From NCBI GenBank assembly GCA_947174495.1, contig CAMWJC010000007.1, positions 1-64,000 on the forward strand: a stretch of DNA of 64,000 nt. The letters run 5' to 3'. The stretch's first letter is position 1; each line of letters starts with the position of its first letter. Both the position numbers and the translations under genes were made by a program. The stretch comes from an uncultured Lachnospiraceae bacterium. GTDB taxonomy: Bacteria > Bacillota > Clostridia > Lachnospirales > Lachnospiraceae. Positions 1 to 64,000 of the stretch are shown piece by piece. The notes under the pieces were generated by a model. It was not told the origin of the DNA. It ran no database searches and saw only the letters and a list, made by a program, of their open reading frames with translations.

Positions 1-8
1 AACATTGG

Positions 9-39
9 AGTGGAATTTAATCCTACAAAGTGGAATTTA
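9..39. repeat. Two 11-bp direct repeats, possible insertion-sequence end
   Basis: AGTGGAATTTA occurs twice with a 20-bp period at the very left edge of the window and is followed by an AT-rich non-coding stretch. Multiple short direct repeats of this kind are typical of IS21-family termini, where they bind the transposase. No transposase is inside the window, so this is only a suggestion. It could equally be chance AT-rich sequence. Confidence 0.3.
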
Positions 40-106
40 CTTTTTCAACTCACCATTTTTCATATTTATCTTTATTTTTTCTTATGCTTTCTGCTGCCCC
101 TGATTG

Positions 107-135
107 TTGACTTCCCCTTACAACTATGATACTTT
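107..135 (+). promoter_or_regulatory. Candidate promoter of the first lipoprotein gene
   Basis: TTGACT is followed after 17 bases by TACTTT, about 45 bases before the TTG start of the lipoprotein gene. The -35 box is close to consensus and the -10 box is weak, so this is a tentative sigma-A type promoter. Confidence 0.35.
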
Positions 136-179
136 ATTAATGTTAAGCAGGATTACTTATGAACTCAGGAGGCACTTCA

Positions 180-716
180 TTGAAAAAATTAAAGATTCCT
201 TTCAAATATATTTTTTCTTCCTTTCTGCTTTGTTTTATACTGTTTTCCTTGACCGGCTGTGGCAGAAAGGATGCCAAAATTGAAAATTATAAGGCAAATA
301 TGAATCAATTTTTCGAAAATATCCGGATCTTTGACTCATCGATAAACGCCATTGATCCTAATTCCGATACAGCCACCACTGAACTTTTGTCCCTTTTGGA
401 TTCCATGAATACTTCTTTTTCACAGATGGCTTCTTTGGAGGTTCCAGAATCGTTTCCCGGCGTTAAAGATCTTGCCACCCAGGCTAGTGAATACATGTCA
501 GAAGCCGTATCCTTTTATCATCAGGCTTACGACGGAGAATACGATGCCACACTTGAAGATGTTGCCAGACAGAATTATGAACGTGCCAATTTAAGGCTAC
601 AGTATATCGTTTCTATCCTCCATGGTGATATTCCGGAGGAAATATATACCTACGAAGATGATCAGACAGATAATCCCACGGAAGATGAATTTGCAGAAGA
701 CGAAATTTCGGAATAA
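180..716 (+). CDS. Small lipoprotein of unknown function
   Basis: This is a secreted, membrane-anchored protein of about 178 residues. A lysine-rich N-terminus and a hydrophobic segment end in the lipobox LTGC, so signal peptidase II cleavage and lipid attachment at the Cys are expected. The mature part is acidic and probably helical, and the C-terminal 25 residues are strongly acidic. The ORF track starts at ATG 159. However, a perfect AGGAGG at 167-172 sits 7 bases before an in-frame TTG at 180, which leads into LKKLKIPFKY, so TTG is the likelier start. The gene is monocistronic, convergent with the DUF2752 gene, and ends at a shared terminator. I do not recognise the family. Confidence 0.8.
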   Translation: MKKLKIPFKYIFSSFLLCFILFSLTGCGRKDAKIENYKANMNQFFENIRIFDSSINAIDPNSDTATTELLSLLDSMNTSFSQMASLEVPESFPGVKDLATQASEYMSEAVSFYHQAYDGEYDATLEDVARQNYERANLRLQYIVSILHGDIPEEIYTYEDDQTDNPTEDEFAEDEISE

Positions 717-730
717 TAATATTTACAAAA

Positions 731-765
731 ACGCCTGAGAAACATTTCTCAGGCGTTTATTTTGA
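731..765. terminator. Bidirectional intrinsic terminator
   Basis: ACGCCTGAGAAA pairs perfectly with TTTCTCAGGCGT across a 2-base loop, so the working stem is about 11 bp. It is followed by TTTATTTT on the plus strand and by TTTTTG on the minus strand. It lies between two convergent genes and should terminate both. Confidence 0.9.
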
Positions 766-819
766 CATAACTCATCTTTTCAGCATCTCTCTATGAGACA
801 CTCTTAACTTCAAAATGCA

Positions 820-1260
820 TTAGTATATCAAGTAAAAATGATACACCATTCGAACAACCTTTATCAGCCATTGCAAAAGCAATACAGCAGTCGCCCCGTA
901 CAGATAATATTGAATCCTCACTTCATTTTCTGTCTTCTTTCCAATACGCTTTCTTCCAAACATTGTCAACATAAAATGCAGGTATGCGGCCGCTCCGTAT
1001 ATAACGATGGGATTAAGCCGGAAACTCTGTGCGATTTCTCCCCGGAAAAGATGATAAAAAGCTCTCGTTCCCCCACATCCTGGACAGGGGAAACCACTGA
1101 TCCGACGCATTTCACATTCAAATAGGCCTCCATAATTAATAAATCCATTTCGAGCAAACCAAAACCCGAAAAGTATCACCGGAACAAAGGCTACTTTTCC
1201 TATTAGATAGAAAACATCATCCACCTGATATTTCCCTGCCATTTTAATAGTTAAATTCAT
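820..1260 (-). CDS. DUF2752 family membrane protein
   Basis: This is a small integral membrane protein of about 146 residues carrying PCPGCGGTRA near residue 58, the diagnostic Cys motif of DUF2752. Hydrophobic segments lie on both sides of the motif. The function of the family is unknown. The track start at 1389 lies deep inside the upstream zinc-ribbon gene. I prefer ATG 1260, with a weak GGAAAG 9 bases upstream; ATG 1242 is also possible. The start overlaps the 3' end of the zinc-ribbon gene, so the two are probably translationally coupled. Confidence 0.75.
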   Translation of the reverse strand: MNLTIKMAGKYQVDDVFYLIGKVAFVPVILFGFWFARNGFINYGGLFECEMRRISGFPCPGCGGTRAFYHLFRGEIAQSFRLNPIVIYGAAAYLHFMLTMFGRKRIGKKTENEVRIQYYLYGATAVLLLQWLIKVVRMVYHFYLIY

Positions 1261-1876
1261 TAAGAAAATCTTTCCACACATCAGCATTGTAATTACTACT
1301 GCTTGCATCAATAACAGCCCATATAATACAAACAACGATTGCAAAACCACCAACAGCAATACCTGCAATTGCCATTCCCATTCCGTCATACTTATTCACA
1401 ATCGAAATAATGCCTAATACAATTGCCGCAATAGAAAGTATGATACTAAAACAAGTGGCGCAACAGCAAAGGAGTGCTAAAATTCCGCATACCAGAGATG
1501 CAATTGACACCCCGATATTTCCGCCGCCCGTTTTGGAAGTGTCTTCCCCTGTATAATACTGTATCTCGCTGGCCTGAGAATACACTGAATTATTATAAAA
1601 TGTATCATTATTCTGAGAATATCCGTAATTGATCTGAATTTCCTCCTGTGCCGGCATCCCTTCCGGCTTAATTTCTTCCGTATCTGTAACCTTTTCATAA
1701 GGCGAAGTCGTATTATCTCCCAAAAAAATACCTTCTGCATAAACATTCGTGGAAGATGTGTCCTCAGCAGCTGTCACAGGCTGTTCAAGCTTTACTCCGC
1801 AGTTGGAACAAAATTTAGCATTTCCATTGTTCTCTCCACCGCATTGTGTACAAAAAATCTTCTTGTCTTCGTTCAT
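1244..1876 (-). CDS. Zinc-ribbon membrane protein with DUF4190-like C-terminus
   Basis: The N-terminus has two CxxC pairs (CTQCGG and CSNCGV, residues 9-26) that form a zinc ribbon. A low-complexity polar linker follows to about residue 115. Then come two long hydrophobic helices rich in Gly, Ala, Ile and Cys (about 122-150 and 158-190), the pattern of DUF4190. It is probably a membrane protein with the ribbon in the cytoplasm. A good AAGGGG ribosome site precedes the ATG. It is paired with the DUF2752 gene downstream, a common arrangement in Clostridia. No biochemical role is known to me. Confidence 0.8.
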   Translation of the reverse strand: MNEDKKIFCTQCGGENNGNAKFCSNCGVKLEQPVTAAEDTSSTNVYAEGIFLGDNTTSPYEKVTDTEEIKPEGMPAQEEIQINYGYSQNNDTFYNNSVYSQASEIQYYTGEDTSKTGGGNIGVSIASLVCGILALLCCCATCFSIILSIAAIVLGIISIVNKYDGMGMAIAGIAVGGFAIVVCIIWAVIDASSSNYNADVWKDFLNEFNY

Positions 1877-2168
1877 TTTAGTTACCCCTTCTGTATATAT
1901 TTAATAAACCATACTAATAAATATTTTAATGTATTTGTACCGAAAAGTCTATCACATTATTTTCCTTCTTGTTTCTTCCGTCAAGGTCAATGAATTCGTA
2001 TATCAAAACTTCGACCAAATCACTCAACATAGAAAAAAAATTAAAATTGCAACCAAAGTCAAAATATTTACCATATTTTTGCATGAAATCTTGCATTTTG
2101 ACAAAAAATGGTTTCATTTCATCTTTTTTTCTTTCAAAAAATTACATTTTTCGACTTTTATATGAAAA
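1877..2168. other. AT-rich intergenic region
   Basis: This is about 290 bases between the zinc-ribbon gene and the 3' end of the first large lipoprotein. It is very AT-rich with many T and A runs. I see no RNA gene, strong hairpin or convincing ORF; the short ORFs in the track have no ribosome site. It should hold the promoter of the zinc-ribbon operon. Confidence 0.5.
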
Positions 2169-3740
2169 TTAATGATATTTTACCATTGCAGGGATTGCAT
2201 ATCCCAGATTATCGTCAATGTACAAGCAGTATGCCGGTTTACTGCTTTCGTCCTCATAAATATAATAATTTTCTGTAGAACCGTGGGTAATATACCCCGA
2301 CTCATACACAACTCTTTCCTTTTCATCATAAAAACTATGTACAGAACCCCATGTAGTTCCAAATATATCTTGATTATGACTATAATCACGACAGTATAAT
2401 GTGCCATCTTCCCGGTAGACAAAATTCATTTTTAATATAGTCTCTCGTTCCTTATCACTCCCAGAATTTATCACTCCTGTTGCTTCGGAATAGTCCGGTT
2501 TTCCATCAGCCCTGTATTCTGTATTTTCTTCATAATCCGTCACTTCATCTGCCCCAGATGTTCCATATACAGATTCCAATAAATATTTATCCGGTTCTTC
2601 CCATTTTTCTTCTGTTATAGAACACAAAGTAAAGCCTTGCATATATGCTATTTTTTCCAACTCGCTGTTAAATGCATATGCATAGACAATTCCGCAGAGA
2701 TTCTCCATCTTGTCATCTGCATACAGTTCCAGTTGAAGATTTCCAAACGAGTCAAAGTATTGATACATGGGTTCACTATTCGCAAAACCAAATTCTTCCA
2801 ACAACGCCTGACGACTTTCATACTTCTGAGAATGTCCCGGATTTATAAATATATCACCATAATATTTCTTGTCGGAATCATAACTTTCCATCTCGTATGT
2901 TTCCTCATCCGCCGTCGGTTTTTCTCCTACCCAAACGGGAATAAAAGGATCTTTTTCTGAGTCTCTCGGTATATACATATTCTGCCACAAAAGCATGTCA
3001 TAATATTCGGAATTTATCGGATTCCCTTCTTCATCTAAGGCTGCAATCCCTTCGAATAAACATTTATTCTCCAGTCGATCCTGTATCTCCAGATGTCCTG
3101 TATCTCTGTCAAGACAGAAAATCCGAATTTCATCTGCTCGTTTCTTTTCTTCATTTAGTTCATAAAAATGCTTTTCCAGACAATCTTCATTTTCTGTAAC
3201 AGTAATCATACACATTCCGCGAAGTTCTGTATATTTCGGTATCTCAATCGCTTCCTGCAAGAAACGCTCATCCTTCCAAAGAAACAAAAGTCCTACATCA
3301 CTTTTCTCTGTAAAAATTTCCAAATCATGCCATGTGCACTTATTATATGCAAATGTTATTGGCTCTGCCAGCTTCCCACAGGGAATCTGCTGCAATACTT
3401 CTCTATCTTTTCCATAAAGCATTAATTCATATTCATCTGCATAATCAGGCAGCTTAGCCAGCGTAAGTGTATATTCCTCGGAATCCTCAAACGGATAATC
3501 AATCCTGATTTCTTCCCTATCTGGTACTTTTGACAAATCTTCTTGTTCAGGGATATCTGTTTCCACATTCTGATCTTCCAATATCTCCTGTTCGGACTCA
3601 TCTGATGTTCCCAGTGTCTCTGCTATCTCTTCTGTCTCTGCTTCCAGAGATATATCATTCTCTTTTACTGAACAACCTGCCAGCACCAAAATTACCATAA
3701 CGATTATTGCTGTTTTTAGTAAGGCTTCTTTTCTTCTCAT
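2169..3740 (-). CDS. Large lipoprotein of unknown function, paralogue 1
   Basis: This is a predicted lipoprotein of 523 residues. It has an MRRKEALLK N-terminus, a hydrophobic segment and the lipobox LAGC. A long acidic Glu/Asp-rich linker (about 25-75) is followed by a globular part with many aromatic and charged residues and a conserved C-terminus containing ITHG and DDNLGYAIP. AAGGAG lies 7 bases before the ATG. It is clearly homologous along its whole length to the protein at 4583-6136, sharing the signal peptide, central EEFGFA and FVYREDGTLY stretches and C-terminus, so the pair arose by tandem duplication. I do not recognise a named domain. Surface or cell-envelope location is inferred from the lipobox. 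Confidence 0.8.
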   Translation of the reverse strand: MRRKEALLKTAIIVMVILVLAGCSVKENDISLEAETEEIAETLGTSDESEQEILEDQNVETDIPEQEDLSKVPDREEIRIDYPFEDSEEYTLTLAKLPDYADEYELMLYGKDREVLQQIPCGKLAEPITFAYNKCTWHDLEIFTEKSDVGLLFLWKDERFLQEAIEIPKYTELRGMCMITVTENEDCLEKHFYELNEEKKRADEIRIFCLDRDTGHLEIQDRLENKCLFEGIAALDEEGNPINSEYYDMLLWQNMYIPRDSEKDPFIPVWVGEKPTADEETYEMESYDSDKKYYGDIFINPGHSQKYESRQALLEEFGFANSEPMYQYFDSFGNLQLELYADDKMENLCGIVYAYAFNSELEKIAYMQGFTLCSITEEKWEEPDKYLLESVYGTSGADEVTDYEENTEYRADGKPDYSEATGVINSGSDKERETILKMNFVYREDGTLYCRDYSHNQDIFGTTWGSVHSFYDEKERVVYESGYITHGSTENYYIYEDESSKPAYCLYIDDNLGYAIPAMVKYH

Positions 3741-3781
3741 TAGTTTATCTCCTTGTTTTTAACTCTCTTTGGCATAAAAGT

Positions 3782-4534
3782 CTATATTTTAACAAAAATG
3801 GTGTTTCCTACATTGATATGGTTAACCCACACAACACCATTTTCATTTGTTATTTGATATAGGTCTCTATCCTGATCAGAAATTCCATTATATATATTGA
3901 TGTACTCAGGCTGCTGTGCAAACGGAAATTTCATACTAGTAATAATTTGATTCCCCTTTACAAAACCATTACTCATAAACAATTCATCCAATTCATTTAA
4001 AGAATAAAACTGAATATGCCCATCCTGCTTCACTTGCATCAAAGAATCTATAATTCCTCCGTCATCTTCTTCATTTTTCAGTGGATCAGAAATAAGCACT
4101 CTCCCCCCGCTTACTAAAAGTTTATTCATTTGACAAATCGCATTCTCTATATTAGGGAAGTGATGAAAAGCATATCGAGTAACAATTAAATCAAAACTTT
4201 CATCATCAAATGGATATTTTAATCCATCAAAATCTTTAAAAATAAGGTTTGAAATACCTCTTTCTTTCACAGATTGATTATTTTTTCCAATAATCGTTTC
4301 TGTAATATCTATTCCACAAACACTTGCTGTTGGAAACTTTTCAGCTAATGGAAATGCCAAATAACCATTTCCTGTTCCTATATCTAAAATTCTATCATAC
4401 TTGCTATCTTCTACTAAACTCAGTAACAGTGATAAATGTCCGTCATCCTTGATTATATCAGCATATTTTTTACTGTCCAAAATATGGTCAAAACTCTTTT
4501 TGGCTTGTTTTACTTTTTCTATATCATTGTTCAT
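3782..4534 (-). CDS. Class I SAM-dependent methyltransferase
   Basis: A 250-residue cytoplasmic protein with the Rossmann methyltransferase signature. Motif I is ILDIGTGNGYLAF (about residue 54), motif II ends in GIDIT, and the FDLIVTRYAFHHF segment is typical of UbiE/Methyltransf_11 enzymes. Motif IV-like GGRVLISDPL follows. The substrate cannot be read from sequence. It sits exactly between two paralogous lipoprotein genes on the same strand with gaps of 41 and 48 bases. GAGG lies 9 bases before the ATG. Confidence 0.85.
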   Translation of the reverse strand: MNNDIEKVKQAKKSFDHILDSKKYADIIKDDGHLSLLLSLVEDSKYDRILDIGTGNGYLAFPLAEKFPTASVCGIDITETIIGKNNQSVKERGISNLIFKDFDGLKYPFDDESFDLIVTRYAFHHFPNIENAICQMNKLLVSGGRVLISDPLKNEEDDGGIIDSLMQVKQDGHIQFYSLNELDELFMSNGFVKGNQIITSMKFPFAQQPEYINIYNGISDQDRDLYQITNENGVVWVNHINVGNTIFVKI

Positions 4535-4582
4535 TGTAAATATCCTCGTGATTCTTTGTGTTTCTGTAAAAAATATTATCCT

Positions 4583-6136
4583 CTAATGATACCTTATCAT
4601 CTGAGGGATCACATATCCGAGATTGTGATCAAGGTACAGGCAATATGCCGGCTTATCGATTTCTTCCTCATAAAAGTAGTAGTATTCAACATGACCGTGG
4701 GTAATGTACCCCTTCTCATAAACCACTCTTTCCTTTTCATCATAATAGCTATCCAGATAACTTAAAAATGTCTCAAACGCTAAACCATTATGGTCATAAT
4801 CCCGGAAATACAAAGTACCATCCTCGCGATAAACAAAATTAATACTTATTAATGTACTTCTCTCCGGATAATCATCAATCCTCCCTGTTGATTCATAATA
4901 ATCCGGCCTTCCATCCTCACGCCACACTACATTTGCTTCATAATCTTTTATCCAATCCCCATATTCTGTACCATCATATCCATTCACGTTTTTCAATGAA
5001 TACTTATCCCGCTCTTCCCATTCTCCTTCGTACAGAACCCGCAGCGTAAATCCATATTGACTAAAATCTACTTTTTCCAGTTCACTGTTGAATGCGTATT
5101 CATGATAAATTCCACAGATATTCTCCATTGCATCATCCATATATAATTCTAGTTGAATTTCGCCATATTGATCAAAAAATTGATACATTGGTTCACTATC
5201 CGCAAAACCAAATTCTTCCAGCAATTCCTGTCGGCTCTCGTAATCCTTGGTATATCCCGGATTTCCAAAAACTTCATTTTGAATCTTCTCAAAACCGCTG
5301 TCTGTCTGCACTTCTGTTTCAAAATCTTCTCCTACCCATACCGGAAGCAGGGATTGCTCTTCAAAATTTCCGGGCATATATATGTCATTCCACAAGAGCA
5401 TATTAAAATATTCGACATTTTCCGGATTCTTCTCTTCGTCTAAACGTATGATCCCGTCAAATAAATTTACATCCTCCAGACTATCCCGAATCATAAGCTG
5501 CCCGGATTCTTTGTTAAGACTATAGCTTCGAATCTCGTCAACTCGTTTTTTCTCCTTATTTAACAGATAGATCCGTTTTTCCAGCTTCTCCCCCTCCTCA
5601 GTGACGGTAAGCATAGACCTTCCCCTAAGCTCGTCGTATTTCGGAATCTCAATTACCTCCCGAGAAAACCTATCCTCTTCCCAGAGAAACAAAAGTCCCG
5701 TAGTACTTTCGGAAGAAAAAATTTCCAAATCATTTTCATCACTATAATCCAGTCCATCATAGGAAAATTCTATCGGTTCTGCCAGCTTCCCACAGGGAAT
5801 CTGCTGCAATACTTCCCCATCTTTTCCATAAAGCATTAATTCATATTCATTTGAGGAATCCAGCATCTTCGCCAGCGTGAGGGTATATTCTTCTGAATCC
5901 TTAAATGGATAATCAATACTGATTTCTTCCCTATCTGGTACTTCTGATAATTCTTCCTGTTCAGAGATATCTGTTTCCACATTTTGATAATCCAATATTT
6001 CTTGCGTGGACTCTTCCAGGGTTTTTGCTGTTTTTGCTTCCGGTGATACAGTATTTCTTTTTTCTGAACAACCTACCAAACTCAAAATAACCAAAACGAT
6101 TATTGCCGTTTTAAGCAAGGCTTCTTTTCTTCTCAT
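4583..6136 (-). CDS. Large lipoprotein of unknown function, paralogue 2
   Basis: A 517-residue predicted lipoprotein homologous end to end to the protein at 2169-3740. The lipobox is LVGC. The track start at 6193 adds 19 residues absent from the paralogue. ATG 6136 begins the shared MRRKEALLK and has GGGAGAA upstream, so I use it. After an acidic linker the proteins share several blocks including PVWVGE and the EEFGFADSEPMYQ region. The same duplication left the intervening methyltransferase flanked by repeated coding sequence, which could allow recombinational loss. No catalytic motif recognised. Confidence 0.8.
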   Translation of the reverse strand: MRRKEALLKTAIIVLVILSLVGCSEKRNTVSPEAKTAKTLEESTQEILDYQNVETDISEQEELSEVPDREEISIDYPFKDSEEYTLTLAKMLDSSNEYELMLYGKDGEVLQQIPCGKLAEPIEFSYDGLDYSDENDLEIFSSESTTGLLFLWEEDRFSREVIEIPKYDELRGRSMLTVTEEGEKLEKRIYLLNKEKKRVDEIRSYSLNKESGQLMIRDSLEDVNLFDGIIRLDEEKNPENVEYFNMLLWNDIYMPGNFEEQSLLPVWVGEDFETEVQTDSGFEKIQNEVFGNPGYTKDYESRQELLEEFGFADSEPMYQFFDQYGEIQLELYMDDAMENICGIYHEYAFNSELEKVDFSQYGFTLRVLYEGEWEERDKYSLKNVNGYDGTEYGDWIKDYEANVVWREDGRPDYYESTGRIDDYPERSTLISINFVYREDGTLYFRDYDHNGLAFETFLSYLDSYYDEKERVVYEKGYITHGHVEYYYFYEEEIDKPAYCLYLDHNLGYVIPQMIRYH

Positions 6137-6190
6137 CAGCTTTCTCCCTATGTTACCTCTTTGATATAAAATCTGTAATTTTACAAGATT

Positions 6191-6268
6191 CAAGTTAACA
6201 TAACTAAATTATGTCAACTAGTTTGTGTGGGGCTGGAGCTTTCAACTCCACGCTCATCTGTTAACTTG
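6191..6268. repeat. 78-bp inverted-repeat element with internal hairpins
   Basis: The ends CAAGTTAACA and TGTTAACTTG are perfect 10-bp inverted repeats. Inside lie two further hairpins, ACATAA/TTATGT and TGGAG/CTCCA, so the single strand can fold into a three-way junction. It is about 55 bases upstream of the second lipoprotein start, on the leader side. It could be a leader structure or a small palindromic repeat. No second copy is visible in the window. Confidence 0.5.
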
Positions 6269-6330
6269 TATATTACATCCAAAATTTTATAGGTATCTCA
6301 GGTTTTTGCTTCTTCTTCCACATGTATAAT

Positions 6331-6362
6331 AAAAGCCCGCAAATATTAAATTTACGGGCTTT
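6331..6362 (-). terminator. Terminator after the GGGtGRT gene
   Basis: On the minus strand AAAGCCCGTAAAT can pair with the ATTTGCGGGCTTT arm and is followed by a T-rich tract. It lies about 25 bases past the stop of the GGGtGRT gene. Confidence 0.85.
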
Positions 6363-6386
6363 ATTGCACTTTTCTTTATATTGTTT

Positions 6387-7397
6387 CTAGAACTTCCCTT
6401 CCTTTGCTGCTTCCTCAATCGAAACTGCAACAGCTACGGTCATACCAACCATCGGGTTGTTACCGGCGCCGATCAGACCCATCATCTCAACGTGAGCAGG
6501 AACAGATGAAGAACCTGCAAACTGAGCGTCAGAGTGCATACGTCCCATGGTATCAGTCATACCGTAGGAAGCAGGACCTGCAGCCATGTTATCGGGATGA
6601 AGAGTACGTCCTGTACCACCGCCTGATGCAACTGAGAAGTACTTCTTGCCCTGCTCGTTACATTCTTTCTTGTAAGTACCTGCAACGGGATGCTGGAATC
6701 TGGTAGGATTGGTTGAGTTACCAGTAATGGAAACATCAACACCTTCCTTATGCATAATTGCAACGCCTTCACATACATCGTTTGCACCGTAGCAGTTAAC
6801 CTTTGCACGAAGTCCTTCGGAATAAGACTTACGGTAAACTTCCTTAACAGTGTTGGTATAAGGATCATATTCTGTCTCAACAAAAGTAAATCCGTTGATT
6901 CTGGAAATAATCTGAGCAGCATCCTTTCCAAGTCCGTTTAAGATAACACGAAGAGGTTTCTGACGAACCTTGTTTGCTTTCTCGGCGATACCGATAGCGC
7001 CTTCAGCAGCTGCAAAGGATTCATGACCTGCCAGGAAACAGAAGCACTCGGTCTCCTCTTCCAGAAGCATCTTGCCAAGATTACCATGTCCTAAACCAAC
7101 CTTACGGGTATCAGCAACGGAACCGGGAATACAGAAAGCCTGAAGACCTTCGCCGATTGCAGCGGCAGCTTCGGAAGCCTTCTTGCAGCCCTTCTTGATT
7201 GCAATTGCAGCACCGGTAATATATGCCCAGCAGGCATTCTCAAAACAGATAGGCTGGATACCCTTAACCTGTGCATACACATCAAGGCCTGCATCTTTAG
7301 TGATTTTTTCAGCTTCTTCAAGAGAAGCGATACCATAGCTATTTAATACTGAATTGATTTTGTCAATTCGTCTTTCATATGATTCAAATAATGCCAT
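6387..7397 (-). CDS. GGGtGRT protein
   Basis: A 336-residue protein containing the family-naming motif GGGTGRT (about residue 261), followed by HPDNMAAGPASYGM and a Gly-rich C-terminus. Proteins of this family are widespread in Clostridia, have no established enzymatic activity, and are usually next to an IscU/NifU-like scaffold, as here (gap 29 bases). The protein is predicted cytoplasmic with no signal or membrane helix. A role linked to iron-sulfur cluster metabolism is inferred from the neighbour only. The length is normal for the family and the gene is followed by a strong terminator. Confidence 0.9.
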   Translation of the reverse strand: MALFESYERRIDKINSVLNSYGIASLEEAEKITKDAGLDVYAQVKGIQPICFENACWAYITGAAIAIKKGCKKASEAAAAIGEGLQAFCIPGSVADTRKVGLGHGNLGKMLLEEETECFCFLAGHESFAAAEGAIGIAEKANKVRQKPLRVILNGLGKDAAQIISRINGFTFVETEYDPYTNTVKEVYRKSYSEGLRAKVNCYGANDVCEGVAIMHKEGVDVSITGNSTNPTRFQHPVAGTYKKECNEQGKKYFSVASGGGTGRTLHPDNMAAGPASYGMTDTMGRMHSDAQFAGSSSVPAHVEMMGLIGAGNNPMVGMTVAVAVSIEEAAKEGKF

Positions 7398-7426
7398 TGT
7401 TATGTAACTCCTTTCTCACTTCTCTA

Positions 7427-8131
7427 TTATTTAACTTCTTCGTCGGTTCTGGGATCGATGATCTTAACAGCGTCAGCAACTCTGCCGTACTGTCCGCTTG
7501 CCTTTTCGTAAGCAGTATTAGGATCATCACCTTTCTTGATAAAGTCGGTCATCTTTCCAAGGCTTACAAACTTGTAGCCGATGATCTGATCGTCAGCATC
7601 AAGTGCGATACCTGTTACATAGCCTTCTGCCATTTCCAGATAACGGGGACCTTTCTTTAAGGTTCCATACATAGTACCAACCTGACTTCTTAAGCCTTTT
7701 CCAAGGTCCTCAAGACCAGCTCCTACAGGAAGTCCGTCCTCGGAGAAAGCACTCTGTGTTCTTCCGTATACGATCTGTAAGAATAATTCTCTCATAGCGG
7801 TGTTGATGGCATCACATACAAGGTCTGTATTTAATGCTTCCATTACCGTTCTTCCGGGAAGGATCTCAGCTGCCATAGCTGCTGAATGCGTCATACCGGA
7901 GCATCCGATTGTCTCTACCAATGCTTCCTGAATGATACCCTCTTTCACATTTAATGTCAGCTTGCAGGCGCCCTGCTGAGGAGCACACCAGCCGATACCA
8001 TGCGTAAGACCGGAAATGTCTTTCACTTCTTTTGCTTTTACCCATTTTGCTTCTTCCGGGATAGGTGCACAACCATGGTTAACGCCCTGGGCAACTGTAC
8101 ACATTTCTTCAACTTCTTTTGAATAAATCAT
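7427..8131 (-). CDS. Iron-sulfur cluster scaffold, IscU/NifU-N-like
   Basis: A 234-residue protein with an IscU-like N-terminal half. Conserved cysteines are seen in GCAPI, WCAPQQGACK and TIGCSGMTHSAAMAAEIL; the last matches the scaffold family's cluster-binding Cys region. The C-terminal half is an extension typical of the clostridial variant that accompanies GGGtGRT. The likely role is to hold a nascent Fe-S cluster for transfer to apo-proteins. AGGAG lies 8 bases before ATG 8131. It is the first gene of a two-gene operon. Confidence 0.85.
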   Translation of the reverse strand: MIYSKEVEEMCTVAQGVNHGCAPIPEEAKWVKAKEVKDISGLTHGIGWCAPQQGACKLTLNVKEGIIQEALVETIGCSGMTHSAAMAAEILPGRTVMEALNTDLVCDAINTAMRELFLQIVYGRTQSAFSEDGLPVGAGLEDLGKGLRSQVGTMYGTLKKGPRYLEMAEGYVTGIALDADDQIIGYKFVSLGKMTDFIKKGDDPNTAYEKASGQYGRVADAVKIIDPRTDEEVK

Positions 8132-8168
8132 GTGAAAACTCCTTTCAATATGTAGATATTATTTTCTA

Positions 8169-8201
8169 ACAAAATATCCTTGTCTCTTGTGAATATTTTG
8201 T
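8169..8201. promoter_or_regulatory. Inverted repeat upstream of the scaffold gene, possible operator
   Basis: ACAAAATAT and ATATTTTGT form a perfect 9-bp inverted repeat with a 15-base spacer, about 40 bases upstream of the IscU-like gene. The position fits a repressor site. The regulator is unknown and chance in AT-rich DNA is possible. Confidence 0.3.
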
Positions 8202-8320
8202 CATAATCACATCTTTTATTTTCTCATATCTTCTGTAAAAAATCCAGTCCTTTCGGCAAAAAATTACATTTTTAAGATACATTTTCCAAACCGGATTTCT
8301 CCTGATGGTGTTTGATAAAA

Positions 8321-8986
8321 TTAATGCTTCTCTGCAATCTCTCCTCTTTTCTTATAAATGCTTCCTGCCGGAATGCAGCCGCGTACCATGCTGGTGGGAT
8401 ATACATTGGTATTTCTGCCGATTACGGTTCCGGGATTCAACACACTGTTACAGCCCACCTCTACATCATCACCTAACATGGCTCCGAATTTTTTCAGCCC
8501 GGTCTCAATTTCCTCTTCACCGTCTTTCACCACCACAAGGGTCTTATCACTTTTTACGTTTGATGTGATGGAGCCTGCTCCCATGTGCGATTTAAAGCCT
8601 AAGATACTGTCGCCAACGTAATTATAATGGGGCACCTGTACCTTATTAAACAGGATCACATTTTTCAATTCTGTGGAATTTCCCACCACAGCGCCCTTTC
8701 CAACGATGGCATTTCCTCTGATAAAAGCACAGTGCCTAATCTCTGCCTCCTCATCAATAATAGCGGGGCCGTTAATGCATGCACTGGGCGCTATCTTTGC
8801 GCTTTTAGCAGCCCATACATTTTCCTGTATCTGCTCGTAGCGGTCCTTGGGAAGACTTTTTCCCAGCTCCAGAATAAAACTGCTGATCTTAGGCAGCAGC
8901 TCCCATGGATATTCCGCTCCCTCAAAAAGCTTTCCTGCTATGGTTTCCTCAAGATTATAAAGATTACTAATTTTATATTGTTCCAT
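8321..8986 (-). CDS. Left-handed beta-helix acyl/nucleotidyltransferase-like protein
   Basis: A 221-residue protein with imperfect hexapeptide repeats from about residue 60 to 205 (for example AEIRHCAFIRGNAIVGKGAV). These form a left-handed parallel beta-helix like the C-terminal domain of GlmU-type enzymes. The N-terminal pyrophosphorylase domain is missing, so it is a stand-alone LbH protein. It is usually annotated as UDP-N-acetylglucosamine pyrophosphorylase-like, and the true substrate is unknown. GGAGG 7 bases before ATG 8986 decides the start over 9025, which would overlap topB. Confidence 0.75.
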   Translation of the reverse strand: MEQYKISNLYNLEETIAGKLFEGAEYPWELLPKISSFILELGKSLPKDRYEQIQENVWAAKSAKIAPSACINGPAIIDEEAEIRHCAFIRGNAIVGKGAVVGNSTELKNVILFNKVQVPHYNYVGDSILGFKSHMGAGSITSNVKSDKTLVVVKDGEEEIETGLKKFGAMLGDDVEVGCNSVLNPGTVIGRNTNVYPTSMVRGCIPAGSIYKKRGEIAEKH

Positions 8987-9021
8987 AATTATCCTCCGTC
9001 CACCTTTCCCTGTCTGCAAAA

Positions 9022-11016
9022 TCAACTTTTTTTATAGTTTCCCGCAGCTTTATTAAACTGCTGGTTAAGCGCAAACTGATTATTCAACTGCTTCACGATA
9101 TTGGTTCGTCTGGAAACAAAATCGTCCAGCTTTTTCATATACTCATCCTCGGTGATCACGCCATCCGCCACCATGGTAAGTCCCTTTTCCCAGCTTGCAG
9201 TGAGAGCCGGATCAAGAAGCGGACGTATAGAGTTATCCACCACCTCATAAATCATTTCTCCCATCAGAGTAGGTGTAATGATCTGTGTCTTTTTATTTAA
9301 TGCCAAATATTTGATATTTATGAGCTTTTTAAGAATTTCCGCTCTGGTTGCCGATGTGCCGATTCCGCTTCCTTTGATGTGTGAACGCAGCTCCTCATCC
9401 TCAATCAGCTGCCCTGCATTTTCCATGGCAAGAATGATGGTTCCCGAATTATATCGCTTGGGAGGCGAAGTTTCCCCTTCTTTGATCTGCATATCCCGGA
9501 CCGGAAGCTCCGTTCCCTTTTTCAGTCTGTTAAGTGCCTCCATAAATTCCTGATCGGCTTCCTCATTTTCTCCCTCATCCTCATTTTTCTTTTTAGCAAA
9601 GGAAAAAGCGGCGGCCTCCAGATAGCCTTCCGATTCCAGCACCTTAAATCCCGCAAAAAACTGCTCTCCCTTTACCGAAACATTCAGTGAAATTTTTCGA
9701 TAGATGGCGGGCGGAAAAAAGATCGCTAAAAATCTTCGCGCGATGATCTCATAGACCTTTACGGCAGTGGGACTTAAATTTCCCAAACCGGCAAGCCCCT
9801 GTCCTGTAGGGATGATCGCATAGTGATCCGTGATCTGCTTATCATTCACATAACGGGTTTTGGCAATCTGCTTATAGCTTCCATTCTCTAATACCTTAGC
9901 TGCAAGATCCCTGACAAGTCTATAGTTGCCAAGCCCCCGGATATTCTTTGAAATTTCCTTCGCTACCGCAGTGGAAAGAACTCTGGCATCGGTTCTGGGA
10001 TAAGTGGTCAGTTTCTTTTCATACAGTTCCTGTGCAATTCTGAGCGTTTCATCAGGACTGATCTTAAAGTACTTTGAACAGTCATTTTGAAGCTCCGCCA
10101 GATTATATAAAAGAGGCGGATTTTTGGTCTCTTTCTTCTTTTCAAGCGACTCCACCTTCGCCGAAACCGGCACATCACTCATCAGCATAGAGATAAGCTC
10201 TGCAGCATCCTTTTTTTCTTTAAATCCATTTTCCTTATAAAGGAGCGGAGAGCCAAAATATCTGGTATTTTCTACCGCCTTCCACTCACACTCGCAGGTC
10301 TTTTCTCCCACTGCAATCTCTGCAAGGACACGATAAAAAGGTGTTTTAACGAATTCACGGATTTCACGTTCTCTGTTTACCACCATGCCAAGCACACAGG
10401 TCATAACCCGCCCTACGCTGATTACGGCACGATCCGCTTTTAAATAGTTTTTAACGGCATTACCGTACTTCAATGTAAGCACTCGGGAAAAGTTAATTCC
10501 CATCAGATAGTCTTCTTTTGCGCGAAGATAAGCGGCAGCCCCCAAATTATCATACTCTGATAAATCCTTGGCTTCCCGTATGCCTCTTTTAATCTCTTCT
10601 TCTGTCTGTGAATCGATCCAGACTCTTCTTCTTTTCTTCCCAGTCACATGAGCCTGCTGTTCCACCAACCGATAAATGTATTCTCCTTCACGTCCCGAGT
10701 CGGTGCAGACATAGATGGTTTCCACATCCTGACGGTTCAACAGCCCGCTTACGATCTGAAACTGCTTTTTGACCCCATCGATCACCTCGTATTTAAACTC
10801 AGAAGGAATAAAGGGTATTGTGCTAAGCGACCATTTTTTGTATTTTTCATCATAAACCTCCGGATAGCTCATCGTTACCAGATGCCCTACGCACCAGGTA
10901 ACAATCGCATCCGGAGATTCCATATATCCATCTTTATTACTGGCATTTATCTGCAGTGCCCGGGCAAATTCCCTTGCCACACTGGGCTTTTCCGCAATAT
11001 ACAGATTCTTTCCCAT
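9022..11016 (-). CDS. topB: DNA topoisomerase III
   Basis: A type IA topoisomerase of 664 residues that relaxes and decatenates single-stranded DNA crossings in the cytoplasm. The Toprim domain starts at IAEKPSVAREF and carries TDSGREGEYI (about residue 105). The catalytic Tyr lies in TTYPRTDARVLS (about residue 343). SGIGTSATRAEI matches the conserved C-terminal core. There is no zinc-finger tail, as in most TopB proteins. The ATG overlaps the stop of the upstream ATPase gene by one base (TAATG), so the two are translationally coupled. Confidence 0.95.
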   Translation of the reverse strand: MGKNLYIAEKPSVAREFARALQINASNKDGYMESPDAIVTWCVGHLVTMSYPEVYDEKYKKWSLSTIPFIPSEFKYEVIDGVKKQFQIVSGLLNRQDVETIYVCTDSGREGEYIYRLVEQQAHVTGKKRRRVWIDSQTEEEIKRGIREAKDLSEYDNLGAAAYLRAKEDYLMGINFSRVLTLKYGNAVKNYLKADRAVISVGRVMTCVLGMVVNREREIREFVKTPFYRVLAEIAVGEKTCECEWKAVENTRYFGSPLLYKENGFKEKKDAAELISMLMSDVPVSAKVESLEKKKETKNPPLLYNLAELQNDCSKYFKISPDETLRIAQELYEKKLTTYPRTDARVLSTAVAKEISKNIRGLGNYRLVRDLAAKVLENGSYKQIAKTRYVNDKQITDHYAIIPTGQGLAGLGNLSPTAVKVYEIIARRFLAIFFPPAIYRKISLNVSVKGEQFFAGFKVLESEGYLEAAAFSFAKKKNEDEGENEEADQEFMEALNRLKKGTELPVRDMQIKEGETSPPKRYNSGTIILAMENAGQLIEDEELRSHIKGSGIGTSATRAEILKKLINIKYLALNKKTQIITPTLMGEMIYEVVDNSIRPLLDPALTASWEKGLTMVADGVITEDEYMKKLDDFVSRRTNIVKQLNNQFALNQQFNKAAGNYKKS

Positions 11017-12371
11017 TACATCTCATCCAACCTGATTAATTTCAAATTACGCTTTACCTTCGCTTCCAAATCCAACTTTTCCTCAAACCGTCCCACCGAA
11101 AATAGATAGATATAATCCACATGTATTTTCGCTTTCTGGGCACAGAACAAAAGCCACTCATAATCATCATAGCGCATCATAGGCTTATCCCAATTGCAGA
11201 TACCAATCAGCGTCTTTCCTTCCTCATCCTGTGCGATCAAATCAATATTTCCGAACTTTCCTACCCATTCTCCGATCCGATCCACCTCAATGGGAAGCCT
11301 TTTCCATTTGCTCCACTTTTCAATGTGTTGTTTACATACCGTCTTAAAATATTCTGCCACATATCCTCTAAACGATGGTGCAATATATTTGACATAAAAG
11401 TCCTCCCCTGTAAGCACCTCCAGACTGCTTAAATTCGGATATAAAAAGCGGAAATAAAAATCTACAAAATGATTTGTTATACGGTAAATGCCTTTCTGCG
11501 TATTTGCCTTTCCTTCCGTGTCATAAGAAAATACCTTTTCAACCAGTTCCAGTTCCATCAGATTCTTCAAATAAACGCTGATCTTTGCCCTGGAAAATCC
11601 TGTGTGAAGAAACAAGTCGTTAAGCTTATGTTTCCCTGCCGCGATTGCAGATAAGATTGTATTGTATACGGAAGTTTCTCTAAGCTCTTCCTCAACGATT
11701 CTCTGCCCCTCACTGTATAAAAAAGAATTTTTATCAAGAATATGCCTGCATATATTTTGACGCACGCTTAGCTTGTCATCAAAATGTGCCCATAGTCCCG
11801 GCATTCCGCCCAGCACAGCATAAACCTCTATGCACTGCTCCATGGAAAAGCCTGGGAAATACTCCATAATTGCTTCAAAACCAAGCTCCCTGATCTTAAG
11901 AAACCCGGAAAGTTCATGTGCTGCTTCCCCAATTCTTGTGATCATACCGTTCTCAATCCATCCTATGGAAGAACTGCACAAAATGACCATCACCTGCGAA
12001 TTATTGTTCACAAAAGCAGTCAGTTCCTTCATAAATGCGCTGCCTGCCTTAACAATATACTGAAATTCATCGATAATAATGACTTTTTTTTCACCTGCTT
12101 TGTCTGAAAGAGCCTGAAATATTTCTGCGAAAGAAGGATACTTAGCAATCTCGTTTTCATCACTGCTAATTTCTGCCCCCCACAAATAACACTGTTCCCG
12201 CTCTGAAGCCGATCTTGCCCTGTAATAGGAATAAGCTTTATCCTGAACAAACTGGTCAAGAAGCGCTGTTTTTCCGACACTTTTTTCTCCATAAACTACC
12301 ACTATCCGGCTGCCTTCCCGGTCATAGTAAGAATTCAAATATTTTAGCTCCGACGCACGTCCCAAAACCAT
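11016..12371 (-). CDS. AAA ATPase with DUF234-type C-terminal domain
   Basis: A 451-residue protein of the archaeal-ATPase type. Walker A is YGEKSVGKTALLD (residues 28-40), Walker B is VIIIDEFQYIVK, then a winged-helix region and a DUF234 nuclease-like C-terminus (WVGKFGNIDLIA). Such ATPases are widespread but uncharacterised; a DNA-related or mobile-element role has been proposed for relatives. GGGAGAAAATC precedes the ATG. Its stop overlaps the topB start, which hints at a shared expression need. Confidence 0.85.
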   Translation of the reverse strand: MVLGRASELKYLNSYYDREGSRIVVVYGEKSVGKTALLDQFVQDKAYSYYRARSASEREQCYLWGAEISSDENEIAKYPSFAEIFQALSDKAGEKKVIIIDEFQYIVKAGSAFMKELTAFVNNNSQVMVILCSSSIGWIENGMITRIGEAAHELSGFLKIRELGFEAIMEYFPGFSMEQCIEVYAVLGGMPGLWAHFDDKLSVRQNICRHILDKNSFLYSEGQRIVEEELRETSVYNTILSAIAAGKHKLNDLFLHTGFSRAKISVYLKNLMELELVEKVFSYDTEGKANTQKGIYRITNHFVDFYFRFLYPNLSSLEVLTGEDFYVKYIAPSFRGYVAEYFKTVCKQHIEKWSKWKRLPIEVDRIGEWVGKFGNIDLIAQDEEGKTLIGICNWDKPMMRYDDYEWLLFCAQKAKIHVDYIYLFSVGRFEEKLDLEAKVKRNLKLIRLDEM

Positions 12372-12391
12372 GATTTTCTCCCAATTTCTGA

Positions 12392-14140
12392 TCAGATCTG
12401 TAAACTCAGAAGTTCCTCCATCTTCTCAGCCGACATAGGCTTTCCTAACAAAAATCCCTGAATACAGTCGCATCCGATATCCTTTAAATAAGAAAACTGC
12501 TCCTCTGTTTCCACTCCTTCTGCAACCGTTTCAAAGCCCAGCTTTTTCACCATATATATGATAGATTCCGTAATGATCCTTGTATTTTCATCTGTAGTGA
12601 TCGTATCAATGAAACTTTTGTCAATTTTCAACGTATCAATAGGAAGTCCCTTGATATATGATAACGAAGAATATCCTGTTCCAAAATCATCAAGTGAAAT
12701 TCGGATTCCATAGTCCCGAAGGATGTATAATTTTTCCGTAACTTCCTTGAAATTCTCAATCAATACGCTTTCCGTGATTTCCAGTTCAAGTTCCTTTGGA
12801 TCTACATCATATTTATGGATAATGTTTATGACACTGTCAATAAACTCTTCCCTCATATATTGAATTGCTGAAATGTTCAACGAAAGAATCACATTTCGTC
12901 CATACTGTTTTTTCCATTTGACAAAGGTTTTAATACTCTCCTCAATCACCCAGGTTCCGATAGGAACAATCGTTCCATTTTTCTCCGCAATAGGGATGAA
13001 GACTGCAGGACTAATCATCTTACCGTCATTATCCCGCCAACGAATCAATGCTTCCATTCCCCGAAGCTTTTTGGTATCCGCATAGTACTGCGGCTGAAAG
13101 TTCATCGTAAAATTCTGATTAAATACGGCCTCTTTCAGCTTTGTCTCAATATTTACATTCTGCAAAAATTCGCTCAAAATCGGCGCATCAAAATACTTAA
13201 TTGTATTTTTGCCCTGCCCTTTTGCCTTGAACATAACGATTTCAGCACAATTGATCAACTCAAGCGTTGTTTTTGCCGCCTCCGGATATTCAGCCACGCC
13301 GATACTGACAGATATACCCAGATCCTGTCCGTTGCTGAGCCGGAAGGGATCTTTGATCTTATCACATATCTTTTTATAGATTTGTTCCACTGTGCGATTT
13401 CCGTAAGGTTTGTAAATTGCAATGCAGTAGATATCCGCATTAAAATGGGATACCAGAACATTCTCTCCCTGAATATCCGCTAAAAGCTGACCAAACTGCT
13501 GAACAATCTCATCCCCTACAACAATTCCGAAACCGTCATTGATCTTCCTGAAATCATCAATATCCACAAACATGACCGACACGATCTCATTATCGTCACC
13601 AGCCCTGCGCACAAAATCTGCCAACAACCTGACAAAATAATTACGGTTATACAAACCTGTCAGCACATCAAAATATGCCATATAGGTTAATTCTTCATTT
13701 TGATTCTTAAACTTGGATATATCCTTAAATCGAATCACCTTATCCGTTGCATTTCCTGCCCCGTCATATAATATTTCTGTTTCGCATTCCACCCATGTTC
13801 TGCCGTCTTTAAGCTTGATGATACCACTGTCTGAATTTATTTCTTTCTTTTCCAGAAAGATCAGATCTCTGAGCGGAAGAACATACTTATCCTCCACCTG
13901 TGAATATAGCTTTGCAAGATCTTTCATATCTCTGATCTCGACCTCTGGGAAAAAGAAATCCCAGTTAGCAATCGTTTTTACCGTATTTTCAACAAGATTA
14001 ACATAAAGAAAAGCATTACTTGATGTATTGCAGATTAAGCGATACATCTTTTCATCACTTGTCAATCGTTGATTCATTGCGCTTAACAGGTCTACCTGAT
14101 AACGTAATTCATCCATGTTACTTACCCTTCTTTTGATCAT
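12392..14140 (-). CDS. Cyclic-di-GMP phosphodiesterase with PAS-like, degenerate GGDEF and EAL domains
   Basis: A 582-residue cytoplasmic signalling protein. Residues 25-145 look PAS-like. A GGDEF fold follows (about 155-315), but the signature loop reads SHFNADIYC instead of a GGDEF, so cyclase activity is unlikely. The EAL domain (about 330-582) keeps EALIRW, ELEITES, DDFGTGYSS, KIDKSFI and VAEGVET, all the metal- and substrate-binding motifs, so c-di-GMP hydrolysis is predicted. There are no membrane helices. GGGGAG lies 8 bases before the ATG. It lies between asd and the ATPase gene with gaps of 39 and 20 bases. Confidence 0.9.
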   Translation of the reverse strand: MIKRRVSNMDELRYQVDLLSAMNQRLTSDEKMYRLICNTSSNAFLYVNLVENTVKTIANWDFFFPEVEIRDMKDLAKLYSQVEDKYVLPLRDLIFLEKKEINSDSGIIKLKDGRTWVECETEILYDGAGNATDKVIRFKDISKFKNQNEELTYMAYFDVLTGLYNRNYFVRLLADFVRRAGDDNEIVSVMFVDIDDFRKINDGFGIVVGDEIVQQFGQLLADIQGENVLVSHFNADIYCIAIYKPYGNRTVEQIYKKICDKIKDPFRLSNGQDLGISVSIGVAEYPEAAKTTLELINCAEIVMFKAKGQGKNTIKYFDAPILSEFLQNVNIETKLKEAVFNQNFTMNFQPQYYADTKKLRGMEALIRWRDNDGKMISPAVFIPIAEKNGTIVPIGTWVIEESIKTFVKWKKQYGRNVILSLNISAIQYMREEFIDSVINIIHKYDVDPKELELEITESVLIENFKEVTEKLYILRDYGIRISLDDFGTGYSSLSYIKGLPIDTLKIDKSFIDTITTDENTRIITESIIYMVKKLGFETVAEGVETEEQFSYLKDIGCDCIQGFLLGKPMSAEKMEELLSLQI

Positions 14141-14179
14141 GGAAAACTCCCCATTTCCCGTGATCGTTCAACCTTTGTA

Positions 14180-15265
14180 CTATTTTTTCGTGATATATCC
14201 CTGTTCCTTCAGAAGCTCTGCACAAAGCACTGCACCGCCGGCAGCTCCTCTTACCGTATTATGTGAAAGCCCCACAAACTTCCAGTCATAAACCGTATCT
14301 TCACGAAGTCTTCCTACGCTGATTCCCATACCGTTTTCGAAATCAACATCCATTTTTACCTGAGGTCTGTTATCCTCATCAAGATACTGAATAAACTGCT
14401 TTGGTGAACTGGGCAGATTCAATTCTTGTGGAAGTCCCCTAAAAGAAACAAGCTTTTCGATAAGCTGTTCTTTGGTCGGATTCTTTTTAAACTTTACAAA
14501 TACTGCTGCTGTATGACCATTTAAAACAGGAACCCTGATACATTGACATGTAATAATCGGAGAATCCGCAGGTTCAATCACACCGTCTTTGATCTCACCC
14601 CAGATGCGGAGCGGTTCTTTTTCACTCTTCTCCTCTTCTCCACCAATGTAGGGAATAATATTTTCAACCATCTCCGGCCAGTCCTTAAAAGTCTTTCCCG
14701 CACCGGAAATTGCCTGATAAGTAGTAGCTACTACCTCGTAAGGCTCAAACTCTTTCCAAGCAGTCAATACCGGCGCATAGCTTTGAATGGAACAGTTCGG
14801 CTTCACTGCCACAAACCCTCTCTCTGTCCCCAGTCTCTTTCTCTGAAAATCAATAACCTTCATGTGCTCCGGATTGATCTCCGGCACCACCATGGGAACA
14901 TCGGGCGTCCATCTATGGGCCGAGTTATTTGAAACAACAGGGGTCTCCGTCTTTGCATATTCTTCTTCGATTTTTTTGATTTCTTCTTTCGTCATGTCCA
15001 CGGCACTGAAGACAAAATCCACTTCCGCAGCTACTTTTTCCACTTCGTTTACATTCATGACGATAATATCTTTCACATTTTCCGGCATCGGAGTTGTCAT
15101 TTTCCATCTTTCCCCTACTGCCTCTTTGTAGCTTTTTCCAGCAGATCTTTCGCTGGCGGCAATGGTTGTCACCTCAAACCAGGGATGATTTTCCAGAAGC
15201 GCTATAAATCGCTGCCCCACCATACCTGTTCCGCCTAAAATTCCTACTTTCAATTTGTCACTCAT
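14180..15265 (-). CDS. asd: Aspartate-semialdehyde dehydrogenase
   Basis: Converts L-aspartyl phosphate to aspartate semialdehyde with NADPH, the branch to lysine/diaminopimelate, threonine and methionine. N-terminal GILGGTGMVGQRF binds NADP. The catalytic Cys is in KPNCSIQ. Length (361) and the AISGAGKTFKDWPEM stretch fit the second, archaeal/fungal-like class of Asd also found in many Clostridia. The track start is a GTG that overlaps its own ribosome site. AAGGAG before ATG 15265 gives the better start. The gene starts just after argH. Confidence 0.93.
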   Translation of the reverse strand: MSDKLKVGILGGTGMVGQRFIALLENHPWFEVTTIAASERSAGKSYKEAVGERWKMTTPMPENVKDIIVMNVNEVEKVAAEVDFVFSAVDMTKEEIKKIEEEYAKTETPVVSNNSAHRWTPDVPMVVPEINPEHMKVIDFQRKRLGTERGFVAVKPNCSIQSYAPVLTAWKEFEPYEVVATTYQAISGAGKTFKDWPEMVENIIPYIGGEEEKSEKEPLRIWGEIKDGVIEPADSPIITCQCIRVPVLNGHTAAVFVKFKKNPTKEQLIEKLVSFRGLPQELNLPSSPKQFIQYLDEDNRPQVKMDVDFENGMGISVGRLREDTVYDWKFVGLSHNTVRGAAGGAVLCAELLKEQGYITKK

Positions 15266-15282
15266 TTCTATTGTTGCTCCTT

Positions 15283-16698
15283 TCACTTATGGTCTGTTTC
15301 ATTATTCATATACTTTTCCCTGCAGGCATCTAAGAAGTCCTTATTGATCCGGATCACTTCCTTCATGGCCTCCTGGCCCGGAGCGCCTATGGTAAGCCGT
15401 TTTTCCACACAAGTTTTTAAACTGACTGCATCATAAATATCCGCTTCAAATACCGGGCTGATCGCCTGCAATTCCCGAATACTGAGTTTGTCAATACAAG
15501 TATTCTTTTCAAGGCAGTAAAGAACTAGTCTGCCAATAATTCCATGAGCATCCCGGAAAGGAACTCCTTTTCCTACCAGATAATCCGCCGCATCCGTTGC
15601 ATTGGTAAATCCATTCATGGCGCTCTGCTCCATGACCGGATGATTGAATTTCATGGTTTCAAGCATTCCATTAAACAAAACCAGACAATTCTTCACCGTC
15701 TCAATAGCATCAAATGTGACCTCTTTATCCTCCTGCATATCCTTATTGTACGCAAGAGGGATTCCTTTCATGGTAGTTAAGATGGAAACCAGCGCGCCAT
15801 AAACACGCCCTGTCTTTCCCCTTACCAGTTCCGCTATGTCCGGATTTTTTTTCTGGGGCATAATACTGCTTCCTGTAGAAAATCCATCGTCAATCTCAAC
15901 AAAACGGTACTCATTGGAATTCCAGATGATCACTTCCTCTGAAAATCTGCTTAAATGCATCATAATCGTAGATAATGCAGATAAGAGTTCTATGATATAA
16001 TCTCTGTCCGCCACAGAATCCATGCTGTTAAGGGTCGGTCCTTCAAATCCCATCAAAGATGCTGTATACGCGCGATCCAGAGGATACGTGGTACCGGCAA
16101 ATGCGCCTGCCCCTAAAGGACAGTAATTCATTCTCCTGTAAATATCTGACAATCTTTGCCAATCCCGCTTAAACATCTCAAAATATGCTCCCATATGATG
16201 AGCAAGCGTTGTCGGCTGAGCCTTCTGTAAATGTGTAAAACCCGGCATATAAGTTGTCAGATTGTTCTCCATGATGGAAATCAGTGTTCCCATCAAATCC
16301 TGAAGGCAATCGGAAATCTTTAATACCTCACCTCTTATGTAAAGCTTCATGTCCAATGCTACCTGATCATTTCTGCTTCTTCCGGTGTGCATTTTTTTCC
16401 CGGCATCACCGATCCGTTCAATCAGTTTTGCCTCTACAAAGCTGTGAATATCTTCAAATTCATCCGTAATACTCAAACTTCCCTGCTCTACATCCGTACG
16501 AATGCCGGTCAGGCCCTTCACAATGGCATCCTTTTCTTCCAAAGAAATGATTCCCTGCTTTTCAAGCATAACCACATGGGCAATACTTCCTTCGATGTCC
16601 TGCTCAAATAATCTTTTGTCAAAATGAATAGAAGCATTAAACCGATAAACCAGGTCGTCTGTTTCCTTGGTAAACCGGCCTCCCCATAATTGAGCCAT
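15283..16698 (-). CDS. argH: Argininosuccinate lyase
   Basis: Final step of arginine synthesis: argininosuccinate to arginine plus fumarate, as a cytoplasmic homotetramer. The fumarase-superfamily signature GSSIMPQKKNPD is intact (about residue 278), and HTGRSRNDQ near the N-terminus is typical of ArgH. The protein is 471 residues from ATG 16698 (MAQLWGGRF), with GGAGGAATATGCTT upstream; the longer track start adds an atypical leader. No other arg gene is in the window. It is followed closely by asd. Confidence 0.95.
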   Translation of the reverse strand: MAQLWGGRFTKETDDLVYRFNASIHFDKRLFEQDIEGSIAHVVMLEKQGIISLEEKDAIVKGLTGIRTDVEQGSLSITDEFEDIHSFVEAKLIERIGDAGKKMHTGRSRNDQVALDMKLYIRGEVLKISDCLQDLMGTLISIMENNLTTYMPGFTHLQKAQPTTLAHHMGAYFEMFKRDWQRLSDIYRRMNYCPLGAGAFAGTTYPLDRAYTASLMGFEGPTLNSMDSVADRDYIIELLSALSTIMMHLSRFSEEVIIWNSNEYRFVEIDDGFSTGSSIMPQKKNPDIAELVRGKTGRVYGALVSILTTMKGIPLAYNKDMQEDKEVTFDAIETVKNCLVLFNGMLETMKFNHPVMEQSAMNGFTNATDAADYLVGKGVPFRDAHGIIGRLVLYCLEKNTCIDKLSIRELQAISPVFEADIYDAVSLKTCVEKRLTIGAPGQEAMKEVIRINKDFLDACREKYMNNETDHK

Positions 16699-16853
16699 AA
16701 GCATATTCCTCCAATTATTAAATCTGAATTTGATACTATCATATTTTTCGTTTCTTTTCAATGCTATATTTCACGAAATCCATGACATATCCGGCACACA
16801 AATGTCGAATGTTCATAGATTAGTAGTATAAAAAAGGGAAATGAGGTCCTTAA

Positions 16854-17615
16854 ATGGAACAGCCTATTTTGGAATGTAGAGATATCTGCTTTTCCTATCA
16901 TAATCTAAAAGGGGAAACCAAAGCGCTTGATCACATATCCTTTCAGGTAGATCAAGGTGAGTTCATCGCTATCGTAGGCCCCAGCGGCTGCGGCAAATCC
17001 ACACTGCTTTCTATTATCGCCGGACTTCTTAAACCCGAATCAGGTGAAATTCTGTTAAATCAGGCAAATGACATTAAAATCGGCTATATGCTCCAGCAAG
17101 ATCATCTTCTGGAATGGCGTTCGATTTGGAAAAATGTATTACTTGGTCCCGAAATAACAGGCACACTGACCAAGGAAAAAGAAGATCTTGCAAATCATTT
17201 GCTTAACGATTACGGATTATATAAATTTAAAGACAAAAAACCCAGCGAATTATCAGGAGGCATGAAGCAGCGTGCCGCTCTAATACGTACCATGGTCATG
17301 GAGCCTGCACTTCTACTTCTTGATGAACCGTTCAGTGCTTTGGATTACCAAACCCGACTGACAGTTTCCGCAGACATTGGCAACATTATCCGTAAAAGCC
17401 GGATCACTGCCATCCTGATCACCCACGATCTTTCCGAGGCAATCTCACTATCTGACAGGATTTTAGTCATGACAAAACGTCCTGCCACCATCAAAAACAA
17501 TATTCCGGTCCATCTTTCTATGACGGAAAATTCTCCCCTTGCAGCTAGGAATGCTCCGGAATTCAACAATTTGTTCACTTTACTTTGGAAGGAGATTTCA
17601 GATGAATATACCTGA
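16854..17615 (+). CDS. ABC importer ATPase, nitrate/sulfonate/taurine (SsuB/TauB/ThiZ) type
   Basis: A 253-residue ATPase with Walker A GPSGCGKSTLL, signature LSGGMKQRAALIR, and Walker B LLLLDEPFSALD followed by an intact H-loop (ITHDLSEA). It belongs to the family that energises uptake of sulfonates, taurine, nitrate or thiamine precursors. It overlaps the permease gene by 14 bases. No periplasmic-type binding protein gene is adjacent, so the substrate cannot be assigned. GAGG precedes the ATG. Confidence 0.85.
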   Translation: MEQPILECRDICFSYHNLKGETKALDHISFQVDQGEFIAIVGPSGCGKSTLLSIIAGLLKPESGEILLNQANDIKIGYMLQQDHLLEWRSIWKNVLLGPEITGTLTKEKEDLANHLLNDYGLYKFKDKKPSELSGGMKQRAALIRTMVMEPALLLLDEPFSALDYQTRLTVSADIGNIIRKSRITAILITHDLSEAISLSDRILVMTKRPATIKNNIPVHLSMTENSPLAARNAPEFNNLFTLLWKEISDEYT

Positions 17616-18444
17616 GAAAACAACTTCACCCGCAAAAACTCCTCCTCTTGCCGGACAGCTTACCGCTCAAGAGTCCTATATTCGCAAGCATCATCGACAT
17701 CACCATCTCATTACCACTGCACGACTTCTCATCTTTGCAGTATTTTTGATCGTTTGGGAAGCCGCCGGCAGGTTTGGACTTATTGATACCTTCTTTTTTA
17801 GCAGTCCCGGCATGGTCATCTCCTATTTTGGTCAAATGCTGGCTGACGGCTCCTTTTTTACTCATACCGGAATTACACTAATGGAAACACTGATCAGTTT
17901 CCTGCTAATTACCTTGATCGCCATGCTAACAGCTACCGTTTTATGGTATTCCAGAACTTTATCCGAGATTTTAGAGCCTTACCTTGTTGTTCTCAACAGC
18001 CTACCCAAGTCCGCTCTCGCCCCGCTTTTTATCGTATGGCTCGGCACCGGAACGGACACTATTATCGTTGCCGGAATATCCGTTGCCATCTTTGGTTCCA
18101 TCATCAGCCTCTATACCGGCTTTTCGCACACGGATTCTGAAAAACTGAAACTGATTTATACCCTTGGCGGGAACCGCATAGATGCATTTTTTAAGGTTGT
18201 TCTTCCGTCCTCCATCCCGATTATTTTAAGCAACATGAAAGTCAATATCGGCCTTGCTCTGGTGGGCGTGATCATCGGTGAATTTCTTGCTGCAAGGCGC
18301 GGGCTGGGATATCTGATCATCTACGGCTCACAGGTCTTTAAATTGAATATGGTGATAACTTCTATCATCATCCTGTGTATTATCGCAATGGGACTTTATC
18401 AGACCATTCAATATCTGGAACATCTTTACAAAAAGAAAAAATAG
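17602..18444 (+). CDS. ABC importer permease, SsuC/TauC type
   Basis: A 280-residue integral membrane permease with about six helices after a cytoplasmic N-terminus of about 40 residues. The family EAA-like loop (LGGNRIDAFFKVVLPSSIP) that contacts the ATPase is clear. AAGGAG 7 bases before ATG 17602 fixes the start; the track start at 17539 lies far inside the ATPase gene. Together with the ATPase it makes a minimal import unit lacking a solute-binding protein, which must be encoded elsewhere. Confidence 0.85.
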   Translation: MNIPEKTTSPAKTPPLAGQLTAQESYIRKHHRHHHLITTARLLIFAVFLIVWEAAGRFGLIDTFFFSSPGMVISYFGQMLADGSFFTHTGITLMETLISFLLITLIAMLTATVLWYSRTLSEILEPYLVVLNSLPKSALAPLFIVWLGTGTDTIIVAGISVAIFGSIISLYTGFSHTDSEKLKLIYTLGGNRIDAFFKVVLPSSIPIILSNMKVNIGLALVGVIIGEFLAARRGLGYLIIYGSQVFKLNMVITSIIILCIIAMGLYQTIQYLEHLYKKKK

Positions 18445-18467
18445 GAGACTGTATACCAGCCTCCTAT
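18436..18467 (-). terminator. Terminator of tRNA-Thr
   Basis: On the minus strand ATAGGAG pairs with CTCCTAT, with an inner CTG/CAG pairing, followed by six T residues. It lies just past the tRNA and overlaps the 3' end of the convergent permease gene. Confidence 0.85.
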
Positions 18468-18472
18468 CGTAA

Positions 18473-18544
18473 GCTACTGAGGGGACTCGAACCCCTGACC
18501 TGCTGATTACGAATCAGCTGCTCTACCTGCTGAGCCACAGTAGC
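18473..18544 (-). tRNA. tRNA-Thr (anticodon CGT)
   Basis: The 72-base sequence folds as a full cloverleaf: acceptor GCTACTG/CAGTAGC, D arm GCTC/GAGC, anticodon stem GCTGA/TCAGC with loop TTCGTAA, and T arm AGGGG/CCCCT with TTCGAGT loop. The anticodon CGT reads ACG. The 3' CCA is not encoded. It has its own promoter and terminator, so it is a single-gene transcription unit. Confidence 0.97.
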
Positions 18545-18580
18545 GTCTTTCTGCGGTTCTTTTGAACCTGCAACAAAATA

Positions 18581-18609
18581 ATTATAAGGGTAAAGTGTAT
18601 ATTTTGCAA
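18581..18609 (-). promoter_or_regulatory. Promoter of tRNA-Thr
   Basis: On the minus strand TTGCAA, a 17-base spacer, and a perfect TATAAT lie about 37 bases upstream of the tRNA 5' end. The leader contains a small GGTTC/GAACC hairpin. Repeat copy A begins only about 5 bases upstream of the -35 box. Confidence 0.8.
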
Positions 18610-18613
18610 GAGA

Positions 18614-19001
18614 AATTTACGTTTGACTGGGTATGCGTATATAAGTCGTACGCTCAGATTAAAATAAATCCTACGTCAGCACGCTCGATAAAGCGTTCGC
18701 GAATTGCTTCCTTTAGGATTTATTTTAATCTGAGCTGGATTACTGAATAACGCAAAGCCCAAATGGTAACTCCACTAATGTCGAATGGTTCACTCTTTAG
18801 CAGTCAGCCAGACAGTAAATTAGGCAACTGTAGTGAAGTCATTTCATTAGCTGTTTTTCCGTTAGCCAAAAACTAACTCGGATAAGAAACAAATTCTTAA
18901 GGAAGCAATTCGCGAACGCTTTATCGAGCGTGCTGATGTAGAATTTTGTTTCTTATCCGAGTGGTCGTTCAGATACATCAGTTAAACCAGCTAAACGTTA
19001 A
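18614..19001. mobile_element. Paired-hairpin repeat element, copy A (full length)
   Basis: This roughly 388-bp non-coding element fills the space between tRNA-Thr and mscS. Its ends are imperfect inverted repeats related to AACGTTTAGCTGG. Hairpin A1 (18652-18735) has a perfect 22-bp stem. Hairpin A2 (18876-18962) is in the opposite orientation, with a 22-bp stem and one bulged T. Both enclose a nearly identical loop of about 40 bases with CGCTCGATAAAGCG and TTCGCGAA. A middle segment of about 140 bases carries a weaker inverted repeat (AACTCCACTA). The right end reaches the TAA of mscS. There is no ORF of note. It is homologous to copies at 35.3 and 46.6 kb. Confidence 0.9.
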
Positions 19002-19843
19002 TTCTGCTCCACATGCACATCAATCTGCGGATAGGGAATATTAATTCCTGCCTCATCCAGCGCATATTTTGCTTCTTCCGTCAAACGCCACTTCGCCGTC
19101 CAGTAATCGCTCTGCAAAGTCCAACAACGAAGATTTAATATCACACTGCTATCTCCAAGTGTATCCACAAACACCATCATGTCCTCATCCTTAAGTACTG
19201 CCGAATCGGCCTTTAATAAATTGATAAGAACCTCTTTAGCTCTTTTGATATCATCCTTGTAGGAAATACCTACAGAAATATCTAACCTCCTGGTGGGACA
19301 CTTCGTAAAATTTGTAATGGTTCCATTCGCAAGAGTTCCATTGGGAAGCACGATACTCTTGTGATCCGGCGTAATCAGATGGGTGTAAAACACATCTATA
19401 GTCTCCACTGTTCCCTCATTTCCGGCGCCATCTCTGATATAATCTCCCGGTGCAAAAGGCTTTAGAATCAAAAGAAGTACTCCTCCCGCAAAATTGCTGA
19501 GACTCCCCTGTACTGCCAAACCAATCGCCACACTGGCTGATCCCAATAATGCAATGATACTTGCTGCATCCACCCCTAAACCAGAAGCGATGGTAAGAAC
19601 CAGAATAAAATACATGCCAAACTTGACAAAAGAATCAATAAAACTCACAGCACTGTCATCTACACGGCTCCTGTCAAGCGCCTTTTTCAGCACATGACGA
19701 ATTAGTCGTATAAGCTGTACTCCGACCAGAAACGCCAATGCCGCAAGCACCACCCGAAGGCCTAAATGAAACGCCTTTTCGGGCAGCTCCTGAAGAAATT
19801 TTTCAATTACTCCTGCTTCCTTACCAATCTGCTGGATATCCAT
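18998..19843 (-). CDS. mscS: Small-conductance mechanosensitive channel, MscS family
   Basis: A 281-residue membrane protein. An N-terminal helix and two more helices (about 20-105) precede the Gly/Ala-rich pore-lining TM3 (ALLGSASVAIGLAVQGSLSNFAGG, quoted as segments ALLGSASVAIG and LAVQGSLSNFAGG). The soluble MscS beta domain follows with PFAPGDYIRDG. The family releases osmolytes under hypo-osmotic shock as a heptamer. CAGGAGTAATC precedes the ATG. It starts 2 bases after the glgB stop, so the two are co-transcribed. Its stop codon lies in the terminal repeat of element copy A. Confidence 0.93.
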   Translation of the reverse strand: MDIQQIGKEAGVIEKFLQELPEKAFHLGLRVVLAALAFLVGVQLIRLIRHVLKKALDRSRVDDSAVSFIDSFVKFGMYFILVLTIASGLGVDAASIIALLGSASVAIGLAVQGSLSNFAGGVLLLILKPFAPGDYIRDGAGNEGTVETIDVFYTHLITPDHKSIVLPNGTLANGTITNFTKCPTRRLDISVGISYKDDIKRAKEVLINLLKADSAVLKDEDMMVFVDTLGDSSVILNLRCWTLQSDYWTAKWRLTEEAKYALDEAGINIPYPQIDVHVEQN

Positions 19844-19845
19844 GA

Positions 19846-22302
19846 TTACTCCTGATTCTTTTTCATGTTCTCAACACGTTTTTGCTCTTCCAAAGCCCTC
19901 TGCAATTCCTTCTCAGCCTTTTCCTCTGCCGCCTTGGCACGCTTTTCGGCCTCTCTCGCCTGCTTTTTGGCTTCCGCTGCTTCTTCCTTAGCTGCAAGCG
20001 CAAGCTTCTTGGCCTCTTCCGCTTCACGCATGGCTGCCTGTGCATGACGAATAGCCTCCTGCTCCGCTTTCTTCTTTGCAATCTGCTGTTTTTCTTTCTC
20101 TGTATAGGGAATAAAAGTAAAAATACTTGCGGATAAGGGTGCCGCAGTCATTTTAAAGGAATAGGGCTTTCCGTCTACTTCTTCTTCCGAAACACACTTC
20201 GCCCGTCCGTTGACTCTTCCCTGACCGCCATAACATTTTGCATCGGTATTTAAAATCTCTTTATACTTTCCCTCCAGCGGAACTCCTACCACAAATTCCT
20301 GCTCAACGTTGGCAAAATTTACGGTAACTACCAGCATTTCTTCCGGATTCTTCGTCTTACGCATGAAAGATACCATACATTTTTCTGCTGATATACAGTT
20401 AATCCACTCAAATCCTTCCGGACTGGTATCCAACACATACAAAGCCGGTTTTTCTTTATATAACTTATTTAAATCCTGCACCAAACGATAGACCCCTTTA
20501 TGTTCATCATAGGAAAGCAGAGACCACTCTGTCTGTCTGGACTCATCGAATTCACGAAACTCAGCAATATCCTGTCCCATAAATAAGAGCTTTTTGCCAG
20601 GATGGGTCATCATGTAGGCATAAGTAATACGCAAATTTGCAAATTTGTCCTCTCTGTTTCCCGGCATTTTACCGATCATGGTAGCTTTCCCGTGAACTAC
20701 CTCATCATGAGAAAACACCTGCACAAAATTCTCACTATATGCATAGATCATACTGAATGTCAATTCATTGTGATGATGTGACCGGAAATAAGGATCATAA
20801 CTGATATAAGACAGATAATCATTCATAAATCCCATATTCCATTTCATATCAAACCCAAGTCCATCATCCTCAAGGCTGCCTGTAATCTTCGGCCATGCAG
20901 TAGACTCCTCTGCAATCATGAGAACGCCCGGATTACGCTTTTTCATGATAGAATTCAGATGCTTTAAGAGCTCTACTGCTTCCAGATTTTCATTTCCACC
21001 ATAAATATTGGCAACCCATTCTCCATCTTTCTTTCCGTAATCCAGATAAAGCATGGAAGCTACTGCATCCATTCTGATTCCATCCACATGATATTTTTCT
21101 ACCCAATATATAGCATTGGCAATCAAATAATTTGCAACCTGTGGACGCCCGTAATTATAAATCAGGGTGCCCCAATGCGGGTGTGCCCCCTGTCTTGGAT
21201 CTGCATGCTCATAAAGACAGGTTCCGTCAAAATTAGAAAGCCCATAAGTATCTCTTGGGAAATGTGCCGGAACCCAATCCAGAATCACACCAATTCCCGC
21301 CTGATGCAGCGCATCCACAAAATACATAAAATCTTCCGCACTTCCATATCTTGCAGTCGGCGCGTAATATCCGATCACCTGGTATCCCCATGAAGCGTCG
21401 AGGGGATGCTCCATAATCGGCATCAGTTCCACATGTGTGTACCCAGTCTCCTTTACATAACTGATAATTTCTTCTGCCAAAATGCGATAATTCAAATATT
21501 CACCGGCATCCGTATCCTTTTTAAAGGACCCCAGATATATTTCATAAATGCTGATAGGTGCATCTGGTCTCTGAACTGCCGGGCGTCCCTTCATCCACTC
21601 TTGATCCTTCCATGAGTAAGATGAAATATCTTTTATAATGGATGCCGTGTCCGGACGAAGCTGCTGTCCAAACGCATAAGGGTCTGCTTTCAGGAAGGTG
21701 ATTCCACCTTTTGCCTTAATCTCATATTTATAACATTCTCCAGATCCAACATCAGGTATAAAGATCTCAAAAATTCCGCCTGCTGCATTCCTCTTCATCT
21801 GATGGACTCTTCCATCCCAGTTATTAAAATCTCCTACTACACTGACTCTCTGCGCATTCGGCGCCCATACAGCAAAAAAGGTGCCCGAAACGCCGGAAAC
21901 AGACATAGGATGTGCGCCCAGCTTTTCATACACTGTATAGTGTATTCCGGCATTAAACTTGTCGATGTCCTTTTGATCCATTCCCACCTGGTAACGGTAT
22001 GCATCCTTAATGATCTTGCTTTTTCCATCTTTACCCTGTACCTCATACACATATTCATCAGGGATCTTACCTGCCATCACATATGCAAAAAAGCCCGCCT
22101 CATCCACCATTTCCATTTTGTGCTTCTTGTCACCCGGCTGTATAATAAGTGTTACCGCCTCAGCCTCCGGCTGAAAAGTCTGAAAAAGTACATTTTTTCC
22201 GATTATATGCGGACCTAAAATATCATGGGGATTGTCTTCTTCTGAGTAAATAATACCCTCGATTCGGGGCCAATTCATCAACTTATACAATTTACTATTC
22301 AT
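19846..22302 (-). CDS. glgB: 1,4-alpha-glucan branching enzyme with coiled-coil tail
   Basis: Introduces alpha-1,6 branches into glycogen. The order is N-terminal CBM48-type beta domains (about 1-225), a GH13 barrel, and a C-terminal beta domain to about 733. Catalytic residues are visible: nucleophile Asp in DGIRMDAVASM, acid Glu in MIAEESTAW and the third Asp in FSHDEVVHGK. The last 85 residues are an Ala/Glu/Lys/Arg-rich heptad-like coiled coil that ordinary branching enzymes lack. GGAGG lies 6 bases before the ATG. No other glycogen gene is in the window. Confidence 0.95.
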   Translation of the reverse strand: MNSKLYKLMNWPRIEGIIYSEEDNPHDILGPHIIGKNVLFQTFQPEAEAVTLIIQPGDKKHKMEMVDEAGFFAYVMAGKIPDEYVYEVQGKDGKSKIIKDAYRYQVGMDQKDIDKFNAGIHYTVYEKLGAHPMSVSGVSGTFFAVWAPNAQRVSVVGDFNNWDGRVHQMKRNAAGGIFEIFIPDVGSGECYKYEIKAKGGITFLKADPYAFGQQLRPDTASIIKDISSYSWKDQEWMKGRPAVQRPDAPISIYEIYLGSFKKDTDAGEYLNYRILAEEIISYVKETGYTHVELMPIMEHPLDASWGYQVIGYYAPTARYGSAEDFMYFVDALHQAGIGVILDWVPAHFPRDTYGLSNFDGTCLYEHADPRQGAHPHWGTLIYNYGRPQVANYLIANAIYWVEKYHVDGIRMDAVASMLYLDYGKKDGEWVANIYGGNENLEAVELLKHLNSIMKKRNPGVLMIAEESTAWPKITGSLEDDGLGFDMKWNMGFMNDYLSYISYDPYFRSHHHNELTFSMIYAYSENFVQVFSHDEVVHGKATMIGKMPGNREDKFANLRITYAYMMTHPGKKLLFMGQDIAEFREFDESRQTEWSLLSYDEHKGVYRLVQDLNKLYKEKPALYVLDTSPEGFEWINCISAEKCMVSFMRKTKNPEEMLVVTVNFANVEQEFVVGVPLEGKYKEILNTDAKCYGGQGRVNGRAKCVSEEEVDGKPYSFKMTAAPLSASIFTFIPYTEKEKQQIAKKKAEQEAIRHAQAAMREAEEAKKLALAAKEEAAEAKKQAREAEKRAKAAEEKAEKELQRALEEQKRVENMKKNQE

Positions 22303-22451
22303 ATATAACCTCCATTTGTAAACTGTTACTGTTTATTTATTTTAACAAAGATATCTATACAACACAAGCATCAAGTGTTACAATCATATTGTGCCTTGTT
22401 GTGGTTTTTCGCATATCAATCGGCGCATATTAAGGAAAAGGATGTGAAAAA

Positions 22452-22757
22452 ATGTTTCAAACAATAAAAAATTCCAACGGATATGGTTCCCTGAGTGAGG
22501 AAGATAAAGAAATGCTCTCACGCATTAACGCTTATGCCGAAAAGGTACTCGGCGACATTGATCCGCAGAAAACAAGAATTTCTTTTCAGCTCGATCAGTT
22601 AAAGCCTGTGATGCAGGAAATTGCTGACGAAAAGAAAATGAGTCTTGAGGATGTGTTCATTAAGTACATGGATCTTGCAAGCATTGTTTCTGCAAAACAA
22701 GATGCCATGTTAAAAGAAGATTTAGAAGAAAATCTGGTGAACTTTTCCGAAATATAA
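22452..22757 (+). CDS. Small conserved-looking protein of unknown function
   Basis: A 101-residue soluble, mostly helical and acidic protein with no Cys and no membrane helix. AAGGATG lies upstream of the ATG, and codon use resembles that of neighbours, so it is probably real. It is divergent from glgB and ends in the terminator shared with serA. I do not recognise the family. Confidence 0.7.
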   Translation: MFQTIKNSNGYGSLSEEDKEMLSRINAYAEKVLGDIDPQKTRISFQLDQLKPVMQEIADEKKMSLEDVFIKYMDLASIVSAKQDAMLKEDLEENLVNFSEI

Positions 22758-22783
22758 AAATAGCGCTGCCGTTTGGCAGCGCT
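22752..22783 (-). terminator. Terminator of the serA operon
   Basis: AGCGCTGCC and GGCAGCGCT form a perfect 9-bp stem with an AAAC loop on the minus strand, followed by ATTTTTAT. It is about 14 bases after the serA stop and may also act for the small plus-strand gene. Confidence 0.9.
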
Positions 22784-22796
22784 TAATTCATGCTCT

Positions 22797-23960
22797 TTAT
22801 TTCACAACACGTACGCGGAAAACTCCGTTTATGGACTGAAGTTTCTGAATAATGCTCTCATCAGCCGCCCTTTCAATGTCCATCATCGTATAAGCCACTT
22901 CACCCCTTGACTTGTTCATCATATCCGTGATATTGATTCCCTCATCACCAAAGCATGCTGTAAACTTCGTGATCATGTTAGCAATATTCTTGTGGAAAAT
23001 AGCCACACGCCCGGCCTGTGTACATACACCCATATCACAGTTCGGATAATTGACACTATTATTGATGTTTCCATTCTTTAAGTAATTCATCATTTCCTTC
23101 ACTGCCATCTTTGCACAGTTATCTTCCGACTCTTCCGTGGAAGCCCCAAGGTGAGGAATAACAATACAGCCTTCCTGTCCTGCAGTTGTAGGATTCGGGA
23201 AATCTGACACATATTTGCGCACTTTCCCGCTTACAATCCCTTCAAGAACAGCCTTTTCATTCACAAGCAGATCTCTTGCAAAATTCAGAATAATAACACC
23301 ATCCTTCATTTTAGAAATTGCTTCCTTATCAATCATTTCTCTGGTAGAGTCAAGAAGCGGCACATGAATGGTAATAATATCACAATTCTCATAGATATCT
23401 TCCACATTCAGTACATGCTTAACGTCACGGCTTAAATTCCACGCTGCATCCACCGATACATACGGATCATAACCATATACTTCCATGCCCATATGCTTTG
23501 CCACATTTGCTACTTTAACACCAATCGCGCCAAGTCCGATAATGCCCAGTTTCTTGTCCTGTACCTCCGTGCCTGCAAAGCGTTTCTTTTCCTTTTCGGC
23601 AGCTTTGGCTATATTCTCATCATCCTTGGCTGAGAGAACCCAGTTAATTCCTCCCACCACATCTCTTGAAGCAAGAAGCATTCCTGCTATCACAAGCTCT
23701 TTAACTCCATTAGCATTTGCGCCGGGAGTATTAAATACTACAATTCCCTTTTCTGCACACTTATCAAGAGGAATATTGTTCACTCCGGCACCGGCTCTTG
23801 CCACTGCAAGAAGCTCATCTGAAAACTCCATATCATGCATGGCTGCGCTTCTTACCAGAATGCCCTGAGCTTCATTCACATCCTCTGTCTTCACAAATTC
23901 TTCCGTAAACTTTTCCAGTCCGACCTGTGCGATCGGATTGAGACAATAATAATTAAACAT
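22797..23960 (-). CDS. serA: D-3-phosphoglycerate dehydrogenase
   Basis: First committed step of serine synthesis, oxidising 3-phosphoglycerate with NAD. It has 387 residues, the short form. The Rossmann motif is GLGAIGVKVANVA, catalytic Arg is in LNFARDLLV, and the His is in PHLGASTEES. A C-terminal ACT domain (about 315-387) suggests feedback by serine. GAGGAG before ATG 23960 makes MFNYYCLNP the start. It follows serC, overlapping only if the longer ORF start is used. Confidence 0.95.
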   Translation of the reverse strand: MFNYYCLNPIAQVGLEKFTEEFVKTEDVNEAQGILVRSAAMHDMEFSDELLAVARAGAGVNNIPLDKCAEKGIVVFNTPGANANGVKELVIAGMLLASRDVVGGINWVLSAKDDENIAKAAEKEKKRFAGTEVQDKKLGIIGLGAIGVKVANVAKHMGMEVYGYDPYVSVDAAWNLSRDVKHVLNVEDIYENCDIITIHVPLLDSTREMIDKEAISKMKDGVIILNFARDLLVNEKAVLEGIVSGKVRKYVSDFPNPTTAGQEGCIVIPHLGASTEESEDNCAKMAVKEMMNYLKNGNINNSVNYPNCDMGVCTQAGRVAIFHKNIANMITKFTACFGDEGINITDMMNKSRGEVAYTMMDIERAADESIIQKLQSINGVFRVRVVK

Positions 23961-23976
23961 TTCCTTTTCTCCTCTT

Positions 23977-25059
23977 TCAGGCATTCTTCTCTTCAAATTC
24001 CTTCATGAATGCGACCAATTTCTCCACACCTTCAATAGGCATTGCATTGTAAATGCTGGCACGCATGCCACCAACGCTTCTGTGCCCTTTCAGGTTTTCA
24101 AAGCCTGCTTCTTTCGCTTCTTTCACAAACTTCGCATCAAGCTCCTCACTTCCGGTAACAAAAGGTACATTCATCAGTGAACGGTCTTCTTTCCTGACCG
24201 TTCCCTTAAATAAATGACTTTCATCCAGAAAATCATAGAGAACCTTTGCTTTTTTCTCATTATATTCCTTCATTGCCGCAAGACCGCCCTGCTTCTTTAA
24301 CCACTTAAATACCTTACCACAAATATAAATTCCATATGCTGGCGGGGTATTGTAAAGGGAGTCTGCATCTGCATGCGTCTTATATTTTAACATTGTGGGT
24401 GTCCCCGGAAGGGTATCTTCCGTGATAAGATCCTCACGGATGATCACGATAACCACACCTGCCGGACCAATGTTCTTCTGCACACCGCCATAAATTACTC
24501 CGTATTTGCTCACATCCACAGGCTCGGATAAGAAACAGGAGGAAACATCTGACACCAAAATATGCCCTTTCGTATCAGGCAGTGATTTAAATTTCGTTCC
24601 ATAAATAGTATTATTTTCACAGATATACACATAGTCAGCATCTTCCGGAATCGGGAGATCTGAACAATCCGGGATATAAGAAAACGTTTCATCTGCCGAA
24701 GAAGCCACCTCAACGGCATCACCGTAAATCTTAGCCTCCTGATATGCTTTCTTAGCCCACTGTCCGGTTACAATATAAGCCGCTTTCTTATTTTTCATCA
24801 GATTCATGGGAATCATTGCAAACTGCTGGCTGGCTCCTCCCTGCAAAAACAGTACCTTGTAATTATCAGGAATATTCATAAGCTCGCGCAGGTCTGCTTC
24901 TGCTTCCTTAATGATCGTATCGTAAACCTTGGATCGATGGCTCATTTCCATCACGGACATTCCGGATCCTCTGTAATCCATCATTTCATCTGCAGCTTCT
25001 TTTAATACTTCTTCAGGTAGAACTGCCGGACCTGCTGAAAAGTTATACACTCTGGACAC
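23977..25059 (-). CDS. serC: Phosphoserine aminotransferase
   Basis: PLP enzyme converting 3-phosphohydroxypyruvate to phosphoserine. It has 360 residues. The PLP-binding Lys is in GGVQKNIGPAG and the family N-terminus YNFSAGPAVLPEEV is clear. The track's ATG at 25101 gives an odd leader. GGAGGAG 6 bases before a GTG at 25059 gives VSRVYNFSAGP and is the better start. serC and serA are adjacent and code for consecutive steps; no serB is seen. Confidence 0.95.
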   Translation of the reverse strand: MSRVYNFSAGPAVLPEEVLKEAADEMMDYRGSGMSVMEMSHRSKVYDTIIKEAEADLRELMNIPDNYKVLFLQGGASQQFAMIPMNLMKNKKAAYIVTGQWAKKAYQEAKIYGDAVEVASSADETFSYIPDCSDLPIPEDADYVYICENNTIYGTKFKSLPDTKGHILVSDVSSCFLSEPVDVSKYGVIYGGVQKNIGPAGVVIVIIREDLITEDTLPGTPTMLKYKTHADADSLYNTPPAYGIYICGKVFKWLKKQGGLAAMKEYNEKKAKVLYDFLDESHLFKGTVRKEDRSLMNVPFVTGSEELDAKFVKEAKEAGFENLKGHRSVGGMRASIYNAMPIEGVEKLVAFMKEFEEKNA

Positions 25060-25135
25060 TATTCTCTCCTCCTGTAGTGACATACATCTTATTAAAAACA
25101 TCTGGGAAACATTTTAAACTCATTTAAACTATTCG

Positions 25136-26812
25136 TCAATCTTTTTCCAAATCGGAAGCATCAAACACTTCGCTGATGGGAGCCCCGGCGGGAACCATCG
25201 GAAATACCTTATCATCTTCCGGAATGATGCATTCAATCAGAACCGGTCTGTTCATTTCAATCGCCCGCGTTATGGCATCAGAGACTTCGTCTTTCTTTGT
25301 AACCTTAATCGCCTCACATCCAAGCCCTTTTGCAACCATGCAGAAATCAACTCCGTCATTTAACACGGTCTGGGAATATCTTTTATCATAAAACAGAGTT
25401 TGCCACTGTCTGACCATTCCAAGTACATGATTATTGATCACAACCTCAATAATCGGAATCTGATATCTGGATGCGGTTGCCAGTTCATTCATATTCATAC
25501 GGAAACACCCATCTCCGGCAATATTAATACATACTGTATCCGGTCTTCCCACTTTCGCGCCGATACATGCCCCAAGTCCATAACCCATAGTCCCAAGTCC
25601 GCCGGAGGACAAAAAGGTTCTCGGCTTTGAATATTTATAATACTGGGCTGCCCACATCTGATGCTGTCCCACATCAGTAGTAATAAGCGCCTTTCCTTCC
25701 GTGATCCGATCGATTTCTTCTATAATATACGGACAGGAAAGCATATTCTTATCATAGTTGAGCGGATATTTCTCCTTTAATTCCTTAATATGATTATTCC
25801 ATTCTTTATGTTCCACTGGTGTAAGTTCTCTGTTGATCAAAGTGAGTACTTCCTTTAAATCTCCTACCACCGACGCCGCTGTCTTAATGTTTTTATTTAT
25901 CTCCGCAGCGTCAATATCAATATGAAGAACTTTTGCTCTTGAGGCAAACATTGCCGCATTTCCAACTACACGGTCAGAAAATCTTGCTCCCAAAGCAACC
26001 AGCAGATCACATTCGCTGACTCCCAGATTTGATGCCTTGGTTCCGTGCATCCCGATCATGCCTGTATAGCGTTCATCATGTCCATCCATAACGCCTTTGC
26101 CCATCAGAGTATCACATACCGGTGAGTCCATAAGCTCAGCCAGTTTACGCACCTCCTGTGCGGCTCCTGAGATCACCGCGCCGCCTCCTACATAAATAAA
26201 CGGCCGCTTGGCTGCTTTAATCAGCTCTACTGCTTTTTCAATATCCTCCCTTGTATACTTGCAGGAAGACGCATTCGGTGCGGGTAGAGCCTTTTCATAC
26301 TCACATTTATTTGCTGTTACATCTTTCGTGATATCCACAAGCACTGGCCCCGGACGTCCTTCCTTTGCAATGGCAAAAGCTTTCCGTATCGTGTCTGCAA
26401 GCTTGGTTACATCTTTGACGATATATCCGTGCTTAGTAATAGGCATAGTCACGCCTGCAATATCTACCTCCTGAAAGGTATCCTTTCCAAGAAGCGGAAG
26501 CACTACATTACAAGTGATCGCTACCATAGGAACTGAATCCATATATGCCGTTGCAATTCCTGTTACCAGATTAGTCGCTCCCGGACCACTGGTTGCAAGA
26601 CATACACCTACTTTTCCGGTGGCTCTGGCATAACCGTCTGCCGCATGGGCAGCTCCCTGTTCATGAGAGGTTAAAATATGCTTAATCTCTCCACTATGCA
26701 TATATAAAGCATCATAAACATTCAATATGGTGCCGCCGGGATAACCAAATACGGTGTCTACTCCCTGCTCTTTTAAACATTCAACTACAATTTCCGCTCC
26801 TGTCAACTGCAT
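25136..26812 (-). CDS. ilvB: Acetolactate synthase, large catalytic subunit
   Basis: ThDP enzyme joining two pyruvates, or pyruvate and 2-oxobutyrate, at the start of valine, leucine and isoleucine synthesis. It has 558 residues. The catalytic Glu is in HEQGAAHAADGYAR, and the ThDP-binding motif is GDGCFRMNMNELATA, followed by NNHVLGMV. The regulatory small subunit is not in the window. It is preceded closely by ilvD and followed by serC. Confidence 0.95.
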   Translation of the reverse strand: MQLTGAEIVVECLKEQGVDTVFGYPGGTILNVYDALYMHSGEIKHILTSHEQGAAHAADGYARATGKVGVCLATSGPGATNLVTGIATAYMDSVPMVAITCNVVLPLLGKDTFQEVDIAGVTMPITKHGYIVKDVTKLADTIRKAFAIAKEGRPGPVLVDITKDVTANKCEYEKALPAPNASSCKYTREDIEKAVELIKAAKRPFIYVGGGAVISGAAQEVRKLAELMDSPVCDTLMGKGVMDGHDERYTGMIGMHGTKASNLGVSECDLLVALGARFSDRVVGNAAMFASRAKVLHIDIDAAEINKNIKTAASVVGDLKEVLTLINRELTPVEHKEWNNHIKELKEKYPLNYDKNMLSCPYIIEEIDRITEGKALITTDVGQHQMWAAQYYKYSKPRTFLSSGGLGTMGYGLGACIGAKVGRPDTVCINIAGDGCFRMNMNELATASRYQIPIIEVVINNHVLGMVRQWQTLFYDKRYSQTVLNDGVDFCMVAKGLGCEAIKVTKKDEVSDAITRAIEMNRPVLIECIIPEDDKVFPMVPAGAPISEVFDASDLEKD

Positions 26813-26841
26813 CTCTTTATTTCCTTTCCTTCATTCTCTTT

Positions 26842-28512
26842 TTATTTATGAGGAATCTCCAAAACTGCTCCTCTGTTTCCGCTGGTTACCATCTCACGGT
26901 ATCTGGAAAGATATCCGGTTGTAACCTTTGGTTCTCTTGGCTGCCAGTTTTCCTTCCTCCTGGTCAGTTCTTCATCCGATACTTTGATATTTAATGAATT
27001 TTCCGGAATATTAATGCTTATGATATCGCCTTCCTCAACCAGCGCAATAGGACCTCCTACTGCCGCCTCCGGCGATACATGTCCAATAGAAGCACCCCTG
27101 GAAGCTCCCGAAAAGCGTCCGTCCGTGATCAGCGCCACAGAAGAACCGAGTCCCATTCCCGCAATGGCTGAAGTCGGATTAAGCATCTCTCGCATTCCCG
27201 GACCTCCTTTGGGTCCTTCATAACGGATGACTACCACATCGCCCGCAACAATTTTACCGCCCTTAATCGCTTCAATAGCATCCTCCTCACAATCGAATAC
27301 TCTTGCAGGACCCTCATGAACCATCATTTCCGGCACCACTGCTGAGCGCTTTACAACACCGGAATCCGGTGCAAGATTACCTTTGAGAACTGCTATACCG
27401 CCGGTCTGTGAATAGGGATTTTCTACCGGTCTTATCACTTCCGGATTCTTATTAACTGCATTTTCTATATTTTCACCAACTGTCTTTCCTGTCACAGTGA
27501 TCAGATCCAGATGAAGCAGATTCTTTTTGGTCAGTTCTTTCATCACCGCATATACACCGCCCGCTTCGTTTAAGTCTTCCATATAAGTAGGACCTGCCGG
27601 AGCAAGATGACAAAGATTGGGGGTCTTCGCCGACAAATCATTAGCAATATCCAGATTCAGTTCCACTCCCGCTTCATGGGCAATGGCCGGCAGATGGAGC
27701 ATGGAATTGGTAGAGCATCCCAATGCCATATCTACTGTAAGTGCGTTTAAAAACGCCTTCTCCGTCATAATGTCTCTAGGTCTGATATCCTTTTCAACCA
27801 ATTCCATAATCTTCATTCCTGCATGCTTGGCAAGGCGAATTCTCTCAGAATAAACTGCCGGTATGGTTCCATTTCCTCTAAGTCCCATTCCCAGCGCCTC
27901 TGTCAGACAATTCATGGAATTTGCAGTATACATACCGGAACAGGAGCCGCAGGTAGGACATACCTTCTCCTCAAACTCACTTAATTCTTCCATCGTCATA
28001 GAACCGGCTGCTACACTTCCTACTGCCTCAAACATGGAAGACAAGCTTCTCTTTTGCCCATGTACATTTCCCGCAAGCATAGGACCTCCCGACACAAATA
28101 TTGTGGGGATATTCACTCTTGCCGCTGCCATCAACAGCCCGGGAACATTTTTATCACAGTTGGGAATGCAAACCAAACCGTCAAACCCATGAGCCATCGC
28201 CATACATTCTGTAGAATCCGCAATCAAATCTCTGGTCACCAGAGAATATTTCATCCCCACATGGCCCATGGCAATCCCGTCACAGACTGCAATCGCCGGA
28301 AATACTACCGGGGTTCCTCCTGCCATGGCAACTCCCATTTTCACTGCTTCCGTAATCTTATCCAGATTCATGTGCCCGGGAACAATTTCATTATAAGAGT
28401 TAACAATACCAATAAGCGGACGTCTTCTCTCCTCCTCGGTGTATCCCAGTGCATTAAACAAACTTCTGTGGGGCGCCTGCTGAGTCCCCGTTTTTACAGA
28501 ATCACTTCTCAT
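26842..28512 (-). CDS. ilvD: Dihydroxy-acid dehydratase
   Basis: Fe-S dehydratase for valine, leucine and isoleucine synthesis. It has 556 residues. Cluster ligands and signatures are CDKNVPG and [20 protein letters not shown] 28512 (MRSDSVKTG) has AAAGGAG 9 bases upstream; an ATG two codons earlier is too close to it. The start overlaps the 3' end of the GT-C-like gene by 11 bases, so it is probably translationally coupled to it. Confidence 0.95.
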
Positions 28513-30109
28513 TTTCATTCTCTCCTTTATTTTTCTGAAATAACATATAGTTTTCACTTTCATAAGCCAGATTCATATCATCACTGATATAATCCCATGG
28601 AATGCTGTCATAATAATGGTAAAATTCCCAAACCATTTCTTCAAAATCAGGATCAGTCATCCTTTTATCCAGAATAACCATATCTGATCCTTCTATCTGT
28701 GTATTTTCACATCGTATGCCATAAAGAAAATACAAAAGATACTCTTGATTGCAATCCGTCACACAATAATTTTTACCAGTCTCAATATCTCCATGCCGCA
28801 ATACTGTTTCAATCTCGTGTTCTCTGTCTCCATACTGCATGCCATAACCGGAAAAAAATAAGCACTTTATCCCAAACAACACCAAAACTGATAAAAGAAT
28901 TATATCCGTCTTTATTACGAACTTCTTCTGACCAATCACCTGATAAAGTATCCATACAATAAGCAACGCCAAAAGAACACCGCCATAGGTAAACACCCGA
29001 TAATAGGGACGTTTGCACTGAATAAAAAGACAAACCGGCACAAATAAGATTTCAAAAAGTAAAAAGAACTCCAGCAGAATGTCTTCCGGTTTCTTCTCCC
29101 GTATTCTGCCTATAATCCGCCATATTAGCATAGATATCCCTACACACCATATGACTATAACCGGTATCGCCAGCTGTCCGAAATAATATCCGGAAAGAAG
29201 CAAAAGAAATTCCCCAAGTCTTTTAACAAATCCAGCTCTTGCTTCACTCTGAATATAGGGTGTATCCAACATATATTCCATCCCTCTTTTAACTGCTGCA
29301 AGAGGAGATTTCAATATCATATTCACATGGGAAAGTCCATAATAAATCCCTGTCTCATCCTTAATCAAAAGGTTTGACCCGATTGCCAGCCAGATAATAC
29401 CATATAAAAAAACAGTAAGCACTGCCGCCGCCAGCGAAGCTTCCACCAGCTTAACAAGCCTTGATCCTGAAAATGTCTTGAAAAAAGATATTTTCCTGCT
29501 TTTGCTTTCTGCTATGCCCGAAATTAGTAAATAACTCCCTCCTGCAAGGCACAATGGAAAAACGAAGTACACATTACTGCTCACGGTATAAAGTCCAAGT
29601 GTCAGGGAAAGTACATAAATGAAATAATACTTTTTACCGCATTCCTTCTTTGTACAGATTTCCATCATGCACAAAAACGCTATTAAAAAACAGGTGATTC
29701 CCAAGGTATATCCCCTTCCCTGTACAGCCATCTGATTGACCAGATTCATGGATAAATACAAGATTACCACAGATAATGGCCATAAACCACCCACCCATTT
29801 TGAAGCAATCTGGTATAATAAATACAAATTAGCCAAAGCACACAAATAGGATACGCCTCTCAGCCCTATGTAAGAATTTCCAAACAAATCAAGTATCGCT
29901 GATAAAACAGAATATCCTACATGATTATTGGGAAGCGGCCAGTGAATTGCCGCATAAATAGGTCCTTTACTGATAAAGCAATAATATGTATATAATTCAT
30001 CATACCATGGGGTCAGGGCAAACAGCCTCCATCCGTAATAGACTGCCATTCCCGCAAATAAAAGCCAAAATGCCGCATCTTCCCATGAAAATTTTTTATC
30101 CGATTTCAT
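28502..30109 (-). CDS. GT-C-type glycosyltransferase-like membrane protein
   Basis: A 535-residue protein with about ten to twelve hydrophobic helices. The first extracellular loop carries WYDELYTY (about 35-42), the acidic motif typical of GT-C (ArnT/PMT/GT39-like) glycosyltransferases that use lipid-linked sugars. The small C-terminal part, about 100 residues, is soluble. The acceptor is unknown. It is embedded in an amino-acid operon: its ATG overlaps the leuB stop by 14 bases and its stop overlaps the ilvD start, so it cannot be expressed independently of them without an internal promoter. Confidence 0.75.
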
Positions 30110-31181
30110 CTGCTAACAAATCACCCATTTCCGCACAGCCGACTTTTGTACATCCTTCTGACATAATATCTACTGTACGATATCCCTTTTTCAGTACATT
30201 CTTTACTGCCGCTTCCATTGCTGCAGCCTCCTTATCCAGATCAAAGGAATATTTCAGCATCATCGCTGCGGATAATACAGTGGCAATGGGATTTGCAATT
30301 CCCTTTCCTGCAATATCCGGTGCCGAACCATGACTTGGTTCGTAGAGACCGAATTTGCTGTCGTTTAAAGATGCCGATGCCAGCATGCCGATAGAACCGG
30401 TTACCATACTTGCCTCATCAGATAAAATATCACCAAACATATTTTCTGTCAGAATCACATCAAACTGAGCCGGATCTTTTACAAGCTGCATAGCGCAATT
30501 GTCAACCAACATATGTTCCAGTGTAACCTCCGGATAATCCGCTGCGACCTCCTCAACCACCTTGCGCCATAATCTGGAGGAATCCAATACATTGGCCTTA
30601 TCCACGCTTGTCACCTTTTTCCTGCGCTTCATGGCAATGTCAAACCCCTTCTTTGCCACCCGGCGGATTTCATTTTCATCATATGATAAAGTATCCACAG
30701 CCTTCCTTACGCCATTTTCCTCTGTTGTATAGCGCTCACCAAAATAAAGACCGCCTGTAAGCTCACGCATAATCAGCATATCAAAACCGTTTTCGCTGAT
30801 ATCCTTCCTAAGCGGACACGCATCCGAAAGTTCCTCATAAAGTACAGCCGGGCGCAGGTTTGCAAATAAATTCAGCGCTTTTCGAATCGCTAGAAGTCCT
30901 GCTTCCGGTCTTAAATTCGGTGCCAGCTTATACCAGGGGGAAGTTGTGGTATCTCCGCCAATCGATCCCATTAAAACCGCATCCGCTGCTTTTGCAGTTT
31001 CTACTGCTTCATCGGTAAGCGGAACGCCGTGCACATCAATGGAAGCTCCTCCCATCAGGATATCTGTATAAATCATTTCATGACCATATACGGAAGCAAC
31101 TTTATTTAGAACCTTTTTGGCCTCCGTTACAATCTCTGGTCCAATCCCGTCTCCTGGTATACAAACAATATTCAGTTTCAT
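30096..31181 (-). CDS. leuB: 3-isopropylmalate dehydrogenase
   Basis: Oxidative decarboxylation of 3-isopropylmalate in leucine synthesis. It has 361 residues. [11 protein letters not shown] at the N-terminus, the [15 protein letters not shown] substrate segment, and [18 protein letters not shown] are diagnostic. The track start is GTG. ATG 31181 with GGAG 7 bases upstream is better. It is first gene of the leuB to serA run. I saw no T-box or attenuator in the short leader. Confidence 0.95.
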
Positions 31182-31231
31182 CACGCATCTCCTTTTCTTT
31201 TATCTTTCATTTAAAACTTCACAGAATTACG

Positions 31232-31264
31232 GAAAAAATAAGGCGCAGGATAAACTGCGCCTTA
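31232..31264 (-). terminator. Terminator of the tgt-yajC unit
   Basis: AAGGCGCAG and CTGCGCCTT form a 9-bp stem, followed on the minus strand by TATTTTTTCC. It is 14 bases past the yajC stop and separates it from leuB. Confidence 0.9.
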
Positions 31265-31277
31265 CTTCTGGTAAATT

Positions 31278-31592
31278 TTATTCTGCATCTGCCTTTTCTA
31301 CCTGAGCAATGGCCGTTTTCTGCATAGGAATACGGCAATTCTTGTTATTACCAAATTCTACAATTACCGTGTCATCCGTAATATCTATGACAATTCCGTA
31401 AAAACCACTATTTGTAAGAATACAGTCTCCCACCTCAAGTGTTGATAACATAGCTGCCATTTTCTTCTGTTCTTTTTTCTGTGGACGAATCATAAAAAAA
31501 TAAACAAATGCAAAAATAAGCACCAGATATACAACCATGATAATACCGCCGCCTGCTGCAGCTCCTGCCTCTTCTGCCAATAAAATACCCAT
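31278..31592 (-). CDS. yajC: Sec translocase accessory subunit YajC
   Basis: A 104-residue protein with a single N-terminal helix (about 17-37) and FFMIRPQKKEQKKM, the family signature, then a small soluble beta domain. It associates with SecDF in the membrane and assists protein export. GGAGGAAATATTATA precedes the ATG. It lies downstream of tgt, the arrangement known from many bacteria. Confidence 0.93.
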   Translation of the reverse strand: MGILLAEEAGAAAGGGIIMVVYLVLIFAFVYFFMIRPQKKEQKKMAAMLSTLEVGDCILTNSGFYGIVIDITDDTVIVEFGNNKNCRIPMQKTAIAQVEKADAE

Positions 31593-31686
31593 TATAATAT
31601 TTCCTCCTGATTTGTTTCAGCCTTATGCCGAGTCTAACAAATATAATACACAATTACTTTGTCAAAGACAAGCCCTTTTCGGATTT

Positions 31687-32817
31687 TTATCTCCCACTCA
31701 GCATCCCATCCAGCTTTCTCTTTTTGTATGAAGCGAATTCTCCCCTGTCCAATGCCGCACGGATTTCTTCCATCATCGTGTTATAAAAATATAAATTATG
31801 AAGCACACAGAGTCTCATTCCAAGCATTTCCTTTGCCTTCAAAAGATGCCGGATATATGCACGGGAGTATCTTCTGCACGCTGGACAGGAACAACCCTCT
31901 TCAATAGGACGCTGATCCAACTCATACTGCGCATTAAATAAATTTATCTTGCCGTGATTGGTGTACAAATGTCCATGACGCCCGTTCCTGCTGGGATATA
32001 CGCAATCAAAGAAATCCACTCCCCGCTCTACACCCTCCAAAATATTAGCGGGCGTTCCAACACCCATCAGATAAGTCGGCTTGTTAACAGGAAGATGCGG
32101 AACTGTTTCATCCAGAATATGATACATCTCTTCATGGCTTTCTCCCACTGCAAGACCGCCAACTGCATACCCGTCCAGCTCCATCTCTGCAATCCTCTTT
32201 GCATGCTCAATACGGATATCCGCATAAACTGCCCCCTGATTAATACCGAATAAAAGCTGATTTTTATTGATTGTATCTTCAAGTCCATTTAGACGTTTCA
32301 TTTCCTTTTGGCAGCGTTGCAGCCATCTGGTTGTTCTCTCTACGGAAGCCTGCACATAAGATCGATCAGCCAGACTTGGTGCACACTCATCAAATGCCAT
32401 CGCTATGGTGGAAGCAAGATTTGACTGAATCTGCATACTCTCTTCCGGTCCCATAAAAATCTTCCGTCCGTCAATATGAGAATTAAAATAAACACCTTCT
32501 TCTTTGATCTTCCGAAGTCCGGCAAGAGAAAACACCTGAAAGCCTCCGGAATCTGTCAGGATTGGTTTGTTCCATGACATGAACTTGTGAAGTCCGCCAA
32601 GTTGTTTGATGATCTGATCTCCCGGTCTCACATGGAGATGATAAGTATTGGAAAGTTCTACCTGTGTATGGATCTGCTCCAGATCCTCTGTGGAAACAGC
32701 CCCCTTAATTGCAGCCACAGTTCCCACATTCATAAAGACCGGTGTCTGTATATTTCCGTGAACGGTTGTAAATTCTCCTCTTTTCGCTCTTCCTTCCTGT
32801 TTTAACAACCGGTACAT
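31687..32817 (-). CDS. tgt: tRNA-guanine transglycosylase
   Basis: Exchanges guanine 34 of GUN tRNAs for the queuosine precursor. It has 376 residues. The nucleophile region is DCVYPSRNGRHG, the substrate-binding motif DSGGFQVFSL is intact, and the zinc site is CSCPACRRYSRAYIRHL. The length is normal. It precedes yajC by 94 bases. Confidence 0.96.
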   Translation of the reverse strand: MYRLLKQEGRAKRGEFTTVHGNIQTPVFMNVGTVAAIKGAVSTEDLEQIHTQVELSNTYHLHVRPGDQIIKQLGGLHKFMSWNKPILTDSGGFQVFSLAGLRKIKEEGVYFNSHIDGRKIFMGPEESMQIQSNLASTIAMAFDECAPSLADRSYVQASVERTTRWLQRCQKEMKRLNGLEDTINKNQLLFGINQGAVYADIRIEHAKRIAEMELDGYAVGGLAVGESHEEMYHILDETVPHLPVNKPTYLMGVGTPANILEGVERGVDFFDCVYPSRNGRHGHLYTNHGKINLFNAQYELDQRPIEEGCSCPACRRYSRAYIRHLLKAKEMLGMRLCVLHNLYFYNTMMEEIRAALDRGEFASYKKRKLDGMLSGR

Positions 32818-32861
32818 TTATCTTCGTTCCTTTCTCTGCTGTCGATTCATGCTGTCAAAAA

Positions 32862-33956
32862 CTACATATATTTGTCCCAAAATTCTTCAAGACAAATCCC
32901 TTCTTTCATAATAATAGATGCTGCTTCCTTTCCTACATAGCGGAAATGCCACGGTTCAAATTCAATACTGGTTATATGCTCCTTTCCCTCGGGATAGCGA
33001 AGTATAAATCCAAATTCACTACAGTGCTCCTTCAACCAGATACCGGCATCGGTATCCGCAAAGCCCGCATCCAGGTCCTGATAAGTATTCGATACCATAT
33101 CAACAGCAAGTCCGATCTGATGTTCGCTTGCCCCCGGGACAGTAACCGTTTGTGAAGATAATGCATAAGCATCCATATAAGACATACCTCTTTCCATATA
33201 CGCCTTGATCTTCCTATTAAACAGAACCTTTTGCCTGTTCATATCCCTGTAAGGAGAACATATGCCCAGAATTATACCATCCTTTTCATAGGCCGCCTGC
33301 ATCATGGCAAAAAGATCATCTATAATCCTTTCATCACACTGCATTTCTCCCTTAATGGTTTTAATCGGACCAAGTGTAAAAACGTAATCTTCCGGAATTG
33401 GATGCTGTTTATTGATTAAAACAAGCTTCCAGTCATCTCCTGAGAACTCCGTCCCCTGCTCCTTATCATCCGCCTGCTCTTCCACCTCCGGAAGCTCGGA
33501 GTCTTCGCTTTGAAGCATCTGCTGATCCTCACTCAAAATATCATCCAGTAGGTATTTATCCGCGTCTTCCAGCCCATAATGCTCTACATCCTCATAACTT
33601 TCCAGTACATCTTCATCCTCCAGAATCTCAATATCATCATAAGATATCTGCTGCTCATTCGCAAAGGTAATATCCGAGTCAATCGTCACTGTCACTTCTT
33701 CTATCTTCTCTTCGCCGGATACAAACCCGTTTGCATCCTGAAATACCGGAAAAGCAAAGCTGTTTCCTACCATAAAGCAAAGCAGAATAAATGCTGTACA
33801 AGCAAACCGCTTGGTTCCTCTTTTGAAATATTCCCCAATATGGTGAAGAAGCATGCAGACTGCCAGACCAACAATAGCAGGCCCTTTCAGCAGCCTGCTC
33901 CTACGTCCCATATTAATTAAAAAAAGCTTTGTCCGCTCGTAATGACTCCTTTTCAT
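32862..33956 (-). CDS. VanY-type D,D-carboxypeptidase, membrane-anchored
   Basis: A 364-residue envelope enzyme. Two hydrophobic segments near the N-terminus (about 24-40 and 51-70) anchor it. An acidic linker (about 80-175) is followed by a peptidase M15/VanY domain. Zinc ligands are in SEHQIGLAVDM and EPWHFRYVG. It probably trims D-Ala from peptidoglycan stem peptides; nothing suggests it is part of a vancomycin cluster. GGGGGAAAA precedes the ATG. Confidence 0.88.
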   Translation of the reverse strand: MKRSHYERTKLFLINMGRRSRLLKGPAIVGLAVCMLLHHIGEYFKRGTKRFACTAFILLCFMVGNSFAFPVFQDANGFVSGEEKIEEVTVTIDSDITFANEQQISYDDIEILEDEDVLESYEDVEHYGLEDADKYLLDDILSEDQQMLQSEDSELPEVEEQADDKEQGTEFSGDDWKLVLINKQHPIPEDYVFTLGPIKTIKGEMQCDERIIDDLFAMMQAAYEKDGIILGICSPYRDMNRQKVLFNRKIKAYMERGMSYMDAYALSSQTVTVPGASEHQIGLAVDMVSNTYQDLDAGFADTDAGIWLKEHCSEFGFILRYPEGKEHITSIEFEPWHFRYVGKEAASIIMKEGICLEEFWDKYM

Positions 33957-33997
33957 TTTTCCCCCAATGTATGTACAAAAAAGCTGATTTACATAAT

Positions 33998-34026
33998 ATA
34001 ATACACAAATAAATCATTTTCTACAA
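33998..34026 (-). promoter_or_regulatory. Candidate promoter of the VanY-type gene
   Basis: On the minus strand TTGTAG, a 17-base spacer and TATTAT lie about 42 bases upstream of the start codon. Spacing is ideal, and each box is one or two bases off consensus. Confidence 0.55.
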
Positions 34027-34086
34027 TAGGTAATTTCTGTTTTTTTGCTGATTTTTTAACTTTTTTCAACTGTTTTTTTCTATTTC

Positions 34087-34115
34087 TTGCTACTTTTTCC
34101 GATTTCGACTATAAT
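34087..34115 (+). promoter_or_regulatory. Candidate promoter of aroC
   Basis: TTGCTA, a 17-base spacer and perfect TATAAT lie about 113 bases before the aroC ATG. The predicted leader of roughly 105 bases contains the 12-base palindrome GCTTTGCAAAGC but no recognised riboswitch. Confidence 0.65.
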
Positions 34116-34228
34116 CTACCATAAAAGTGAAGTGTTTTAATGCAGAGCAATCGGCTTTTATAAAAATGTAAAGCAGATTCTTAACTGTGAAAGTAGGCTT
34201 TGCAAAGCTGCGAAAGAGAGGACTTTTT

Positions 34229-35332
34229 ATGGCAGGCTCAACATTCGGAACAATATTTAAGATCACTACTTGGGGGGAATCCCACGGCAAAGCACTTGGT
34301 GTTGTCATTGACGGCTGCCCCGCAGGTCTTCCCCTAAATGAAGAAGATATTCAGATATACCTTGACCGTCGAAAACCCGGGCAAAGCTCCATAACCACGC
34401 CCAGAAAAGAAGCCGATCAGGTAGAAATCCTATCCGGCGTTTTTGAAAGCCGGACCACCGGAACTCCCATCTCTCTGATTATCCGGAATACTTCACAGAA
34501 GTCTTCCGATTACAGTGAGATTGCTTCTTATTACCGCCCTGGACATGCGGACTATACCTTTGATGCCAAATACGGATTTCGGGATTATACCGGCGGAGGA
34601 CGTTCTTCCGGGCGTGAAACCGCATGCCGTGTGGCAGCAGGCGCCGTTGCCATAAAGCTTTTAAAGGAATTAGGAATTACTGTGACTGCTTATACCAGAT
34701 CCATCGGCCCTGTCAGCGCTAATCTGGAACGTTTTGACCGGAGCGCTATTTACTCCACTGCCACCTGCATGCCTGATTCTGATGCTGATAGCCGGGCAAC
34801 CGCCTATCTGAAAGAATGTATGATGAAAAAAGACTCCAGCGGCGGAGTCATTGAATGTATTACCACAGGGCTTCCTGCAGGAATCGGCGACCCTGTTTTT
34901 GAAAAGCTGGATGCCAATCTTGCCAAAGCTATTATGTCCATCGGTGCTGTAAAGGCTGTGGAGATCGGTGACGGCATTGATGTTTCGACTTCAACAGGCT
35001 CAAATAATAATGATGCCTTCCAAAATAAAGACGGTATTATTTCCAAAAAAACAAACCATGCAGGCGGTATACTAGGCGGCATCAGTGACGGTTCAAAATT
35101 AATCCTCCGTGCCCATGTTAAACCCACCCCTTCTATCTTCTCCCCTCAGGAGACCATAAACAAAAATGGAGAAAATATAACCGTAGAAATCAAAGGACGG
35201 CACGATCCGGTGATCGTTCCCAGAGCTGTGGTAGTTGTGGAAGCCATGACCGCACTTACATTATTGGATGCATGCATGCTGAATATGACTGCAAGAGTTG
35301 ATTATATGAAGGAATTTTACCATAACGTATAG
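34229..35332 (+). CDS. aroC: Chorismate synthase
   Basis: Last shikimate-pathway step, EPSP to chorismate, needing reduced FMN. It has 367 residues. GESHGKALGVVIDGCPAG near the N-terminus and GGGRSSGRETACRVAAGA match the family signatures. AGAGAGG before ATG 34229 gives the usual MAGSTFG start; the longer ORF in the track adds an upstream leader. It is monocistronic, divergent from the VanY-type gene. Its final codons and TAG lie in the left terminal repeat of element copy B. Confidence 0.96.
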   Translation: MAGSTFGTIFKITTWGESHGKALGVVIDGCPAGLPLNEEDIQIYLDRRKPGQSSITTPRKEADQVEILSGVFESRTTGTPISLIIRNTSQKSSDYSEIASYYRPGHADYTFDAKYGFRDYTGGGRSSGRETACRVAAGAVAIKLLKELGITVTAYTRSIGPVSANLERFDRSAIYSTATCMPDSDADSRATAYLKECMMKKDSSGGVIECITTGLPAGIGDPVFEKLDANLAKAIMSIGAVKAVEIGDGIDVSTSTGSNNNDAFQNKDGIISKKTNHAGGILGGISDGSKLILRAHVKPTPSIFSPQETINKNGENITVEIKGRHDPVIVPRAVVVVEAMTALTLLDACMLNMTARVDYMKEFYHNV

Positions 35333-35718
35333 CTTTGATATGCATATGATTGACGTCCGCTCAGATGAAAAGAAATTCTACGCGCCATATTGGCGCTAAG
35401 CACTGCTCGATAAAGCGTTCGCGAATGGACTCCTTTAGAATTTCTTTTCATCTGAGCTGGGTTACTAAATAACGCATAGTCCAACTGGTAACTCCACTAA
35501 GACGAAATGGTCCACTCTTTAGCGAACAGCCAGGCAGTGAATTAGACGACTATAGTGGAGTTATTAGCTGGTTTACCGTCAGCCAAAAAAGTAACTCGGA
35601 TAAGAAACAAATTCTAAAGGAACCAATTCGCGAACGCTTTATCGAGCGTGGTGACGTAGAATTTTGTTTCTTATCCGAGTGGTCGTTTAGGTCCTATGGG
35701 TAAACCAGCTAAACGTTT
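35323..35718. mobile_element. Paired-hairpin repeat element, copy B (full length)
   Basis: A roughly 396-bp non-coding element between convergent aroC and the FtsX-type permease. Hairpin B1 (35359-35457) has a perfect 22-bp stem and a loop enlarged by a GCGCCA/TGGCGC insertion. Hairpin B2 (35594-35680), inverted, has a 22-bp stem with one bulge. The middle holds a perfect AACTCCACTA/TAGTGGAGTT inverted repeat. Compared with copy A, three positions of the first stem differ and all three are compensated on the other arm. The right terminal repeat supplies the TAA of the permease gene. No ORF of note. Confidence 0.9.
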
Positions 35719-38071
35719 ACTCCTCCACAAGCATTTTCACAGGTTCAATCTTTTTAATCTTCCGGCAGCAGACCAGCGTCACGAAAGCTGATGTAATGCA
35801 AATCATTAACACTGTTATCAGCATCCAGAAAAGATTCGTCTGGAAACTGCACTTTTTTATTCCACAGAAAGATAAGCAGCTCACCGCAATCTTCTCTCCC
35901 GCAGCTCTGCATAAGATACAGCCAAGCAGCGATCCTGCCGCCATAACCGGAAGGTTGGAATACAAGGTCTGCCGGCAAAGCTGCCATGTGGTAAATCCCA
36001 GCGCCTTGGAGATTCCGTAATTTTTCCGTTCTCTGACAATCTTAGTCTTCACCAGAAGGAACACGATCAAGATTACAGTCAAAACTGTCACCGTCACCAA
36101 AATAACACATATCAGCCCAATCACATAGGCTACCGACGCCAGCGAATTCATTGACGCTTTTTCCGTATCAGTGACTTCACGATCCGGGTAAGCCTTTGAG
36201 AGAATCTCCAAAAGTTCCTGCCCGCTATAACCTTCTTTGCCATAGACATAAATCATTTTCGTCACGCAGCTTCCATTCAGGCGCTGTGCCCCTTCATAAC
36301 ACATCAAAGCCTTACGGCCCATATTATTGATTTTCTGATCGATTCCCGTAAGAATATAATCCTTTTTTCCTTCCGTACCCTCTACATAAATGGTATCTCC
36401 CACCTGTGCCCCTATACTGTCACAGATGGTCGCGGTAAGTACAATTTCGTTGTCATACTCCGGCAGTCTTCCTTCCAACAGCATTTCATTGTCATTCTTT
36501 TCCGGTTCCTTCCAGAAATCACAAGTCACATCCGTCGATTGGTCTTCCCGGTAAACCACAATATTGGCTGAGCTGCCATAAGTCACTTTCTCTACTTGTG
36601 GGTAATCCTCAATTTCTTTTCCTAATTCATCCAGCCCCTCTCCCACATATCCGGCCTGCCCAAACTCAATTCCTGTAAGTTTCAGGAGCATCTCTGTTTC
36701 CTGCACAAAGTTCTGGTACATATAAAATCCTACACAGTTTGCAAAACCCAAAAGCGTCACCACGAAAACAATTCCCAGATTTCTCAGTTTTGTGCTGAAG
36801 ATGCTTTTCATTCCAAGCACAAAAAGAAGCGGCTGACGGCCTTTATTTAATGGGAAATAATTCCTCCTGAAATTATGTGCCATGATTCCTCCCCGAAGAG
36901 CATCCAGGATGGGTGTCCTGCCATATCTTCTGGCACTTACCCCTGTAATTGCCAATGTAAGAAAAATACAGCAGACAACGGCGATCAGCGTGCTGAAAAA
37001 GTCAAAGCTAACAGTCCACGAAAGCCCCATAACCGATGCAAGGAGCTGCCCCATGGCAGGTCCTGTAAATGCCCCCAGAAGAATTCCGCATAAGCTTCCT
37101 GCTACAGAAACGATCCCCATTTCCATCACAAAGCTTTGGGTAATCTGATGTGCAGTATATCCGGAGGCTTGCAGCATCCCGATATTTTTTAGATTCATAT
37201 CACAAAAATTCCCAATGGAAAACCGTATTACCACCATTGCAATCACAAGTAAAAGCACTGCAAAGACCATTGCAATTCCCATGCCGATCATGCTCATCAT
37301 CGTATCACCGCCGCGCATAGCTTCCCATGCAAAGGAAAAATTAAATGCATCATCAACATGGGGCAGTGCGTTATTTAAGTCAGAAGAGATTTCCCTGGTA
37401 AAAGCCAAGCTGCTCTCTCCCTCCTTCAGCCTTATTTTGTACTCCATATAAGGAACAAGATCCGGTTCCTTTTCAGTCAGGTACTCTAACATTTCATCAG
37501 ATAAATAACACTTGTAAACGGCGAGATTTAAAGGATTGGCAAAAAGCGGATCCTCCACAAAGCCCGCAATCTCAAACGCATATTCTTTCCCGCTGCCAAA
37601 AGAAAGCCTGATCATATCCTGTTCTTTGCAGCCGAAAGATGATTTAAAATAGTAAGGCAGCAGTATCTCATTTTTAGAAAGTTCTTTTTCGAACTTCGGA
37701 TAAATACTGCATACACTGCGCTTCTCACTTACAGACGCCAAAAGAAAATAAAAACTGTTTTCCGCCTTTTCCTCCAAGCCATATTTGCTGTTTGTCGTAA
37801 AGTAAGCGGGTGTTTTTTCAAATCTTTCCACCTGCTCATAATTTTCAAAAAAATCTTCTATCCCCACCACATTGCTTTCCAAATTAAGCATATACCAGTC
37901 TGCGGTCTGACATATCTCATACTGTTGATCCACTACCTTTCCCATATTCATAAAAGCATGAAGACTTACATATAAAAGAAGCGCTGCGATGGCAATCAGG
38001 GTTGATAGTACCATGGCATCACCCTTCTTTTTCTTCAAATTGTTCTTTGCAATAAAAAAGCTCCGATACAT
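35717..38071 (-). CDS. FtsX/MacB-type ABC transporter permease
   Basis: A 784-residue permease with an N-terminal helix, a large extracellular domain (about 45-255), a block of three FtsX helices, then a second extracellular domain (about 455-620) and three more helices. It ends in the cytoplasmic KKIEPVKMLVEE. This is the duplicated FtsX plan of peptide/lipoprotein exporters. It starts 1 base after the partner ATPase. The linked two-component system suggests an envelope-stress or antimicrobial-peptide response, which is inference. Confidence 0.88.
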   Translation of the reverse strand: MYRSFFIAKNNLKKKKGDAMVLSTLIAIAALLLYVSLHAFMNMGKVVDQQYEICQTADWYMLNLESNVVGIEDFFENYEQVERFEKTPAYFTTNSKYGLEEKAENSFYFLLASVSEKRSVCSIYPKFEKELSKNEILLPYYFKSSFGCKEQDMIRLSFGSGKEYAFEIAGFVEDPLFANPLNLAVYKCYLSDEMLEYLTEKEPDLVPYMEYKIRLKEGESSLAFTREISSDLNNALPHVDDAFNFSFAWEAMRGGDTMMSMIGMGIAMVFAVLLLVIAMVVIRFSIGNFCDMNLKNIGMLQASGYTAHQITQSFVMEMGIVSVAGSLCGILLGAFTGPAMGQLLASVMGLSWTVSFDFFSTLIAVVCCIFLTLAITGVSARRYGRTPILDALRGGIMAHNFRRNYFPLNKGRQPLLFVLGMKSIFSTKLRNLGIVFVVTLLGFANCVGFYMYQNFVQETEMLLKLTGIEFGQAGYVGEGLDELGKEIEDYPQVEKVTYGSSANIVVYREDQSTDVTCDFWKEPEKNDNEMLLEGRLPEYDNEIVLTATICDSIGAQVGDTIYVEGTEGKKDYILTGIDQKINNMGRKALMCYEGAQRLNGSCVTKMIYVYGKEGYSGQELLEILSKAYPDREVTDTEKASMNSLASVAYVIGLICVILVTVTVLTVILIVFLLVKTKIVRERKNYGISKALGFTTWQLCRQTLYSNLPVMAAGSLLGCILCRAAGEKIAVSCLSFCGIKKCSFQTNLFWMLITVLMICITSAFVTLVCCRKIKKIEPVKMLVEE

Positions 38072-38072
38072 G

Positions 38073-38828
38073 CTACCACCCCATTTCCTTCAAAAACAGG
38101 CGTAGTTTCTCGTGCCTTGCCGCATCTCCGGTTACATATTTCCCCAATTCCAGTTCTCCCGTAATGACCCCATCTTGTAAATAGCTGATCCTGTCAGCCC
38201 TTCTTGCCGAACGGATATCATGAGTCACCATAACGATAGCCTGTCCCTTTTCATTCAGAGATGACAACACATTCAGAACATTTTCCGTATTAGCGGAGTT
38301 TAATGCCCCGGTAGGTTCATCCGCAAACAAAATTTCCGGATCGTTGATCAATCCTCTCACAATTGCCACCCTCTGCGCCTCTCCTCCAGATAGCTGGGAA
38401 GGGAACTTATGAAAAGATTGTTCATTAAGCCCTACCTCTTCAAGCAGCCTTTCCGCCTTTCTGGCAATAGTCTTTCTATCTCTGCTTTTTAGCAGACCGC
38501 TGACCATGATATTGTCCAAAACGCTCATGGTGTCATTTAAATAATTCTGCTGAAACACAAATCCGCAGTTCTCCCTGCGGAACACCGCGAGTTGGTCATT
38601 GCTGTAATCCGTAATTTCTTCGTCCTTATAACGGACACTTCCAAGCGTGGGTTTGTCCATTCCTGATAAGGCATAGAGCAACGTGGATTTTCCTGATCCG
38701 GAATTTCCCATAATTACCACAAACTCTCCCCGCCTGATCTCCAGATTCAAATTCTTAAGTACATGCTGCTGCATACTTTCATTTGAAAAAGTCTTACATA
38801 GATCTTTAGCCTTTAATATAACTTCCAT
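38073..38828 (-). CDS. ABC transporter ATPase, LolD/MacB type
   Basis: A 251-residue ATPase. Walker A GNSGSGKSTLL, signature LSGGEAQRVAIVRG and Walker B ILFADEPTGALN are intact; DEPTGALN is typical of the MacB/LolD branch. It partners the FtsX permease immediately downstream. A good GGAGG precedes the ATG. A direct repeat upstream (38903-38920) suggests control by the neighbouring response regulator. Confidence 0.92.
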   Translation of the reverse strand: MEVILKAKDLCKTFSNESMQQHVLKNLNLEIRRGEFVVIMGNSGSGKSTLLYALSGMDKPTLGSVRYKDEEITDYSNDQLAVFRRENCGFVFQQNYLNDTMSVLDNIMVSGLLKSRDRKTIARKAERLLEEVGLNEQSFHKFPSQLSGGEAQRVAIVRGLINDPEILFADEPTGALNSANTENVLNVLSSLNEKGQAIVMVTHDIRSARRADRISYLQDGVITGELELGKYVTGDAARHEKLRLFLKEMGW

Positions 38829-38902
38829 TTTGACCTCCCATGATTCTTTTCCTTTATCATAAAGACTGTAAGGCTAAAAATCTTTTCTCAAACCTTTCAT
38901 AT

Positions 38903-38920
38903 TTCTTAACTGATTCTTAA
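38903..38920 (-). promoter_or_regulatory. Putative response-regulator binding site
   Basis: On the minus strand TTAAGAATCAGTTAAGAA is a direct repeat of TTAAGAA with 11-bp spacing, the geometry used by OmpR-family dimers. It lies between the kinase stop codon and the ABC ATPase gene, about 75 bases before its start. Confidence 0.5.
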
Positions 38921-38922
38921 AT

Positions 38923-40176
38923 CTATACCTTGCGCAGAAAAAGCGTAACCACAAATCCATGGTCATTATAGCACTCTATCCCGCCCTTCATCTGCTCCAT
39001 AAAGTGTCTTGCAAGATAAAGTCCAAGCCCCGCGCCGGATGTTCCTTTTGTATTGCTTCCCCGGTAAAACTTTTCCGTCACCATCGAAAGCTCCTCTTCC
39101 GCCACTCCCTCGCCCGCATCTCTTACTCGGATTGTGATTCCTTCCCCGATATCCTGATAGCGGACATGTACCGATGTTCCTGTATACTTACAGGCATTGG
39201 AGATGAGATTATCCACCACCTGCTCCAAACGGAGCCTATCCATGATCAAAAGACAAGATGGTATCTCATTTTCCTGTATAATCTCCATACCGTGATAAAT
39301 GTCTCCATAGCCTTTCATATTTTCAAACATCTGCGGAATCAGCAGGCTGCTTTCCTCACAGGGTTCTGTCTTAAGCATTTCCAATTCTTCCAATGTTGCA
39401 TGAAAAAGATTGTTTACCAGCTTTTCTATGGTCTCTGCCTTCGCCGCAATGATCTGTATTTTTCTTGTGGTATCCTCAGAAGTTTCTGTCACCTCTAAAA
39501 CCTCACATGCCGCTTTGATCGCTGCCACCGGTGTCTTAATATCATGGGAAAGCTCCGCCACCAGTTCCTTTTTACTCCGGTTTGCCTGAAGCTCCTTTTC
39601 CCTTGCCTTTTTTAATTCTTCCCTCATCAGATCAAAGCTTTCCGTAAAAGCTCCGAAAAAATTATAACGCTGCATGGGAAGGGGCAGATCCAGATTTCCT
39701 TTGGCAATCTCTGCCGAAAATGCTTCCAGTTTTTGAAAAGGGCGGATATACGCACAATATAAGAAAAGCAATAAAAGGTCCCCTGCTATCAAAATGAACA
39801 GAGACAACAAGGCTGCTTTTCCTAAAGTCTGCTTTTTCCACTTCAGATACATCCTGTTTTCCCGGTTCCATATGATTTTTCCCACAATCTGCCCTTCGTT
39901 CTCATAATCAAGGATTACTTTCCCTTCTGTGATGGCATCATTTACTCTGCCCCTCCAATCAGTATCCGTAAAAAAAAGGAGGCTGCAGTCAAAATGCGCC
40001 TCCACATCCTCTCTTTCCATACCGGATTTGATTGCTTCATCAATCTGTTTTAATTCTTTGTTATAATAAACCATATCAACTACCGGCTCTTCTCCTGTGT
40101 TTATCTGTCGGATAAAAAGAAAAATTACAAGCAGCATCAGCAGGGTAAATCCCGCTGTCAGATATTTGATCTTCAT
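38923..40176 (-). CDS. Sensor histidine kinase
   Basis: A 417-residue membrane kinase. TM1 (about 7-23), an extracytoplasmic loop (about 24-115), TM2 (about 119-143), HAMP-like linker, then HisKA with phosphoacceptor His211 in ELSHDIKTP. The HATPase part has NLISNACKYT, RDAGEGV and GTSGAGLGLYLA. The sizeable sensor loop separates it from the short Bce-type intramembrane kinases. It begins directly after the response regulator stop. Confidence 0.93.
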   Translation of the reverse strand: MKIKYLTAGFTLLMLLVIFLFIRQINTGEEPVVDMVYYNKELKQIDEAIKSGMEREDVEAHFDCSLLFFTDTDWRGRVNDAITEGKVILDYENEGQIVGKIIWNRENRMYLKWKKQTLGKAALLSLFILIAGDLLLLFLYCAYIRPFQKLEAFSAEIAKGNLDLPLPMQRYNFFGAFTESFDLMREELKKAREKELQANRSKKELVAELSHDIKTPVAAIKAACEVLEVTETSEDTTRKIQIIAAKAETIEKLVNNLFHATLEELEMLKTEPCEESSLLIPQMFENMKGYGDIYHGMEIIQENEIPSCLLIMDRLRLEQVVDNLISNACKYTGTSVHVRYQDIGEGITIRVRDAGEGVAEEELSMVTEKFYRGSNTKGTSGAGLGLYLARHFMEQMKGGIECYNDHGFVVTLFLRKV

Positions 40177-40911
40177 CTAGACCTCCAACATATAACCGGT
40201 TCCCCAAACAGTCTTAATAAGCTTTGGTTCGCCCGGATCATCTTCCAATTTTTCCCGGAGTCTCCGGATATGCACATTCAGCGTCCCGTCACCATAAAAG
40301 TGATCTCCCCAAACCTCTTCAAAAAGCTGCTCCTTGGTCACGATCTTATTTCGGTTATCGTACAGGCACTTTAGAAGCTGGAACTCTTTTGCTTTAAGCT
40401 CCCTCTTTTGTCCATGAATAACCACACTCATAGTTGCCTCTTCCAGATACAGCCCTTTATTACCTGCCTCTTTTAAATTTTCCGGACACCTTGAACCGGA
40501 ACTATCCATTTCCTCATTTGATTCTTCATTCCCTGCCTGCTGATACCAGGAAATTCTCTTTAGGATCACCTTTACTTTTGCCAAAAGAATACTTAATGTA
40601 TAAGGCTTTTTGATGTAATCATCTCCGCCAATCTGAAGCGCTGCAAGCACATCCTCGTCACTTTGCCTGGCGCTGATAAACAGGATTGGTATCTTTGAAG
40701 CTTCCCTGATTCTTTTACAGAGTACAAAGCCGCTCTCGCCCTCAAGATTAATGTCAAGAAGAAGCAGATCTGTCTGATTTTCCAAAAGAAATTCTTCCGC
40801 ATCCGGAATGCTTCCTACCCATGCACAGGATACATCAAAAAGCTGGAAGTACTCGCAGGTCATTTTCGCCAGTTCTTCTTCGTCATCTACAATCAAGCAA
40901 TTATAATGCAT
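40177..40911 (-). CDS. OmpR-family response regulator
   Basis: 244 residues: receiver domain with Asp53 in LLLLDINLEG and Lys in YIKKPYT, an unusually polar linker rich in Glu, Ser and Asn (about 128-155), and a winged-helix DNA-binding domain ending in IKTVWGTGYMLEV. It activates or represses genes after phosphorylation by the adjacent kinase, most likely the ABC transporter that follows. It is 19 bases downstream of the lactonase-like gene. Confidence 0.94.
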   Translation of the reverse strand: MHYNCLIVDDEEELAKMTCEYFQLFDVSCAWVGSIPDAEEFLLENQTDLLLLDINLEGESGFVLCKRIREASKIPILFISARQSDEDVLAALQIGGDDYIKKPYTLSILLAKVKVILKRISWYQQAGNEESNEEMDSSGSRCPENLKEAGNKGLYLEEATMSVVIHGQKRELKAKEFQLLKCLYDNRNKIVTKEQLFEEVWGDHFYGDGTLNVHIRRLREKLEDDPGEPKLIKTVWGTGYMLEV

Positions 40912-40930
40912 AGCTTTTCCCTGTAACTCC

Positions 40931-41992
40931 TTATTTCAGACGATAAAAAATGATACAGTTGGGCTGATCCACCCGAAGTTCCTTACCATTCATAACCATT
41001 GTTCCCTTCTCCATATTAACACTAAAGAAGGTCATGGTATCTGATTCATGATTTAGGGAAACCAGATGCTTATTATCCGGGAATAATGTCACATCCTTAG
41101 GATAATCTCCGCTCACCGGCAGGCAAAAACATTTATTTAGCATACCACTCTCCTGATCGATGGAATAGACAACTGCACTGTTATCACCGGCATTAGAACT
41201 ACAGATATATTGAAAATCCTCTGAAAAATTCAGCGCACATGCAGCGGACCCAGATGCATGATAGGTATTTAATGTGGGAACATTTTGTATCTTTTCAAAA
41301 ACAGGAATTCCATGACTGTCCTGGTCATAGGTATACACATCAATATAATTTTTTAGTTCATGAACAATATACAGATACTTTCCGTCTTTGGAAAATTTCA
41401 AATGATGGGGGCCAGATTCCTGTTCGCTTCTGATAATATCTACCTGGCGTAATTTCCCTGTAGCATGGTTCAACTCATATACAACCACGTGATCCATCCC
41501 CGGATCAGCTGCACACAAAAATTTATTATCTCTGGTCATCTTCACACAACTGATGTGAGGACGAAAGTTTCTCTCCGCAATACTTCCAAGCCCCTTATGA
41601 AAAATCTCTTCTGTGATCTCTCCGATGGAGCCATCCTCATTTACCTGCAATACTGTCAGCTTGGCATCATGATATCCTGCCACAAACAAAAAATGATCCT
41701 CATAATCCGTAGAAAGATGACGTCCCCTCATTCCATTAATATGGGCATGATTTAAAACTTCAAGGCTTCCGTCTTTCAGAATCTTGTAAGATTCCACACC
41801 AAAATCAGTGATCGAATATAAATATTTCTGATTATGGGATATGGTCACATAAGAAGAATTGGTTATTTGCACCTGATCCTTCTCTGAAAATCTTCCGTTT
41901 TCCATATCCACATCATAAATTCGGATTCCATGACCGCTCTTATTTCCATATGTGTACGTGGATACATATGCAACATATTTTTCTTTTCCCAT
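40931..41992 (-). CDS. Lactonase-family seven-bladed beta-propeller protein (6-phosphogluconolactonase-like)
   Basis: A 353-residue cytoplasmic protein of repeated beta-propeller blades (SGPHHLKFSKDGKYLYIVHEL, seen in parts as SGPHHLKFSKDG and YLYIVHEL, and SGDYPKDVTLFPDNK). It matches the YbhE/Pgl lactonase family. The best-known member hydrolyses 6-phosphogluconolactone, but no pentose-phosphate gene is nearby, so the substrate is unproven. AAGGAAGG precedes the ATG. Confidence 0.82.
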   Translation of the reverse strand: MGKEKYVAYVSTYTYGNKSGHGIRIYDVDMENGRFSEKDQVQITNSSYVTISHNQKYLYSITDFGVESYKILKDGSLEVLNHAHINGMRGRHLSTDYEDHFLFVAGYHDAKLTVLQVNEDGSIGEITEEIFHKGLGSIAERNFRPHISCVKMTRDNKFLCAADPGMDHVVVYELNHATGKLRQVDIIRSEQESGPHHLKFSKDGKYLYIVHELKNYIDVYTYDQDSHGIPVFEKIQNVPTLNTYHASGSAACALNFSEDFQYICSSNAGDNSAVVYSIDQESGMLNKCFCLPVSGDYPKDVTLFPDNKHLVSLNHESDTMTFFSVNMEKGTMVMNGKELRVDQPNCIIFYRLK

Positions 41993-42138
41993 AATAAGCC
42001 TTCCTTTCCTTTGGGCTTTATCCCTGCTTCTTCCTGCTGCAGGATCTTTGACTTGTCTGTGCCCTTATAGAAATTATACCACCCTTTCTTATAAAATGGA
42101 ACGCTAAAAAACATTCTCAACTTTTTAAGTAAAAGATA

Positions 42139-42193
42139 TTGACAAAGCACATATGTTTTGTATAATGAATATCAGCGTTTAGTTTTACTAAAC
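42139..42193 (+). promoter_or_regulatory. Promoter and palindromic operator of the pot operon
   Basis: TTGACA, a 16-base spacer and TATAAT form a near-perfect promoter. Starting about 11 bases after the -10 box, GTTTAGTTTTACTAAAC is a 7-bp inverted repeat with a 3-base centre, overlapping the expected transcription start. That position suits repression, plausibly by the XRE-cupin regulator encoded just downstream. Confidence 0.75.
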
Positions 42194-42250
42194 TAAAAGT
42201 TTATAATAGTTTCGATTTATATTATACAGGAAATTAAAGAGGAATGCTTT

Positions 42251-42802
42251 ATGACTAACAGTATCCATATCGGAAGTAAAATAAAGGATCTTCGTACACA
42301 GAAAGGGCTTACGCAAGAAGAACTGGCCGACCGGTGCGAGCTTTCAAAAGGCTTTATTTCACAGCTTGAACGTGATCTGACATCTCCTTCCATAGCCACC
42401 TTAGTAGATATTCTCCAATGTCTTGGTACGGATCTTAAGGAGTTTTTTCAGGACTTTGAGGATACGCAGATCGCATTCCGGGAAAATGATTATTTTGAGA
42501 AAATAGATGAAGAGCTTCAAAACAAAATTGAATGGATCATTCCCAATGCTCAAAAAAATATGATGGAACCAATCCGTATTACCCTTGCCCCGGGAGGCTC
42601 TACTTACCCTGATAATCCTCATGAGGGCGAGGAGTTTGGATATGTACTCTCAGGGAGCGTTACATTAATCCTAGGGAAAAAATCCATCCGGGTGAAAAAG
42701 GGAGAATCCTTTTACTTCACTGCAAAAGCAACTCACTATTTAAAAGCAGACAGCAAAACCGGTGCCGTAGTGATCTGGGTAAGCAGTCCGCCGAGTTTTT
42801 AA
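42251..42802 (+). CDS. XRE-cupin transcriptional regulator of polyamine uptake
   Basis: 183 residues: an N-terminal helix-turn-helix (LTQEELADRCELSKGFISQLE in two parts, LTQEELADRC and LSKGFISQLER, about 18-40) and a C-terminal cupin (about 105-180, with PHEGEEFGYVLSG). This two-domain plan is that of PuuR-type regulators, which sense polyamines or related small molecules. It is first in the pot operon, 22 bases before potA. AGAGGAATG precedes the ATG. Confidence 0.88.
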   Translation: MTNSIHIGSKIKDLRTQKGLTQEELADRCELSKGFISQLERDLTSPSIATLVDILQCLGTDLKEFFQDFEDTQIAFRENDYFEKIDEELQNKIEWIIPNAQKNMMEPIRITLAPGGSTYPDNPHEGEEFGYVLSGSVTLILGKKSIRVKKGESFYFTAKATHYLKADSKTGAVVIWVSSPPSF

Positions 42803-42824
42803 TATACTTTAAGGAGACCACAGT

Positions 42825-43898
42825 ATGAAAAAAGTTTTGATCGACCTGAAAAATATCAGCAAATCCTTCGATGGTCAGATGGTTTTGGATGACTTGAATC
42901 TTTATATCCGCGAGAATGAATTTTTAACACTTTTGGGTCCCAGCGGCTGTGGAAAAACCACCACTCTGCGTATTCTGGGCGGTTTTGAGTCCCCTGATAA
43001 AGGAAGTGTGATTTTTGACGGAAAGGATATCACAAAACTGCCTCCCAACAAGCGTCAGTTAAATACTGTTTTCCAGCGCTACGCTCTTTTTACCCATATG
43101 ACCATTGCCGAAAACATTGCATTTGGTCTGAAAATCAAAAAAAAGAGCAAGGCTTACATTGATGACAAAATTAAATATGCCCTGAAACTGGTGAATCTGG
43201 ATGGCTTTGAAAACCGTATGCCGGATTCCTTAAGCGGCGGTCAGCAGCAGCGTATCGCTATTGCCAGGGCCATCGTCAACGAACCGGAAGTGCTGCTTCT
43301 CGACGAGCCCCTGGGCGCTCTTGATTTAAAGCTCCGACAGGATATGCAGTATGAGTTGATCCGCCTAAAAAATGAACTGGGAATTACCTTTATTTACGTT
43401 ACCCACGATCAGGAAGAAGCTCTTACCATGTCCGACACCATCGTGGTTATGAATCAGGGCTATATTCAACAGATCGGTTCTCCCGAAAAAATCTACAACG
43501 AACCGGAAAATGCTTTTGTTGCCGATTTTATCGGGGACAGTAATATCATAAATGCCACTATGATCGAAGATAAACTGGTAGAGATTTTCGGCACCCGTTT
43601 TCCCTGCGTGGATACCGGATTCGGCAAAAACAAACCTGTAGATGTGGTAATCCGCCCGGAAGATGTGATCCTGTCCTCTCCCGCTGCCGGCCGGCTGAAA
43701 GGCGTGGTAACGCACTTAATCTTTAAGGGTGTTCACTATGAGATGGAAGTTACCGCATGCGGCTATGAATGGCTGGTACACTCTACCGGAATGTATCCGG
43801 TAGGCACTGAAGTCGGCATTGATGTAGATCCTTTTAATATTCAGATTATGAATAAACCCGCTTCAGAGGATGAGGAGGCCGTCGGAACAAATGAATAA
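42825..43898 (+). CDS. potA: Spermidine/putrescine ABC transporter ATPase
   Basis: 357 residues: ATPase with Walker [12 protein letters not shown], signature [14 protein letters not shown] and Walker [13 protein letters not shown], then a C-terminal TOBE domain (about 270-345). It energises polyamine import through PotB/PotC. AAGGAG lies before the ATG. It overlaps potB by 8 bases. Confidence 0.95.
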
Positions 43899-44721
43899 AA
43901 CAGAATCATTGAAAAAAAAGCTGTTAGGGACACCCTATTTTATCTGGTCTGTCATTTTCATCCTTGTCCCCCTCGGCATGGTATTTTATTATGGACTGAC
44001 CGACCGGTCGGGTGTTTTTACTCTTGCAAATGTACTGGCAATTTCCACACCGGAGCATTCGAAAGCTTTATGGATTGCACTGTTTTTATCGGTAATTGCC
44101 ACTGTGATATGCCTATTGCTCGCATATCCTCTTGCCATGATCTTATCCCGCCAGAAAAATGGACGCCAGAGCTTTATCGTGCTGATCTTCATTTTACCCA
44201 TGTGGATGAATTTTCTGCTGCGTACGCTGGCATGGCAGACACTCCTGGAAAAGACCGGAGTGATCAACAGTATATTGGAGTTTCTCCATTTACCGGCGCT
44301 GAACATAATCAACACGCCTTACGCTATTATCCTGGGCATGGTTTATAATTTTTTACCTTTTATGGTTTTACCGATCTACAATGCCCTGTCCAAAATAGAC
44401 ATCAACGTGATCAATGCGGCCAGAGATTTGGGGGCCAACGGGTTGCAGGTATTTTTAAAGATCACTCTGCCTTTAAGTATCCCCGGCATCATCAGCGGCA
44501 TTACAATGGTATTTATTCCTGCACTGACTACCTTTGTCATCAGTAAGCTACTTGGAGGAAGCAAGATTTTACTGATCGGAAACGTGATTGAAGAAGAATT
44601 TACACAGGCAAGTAACTGGCATTTGGGAAGCGGACTTTCCATCGTACTGATGCTGTTCATCATCATAAATATGCTCTTAACTGCTGCTTTTGACAAAGAT
44701 GGGGAGGGTTCCTTCTTATGA
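43891..44721 (+). CDS. potB: Spermidine/putrescine ABC transporter permease PotB
   Basis: A 276-residue permease with six predicted helices and the family's EAA-like loop ([19 protein letters not shown]) before the last helices. ATG 43891 is preceded by GAGGAGG at a 12-base distance; the track's start at 43870 would consume that site. It overlaps potC by 4 bases (ATGA). Confidence 0.93.
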
Positions 44722-45503
44722 AAAGAAATATATTGCAAAAAATATACATTGCCCTTATTTTTATCTTTCTGTATGCCCCCATCGTCACCCTGATCGTACT
44801 TTCCTTCAATGGAAGCCGGACACGGGCAAAGTGGGGAGGCTTTACCTTAAAGTGGTATAGCGCACTATTTCAGAACCGAGACATTCTACAGGCTTTGTTT
44901 AATACTTTGTTGATTGCGCTTATTGCCTCAATTGTATCCACTATCATCGGCACCATTGCCTGCATCGCCATTATGAACCTGAAAAAGAAATCCCGTGCTA
45001 TTGTTATGGGAATTACAAACATTCCCATGATCAATGCGGAAATCGTCACTGGAATTTCTTTAATGCTGCTGTTTATCAGCCTGGGACTTCGCTTTGGGCT
45101 TGGCACCATATTATTGTCTCATATTACCTTCTGTATTCCTTATGTGATATTGAGTGTCATGCCAAGAATGCAGCAGATAAATCCTTATACCTATGAGGCG
45201 GCTCTGGATCTGGGAGCCGGACCTGTATACGGATTTTTCAAAGTAGTTTTTCCGGATATCCTTCCTGGTGTGCTCTCTGGGTTTCTGATGGCATTTACCA
45301 TGTCGCTGGATGATTTTATCATCACCCACTTTACCAAAGGTGCCGGGGTAGATACTCTTTCAACCAAAATTTATACAGAAGTAAAAAAGGGAATCAAACC
45401 TGAAATGTACGCTTTATCCACGATTATTTTTCTGACCGTTCTTACGTTACTTTTTTTGGTAAATAGGGTTCCGTCAGAAAATCAGGAAAAGAAAGGAGCC
45501 TAA
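44718..45503 (+). CDS. potC: Spermidine/putrescine ABC transporter permease PotC
   Basis: A 261-residue permease with six helices, EAALDLGAGPVYGFFKVVFP as its ATPase-contact loop and SLDDFIITHF near the end, both typical of PotC. GGGAGGG lies before the ATG within potB. Its stop overlaps the potD start region. Confidence 0.94.
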   Translation: MKRNILQKIYIALIFIFLYAPIVTLIVLSFNGSRTRAKWGGFTLKWYSALFQNRDILQALFNTLLIALIASIVSTIIGTIACIAIMNLKKKSRAIVMGITNIPMINAEIVTGISLMLLFISLGLRFGLGTILLSHITFCIPYVILSVMPRMQQINPYTYEAALDLGAGPVYGFFKVVFPDILPGVLSGFLMAFTMSLDDFIITHFTKGAGVDTLSTKIYTEVKKGIKPEMYALSTIIFLTVLTLLFLVNRVPSENQEKKGA

Positions 45504-45505
45504 TG

Positions 45506-46561
45506 ATGAAAAAATTATTATGTCTTGCGCTTTCGCTTCTGTTTGTGCTGTCACTTCTTACCGGCTGCGGCAACAGTGCTGGTAAAAATGGTGAAGTCAT
45601 TGTTTTCAATTGGGGCGAATATATTGATCCGGAAACACTTTCCCTGTTTGAGAAAGAAACCGGTATTAAGGTAGTATACGAAGAATTTGATACCAATGAA
45701 ACCATGTACCCGAAGGTAGAAACCGGCGCTTCTGCATACGATGTTATCTGTCCTTCCGATTATATGATCCAGAAAATGATCGACAATAACCTACTGGCTG
45801 AGATCAATTTTGACAACATCCCCAATATTAAAAATATCGGGGAACAATACTTTGAGCAGTCCAAAGAATTTGATCCCGAAAATAAATATTCAGTTCCCTA
45901 CTGCTTTGGTACTGTAGGTATCCTCTATAACAAGACCATGGTATCCGATCCTGTGGATAGCTGGTCAATCCTCTGGGATGAAAAATACGCAGACAATATT
46001 CTGATGCAGGACTCTGTAAGAGACGCTTTCATGGTTGCCTTAAAATTAAATGGCTTCTCCATGAATACTCTGGATGAATCACAGCTGCAGGCTGCCAAAA
46101 ATTCCCTTATTGAACAAAAACCTCTGGTGCAGGCTTATGTGATCGATCAGGTTCGTGACAAAATGATTGGTGATGAAGCCGCATTAGGTGTTATTTATTC
46201 CGGTGAGGCTATTTATACCCAGCGTGAAAATGAAAATCTGGAATATGTAGTTCCCAAAGAAGGTACTAACGTGTGGATTGATTCCTGGGTCATTCCGAAA
46301 AATGCCCCCAACAAAGAAAATGCAGAAAAATTCATTGATTTTATGTGCCGCGATGATATCGCGCTGATGAATTTTGAATACATTACCTACTCTACCCCCA
46401 ATGTGGCTGCGCAGGCTTTAATTGAAGATGAGGATATCAAAAATTCAAAAATTGCTTTTCCTGATCTCTCCCAATATGAAAATCTGGAGACCTTCCAGTA
46501 TTTGGGGAGCGAAGGGGATGATCTGTATAACAGCCTTTGGAAAGAGGTAAAATCAGAATAA
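45506..46561 (+). CDS. potD: Spermidine/putrescine-binding lipoprotein
   Basis: A 351-residue extracellular solute-binding protein tethered by a lipid at the Cys of LTGCG. The mature protein starts with VFNWGEYIDPETL, the PotD signature, and contains the Asp/Trp/Tyr-rich polyamine pocket. AAAGGAG precedes two successive ATGs (45503, 45506); the second has the better 7-base spacing. It is last in the operon; its TAA lies directly against element copy C and no classical terminator is seen. Confidence 0.95.
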   Translation: MKKLLCLALSLLFVLSLLTGCGNSAGKNGEVIVFNWGEYIDPETLSLFEKETGIKVVYEEFDTNETMYPKVETGASAYDVICPSDYMIQKMIDNNLLAEINFDNIPNIKNIGEQYFEQSKEFDPENKYSVPYCFGTVGILYNKTMVSDPVDSWSILWDEKYADNILMQDSVRDAFMVALKLNGFSMNTLDESQLQAAKNSLIEQKPLVQAYVIDQVRDKMIGDEAALGVIYSGEAIYTQRENENLEYVVPKEGTNVWIDSWVIPKNAPNKENAEKFIDFMCRDDIALMNFEYITYSTPNVAAQALIEDEDIKNSKIAFPDLSQYENLETFQYLGSEGDDLYNSLWKEVKSE

Positions 46562-46775
46562 ATTTACGTTTAGCTTGGTTCCAGAGATCAATATAAAACC
46601 CGGATAGAATCAAATTCTACGTCGCCACGCTCGATAAAGCGTTCGCGAATTGGCTCCTTAAGAATTTGATTCCTATCCGGGTTAAATTATTGGCTAATAG
46701 AAAACCAGCTAAGGACTCCACTATAGCCGCTCAATCCACTGTCTGGCCATCCGCTCTTTCTCCCTGCCCGATGCA
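46561..46775. mobile_element. Paired-hairpin repeat element, copy C (half copy)
   Basis: This 215-bp region lies between convergent potD and the lysozyme gene. The left end carries the terminal repeat (ACGTTTAGCTTGG). One hairpin (46597-46683) has a 22-bp stem with one bulged C and the conserved core. The following stretch, with AACCAGCTAA and ACTCCACTATAG, aligns with the reverse complement of the middle segment of copy B. The second hairpin and right end are missing, so it is a truncated or solo form. Confidence 0.85.
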
Positions 46776-46783
46776 CTACCAAG

Positions 46784-47584
46784 CTATCCCTGAACTGTCA
46801 GGCGCTTCAGTTCTTCCCTCGAACCATAAAACACATTCCTGTCAATATATTTCTCACTTCCCTGATATCCCTCCAAAACATCCCTGTCCGTATACTGCCA
46901 AAAGGTCCATTCGATAGAAACCGGCGGATAATAAACATTCCTGATCCACAATGGATATTCCTCAAATTCCCCTTCAATAAAATCACGATATGCTTTATAT
47001 GTAGTATAAATAATTGGTTTCACATGATAATGCTCTTCCAGCAGATCAAGCATCACTGTAAGTTGTGCCTGAATCTCCTTTTTATCCGGCGGATTCTTAT
47101 CTTTATCTCCATAGTATTCCACATCAATGACCGGCGCCAGCTTTCCCTGTAAGTTTCCCACTGTATCAATAAAATGCTCCGCCTGCATCTTTCCCTCACT
47201 GTCAAAGCTGAAAAAATGATACACTCCTGTCATAAGAGAGGTCTGTGCGGCTTCCTCCCAGTTTTTTTCAAAGTATTGATCTACATAGCTGCTTCCTTCT
47301 GTTGCTTTGATAAATGCAAAATCAATTCCCTGCTCCTCAATTTTCTTCCAGTCGATATCTCCCTGATAATGAGATACATCAATCCCATCAAGCTCATACT
47401 TTATAGCAAAAGAAGGTGTTATTCTAATATATTTCTTCAAAATCAATATACCTGTTAATACAAATGCCCAAAACAGAATTGCAAAAATGATAATAATTGT
47501 TTTCTTTTTCAACAGCTTGCTCTTCTCCCTGATAGTGTATGATTCAAAATTCTCATTTTCATCCGGATTTTCTATATGGGTCAT
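46784..47584 (-). CDS. GH25 lysozyme-like muramidase, membrane-anchored
   Basis: A 266-residue protein with a cytoplasmic N-terminus, one helix (about 29-49) and a GH25 domain outside. Catalytic acidic residues are in DGIDVSHYQGDIDW and PVIDVEYYGD, and WTFWQYTD is the conserved C-terminal motif. It should cleave the MurNAc-GlcNAc bond of peptidoglycan. Lack of cell-wall binding repeats suggests a housekeeping wall-remodelling enzyme, not a phage lysin. Confidence 0.92.
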   Translation of the reverse strand: MTHIENPDENENFESYTIREKSKLLKKKTIIIIFAILFWAFVLTGILILKKYIRITPSFAIKYELDGIDVSHYQGDIDWKKIEEQGIDFAFIKATEGSSYVDQYFEKNWEEAAQTSLMTGVYHFFSFDSEGKMQAEHFIDTVGNLQGKLAPVIDVEYYGDKDKNPPDKKEIQAQLTVMLDLLEEHYHVKPIIYTTYKAYRDFIEGEFEEYPLWIRNVYYPPVSIEWTFWQYTDRDVLEGYQGSEKYIDRNVFYGSREELKRLTVQG

Positions 47585-47605
47585 TATAACAAAACATCTT
47601 TTTCT

Positions 47606-49315
47606 TTACAATCCGCTGATCTTACAAAGAGAAGCAAAGTATTCCCCATTCCCCATAAGTGTTTCAAAATTTCCCATTTCTACCACTCTGCCATTCTTCA
47701 TCACAATGATCTCATCAAAGCGTCTTAACACCTTTTCATCCAGCTTATGGGTTACTACCAACCTGGTAATCCCCTGAATATCCAAAATTGAATTAGTGAC
47801 ATTATCTGAAGTTTCCGCATCCAGCGCCGAGGTAGCCTCATCTACCAAAAGAACAGACACTTCCCTAAGCAGACTTCTAGCTATCGCAATCCTCTGTTTT
47901 TCACCTCCGGACAAATGCGCGCCATTCTCACCACATGCATAATCCTCGCCCTTTTCATTGATCACTAAAGACAAACCGGCTCTTTCTATAGCGGAATCAA
48001 GTCGTTGTTTTTCAAATTCTTTAAACATGCATATATTCCGCCTGATCGTATCATCAAAAATGAATACATTCTGCTGAATCACCGACATGACGTCAAAAAT
48101 ACGGTCAGGATCAATGTTACTCAGTTCTTTTCCACCCAAAGTGATGCTTCCTCTGTATTCCGGATAACTTCCCATCACCAGATTCAGCAAAGTAGATTTT
48201 CCAGAACCAGAACCGCCTACAATAGCATAACTCTTGCCAACCTCAAAATTCAGATTGACATCTTTCAACACCTCTTTGTCCTCTTCATAAGAGAAATTGA
48301 CATGTTCAAGCACGATTCCTTCTCCGCCATCTTTAAATCCATCAAAAGGATCAAATTGTTTCTGTCCGTTTTCTTCCTTTCCATAGGAAGCCATTTTTTC
48401 AATTAATCCCATGGCTGCCTTCCGGTTTGCCAAAAGCTTTGGCAATGTATTGATGGGGTTTAAGACATAATTCATCATCTGCACAAAAGCAACTACCACA
48501 CCCGCGGTAATCTGTCCCCTGATACATAAATAAGCTCCATAGGCAAACACTCCAATCTGTGTAATAAAACCTGCTGTGCCTGAAATAATACCAATCAATT
48601 CATCTGTCTGCCTTCTGCTGCATTTGATTTCCTCCAGTTGGGTATTCTTTTTCCGGTACAATTCCGCCGTTTCCTGTTGCGCCTGAAAGCTTTTGATAAT
48701 ACCAAATCCATTAAACAGGTCTTTGACCATTGCCATAAAGGAGGCATTCTTTTCGCTGACTATTTTTTCCATCTTTTCTACCTTTCCCCCTACTGCCATA
48801 GCAGCCAGAACAGGCAGAACACAAAGCAAAAGTACTACCAGAGTCATAGACCAGCTATACCAAAGCATCAGCGCAAAAGCGGCGGGCGCCATCAGCACCC
48901 CGTTTAAAATATCAAACTGCCCAAGCAGATAATTATTTTCAATAGAAGTTACATCATTGGTCAATGCCGAGATGTAATCACTGGTACTTTCTTTTCCGAA
49001 GTCACTGATTCCTTTTCTGGTAATATCTTCATATGCTTTATTACGATAGGATTCCACTGCCCGCTTCATAAACCGGAACTTAAATTCTCTTTTGGCAAGC
49101 CAACAGGCTGCCATTACCCCCATAAAAATAAGTGCAAAGAATACCAATTCCAGCAGTTCTTTCATTGTGCCATCTATTGACACATCCAACAGCTTCTCTA
49201 AAAGTACTGCCGTATAGATCTCTATCAATGCGCCAATAGCTGTGACAAACATTGCAAGACCAAACATAATCTTATTATTCTTATAAAAAATTCTCCTATA
49301 TTCTTTTGCTTCCAT
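47606..49315 (-). CDS. ABC exporter, fused membrane and ATPase domains
   Basis: A 569-residue half-transporter: six-helix membrane domain (about 15-310) and ATPase domain with Walker A GGSGSGKSTLL, signature LSGGEKQRIAIARS and Walker B VLLVDEATSALD. It probably works as a homodimer; the substrate is unknown (lipid, peptide or drug). ATG 49315 has TAGGAG upstream. The track start at 49384 reaches into the terminator of the upstream gene, supporting the shorter form. Confidence 0.9.
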   Translation of the reverse strand: MEAKEYRRIFYKNNKIMFGLAMFVTAIGALIEIYTAVLLEKLLDVSIDGTMKELLELVFFALIFMGVMAACWLAKREFKFRFMKRAVESYRNKAYEDITRKGISDFGKESTSDYISALTNDVTSIENNYLLGQFDILNGVLMAPAAFALMLWYSWSMTLVVLLLCVLPVLAAMAVGGKVEKMEKIVSEKNASFMAMVKDLFNGFGIIKSFQAQQETAELYRKKNTQLEEIKCSRRQTDELIGIISGTAGFITQIGVFAYGAYLCIRGQITAGVVVAFVQMMNYVLNPINTLPKLLANRKAAMGLIEKMASYGKEENGQKQFDPFDGFKDGGEGIVLEHVNFSYEEDKEVLKDVNLNFEVGKSYAIVGGSGSGKSTLLNLVMGSYPEYRGSITLGGKELSNIDPDRIFDVMSVIQQNVFIFDDTIRRNICMFKEFEKQRLDSAIERAGLSLVINEKGEDYACGENGAHLSGGEKQRIAIARSLLREVSVLLVDEATSALDAETSDNVTNSILDIQGITRLVVTHKLDEKVLRRFDEIIVMKNGRVVEMGNFETLMGNGEYFASLCKISGL

Positions 49316-49359
49316 TTCACGCGCTCCTATTCTGTTCGTTTTATGATGAAAAAGGGTAC

Positions 49360-49390
49360 AAAAAGGGAGCCTCGCCCAAAACAAGGCTCC
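49360..49390 (-). terminator. Terminator of the LytTR/LiaF-like unit
   Basis: On the minus strand GGAGCC pairs with GGCTCC around a 13-base loop and is followed by CTTTTTG, about 31 bases past the stop of the LiaF-like gene. Confidence 0.8.
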
Positions 49391-49420
49391 GCATAGCCAA
49401 TCTATTTTGTTTTTTTAAAA

Positions 49421-50173
49421 TTAAACATGATGAATCATCATACTGCCAAAGGATACATCGCCTTTCACATACAGCACATTTTCACCATTAGGATCAGCAT
49501 ATCCTGATTCTTCTACCCCGCCAAAAGAATTGTCTATGTTTATGATCACCTTCCAGCCGGATGGTACATAAAGCTCCATGTTTCCAAAGGAACAATCTAC
49601 AGCTATATCCGCCCTGTTATCCTTAAGTACTGCATCGTTAAAATACACTTCCAGATTGCCAAAAGAGCATTCCAGAAAGACCCGGCTTATCCCCTGACCG
49701 GAAATATACTTTATGGCACCTCCAAAACTGACCTCATAGTGAATATCCTCCCCGCTCAGAATCTCTCCGTTATCCTCTTCGACGTGACAGCCAATTGCTT
49801 CGCTATCCTTTCCACCATGCCACACCTTATTCCAATGAGAGCCCCTGTGTATTTTCCACTTTTTCCGTTTGGGAAATATAATATTAAGTCCAATCGTACC
49901 CAGCAAAGCAACACCCAGCACTGTCCATGGCGTAATTGCCTCCAAATGCAGTAATTCATCATTGACAATGATCAATCCTGCCAGTGAAAATAATATTTCT
50001 CCAAAAGATACTGTCAGGATACCCTCTATCAAAATCCCCAATAAGACAATGGAGAAGAACACTGACCAGAACCCCAGTCCACCTAAGTACCCCAACTGCC
50101 CCAATAATAAAGCCAATGCTCCCATCAGGAATAAAATCCCCCAGAAAACTTTTTTTAACTTCCTTCTTCCCAT
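49421..50173 (-). CDS. LiaF-like membrane protein
   Basis: 250 residues: four hydrophobic helices (about 8-105, DUF5668-type) and a soluble C-terminal beta domain with repeated Ser-Phe-Gly turns (VSFGGAIK, CSFGNLEV, CSFGNMEL, NSFGGVEE), the DUF2154/LiaF fold. LiaF proteins sense or damp envelope-stress signalling, but here the partner is a LytTR regulator instead of LiaRS. ATG 50173 has AAGGAG 11 bases upstream; the track start is a GTG overlapping that site. Confidence 0.85.
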   Translation of the reverse strand: MGRRKLKKVFWGILFLMGALALLLGQLGYLGGLGFWSVFFSIVLLGILIEGILTVSFGEILFSLAGLIIVNDELLHLEAITPWTVLGVALLGTIGLNIIFPKRKKWKIHRGSHWNKVWHGGKDSEAIGCHVEEDNGEILSGEDIHYEVSFGGAIKYISGQGISRVFLECSFGNLEVYFNDAVLKDNRADIAVDCSFGNMELYVPSGWKVIINIDNSFGGVEESGYADPNGENVLYVKGDVSFGSMMIHHV

Positions 50174-50223
50174 ATCTTTCTTTTCTCCTTCCACTTTCCT
50201 CTATTTCAGCTTTTAATATTCTG

Positions 50224-50715
50224 TTACTTACCACCAGTCTGCACCCGCTGCCCGGAGCCGCCAAGCTTTCGTTCATGGAGCCGCTCCACAAGAGCCTTGT
50301 AATATGCTCTGCTCACCAGCACCCGCTTATTACTTCCAGTAAACTCTACCACGCTGGAAGCTGTCAGATTTCTGGTGATAGAATAAATATATTCCATATT
50401 CACAATGGAGGATTTGGAAATTCTCATAAAGCTGCCCGGTAATAGTTCTTCCAGTTCATAGAGCTTATATGCGCAGACAAAAATCCTATCTGCCGTGTGT
50501 GCCCGGATTTCACGCCCCTCAGTCTCAAAAAAATAAATTTCTTCCATAGGAATATAGTAATCCGTTCCCCCGTCACTAAGCGCCAGACAACGTTTCCCGT
50601 TATTTTGTTTCGATATGTAATTTTGCAGGCTGACGATTTCATCATCCAGATGGCCGCACCGGATAATGACTTCGTTCTCTACCAGCCCTTCCTCAATTTC
50701 TATCTTTACCTTCAT
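50224..50715 (-). CDS. LytTR-family DNA-binding regulator without receiver
   Basis: 163 residues. The C-terminal 100 residues form a LytTR domain (YYIPMEEIYFFETEGR, FMRISKSSIVNMEYI). The N-terminal 55 residues are short and carry no phosphorylatable receiver, so it is not a classic response regulator. Gene pairs of such a regulator with a LiaF-like or DUF3021 membrane protein are common in Firmicutes, and the membrane partner probably controls activity. GGAGG precedes the ATG. Confidence 0.88.
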   Translation of the reverse strand: MKVKIEIEEGLVENEVIIRCGHLDDEIVSLQNYISKQNNGKRCLALSDGGTDYYIPMEEIYFFETEGREIRAHTADRIFVCAYKLYELEELLPGSFMRISKSSIVNMEYIYSITRNLTASSVVEFTGSNKRVLVSRAYYKALVERLHERKLGGSGQRVQTGGK

Positions 50716-50759
50716 ACCGTTCCTCCAGTTGTCTCTTGCTGTCTTACGCTAAGTATAGC

Positions 50760-50790
50760 AAAAACCCAAAAGCTGTAAATAGCTTTTGGG
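50760..50790 (-). terminator. Terminator of the proA operon
   Basis: CCCAAAAGCT and AGCTTTTGGG make a 10-bp stem with a 6-base loop; the minus strand continues with TTTTTGC. It is about 45 bases past the proA stop. Confidence 0.88.
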
Positions 50791-50835
50791 CAAGAGGTAA
50801 GAATATATGTCCAACAGGTAAAGAAACCCGCGTTT

Positions 50836-52080
50836 TCATTTTCGTATTTGTCCGTTTCCCGTTATGGCATACTTGTATGATGTAAGTTCCTTAAGTCCCA
50901 TAGGGCCTCTGGCATGGAGTTTCTGGGTACTGATGCCTATTTCCGCCCCGAAACCAAACTCAAATCCATCCGTAAATCTGGTAGAAGCGTTTACATACAC
51001 ACATGCTGCATCCACTTCCCTTAAGAATTTCTCTGCATTTTCCGCATTCTCTGTTATAATTGCCTCAGAATGTTTCGTATTATATCTGTTAATATGCATA
51101 ATCGCTTCATCCACAGAAGAAACCGTCTTCATGGAGATGATATAATCCAGGTATTCTGTTCCATAATCCTCTTCTGAAGCAGGTACACAGTCAATAAAAT
51201 TTTGTACCTTTTCATCTCCGCGTATCTCCACACTATGAGCTTTCAGTTCTTCGGCAAGCCTTGGCAGGAGCCTGTCGCTGACCGCCTCATGTATCACCAG
51301 CGATTCACAGGCATTGCATACTCCGATACGCTGTGTTTTCGCATTGATAATGATAGGAATTGCTTTATCTAAATCCGCATATTCATCAATATAAATATGG
51401 CAGTTTCCTGTTCCCGTTTCGATAACCGGTATGGTGCTTCCATCCACTACGCTCCTGATCAACCCTGCACCGCCTCTTGGTATCAGCAGATCCACATACT
51501 CCCGCATCTTCATAAATTCCTGCACAACGCTTCTGTCCGTGGATTCAATCAGCTGTATGACATCTTCACAGATTCCTTCTTTTGCAAGAGCTTCCCTGAT
51601 CACGGTTGTAATGGCAATATTTGAAAAGATTGCATCGCTTCCGCCCTTTAAAATCACCGCATTCCCGCTTTTAAAGCATAATCCGAAAGCATCGGCTGTC
51701 ACATTTGGTCTGGATTCATAAATAATTCCAATCACTCCGATAGGAACACGTCTTTTCTCAATCTGAAGTCCTACAGGTCGTTCTATAGTCTCCAGCACCT
51801 CTCCAACAGGGTCTGGAAGTTCAGCCACCTGTTTAAGCCCTTCCGCCATTCCTTGAATTCTGTTCACATCAAGCCGCAGGCGATCAAGAAGCCCGGGATG
51901 CATCCCTTTCTCCTCCCCATGCTTTAAATCAATGGCATTTTGCTCAATAATTCGATGGCTATTTTCTATCAATGCATCTGCAATTACCAATAATGCACTG
52001 TTTTTAGCTTTTGTATCTAATTTTTGAAGCTCAAACTTTGCTATAACAGCCTTTTTGCCTAATTCCCTCAAATCAAACAT
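50836..52080 (-). CDS. proA: Gamma-glutamyl phosphate reductase
   Basis: Second step of proline synthesis, NADPH-dependent reduction of glutamyl phosphate. It has 414 residues. The catalytic Cys lies in [25 protein letters not shown] and [11 protein letters not shown] are family motifs. proB is not in the window. It is followed only by a terminator, and sits last in the run that begins at the HI0933-type flavoprotein. Confidence 0.95.
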
Positions 52081-52119
52081 AATCCCTATCCTTACCTTTT
52101 CTATTTTTGCAGGATAATC

Positions 52120-52707
52120 CTATCGGATCACTCCATTTTCCGTTACGATAATCCCGGGGCGGATATCATGGTCCTCCATCGGTACTTTTTTGGCGATCTG
52201 ACATTCAAAGGCCAGCGCTGCGCCGGAAACTTCTATGTAATCTATGAGAAAACGATCGTAGAATCCTTTTCCATACCCCATTCTTCCACGCTGTCTGTCA
52301 AATACAGCTCCCGGTATCAAAATCAGACTCTTTAATTTCTTCGCAAGTTCATGGCTGAACAATTTTTCTTCATTTTGCGCCGGTTCACGTATCCCCTGAT
52401 AGCCCGATTCCAACTCTTCCAAAGTCTGAATTTCATAAAAACTGATATTCATACCCAAAACTCTGGGCGCAAACACTCTCTTTGCAGGGTCTGCAAGAAG
52501 TTCTTCCACCAATCCGGTGGTTATAACCTCACTCCGGTAATCCATATAAACAAGCACTGCCTCTGCGTTTTGATACACCGGCTCCTGCTTTAAAAGTTCC
52601 CATATCTTTCTGCTTTTTGCAAGACGTTCACCGTAAGAAAGATTATTCCGCATGCCCAAATACCGATTTCGGATACTCTGCTTACTGATATGACCTCTCT
52701 CTTCCAT
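52120..52707 (-). CDS. 5-formyltetrahydrofolate cyclo-ligase
   Basis: A 195-residue enzyme making 5,10-methenyl-THF from 5-formyl-THF with ATP. PGAVFDRQRGRMGYGKGFYDRFL carries the GYGKGFYDR signature near residue 145. AAGGAGG is 6 to 8 bases before the ATG. It lies 12 bases after the preceding flavoprotein gene and 39 before proA. Confidence 0.93.
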   Translation of the reverse strand: MEERGHISKQSIRNRYLGMRNNLSYGERLAKSRKIWELLKQEPVYQNAEAVLVYMDYRSEVITTGLVEELLADPAKRVFAPRVLGMNISFYEIQTLEELESGYQGIREPAQNEEKLFSHELAKKLKSLILIPGAVFDRQRGRMGYGKGFYDRFLIDYIEVSGAALAFECQIAKKVPMEDHDIRPGIIVTENGVIR

Positions 52708-52719
52708 AGACAGTCCTCC

Positions 52720-54357
52720 TTATCCTTCGCTTGTCACAATATGTGTTGCAACTGCTTCTGCAATCCGAATGCCATCCATTGCAGCTGACATGATTCCTCC
52801 TGCATAACCAGCCCCCTCCCCGCAGGGATACAATCCCTTCACGGATGATTGCAGATTATCATCTCTCACAATCCGAACCGGCGAAGATGTTCTGCTTTCT
52901 ATTCCTTCTACAAAAGCTTTCCCGCTGTGAAATCCTTTTATCACCTTTCCAAACTGCTCCATTCCATCCACAAATGCCTGTGAAATCTCTTCCGGCAAAA
53001 TTTCATGAACCGGAGCATATTCCCATTCTCCTTTTACTGCCGGGGCAAAATCCTCTGGAATTGAAGGTATGTCTGCTTTCTCCTGTTCCGACCAATCCTC
53101 CGATTCAGATCCTTTGTTCAAAACTGCCCTTTTATAATCCTCATACCGCTCCACGGGAATTTTCCCCCCTGCAAGCTGATATGCTTTTTCCTCCAGCTGC
53201 CTCTGAAATGCTATTCCTGCAAGCGGATGAGCATTTCCGTAATCTTCAGGTGTCACTGATACAATAATAGCGCTGTTGGCATTTTGCCCATCTCTCCCGC
53301 TATAGCTCATACCGTTAACTGCCAGATGTCCTTTTTCCGAAGAAGCATTGACTACATACCCTCCCGGACACATACAAAAAGAATATACCCCTCTCCCATT
53401 AGTAGCACTGGCTGTTACTTTGTATGGGGCACTGCCCAAAATGGAATTGCTTTTACTTCCGTACTGAGAAAGATTGATCAGCTCCTGCGGATGCTCTACC
53501 CGCATTCCCACTGCAAAAGGTTTTGCCTCCAATACCAGATGTCGCTCATACAACACTTCCATGGTATCTCTTGCGCTGTGTCCCGGCGCAAGGATCACAT
53601 AAGAGGCTTTCAGTTCTTCCTCTCCGTTTATGATCACTCCATCTATTTTTCCGTCATAAATCTGAAAATCCGTTACCTTTGCCTGAAAACGGATCTCCCC
53701 TCCTGCTCTTTCGATCTCATGCCGAAGATTCGTAACCACATCCTGCAGAATATCTGTCCCAATATGAGGCTTATGATCATACAAAATCTCTTCGGGGGCT
53801 CCGGCCTCTACGAATCGTTTAAGTACTTCTCTGCCCCGTCCATACTTGTCCTTGACCAGCGTATTTAGCTTCCCATCCGAAAAGGTTCCCGCTCCGCCCT
53901 CTCCAAACTGCACATTCGATTCCGGATTTAAGGTTCCGGTATCCCAAAATCGCTTTACATCCTTCACGCGTTCCGATACCATTTTCCCCCGTTCTAAAAG
54001 AATTGGTCTAAATCCCGCTCGTGCCAACATCAAAGCGCAGAACAGCCCCGCCGGTCCTGCTCCAATAATCACAGGTCGTTCCGAACCATGATAATTCTCC
54101 ACCGGAAATCTGTATTTCATTTCCTGCTGCATAACAACCTGTCGCTTGTCGCATCTGCGGTATACAGCTTGTTGATTTTTGACGCTAATATCCAAAATAT
54201 AATTAAAATACAACTCCGGCTTTTTTCTTGCATCTACGGAACGTCTCACAATGCTGATCTCCGATATCTGTTCGCAGCATAATATCTTCTTTACTTTTCG
54301 GATCAGCTCCTCCTTTGAATGCCCCACCGGAAGCCGCAATTGATTAATCCTGAGCAT
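52720..54357 (-). CDS. FAD-dependent oxidoreductase of the COG2509 type
   Basis: A 545-residue flavoprotein. An N-terminal domain (about 1-90) precedes the FAD dinucleotide motif VIIGAGPAGLFCALMLARAG. NVQFGEGGAGTFSDGKL and GLYPCGEGAGYAGGIMSAAMDG are typical of this uncharacterised dehydrogenase family. Substrate unknown. It lies between a second flavoprotein gene (5-base gap) and the folate cyclo-ligase. Confidence 0.88.
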   Translation of the reverse strand: MLRINQLRLPVGHSKEELIRKVKKILCCEQISEISIVRRSVDARKKPELYFNYILDISVKNQQAVYRRCDKRQVVMQQEMKYRFPVENYHGSERPVIIGAGPAGLFCALMLARAGFRPILLERGKMVSERVKDVKRFWDTGTLNPESNVQFGEGGAGTFSDGKLNTLVKDKYGRGREVLKRFVEAGAPEEILYDHKPHIGTDILQDVVTNLRHEIERAGGEIRFQAKVTDFQIYDGKIDGVIINGEEELKASYVILAPGHSARDTMEVLYERHLVLEAKPFAVGMRVEHPQELINLSQYGSKSNSILGSAPYKVTASATNGRGVYSFCMCPGGYVVNASSEKGHLAVNGMSYSGRDGQNANSAIIVSVTPEDYGNAHPLAGIAFQRQLEEKAYQLAGGKIPVERYEDYKRAVLNKGSESEDWSEQEKADIPSIPEDFAPAVKGEWEYAPVHEILPEEISQAFVDGMEQFGKVIKGFHSGKAFVEGIESRTSSPVRIVRDDNLQSSVKGLYPCGEGAGYAGGIMSAAMDGIRIAEAVATHIVTSEG

Positions 54358-54362
54358 CCTGT

Positions 54363-55640
54363 TTATGCCTCACTTCTTCCTGTCTCATCATTTCCGTAGT
54401 CTTCCATTGTAAAACCAGCTGCACTCATTCCTGCAACATATCCGCTTGACCATGCCCATTGCAGATTATAGCCTCCGCATTTTCCGTCCACATCTACAAT
54501 CTCTCCCGCAAAATAAAGCCCCGGCACAAGCAAGGATTCCATGCTCAAATCAATTTCTTCAAGATCCACGCCCCCTGCACAAACCTGTGCATTGTCCATG
54601 GTGTTCACATCATATATATGTATCGGAAATCTCCGGCTCATCTGCATAAGCTGTAAAATCTTTTCGTACCCGGCTTCCTCTGCCGTCATTCCCGGTTTTA
54701 GTCCGCTACGCTTGATCAATACCATGTTGATCTTTTTATTTAACGTCCCAGTCATAAACTCTTCTAACGTCTTTTCTTTTGATGATTCATAACGAAGCCG
54801 CACAAAAAACGCAAATGACTGCTTTGGCTGGTCACGGAAAAAGTCTATAAACACATTTACTTCCTTTTTATCCTTCAGCGCATACGCTGCCTGCCTGCTG
54901 AACTGGAAAACCGGTATCCCTGAAATTCCATACTCCGTAAATTGAACTTCTCCAACCTCCTCTGCCTTTGGTGATCCGTCAATCATCAAGGTAAGCATTG
55001 CATTACATCTTACTCCTCCAAGCGCCTTACAAAATTTCTCATCAGATCTAAGCGCCGCCAGCCCCGGCACCACCGGTATTACTCTATGTCCAAATTTTCT
55101 GGCAATGCCATACCCGCTTTGTGCTGCCGCTTTTTGCCCGGCTCCGCTTCCTGCTGCAAGGATTAATCTGTCAAAAACATACTTCTTTCCAGACTTATCC
55201 TTTATCTCAAATATTGATTTATTCTCCTGCCTAATCACTTTCTCAATCTCTGCGCCTGTAATGACCTGTACTTTGTTGTGCGTCAGTTCCATACGTAATA
55301 TATCTAGCACTGCAGATGCCTGCTCTGAGTAAGGATATAAACCTTTATTCTTCTCCTTAACCATCAGGCCCATACTCTCAAAAAAAGAGACCGTATCCCA
55401 CGGAGAAAACCGATTAAATATCTTTTGCAGCTTCTCTTTATCATTGCAATAATATTGATCCATCGAAAATAATACATTACTCAAATTACATTTACCGTTT
55501 CCTGTAACAAGAAGCTTTTTGCCGACCCTGTCATTTTTTTCAAAAAGAATGACCTCTGCTCCCTGCCTTGCGGCAGTAATTGCTGCTGTCATTCCGGAAG
55601 CTCCTCCGCCAATCACTGCTATTTTCATTTTATTCTTCAT
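54363..55640 (-). CDS. Flavoprotein of the HI0933/BaiN family
   Basis: A 425-residue NAD(P)/FAD-dependent protein. FAD motif AVIGGGASGMTAAITAARQG, then KKLLVTGNGKCNLSN, and the C-terminal GKCGGYNLQWAWSSGYVAG are family signatures. Members include the bile-acid reductase BaiN, but most have no proven substrate, so I give no symbol. GGAGG 6 bases before ATG 55640 sets the start. Confidence 0.88.
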   Translation of the reverse strand: MKNKMKIAVIGGGASGMTAAITAARQGAEVILFEKNDRVGKKLLVTGNGKCNLSNVLFSMDQYYCNDKEKLQKIFNRFSPWDTVSFFESMGLMVKEKNKGLYPYSEQASAVLDILRMELTHNKVQVITGAEIEKVIRQENKSIFEIKDKSGKKYVFDRLILAAGSGAGQKAAAQSGYGIARKFGHRVIPVVPGLAALRSDEKFCKALGGVRCNAMLTLMIDGSPKAEEVGEVQFTEYGISGIPVFQFSRQAAYALKDKKEVNVFIDFFRDQPKQSFAFFVRLRYESSKEKTLEEFMTGTLNKKINMVLIKRSGLKPGMTAEEAGYEKILQLMQMSRRFPIHIYDVNTMDNAQVCAGGVDLEEIDLSMESLLVPGLYFAGEIVDVDGKCGGYNLQWAWSSGYVAGMSAAGFTMEDYGNDETGRSEA

Positions 55641-55704
55641 TAATAGCCTCCATTTGACCATAACAAGTGAACGATTTATCTTTCACTCTTCCCACCGTTT
55701 CCTC

Positions 55705-56340
55705 TTAACTGGAATATGACTCAAGAAAATTATATAATTCCCCTTCATCCTCAACAAATTTCATATTAATGATCTCTTCTTGTAATTTCTGCGGAAGCTC
55801 TTCAACCCGAATATCCGTGTTCATGTATATATCCGATAAGCTCTTATTATATACAACTACATAATGATTTTCATTTAAAAGGAAAAATCCTTTCGTCTCT
55901 TCCACCGGTTCGTAGCTTTTTCTTACTACAATCCTTTTTCCCGAAAAAGAAACCAATTCCATATATATAAATCCTTTTTCCAAATCTGTCAGGGAAGGAT
56001 TCTGGTTATAGCTCTCAATCTCTTCTGCGAGCCTTTCTCTATTAAGCCCAATATATTTATCCGGTGCATTTATTTCCATCTCGTTTACCTGCTTGTTAAG
56101 TGCATCATATTCCTGTAGAATATATTGCGTATTCGCCGTTACCACCGGTTCCTCACTCACTGAAACTTCTATTTGATACGGTTCTTTTTCTTCTACCTTC
56201 GGTTTTTCTTCTGTCTGAACACTTTCCTTTTGTCCGCCCGGATAGAAATATTCCATTATTGCCATATTGGATGCAAATCCCAAGCTGAACATACTCAGCG
56301 GATAAATAAAAAACAGACTGATACGTTTAACAAATTTCAT
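55705..56340 (-). CDS. Membrane-anchored protein of unknown function next to SpoVB-like gene
   Basis: 211 residues: one N-terminal helix (about 8-30), a Lys/Glu/Val-rich linker, and an extracytoplasmic domain (about 65-211) with mixed alpha/beta features; residues 110-175 resemble the C-terminal domain of BofC-like sporulation proteins, but the match is weak. A sporulation link is inferred only from the adjacent SpoVB-like and yqf genes. Confidence 0.65.
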   Translation of the reverse strand: MKFVKRISLFFIYPLSMFSLGFASNMAIMEYFYPGGQKESVQTEEKPKVEEKEPYQIEVSVSEEPVVTANTQYILQEYDALNKQVNEMEINAPDKYIGLNRERLAEEIESYNQNPSLTDLEKGFIYMELVSFSGKRIVVRKSYEPVEETKGFFLLNENHYVVVYNKSLSDIYMNTDIRVEELPQKLQEEIINMKFVEDEGELYNFLESYSS

Positions 56341-56403
56341 AGTATATACACCTTTACTATTTTCCTATAAACAGTATCAGCCAAAATTTAAAAATCTATA
56401 CTT

Positions 56404-58047
56404 CTACATGAAATGAAGCAGTTCCGCTACCTTCCGCAGTAAAAAGCCACCTGCTATTTCATCCAATTCTTCATCCTTAAAAGCCCGGGTAACTATTAAA
56501 AGAATTAAATAAACCAACACTGCTACTACAAAGCAGATCAACACGGAGATCAAAGATCCCAAAAACGATTCAAAAACTTTATTGAGAAGCATTGCTATGA
56601 CACCTGCAATTGCCGCTGCTACAACCGTCACTGCAAAAGTTCGGATCCACTCCTGCCTGTATTGCAGTCTTTGCACAATGATCCAAAAACCTGCACATGC
56701 CGTAACAAGGTAGAATGCCCCACTTCCAATAATCAACGCCATGATTCCCATTCCAGAATTCACAAGCAGAATCATAATTCCCACATGCAATACAAAAGCA
56801 GATGCTCCAATTCCAACCACATAAGATATTCTTTTACTTTTCAGCAGTATTTCCATAAAAACTGCAGCAAAAACAAATAAAACAACAACGACGCTCCCTG
56901 CTTGCGTCCAAACCGCTGTCTGATGATTATCCCCACCCAAAATAGCATCTAATAGATTTTCAGCCAAAACTGCTAATAAAATGGATAAAGGAATAACTAT
57001 CACTGCACACTGGTGAATTAAGGTTCCCAATTTTTCTCTTGCTGACCGATATTCTTCACGTTCCCATAAAGCTACAATCCTGCGAACCGGTAAAAGGCAG
57101 ACCATGCACACTGCCTCACCTACGATCCCTGTAAGAGCCAATGTTTTTGCATAATATGCTCCCCATTGTCCAATAAGTTCTCCGGCTTCTTTGCCAAAAC
57201 GAAATAGAACAATCTCACCTGCTAATGTGACTCCATGGAATAAGAACCAATATAGTGCATAAATTCCTCCTGTTCCCAAAATCATATGCAAAATATATAG
57301 CTTACTGTCCTGATTTTTCTGTGCCTCGCGGCTTAATTGTGTTCTAATATTTCTTTTATATATTAAATATAAAATCAAAACATGAGCAAAGCATAATATC
57401 GAAGCAGCAAGAATTCCCATGCATGCTCCTTTAGCTCCGTAAGCACTGGTAAAATCCTCATCTTGAAGAAGCGCAGATACTTTCGAACCGTAATCTCTAT
57501 AAAGAACTGCTCCCGCCAAACCTCCAATAAATGTAAAAAGCACCTGTAGAATCTGCGAGTGCATAGCCGGAACACGGGAACCGTTTCCTTGGAAATATCC
57601 ACGAAATACTCCAGTCATTATGAAAAAAAAGATGGATGGCGCCATCATAGCAATGGCCAACCCTGAAATTGGAACTTTTAAAATATTATCTGCAATGCCT
57701 TGAGCCAAAACCCAAATTACTAATGCCGCAAATGCTCCTATAATACCGGCAATCAAAACCGCACCTCCAAATACTTTCTGTGCACTTTTATACTGCTCCC
57801 TCCTGATCCGGTATCTTACTAAAGATGAAACGGCTTCTGACAAACCATAGGAAACCGTACCGGCAAGTATCAAAAAAATTTCATTGGCACTTCCAAAACA
57901 TGCCATCCCTTTGTCACCGATCTGCTTTCCCATCACCAACCGAAAAATCATCATACCTATGAAACTAATTCCTGTTATTATGATAAAACTGTCTTTTCTT
58001 GTTGTTCTTTTCATAGAAGAATATTCTCTCTCACTTAATTTCTTCAT
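56404..58047 (-). CDS. MATE/MurJ-like flippase, SpoVB type
   Basis: A 547-residue protein with about 14 hydrophobic helices belonging to the polysaccharide-transport/MOP superfamily. GVFRGYFQGNGSRVPAMHSQ is the diagnostic stretch shared by SpoVB/MurJ-like lipid-linked oligosaccharide flippases. In spore formers SpoVB serves cortex synthesis; paralogues are frequent, so a precise role is uncertain. GGGAG precedes the ATG. Confidence 0.85.
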   Translation of the reverse strand: MKKLSEREYSSMKRTTRKDSFIIITGISFIGMMIFRLVMGKQIGDKGMACFGSANEIFLILAGTVSYGLSEAVSSLVRYRIRREQYKSAQKVFGGAVLIAGIIGAFAALVIWVLAQGIADNILKVPISGLAIAMMAPSIFFFIMTGVFRGYFQGNGSRVPAMHSQILQVLFTFIGGLAGAVLYRDYGSKVSALLQDEDFTSAYGAKGACMGILAASILCFAHVLILYLIYKRNIRTQLSREAQKNQDSKLYILHMILGTGGIYALYWFLFHGVTLAGEIVLFRFGKEAGELIGQWGAYYAKTLALTGIVGEAVCMVCLLPVRRIVALWEREEYRSAREKLGTLIHQCAVIVIPLSILLAVLAENLLDAILGGDNHQTAVWTQAGSVVVVLFVFAAVFMEILLKSKRISYVVGIGASAFVLHVGIMILLVNSGMGIMALIIGSGAFYLVTACAGFWIIVQRLQYRQEWIRTFAVTVVAAAIAGVIAMLLNKVFESFLGSLISVLICFVVAVLVYLILLIVTRAFKDEELDEIAGGFLLRKVAELLHFM

Positions 58048-58070
58048 AAAATCTCCCGAAGTAACTTGTA

Positions 58071-58574
58071 TTAGTTTTCTCTTGTTATTCCCAATGCAAT
58101 AAGCACTTGTTCCTGTTTCAACTCCATCACCTTTGCCTGTTCATCTTTCATATGGTCATATCCACATAAATGGAGCATACTGTGAGCCACAAGGAATGCA
58201 AATTCCCTTTTTATGGAATGTCCATATCTTTCTGCCTGTTCTATCACCCTGGGAGCAGAAATTATAATATCGCCCAGCAGTAATTCTCCGCTTTCCGGAT
58301 CAAAACAATCTGCTTCATTTTGCTCTGCTGCTCTAAAATCTCCTTCTCTCTCAAATGAAATCATAGGAAAAGAAAGTACATCCGTAGGCGCATCAATCTG
58401 TCTGTAATCTCTATTAAACTGGTGAATCCCTTCTTCATCCGTGATCAGCAAATTGACCTGTGCCTCATAAGGACAATTTTCCACCAAAAGAACCTGTCCC
58501 ATGACTGTATCCAAAATTTCTTTTGTATCAAAATCAAATTCCACAGATGTCTCATTTTCAACGTAAGAAGTCAT
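58071..58574 (-). CDS. ybeY: Endoribonuclease YbeY, 16S rRNA maturation
   Basis: A 167-residue zinc-dependent RNase acting on the 3' end of 16S rRNA. The metal site HSMLHLCGYDHMKD (HxxxHxxxxDH pattern) is intact near residue 133. Its start overlaps the pgpH-like gene by 17 bases. It is part of the phoH-pgpH-ybeY block known from Bacillus. Confidence 0.95.
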   Translation of the reverse strand: MTSYVENETSVEFDFDTKEILDTVMGQVLLVENCPYEAQVNLLITDEEGIHQFNRDYRQIDAPTDVLSFPMISFEREGDFRAAEQNEADCFDPESGELLLGDIIISAPRVIEQAERYGHSIKREFAFLVAHSMLHLCGYDHMKDEQAKVMELKQEQVLIALGITREN

Positions 58575-59787
58575 AATATAGTTTTTCCCCCACCAGAATT
58601 TCTTTCATCTCCTGCAATTCTCCAAAAGTCAAATCACTTCTGTCTATTACACCACTCTCTACTCTTCTCTTAAAAATTCCTCCAATTACTTTCGGATAAT
58701 CCAACTGAATCTGCGGGTCCTTGGAAAACAAATAACTAATGGATGAAATAATCGTATCCGAAAAAAGGAGTACAATAGTCTCCTTGGATATCATTGGTTC
58801 CGTACTATCAACATATTCCTTTAAAACCTCCCTGACTCTTTGAGGAAAACGATTTTCTTCCATAATAAGCTGTAAATTATCCCAGGTATTTTCTCCTTTT
58901 AGAATTCCAATCCTGTGGTAGTATCCACATGCCTTCACTACCGCATCATCCAGCTTTAAGCGTTTTGCTATCCGGTCACACATGTAAGCTGTATGTACCG
59001 CATGATAATACTCCTCCTTTGAGGCACTTTTTAATTCAACCAAAAGGGGACATTCCGGATCATTAATATCCATATACAGATCCTGATTCTTGTATACAAT
59101 TGAAAAACTGAAATATTTTAAAATGACCAGTAAAAGAATCAAACATACCAGAAGATTAACCGCAGGGATCAAAAACATCTGCAGCTTAAGCTGTTCATTC
59201 ACATAAAGCACCTCCTGAACAGATAAACAGACCATTTGAACCATCAAAGATACTACCAGCGGAAGTCCGATTTTAAAGCTGGTGTTCACATAGGAAAATA
59301 CAATAATTCCTACCAGCCCTCCTACAAAATAAACGAAAAAGCTGATATAACATTCTGAACCTCCATGTAACATTCCGCTTATCATAAGAAGCACCGTTCC
59401 GGCAAAAATTCCAATCGTTTGATTAGAAAAAAGCATCAATCCGATAAATACCGCCAAAAATGGCCAGCCGCCCTGAGGCAGCATAGGAAATGCCAGACTT
59501 CCTGCCAATGAGATCAAATAGAAAATGGTAAATCTCCACATATGATACCGATTATCAAAAAGAAACGTATCATTCTCCACACTTTGTTCCATGGAAAAAA
59601 TCACTCCACAAATTCCCGGAAGCACAAGAATCACAATGCCGGAAATCTCTATAACCGATCTATTGTACAGCCAGCAAGCAAGTCCGGTTCCCGCTCCCGT
59701 TAGTAAAAATATGAGAAATTCCTGAACTATTCTGCTGATATGATCTTTTTTCTTTATACGGCTGTCCGCTTCGTTATTTTTTTCCAT
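58558..59787 (-). CDS. PgpH-like membrane HD protein with degenerate catalytic motif
   Basis: A 409-residue protein in the locus position of pgpH/yqfF. Seven to eight helices (about 15-265) are followed by an HD-like domain. The HD motif itself reads CGYYHRIGIL where active c-di-AMP phosphodiesterases have YYHDIG. The second His pair is not visible, while the last Asp (LLFSDTIISS) remains. The large extracellular domain of PgpH is missing. It may bind c-di-AMP or regulate without hydrolysis. ATG 59787 overlaps phoH by 14 bases; the longer ORF start lies further inside phoH. Confidence 0.82.
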   Translation of the reverse strand: MEKNNEADSRIKKKDHISRIVQEFLIFLLTGAGTGLACWLYNRSVIEISGIVILVLPGICGVIFSMEQSVENDTFLFDNRYHMWRFTIFYLISLAGSLAFPMLPQGGWPFLAVFIGLMLFSNQTIGIFAGTVLLMISGMLHGGSECYISFFVYFVGGLVGIIVFSYVNTSFKIGLPLVVSLMVQMVCLSVQEVLYVNEQLKLQMFLIPAVNLLVCLILLLVILKYFSFSIVYKNQDLYMDINDPECPLLVELKSASKEEYYHAVHTAYMCDRIAKRLKLDDAVVKACGYYHRIGILKGENTWDNLQLIMEENRFPQRVREVLKEYVDSTEPMISKETIVLLFSDTIISSISYLFSKDPQIQLDYPKVIGGIFKRRVESGVIDRSDLTFGELQEMKEILVGEKLYYDFLR

Positions 59788-60781
59788 ATATTGTATTCCT
59801 GCCTCTATGCTTTGTATTGTTGTTCTCCTTAGCTTCATAGGATTCATATGCCTTGACAATCTTTTGTACCAAAGGATGTCTTACCACGTCTTTGCTGGAC
59901 ATTTTGCAAAAAGCAATTCCCTCAATACCCCGCAGTACCCGAATCGCCACGTCCAAACCTGACACAGCCCCTGGCGCAAGATCCTTCTGAGACCCATCAC
60001 CAGTAACGATCACCTTAGAACCAAATCCTATTCTGGTCAGGAACATTTTCATCTGAGCCGGAGTTGTATTTTGTGCTTCATCTAAAATAATATATGCGTT
60101 GTCCAACGTCCGCCCTCTCATATAAGCAAGCGGCGCAACCTCAATAAGCCCCTTCTCCATATTTCTGGTAAAAGATTCAGCACCCATGATCTGATATAGG
60201 GCATCATATAATGGTCTTAGATAAGGATCTACCTTACTCTGTAAATCCCCTGGAAGAAAACCAAGTTTCTCTCCTGCCTCTATTGCCGGCCTTGTAAGAA
60301 TGATTCTCTCTACCTCCTGATTCTTAAATGCCGTAATTGCCATTGCCATTGCAAGATAAGTTTTGCCTGTTCCGGCAGGCCCAAGTCCAAATACGATCAT
60401 ATTATCACGAATTGATTCCACATACTGCTTCTGTCCCAATGTTTTCGGTTTTACCGGTTTGCCAGTAACTGTGTGGCAAATCAATTCTTTATCAATTTCA
60501 AGCAAAACTTCTTCATTTTCTTCCATACTCATTGTAATTGCATAATCCACATTTTGTTCCTGGATTACATTTCCTCTCTTTGATAATTCCGCTAATTCAT
60601 TCAGAACTGCCTTAGCCTTCCTGACGCATGACTGACTGCCGCTGATTCTTATTTCCCCGTTACGATCTACGATGGACACTTGAAGCTGCCTCTCCAGCTT
60701 TTTGATATGGCTGTCAAATTGTCCGAACACATTCTGCTGCTCCCCGGCAGGTACCTTAACCACTTCCGAAACTTCTTCCAT
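59774..60781 (-). CDS. PhoH-family ATPase (YbeZ-like)
   Basis: A 335-residue cytoplasmic ATPase. An N-terminal RNA-binding-like region (KH-like, about 15-75) precedes Walker A LGPAGTGKTYLA and Walker B AYIILDEAQNTTPAQ. It functions with YbeY in ribosome RNA processing in other bacteria. It is 24 bases downstream of yqfD. Confidence 0.94.
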   Translation of the reverse strand: MEEVSEVVKVPAGEQQNVFGQFDSHIKKLERQLQVSIVDRNGEIRISGSQSCVRKAKAVLNELAELSKRGNVIQEQNVDYAITMSMEENEEVLLEIDKELICHTVTGKPVKPKTLGQKQYVESIRDNMIVFGLGPAGTGKTYLAMAMAITAFKNQEVERIILTRPAIEAGEKLGFLPGDLQSKVDPYLRPLYDALYQIMGAESFTRNMEKGLIEVAPLAYMRGRTLDNAYIILDEAQNTTPAQMKMFLTRIGFGSKVIVTGDGSQKDLAPGAVSGLDVAIRVLRGIEGIAFCKMSSKDVVRHPLVQKIVKAYESYEAKENNNTKHRGRNTIYGKK

Positions 60782-60804
60782 TTACCGCTCCTGATTTCTT
60801 TTCG

Positions 60805-62070
60805 TTATGTTCCTTCTGCACCCGGTTCTTCCTCCAATGAGATATCTTCAACCTGAACTAGCCGGGTTTTCTGACTTACTCCGGTCTTTTCAACTGCCAA
60901 AAAATCCGCATCCATTTTCCAGGTGCCAAAAGCTCTCTTTATTGTAACATTTTTTTCTATAATTTGTACCCCTTTTTCCTGTAAAGTTTCTATAAATTTT
61001 TGTATTTTTCCTTCAAACAGTTCCTTTACCTGTTCTTTTGTATATATTTCTTCTTCTACCTCGTATTCTCTTACCAGATAACTTCCTATATACACTGGAA
61101 GATAATAATTTTTGAAAAGTTTTAATTGATGCTTTTCTTCGATTACATCATACTTTTCAAACTTCCTTCCAAGAAGAGGCGTGCTTATTTTTCTAGTTCC
61201 AAGGATTAAAAACGGCTGTTTCTTTTCTTTACCCGTATACTTCTTTTCTTCATGCTTCTCATCAATATCCTCAGCCAGTGAATAAATACACTGAAGCATG
61301 ATATCTGCATCTGCAACACAATAATCATATCTTTTTACCGTTCCGTCGTCATTATAGATTGGCACACCTCCTTCCACAAGAATATCTCCCTTTTGGATCT
61401 CTGCTCCGGCCTTCACTAGCGGAACACCGCTTCTTGTCACCATACTGACAATCACACCCTCCTTTTGTGCAACAAGATCCATACCCGTATTCTCTTTATT
61501 TATCCCTGTTTCTTTCTTTCCCTCATCCATCTTTATCAGATCATTTTCTTTTACCTGAATCAACAATCTGGTTCCGTCAATTCTTGCTGACGTCCATGTA
61601 ACAATATCAAAGTGTTCTCTGATCGACTCTTCCAGCGTCTCAATATCGATTTGCCCCTTCTTAACCCCTGTTCTGATCCCATTTGCATTGAGAAAATCCT
61701 GAAATACATCTGTTGTAACAAAATAATTTCCATCGATTTCCACTGCCCATATAAATCCGGACATCCATATCCAAAATGCAAGACTTCCCAAAAGTCCTGC
61801 TAAAAAGATTCTCCGTCTCCACATCCTGACAGAAAGAAAGGGTAGTCCATAACGTCCTGTTATGACCACCCTGGTTCCCGTTTTTCTTGTAAGGCCCTTT
61901 AATTTGTAAAAATTCTTAAGACTGATATTCATGGTATAATAATCACCATAATTAACGATATTCCATAAAAATAAATGATGATTACTACACAAATTCATAA
62001 ATCTTTCCGGTGAAAATCCCTGTACCCTGATTGTAAGATATCCCTGCAGATATCGTATTACCTGTAACAT
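60805..62070 (-). CDS. yqfD: Sporulation protein YqfD
   Basis: A 421-residue membrane protein conserved in endospore formers. An N-terminal YqfD/IV-like region is followed by one helix (about 90-112), then an extracytoplasmic domain with IREHFDIVTWTSARIDGTRLLIQVKEN as the core motif (parts FDIVTWTSAR and GTRLLIQVKEN). It acts in the mother cell sigma-E regulon in Bacillus. ATG 62070 has GAGG six bases upstream. It follows yqfC by 29 bases. Confidence 0.93.
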   Translation of the reverse strand: MLQVIRYLQGYLTIRVQGFSPERFMNLCSNHHLFLWNIVNYGDYYTMNISLKNFYKLKGLTRKTGTRVVITGRYGLPFLSVRMWRRRIFLAGLLGSLAFWIWMSGFIWAVEIDGNYFVTTDVFQDFLNANGIRTGVKKGQIDIETLEESIREHFDIVTWTSARIDGTRLLIQVKENDLIKMDEGKKETGINKENTGMDLVAQKEGVIVSMVTRSGVPLVKAGAEIQKGDILVEGGVPIYNDDGTVKRYDYCVADADIMLQCIYSLAEDIDEKHEEKKYTGKEKKQPFLILGTRKISTPLLGRKFEKYDVIEEKHQLKLFKNYYLPVYIGSYLVREYEVEEEIYTKEQVKELFEGKIQKFIETLQEKGVQIIEKNVTIKRAFGTWKMDADFLAVEKTGVSQKTRLVQVEDISLEEEPGAEGT

Positions 62071-62099
62071 GCCGCACCTCACATGGTTTATTTTTGCGT

Positions 62100-62435
62100 T
62101 TACACAAAATAACAGATTCTCTCAATCCATCCGCTTATCTTCATGTCCTCATTTGTATAATAAACTATGTTCAGTCTTTTTCCGCATATTTCTATTTTGC
62201 AGGTCTTTCCCTGCAACAGGATCACTTCACTGGTGTATTCAATAATTCCCTTATAATTTTCAATAAAAGCCTCCGTATTACCTGTAAGCGTCACAATGGA
62301 TGCCCCAAGCATGGAATCTTTGGGAAGCTTTAAAGACTCCACCACAAGCTCCCTGTTTGATATTGTCTTCCTTGCTTCTCTTTCTTTTCTGGTAGTATTC
62401 CAGTCTTCTTTTATTTTGCTTTTTCTTTTCATCAT
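62100..62435 (-). CDS. yqfC: Sporulation protein YqfC
   Basis: A 111-residue protein of the YabP/YqfC family: basic N-terminus, LVVESLKLPKDSMLG, then IEYTSEVILLQGKTCKIEICG, seen here as IEYTSEVILL and GKTCKIEICG. It is under mother-cell control in Bacillus. No strong ribosome site is visible before the tandem ATG codons. The order yqfC-yqfD-phoH-pgpH-ybeY matches the conserved Firmicute block. Confidence 0.9.
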   Translation of the reverse strand: MMKRKSKIKEDWNTTRKEREARKTISNRELVVESLKLPKDSMLGASIVTLTGNTEAFIENYKGIIEYTSEVILLQGKTCKIEICGKRLNIVYYTNEDMKISGWIERICYFV

Positions 62436-62498
62436 ATCATACTATATGAGAAAAGAGCTTTCGCTAGACCAACATCTTAGTCTATTTTCCATAGAAGT

Positions 62499-62535
62499 CC
62501 TATCATAAATAGAACCCTATTTATGATAGGGTTCT
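62499..62535 (-). terminator. Overlapping hairpins at the rlmH stop, possible terminator
   Basis: Two alternative stems share bases: a perfect 14-bp CCTATCATAAATAG inverted repeat and a 10-bp AGAACCCTAT inverted repeat. Both include the rlmH stop codon. There is no long T tract, so termination is only probable. Confidence 0.5.
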
Positions 62536-62996
62536 CCCATGATGATTCGATAACTCCTGTATATCTGCTCCAACAGGATCACCCGCATAAGTTGGTGCGG
62601 AAACGTCATATTGGAAAAACTAATTGACCGGTCAGCCACCTTTGAAACACTTTGATGCAATCCAAGTGAGCCGCCTATTATAAACTGTATATGACTTTTT
62701 CCCTGAATGCCAAGCTGATTGATCTCTTTTGCAAAAGAAACCGAATCCGGCTTTTGCCCTTCAATCTCCAGTGCATAGACACAGGCATCCTCTCTTACAT
62801 ATTTTAATATTCTGGCCGCTTCTTTTTCCTTAATCTGTTTTTCTACCACCAAGCTGGCGTGATCTGGAGTCTTTTCATCCTGAACTTCAATGATCTCCAG
62901 CCTGCAATATTTAGATAACCGCTTTTCATATTCGGAAACTGCTTTTCTGTAAAAATCTTCTTTTATTTTTCCTACGCAGATAATCGTGATTTTCAC
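62517..62996 (-). CDS. rlmH: 23S rRNA pseudouridine-1915 N3-methyltransferase
   Basis: SPOUT-class methyltransferase of 159 residues, the normal family length from GTG 62996 (VKITIICVGK). FIIGGSLGLHQSV and FPHQLMRVILLEQIYRSYRI are the knot signatures. The track's ATG at 63020 would overlap the upstream gene; TAGGA before the GTG supports the shorter form. It modifies helix 69 in the ribosome decoding region. Confidence 0.95.
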   Translation of the reverse strand: MKITIICVGKIKEDFYRKAVSEYEKRLSKYCRLEIIEVQDEKTPDHASLVVEKQIKEKEAARILKYVREDACVYALEIEGQKPDSVSFAKEINQLGIQGKSHIQFIIGGSLGLHQSVSKVADRSISFSNMTFPHQLMRVILLEQIYRSYRIIMGEPYHK

Positions 62997-63003
62997 GCTG
63001 ATC

Positions 63004-63747
63004 CTATGCTCCACTTTCAAATATTTCTGGATAGACTTCCTCGATCAGTCTGTCCAAATATGCCTCATCAAGATTCATGAACTGTCTGTTGATCATTTGC
63101 TTCATATGATCGATCCGTTGAAAATACTTCAATTCCTCCTGCTGATCCGAAAGTCCCAGTTCCCGATCCATAAAATCCTTATCCATGTAAGTAATACACC
63201 ATTTTTTTATTTCAACAGTCAGATTGTTTTCTTTATATGCCTTCTTCGAAAGTACCCGGGAATTTTTGAGAGATACAATTCCCATAATAATAAACAACAC
63301 AAACAATACACCCATTACACCGGTAATCATATATTTTCCGGTAAGTGACATATTCAACTTCACAACATCCAAAAAAAACAGAATAACAATCACAAATCCC
63401 AGACTGCCCACTCCTAAAAGAGCATACGCCGAGGTTCTGCTGTCTTCTGCTTTTTCCTCATTATTCATATATCCGTACTGATATACAGGTTTTACTTCCT
63501 CCTCATCAAATTCAAAATCCTCATATTGCTCCGCATCCTGAAAATTTTCCTCAAGAAACTCTTCCGACACATCTCCGCTCTCTGCCATAACTCTAACAGC
63601 TGCCATAATTTCTTCTTCAGAAATATCCGTCAGCGTTTCCCTGGCTGCTTTCTCAACCGGTAATTCATCCACTAAGTCACAGCCGCAATCTGCACAAACA
63701 GTAATTCCGTCTACATACTCACATTTACATTCCGGACACCATGCCAT
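63004..63747 (-). CDS. Zinc-ribbon membrane protein of unknown function
   Basis: 247 residues: an N-terminal zinc ribbon (CPECKCEY and CADCGCDL, residues 4-24), an acidic segment to about 90, two helices (about 108-128 and 138-160), and a soluble C-terminal helical tail. The plan resembles DUF2007-associated or general zinc-ribbon membrane proteins, but no family name is certain. It ends 7 bases before the rlmH start, so they are likely co-transcribed. Confidence 0.8.
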   Translation of the reverse strand: MAWCPECKCEYVDGITVCADCGCDLVDELPVEKAARETLTDISEEEIMAAVRVMAESGDVSEEFLEENFQDAEQYEDFEFDEEEVKPVYQYGYMNNEEKAEDSRTSAYALLGVGSLGFVIVILFFLDVVKLNMSLTGKYMITGVMGVLFVLFIIMGIVSLKNSRVLSKKAYKENNLTVEIKKWCITYMDKDFMDRELGLSDQQEELKYFQRIDHMKQMINRQFMNLDEAYLDRLIEEVYPEIFESGA

Positions 63748-63806
63748 ACCCTGCCCCTCCTTTGTAACCCTTCCATTATTTTACTACGGATCGGCATGAG
63801 TTTCCA

Positions 63807-64000
63807 CTAATTTTTGGATGAACTGTTCCTTTTTGCAGAAATCAGGCAGGGAACCCCTATATTTTTATTCTCTTTTGGCAGCATCCAGACATAGTTATCG
63901 GGATCTAAGGTGGATACATAAACCGGTTTTCTGCCTACCTTATCCTTATTTTCACTTTGATAAATCCAAGAGCCGTGATCTGCCCGGGCATTCCATTCCC
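63807..64000 (-). CDS. Partial CDS, 3' end only (truncated by window edge)
   Basis: The minus strand is open from the right edge to TAG at 63807-63809 for 63 codons, missing from the ORF track because the start lies outside. The peptide contains WIYQSENKDK and PVYVSTLDPDNYVWMLP, with ordinary codon use. No family recognised. Confidence 0.6.
   Translation of the reverse strand, partial: EWNARADHGSWIYQSENKDKVGRKPVYVSTLDPDNYVWMLPKENKNIGVPCLISAKRNSSSKN

Follow-up and report, generated by a model that had tools for sequence, protein, structure and literature searches.

What is the hairpin that lies between potD and a lysozyme-like gene in this uncultured Lachnospiraceae genome, and why does a nearly invariant core stand in it beside a short helix whose sequence changes from copy to copy? 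The preliminary description of the 64,000-nucleotide stretch analyzed here (the window) offered two answers: a protein- or ligand-binding RNA, or a single-stranded DNA motif read by a transposase such as a REP-type TnpA. From the comparison of its copies, we consider it probable that the hairpin at this locus, hairpin C, represents one of many copies of a palindromic DNA element that is mobile, non-coding, and MITE/REP-like and whose arms are matched by copying at the DNA level.

Hairpin C and its copies in the window, the genome, and the family

The core ACGCT-CGATAA-AGCGT is present at 46627-46642 and is followed by TCGCGAATT, as first described. The features of the locus are the following.

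46561-46766, no strand assigned: element C, with a terminal repeat at 46561-46574, hairpin C, and a partial middle hairpin at 46713-46723; the right limit is approximate
46594-46686, plus strand: hairpin C, whose outer arms AACCCGGATAGAATCAAATTCT / AGAATTTGATTCCTATCCGGGTT flank the conserved core
46624-46654, plus strand: inner module of hairpin C, read from the sequence and by covariation analysis
46624-46637: 5' part of the inner module, GCC (46624-46626), ACGCT (46627-46631), and CGATAA (46632-46637)
46638-46654: 3' part of the inner module, AGCGT (46638-46642), TCGCGAATT (46643-46651), and GGC (46652-46654)

The GCC/GGC triplets of the inner module form a covarying 3-bp helix. Hairpin C scored 104 bits with the covariance model R1, and its fold z-score was -7.2 as DNA and -7.0 as RNA. 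A pattern search of the window found five copies of the core, four of them exact, where 0.23 were expected. The remaining hairpins belong to two further elements.

18614-19003, no strand assigned: element A, terminal repeats at 18614-18627 (plus) and 18990-19003 (minus)
18648-18739, plus strand: hairpin A1 (Y type), inner helix AGC/GCT, R1 score 112 bits
18872-18966, minus strand: hairpin A2 (X type), inner helix AGC/GCT, R1 score 96.3 bits
35320-35721, no strand assigned: element B, terminal repeats at 35320-35333 (plus, degenerate) and 35708-35721 (minus)
35355-35461, plus strand: hairpin B1, loop variant c with an extra small hairpin GCGCCATATTGGCGC, R1 score 76.4 bits
35590-35684, minus strand: hairpin B2 (X type), inner helix ACC/GGT, R1 score 98.1 bits

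In element A, the oppositely oriented hairpins A1 and A2 are accompanied by a middle hairpin with arms at 18767-18777 and 18831-18841; element B holds B1 and B2 and a middle hairpin with arms at 35489-35499 and 35553-35563. The inner triplets of A1, A2, B2, and C read as the preliminary description gave them. Its suggestion that B1 is decayed holds for the 3-bp helix, which is broken (AGC/GAC, unpaired), but not for the hairpin as a whole, which still scores well above 70 bits and carries a variant loop, GCGCCATATTGGCGCTTAGCACT, common to about 15 copies examined across the genome under study (G000) and its sister species (G033).

The terminal repeat of element C abuts the potD stop codon (46559-46561). 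Element C is without a second hairpin, its Y half having been lost; in G033, both halves are found at the same potD-lysozyme intergenic place, on two contigs, with the Y half on the lysozyme side. Across 42825-47584 of the window, a potABCD-like operon converges on a glycosyl hydrolase 25-type lysozyme-like gene, and element C fills the gap (genes around the elements are simple open-frame calls).

Over the whole genome, we counted 67 matches to the core pattern at up to three mismatches (none with the reversed control) and 87 hairpins with a covariance model, copy numbers that are minima because draft assemblies break inside elements. The hairpins are mostly arranged as inverted pairs within repeats of ~370-445 bp bearing terminal inverted repeats (TAAATTAACGTTTAGC). 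In most complete copies, the terminal inverted repeat (T)AAATTAACGTTTAGC is followed by a Y hairpin, then by a middle hairpin and an oppositely oriented X hairpin, and the terminal repeat in inverse orientation closes the element. The apical part has three interchangeable forms, namely a (the form studied here), b (long and branched), and c (with an extra small hairpin). As to the make-up of an intrinsic terminator, a GC-rich stem with a U-tract behind it, the CCGGG-type X hairpin has TTTTCATATTT after it in one orientation, and the other hairpin types are without it.

Covariation was strong at every scale of comparison. The triplet helix was Watson-Crick in 53 of the 57 copies within the genome (shuffled mean 13.6, maximum 27) and in 93 of 103 when the sister species was included (shuffled mean 24.5, maximum 42); it occurs as five pair combinations, and the core and flanking unpaired bases are fixed. 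When 59 hairpins from three species were aligned over 26 pairs, 97.0% of the cells were paired, compared with 81.8% after shuffling and at most 46.3% after sliding; double changes were found in 18 of the 26 pairs, and none of 500 shuffles reached any of the measures.

Among the 397 Lachnospiraceae genomes sampled, dense copies of the exact pattern were confined to G000 and G033, and a diverged form of the hairpin was found in G029. Within the genus, a model of the a form detected relatives, mostly of the long b form, in 19 of 38 genomes. We describe the wider distribution by R2, a covariance model of the b form (142 positions, 46 pairs, 37 with double changes), which matched 132 of the 397 genomes and 117 of 334 genera, both minima with at most eight candidates scored per genome, and had no match in ~100 kb of control loci. 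Although R2 was built from the long loop form only, without any a form, it matched all five window hairpins, including hairpin C at an E-value of 5e-11 (E-values of the covariance models are rough). Read directly, the R2 matches have CGCTYNCGCT, CG-A-C-G, and CTAAG...TCG...CTC...CTAAG...CG in common, and their outer arms differ. By this comparison, the core in the window is a shortened version of a ~142-nt branched hairpin. In 43 copies from about 30 genera, compensatory changes were present in 45 of the 46 pairs and 97.6% of the cells were paired. These results fully support the original observation of conserved unpaired bases beside covarying helices.

Several known origins could be set aside. 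No Rfam 15 family matches the hairpin at gathering or permissive thresholds (in the window only a tRNA was found), and a known RNA family was rejected on this basis. Phage and plasmid collections gave no match, and the two pattern matches on viral contigs fall inside a phage protein-coding gene and are chance. In literature searches, strings of the core sequence matched unrelated oligonucleotides only, and the element was not found.

Element ends and orthologous sites

The element usually begins at or just past a stop codon. TA stands at the boundary in 65 of 113 ends. At 87 ends, an open frame leads toward the element; its stop codon begins precisely with the boundary TA in 19 cases, with the TAA of TTAACG in another 11, and with the TAG of the terminal repeat in 4.

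Many element sites are common to G000 and G033, at ~83-98% flank identity. The apical form is swapped (b versus a) at the shared sites L040/L125, L037/L119, L052/L107, and L025/L131; at L051/L113, it is the orientation of the element with respect to the flanks that is reversed. Other sites differ in occupancy: no element occupies the L014 site in G029 and G034, the L053 site in G029, or the L057 site in G016, and at the L007 site all that remains in G033 is a remnant similar to the terminal repeat. In G033, the L016 site is filled by another repeat, ~640 bp long, that has the same ends; G029 has a version of its own next to apparently the same gene end. It is from such comparative evidence only that we infer movement of the element; the multi-copy state and the presence or absence of copies at orthologous sites bear out the part of the transposase proposal that concerned a mobile element.

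When occupied and empty sites were compared for a target duplication, the TA pattern fitted, in a set of clean empty sites that are few and diverged, and this suggests that TA may be duplicated at insertion. At L053, TAG is found in G029 where G000 reads TAA, as predicted if insertion at TA rebuilds TAA. We hypothesize that insertion goes to TA-containing sites and that, because the element starts with AATTAACG, TAA would be rebuilt by an insertion at a stop-codon TA, so that little harm is done. An inserted element could then act as the 3' end of a transcript. A putative trans-acting factor would recognize the folded strand by the invariant core bases and move the element; such a factor would be a new target for study. 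Against mobility, it may be said that no mobilizing enzyme was found and that a core conserved across the family could also reflect a cellular function.

Three further observations concern the surroundings of the sites. A second repeat family, ~640 bp when complete, has the same terminal repeat, AATTAACGTTTAGC, around wholly different nested hairpins (GACTGAGTCATTTCAGC..., GCTGCCCAGAGCC...); it occurs at L075, L077, L080, L082, L085, L088, L214:473-1105, and L247 and fills the same site as the present element in the sister species. At L074 (G000:C14:51430-53747), a gene-end sequence of ~30 nt (AAAAGCAT.AAAAAGAATTACTGAAATAA) is duplicated 2.3 kb apart, with a lipoprotein-like protein gene in between, and both copies precede the terminal repeat of an element. 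The left flank of L057 (G000:C34) contains direct repeats, TTGCATCATAGTTGCATCAAAATTGCATC, that recur at dozens of places across the genus and are possibly an operator or another repeat family.

Origin of the matched arms

Selection on an RNA helix ordinarily tolerates G-U pairs, and a G-U on one strand is an A-C on the other. Counts of G-T versus A-C cells were 31 versus 23, 15 versus 18, and 40 versus 18 in three alignments (A1, A2, and A3, respectively). In the third alignment, a single column supplies 13 of the 40 G-T cells; it has 13 T-G cells, at most one other non-standard cell, and no reciprocal C-A.

The arms of individual copies provide a second line of evidence. In each of eight copies in G327, the two arms, 49-78 bp long, match at 91-100% (55/55, 51/51, and 69/69 in three of them). 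Compared between copies, the match falls to a median of 31% of the shorter arm, and the core is 93% identical; G-T and A-C cells in these arms are equal, at 6 each. The arms in G117 also differ between copies and are less perfect than those of G327; those in G111 are less perfect as well and are alike between copies. At sites shared by G000 and G033, with flank identity of 88-98%, the arms show 50 paired Watson-Crick changes versus 23 single changes. Two independent changes should be rare at such flank identity; the paired changes are explained by one-step correction of an arm (template switching) or by replacement with another copy, and the second route counts against arms copied in place.

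We propose that the arms are kept matched mainly by copying one arm from the other at the DNA level, rather than mainly by slow compensatory selection on an RNA; candidate routes would be template switching at replication, hairpin-primed synthesis, and conversion between copies. Template switching is an established mutational process that makes the arms of inverted repeats identical (PMC8604942; PMC7202029). Like the process proposed here, such quasipalindrome correction makes arms identical and produces paired changes in one step; it is known at ordinary inverted repeats and is not known as the upkeep of a dispersed element family, the part it would play here (PMC7202029, PMC8604942).

The best-surviving alternative, which we nevertheless judge unlikely, is a conserved structured RNA element of 3' untranslated regions (protein-binding, stabilizing, or terminating) that also spreads and whose pairing is kept by selection on the transcript. 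The strong covariation with conserved unpaired bases speaks for it, as does the small conserved loop, whose complementary strand is of the GNRA type in the forms seen (GAAA, GAGA, GGGA, GGAA, GCAA, and GCGA); this loop and the T-G column of the third alignment hint at an RNA or strand-specific role. Placement agrees too: family-wide, 24 of the 25 copies with both neighbors typed lie downstream of at least one gene, and the place straight after the potD stop codon that the element occupies in G000 and its sister is taken by a terminator-like stem-loop in most of the other species in the genus. On the other side, G-T wobbles are rare and hardly exceed A-C mismatches, near-perfect arms of 49-78 bp that differ between copies exceed what RNA selection would demand, the hairpins occur in both orientations relative to genes, and the sequences of the element copies have no consistent U-tract 3' of the hairpins. 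Of the proposed ligand- or protein-binding RNA, then, the conserved unpaired bases with covariation stand, but the arms behave as if copied in DNA, with G-T hardly in excess of A-C and, in G327, with near-perfect arms of private sequence.

Next in probability, and speculative, is a new kind of mobile element that spreads as a folded single-stranded DNA hairpin, with its branched conserved core bound or nicked by a dedicated factor and its arms copied by fold-back (rolling-hairpin-like) synthesis in each round; if true, every copy would carry matched arms of private sequence. The hairpin is also a warning for RNA discovery: covariation of this strength is usually read as proof of RNA function, and here much of it looks DNA-copied, which makes the question directly testable.

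Candidate enzymes and related repeat classes

Transposases were sought by family, for Y1_Tnp and DDE_3. Being non-coding and multi-copy with terminal inverted repeats, the element has the general make-up of a MITE, and we regard as doubtful, more so than the readings above, that a TA-targeting DDE transposase of the IS630/Tc1-mariner type, since lost or unsampled, moved it as a classical MITE, with the hairpin as a passenger or regulatory part. TA at the boundary of the terminal inverted repeats and the existence of several internal families with the same ends would fit. However, DDE_3, the IS630 transposase, is absent from G000, G033, and G029, the three rich genomes, and the ends of the element are not found at any IS630 locus of the genus, which speaks against the IS630 transposase; moreover, it is the hairpin core that is conserved across species and the ends that differ, the opposite of what a normal MITE shows. 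Lone matches to the terminal repeat in the genome itself were other repeats or contig ends, and no transposon was seen. At the L012 site, the larger gaps of 1.3 kb (G033) and 2.6 kb (G029) hold unrelated genes and not an autonomous copy. The 30 proteins adjacent to hairpins in other genera likewise shared no gene and included no transposase, being ordinary metabolic, structural, or unassigned proteins of unrelated families, so that a partner encoded next door was rejected.

Weakest of all, and very improbable, is the originally proposed REP element moved by a REP-associated tyrosine transposase (RAYT/TnpA-REP): the inverted pairs of a conserved palindrome downstream of genes, the ends that supply stop codons as in GTAG REPs (PMC3733652), and the CGTC beside the core in the genus all recall it, but the element is branched and far longer than a REP, its CGTC tag is not conserved beyond the genus, and Y1_Tnp is absent from G000 (78% complete, so that absence is not proof), a fragment in the equally copy-rich G033, and present in many genomes without the element. 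Y1_Tnp occurs in 21 of the 38 genomes of the genus irrespective of the element, and the listed Y1 genes do not adjoin the listed hairpins; on this distribution, a REP-type TnpA as the reader of the motif is not supported.

Compared with described classes, the element is best placed, as a new variant, among dispersed palindromic repeats, and we assign it neither to REPs nor to a known MITE family. REPs are 20-40 bp long, and their CGTC families have stems of 8-9 bp and loops of 4-5 nt and are without a dedicated transposase (Di Nocera 2013, PMC3733652). Like the GTAG and CGTC superfamilies of REP/BIME (PMC3733652), the present hairpins are dispersed palindromes, mostly in head-to-head pairs, 3' of genes, with ends that often give a stop codon; their placement, mostly between convergent or co-directional genes and near 3' ends, is that of REPs, and as for CGTC REPs no transposase was found among the families sought (PMC3733652). 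Unlike REPs of 20-40 bp with an unpaired GTAG or CGTC tag, they have a branched core of ~90-142 nt and outer arms of up to 78 bp, their CGTC is variable across genera, and they lack the RAYT (Y1) association of GTAG REPs. With MITEs and modular repeats (ERIC, BOX, RUP, and SPRITE; PMC10969869), the element shares non-coding sequence, terminal inverted repeats, intergenic position, strong folding, and modularity. It differs from them (PMC10969869) in that conservation across genera falls on the core and not on the ends, internal loop types are exchanged at a fixed site, and neither a parental transposase nor, for IS630, an autonomous transposon sharing its ends was found. The closest published kind is MRSC-65-2 (PMC11109978), a multi-copy structured motif with strong covariation that possibly acts as DNA; it is a single long stem with UYCCGG repeats, whereas the element here is branched and has a different conserved core.

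A structured multi-copy element without an Rfam 15 counterpart is thus present in a third of the sampled genomes of the Lachnospiraceae, a major gut-bacterial family, and in some genomes it shapes the 3' ends of dozens of genes.

Two loci elsewhere in the family deserve mention. In G014, a T-box leader scoring 85.2 bits (gathering threshold 93) lies at L272:1758-2007, shortly downstream of a hairpin copy and unrelated to it. In G363 (L324), a near-repeat of arm and inner segment (ACAGAGCGAGAGCG...) comes after the arm of a hairpin, and a second copy ~130 nt away suggests local duplication.
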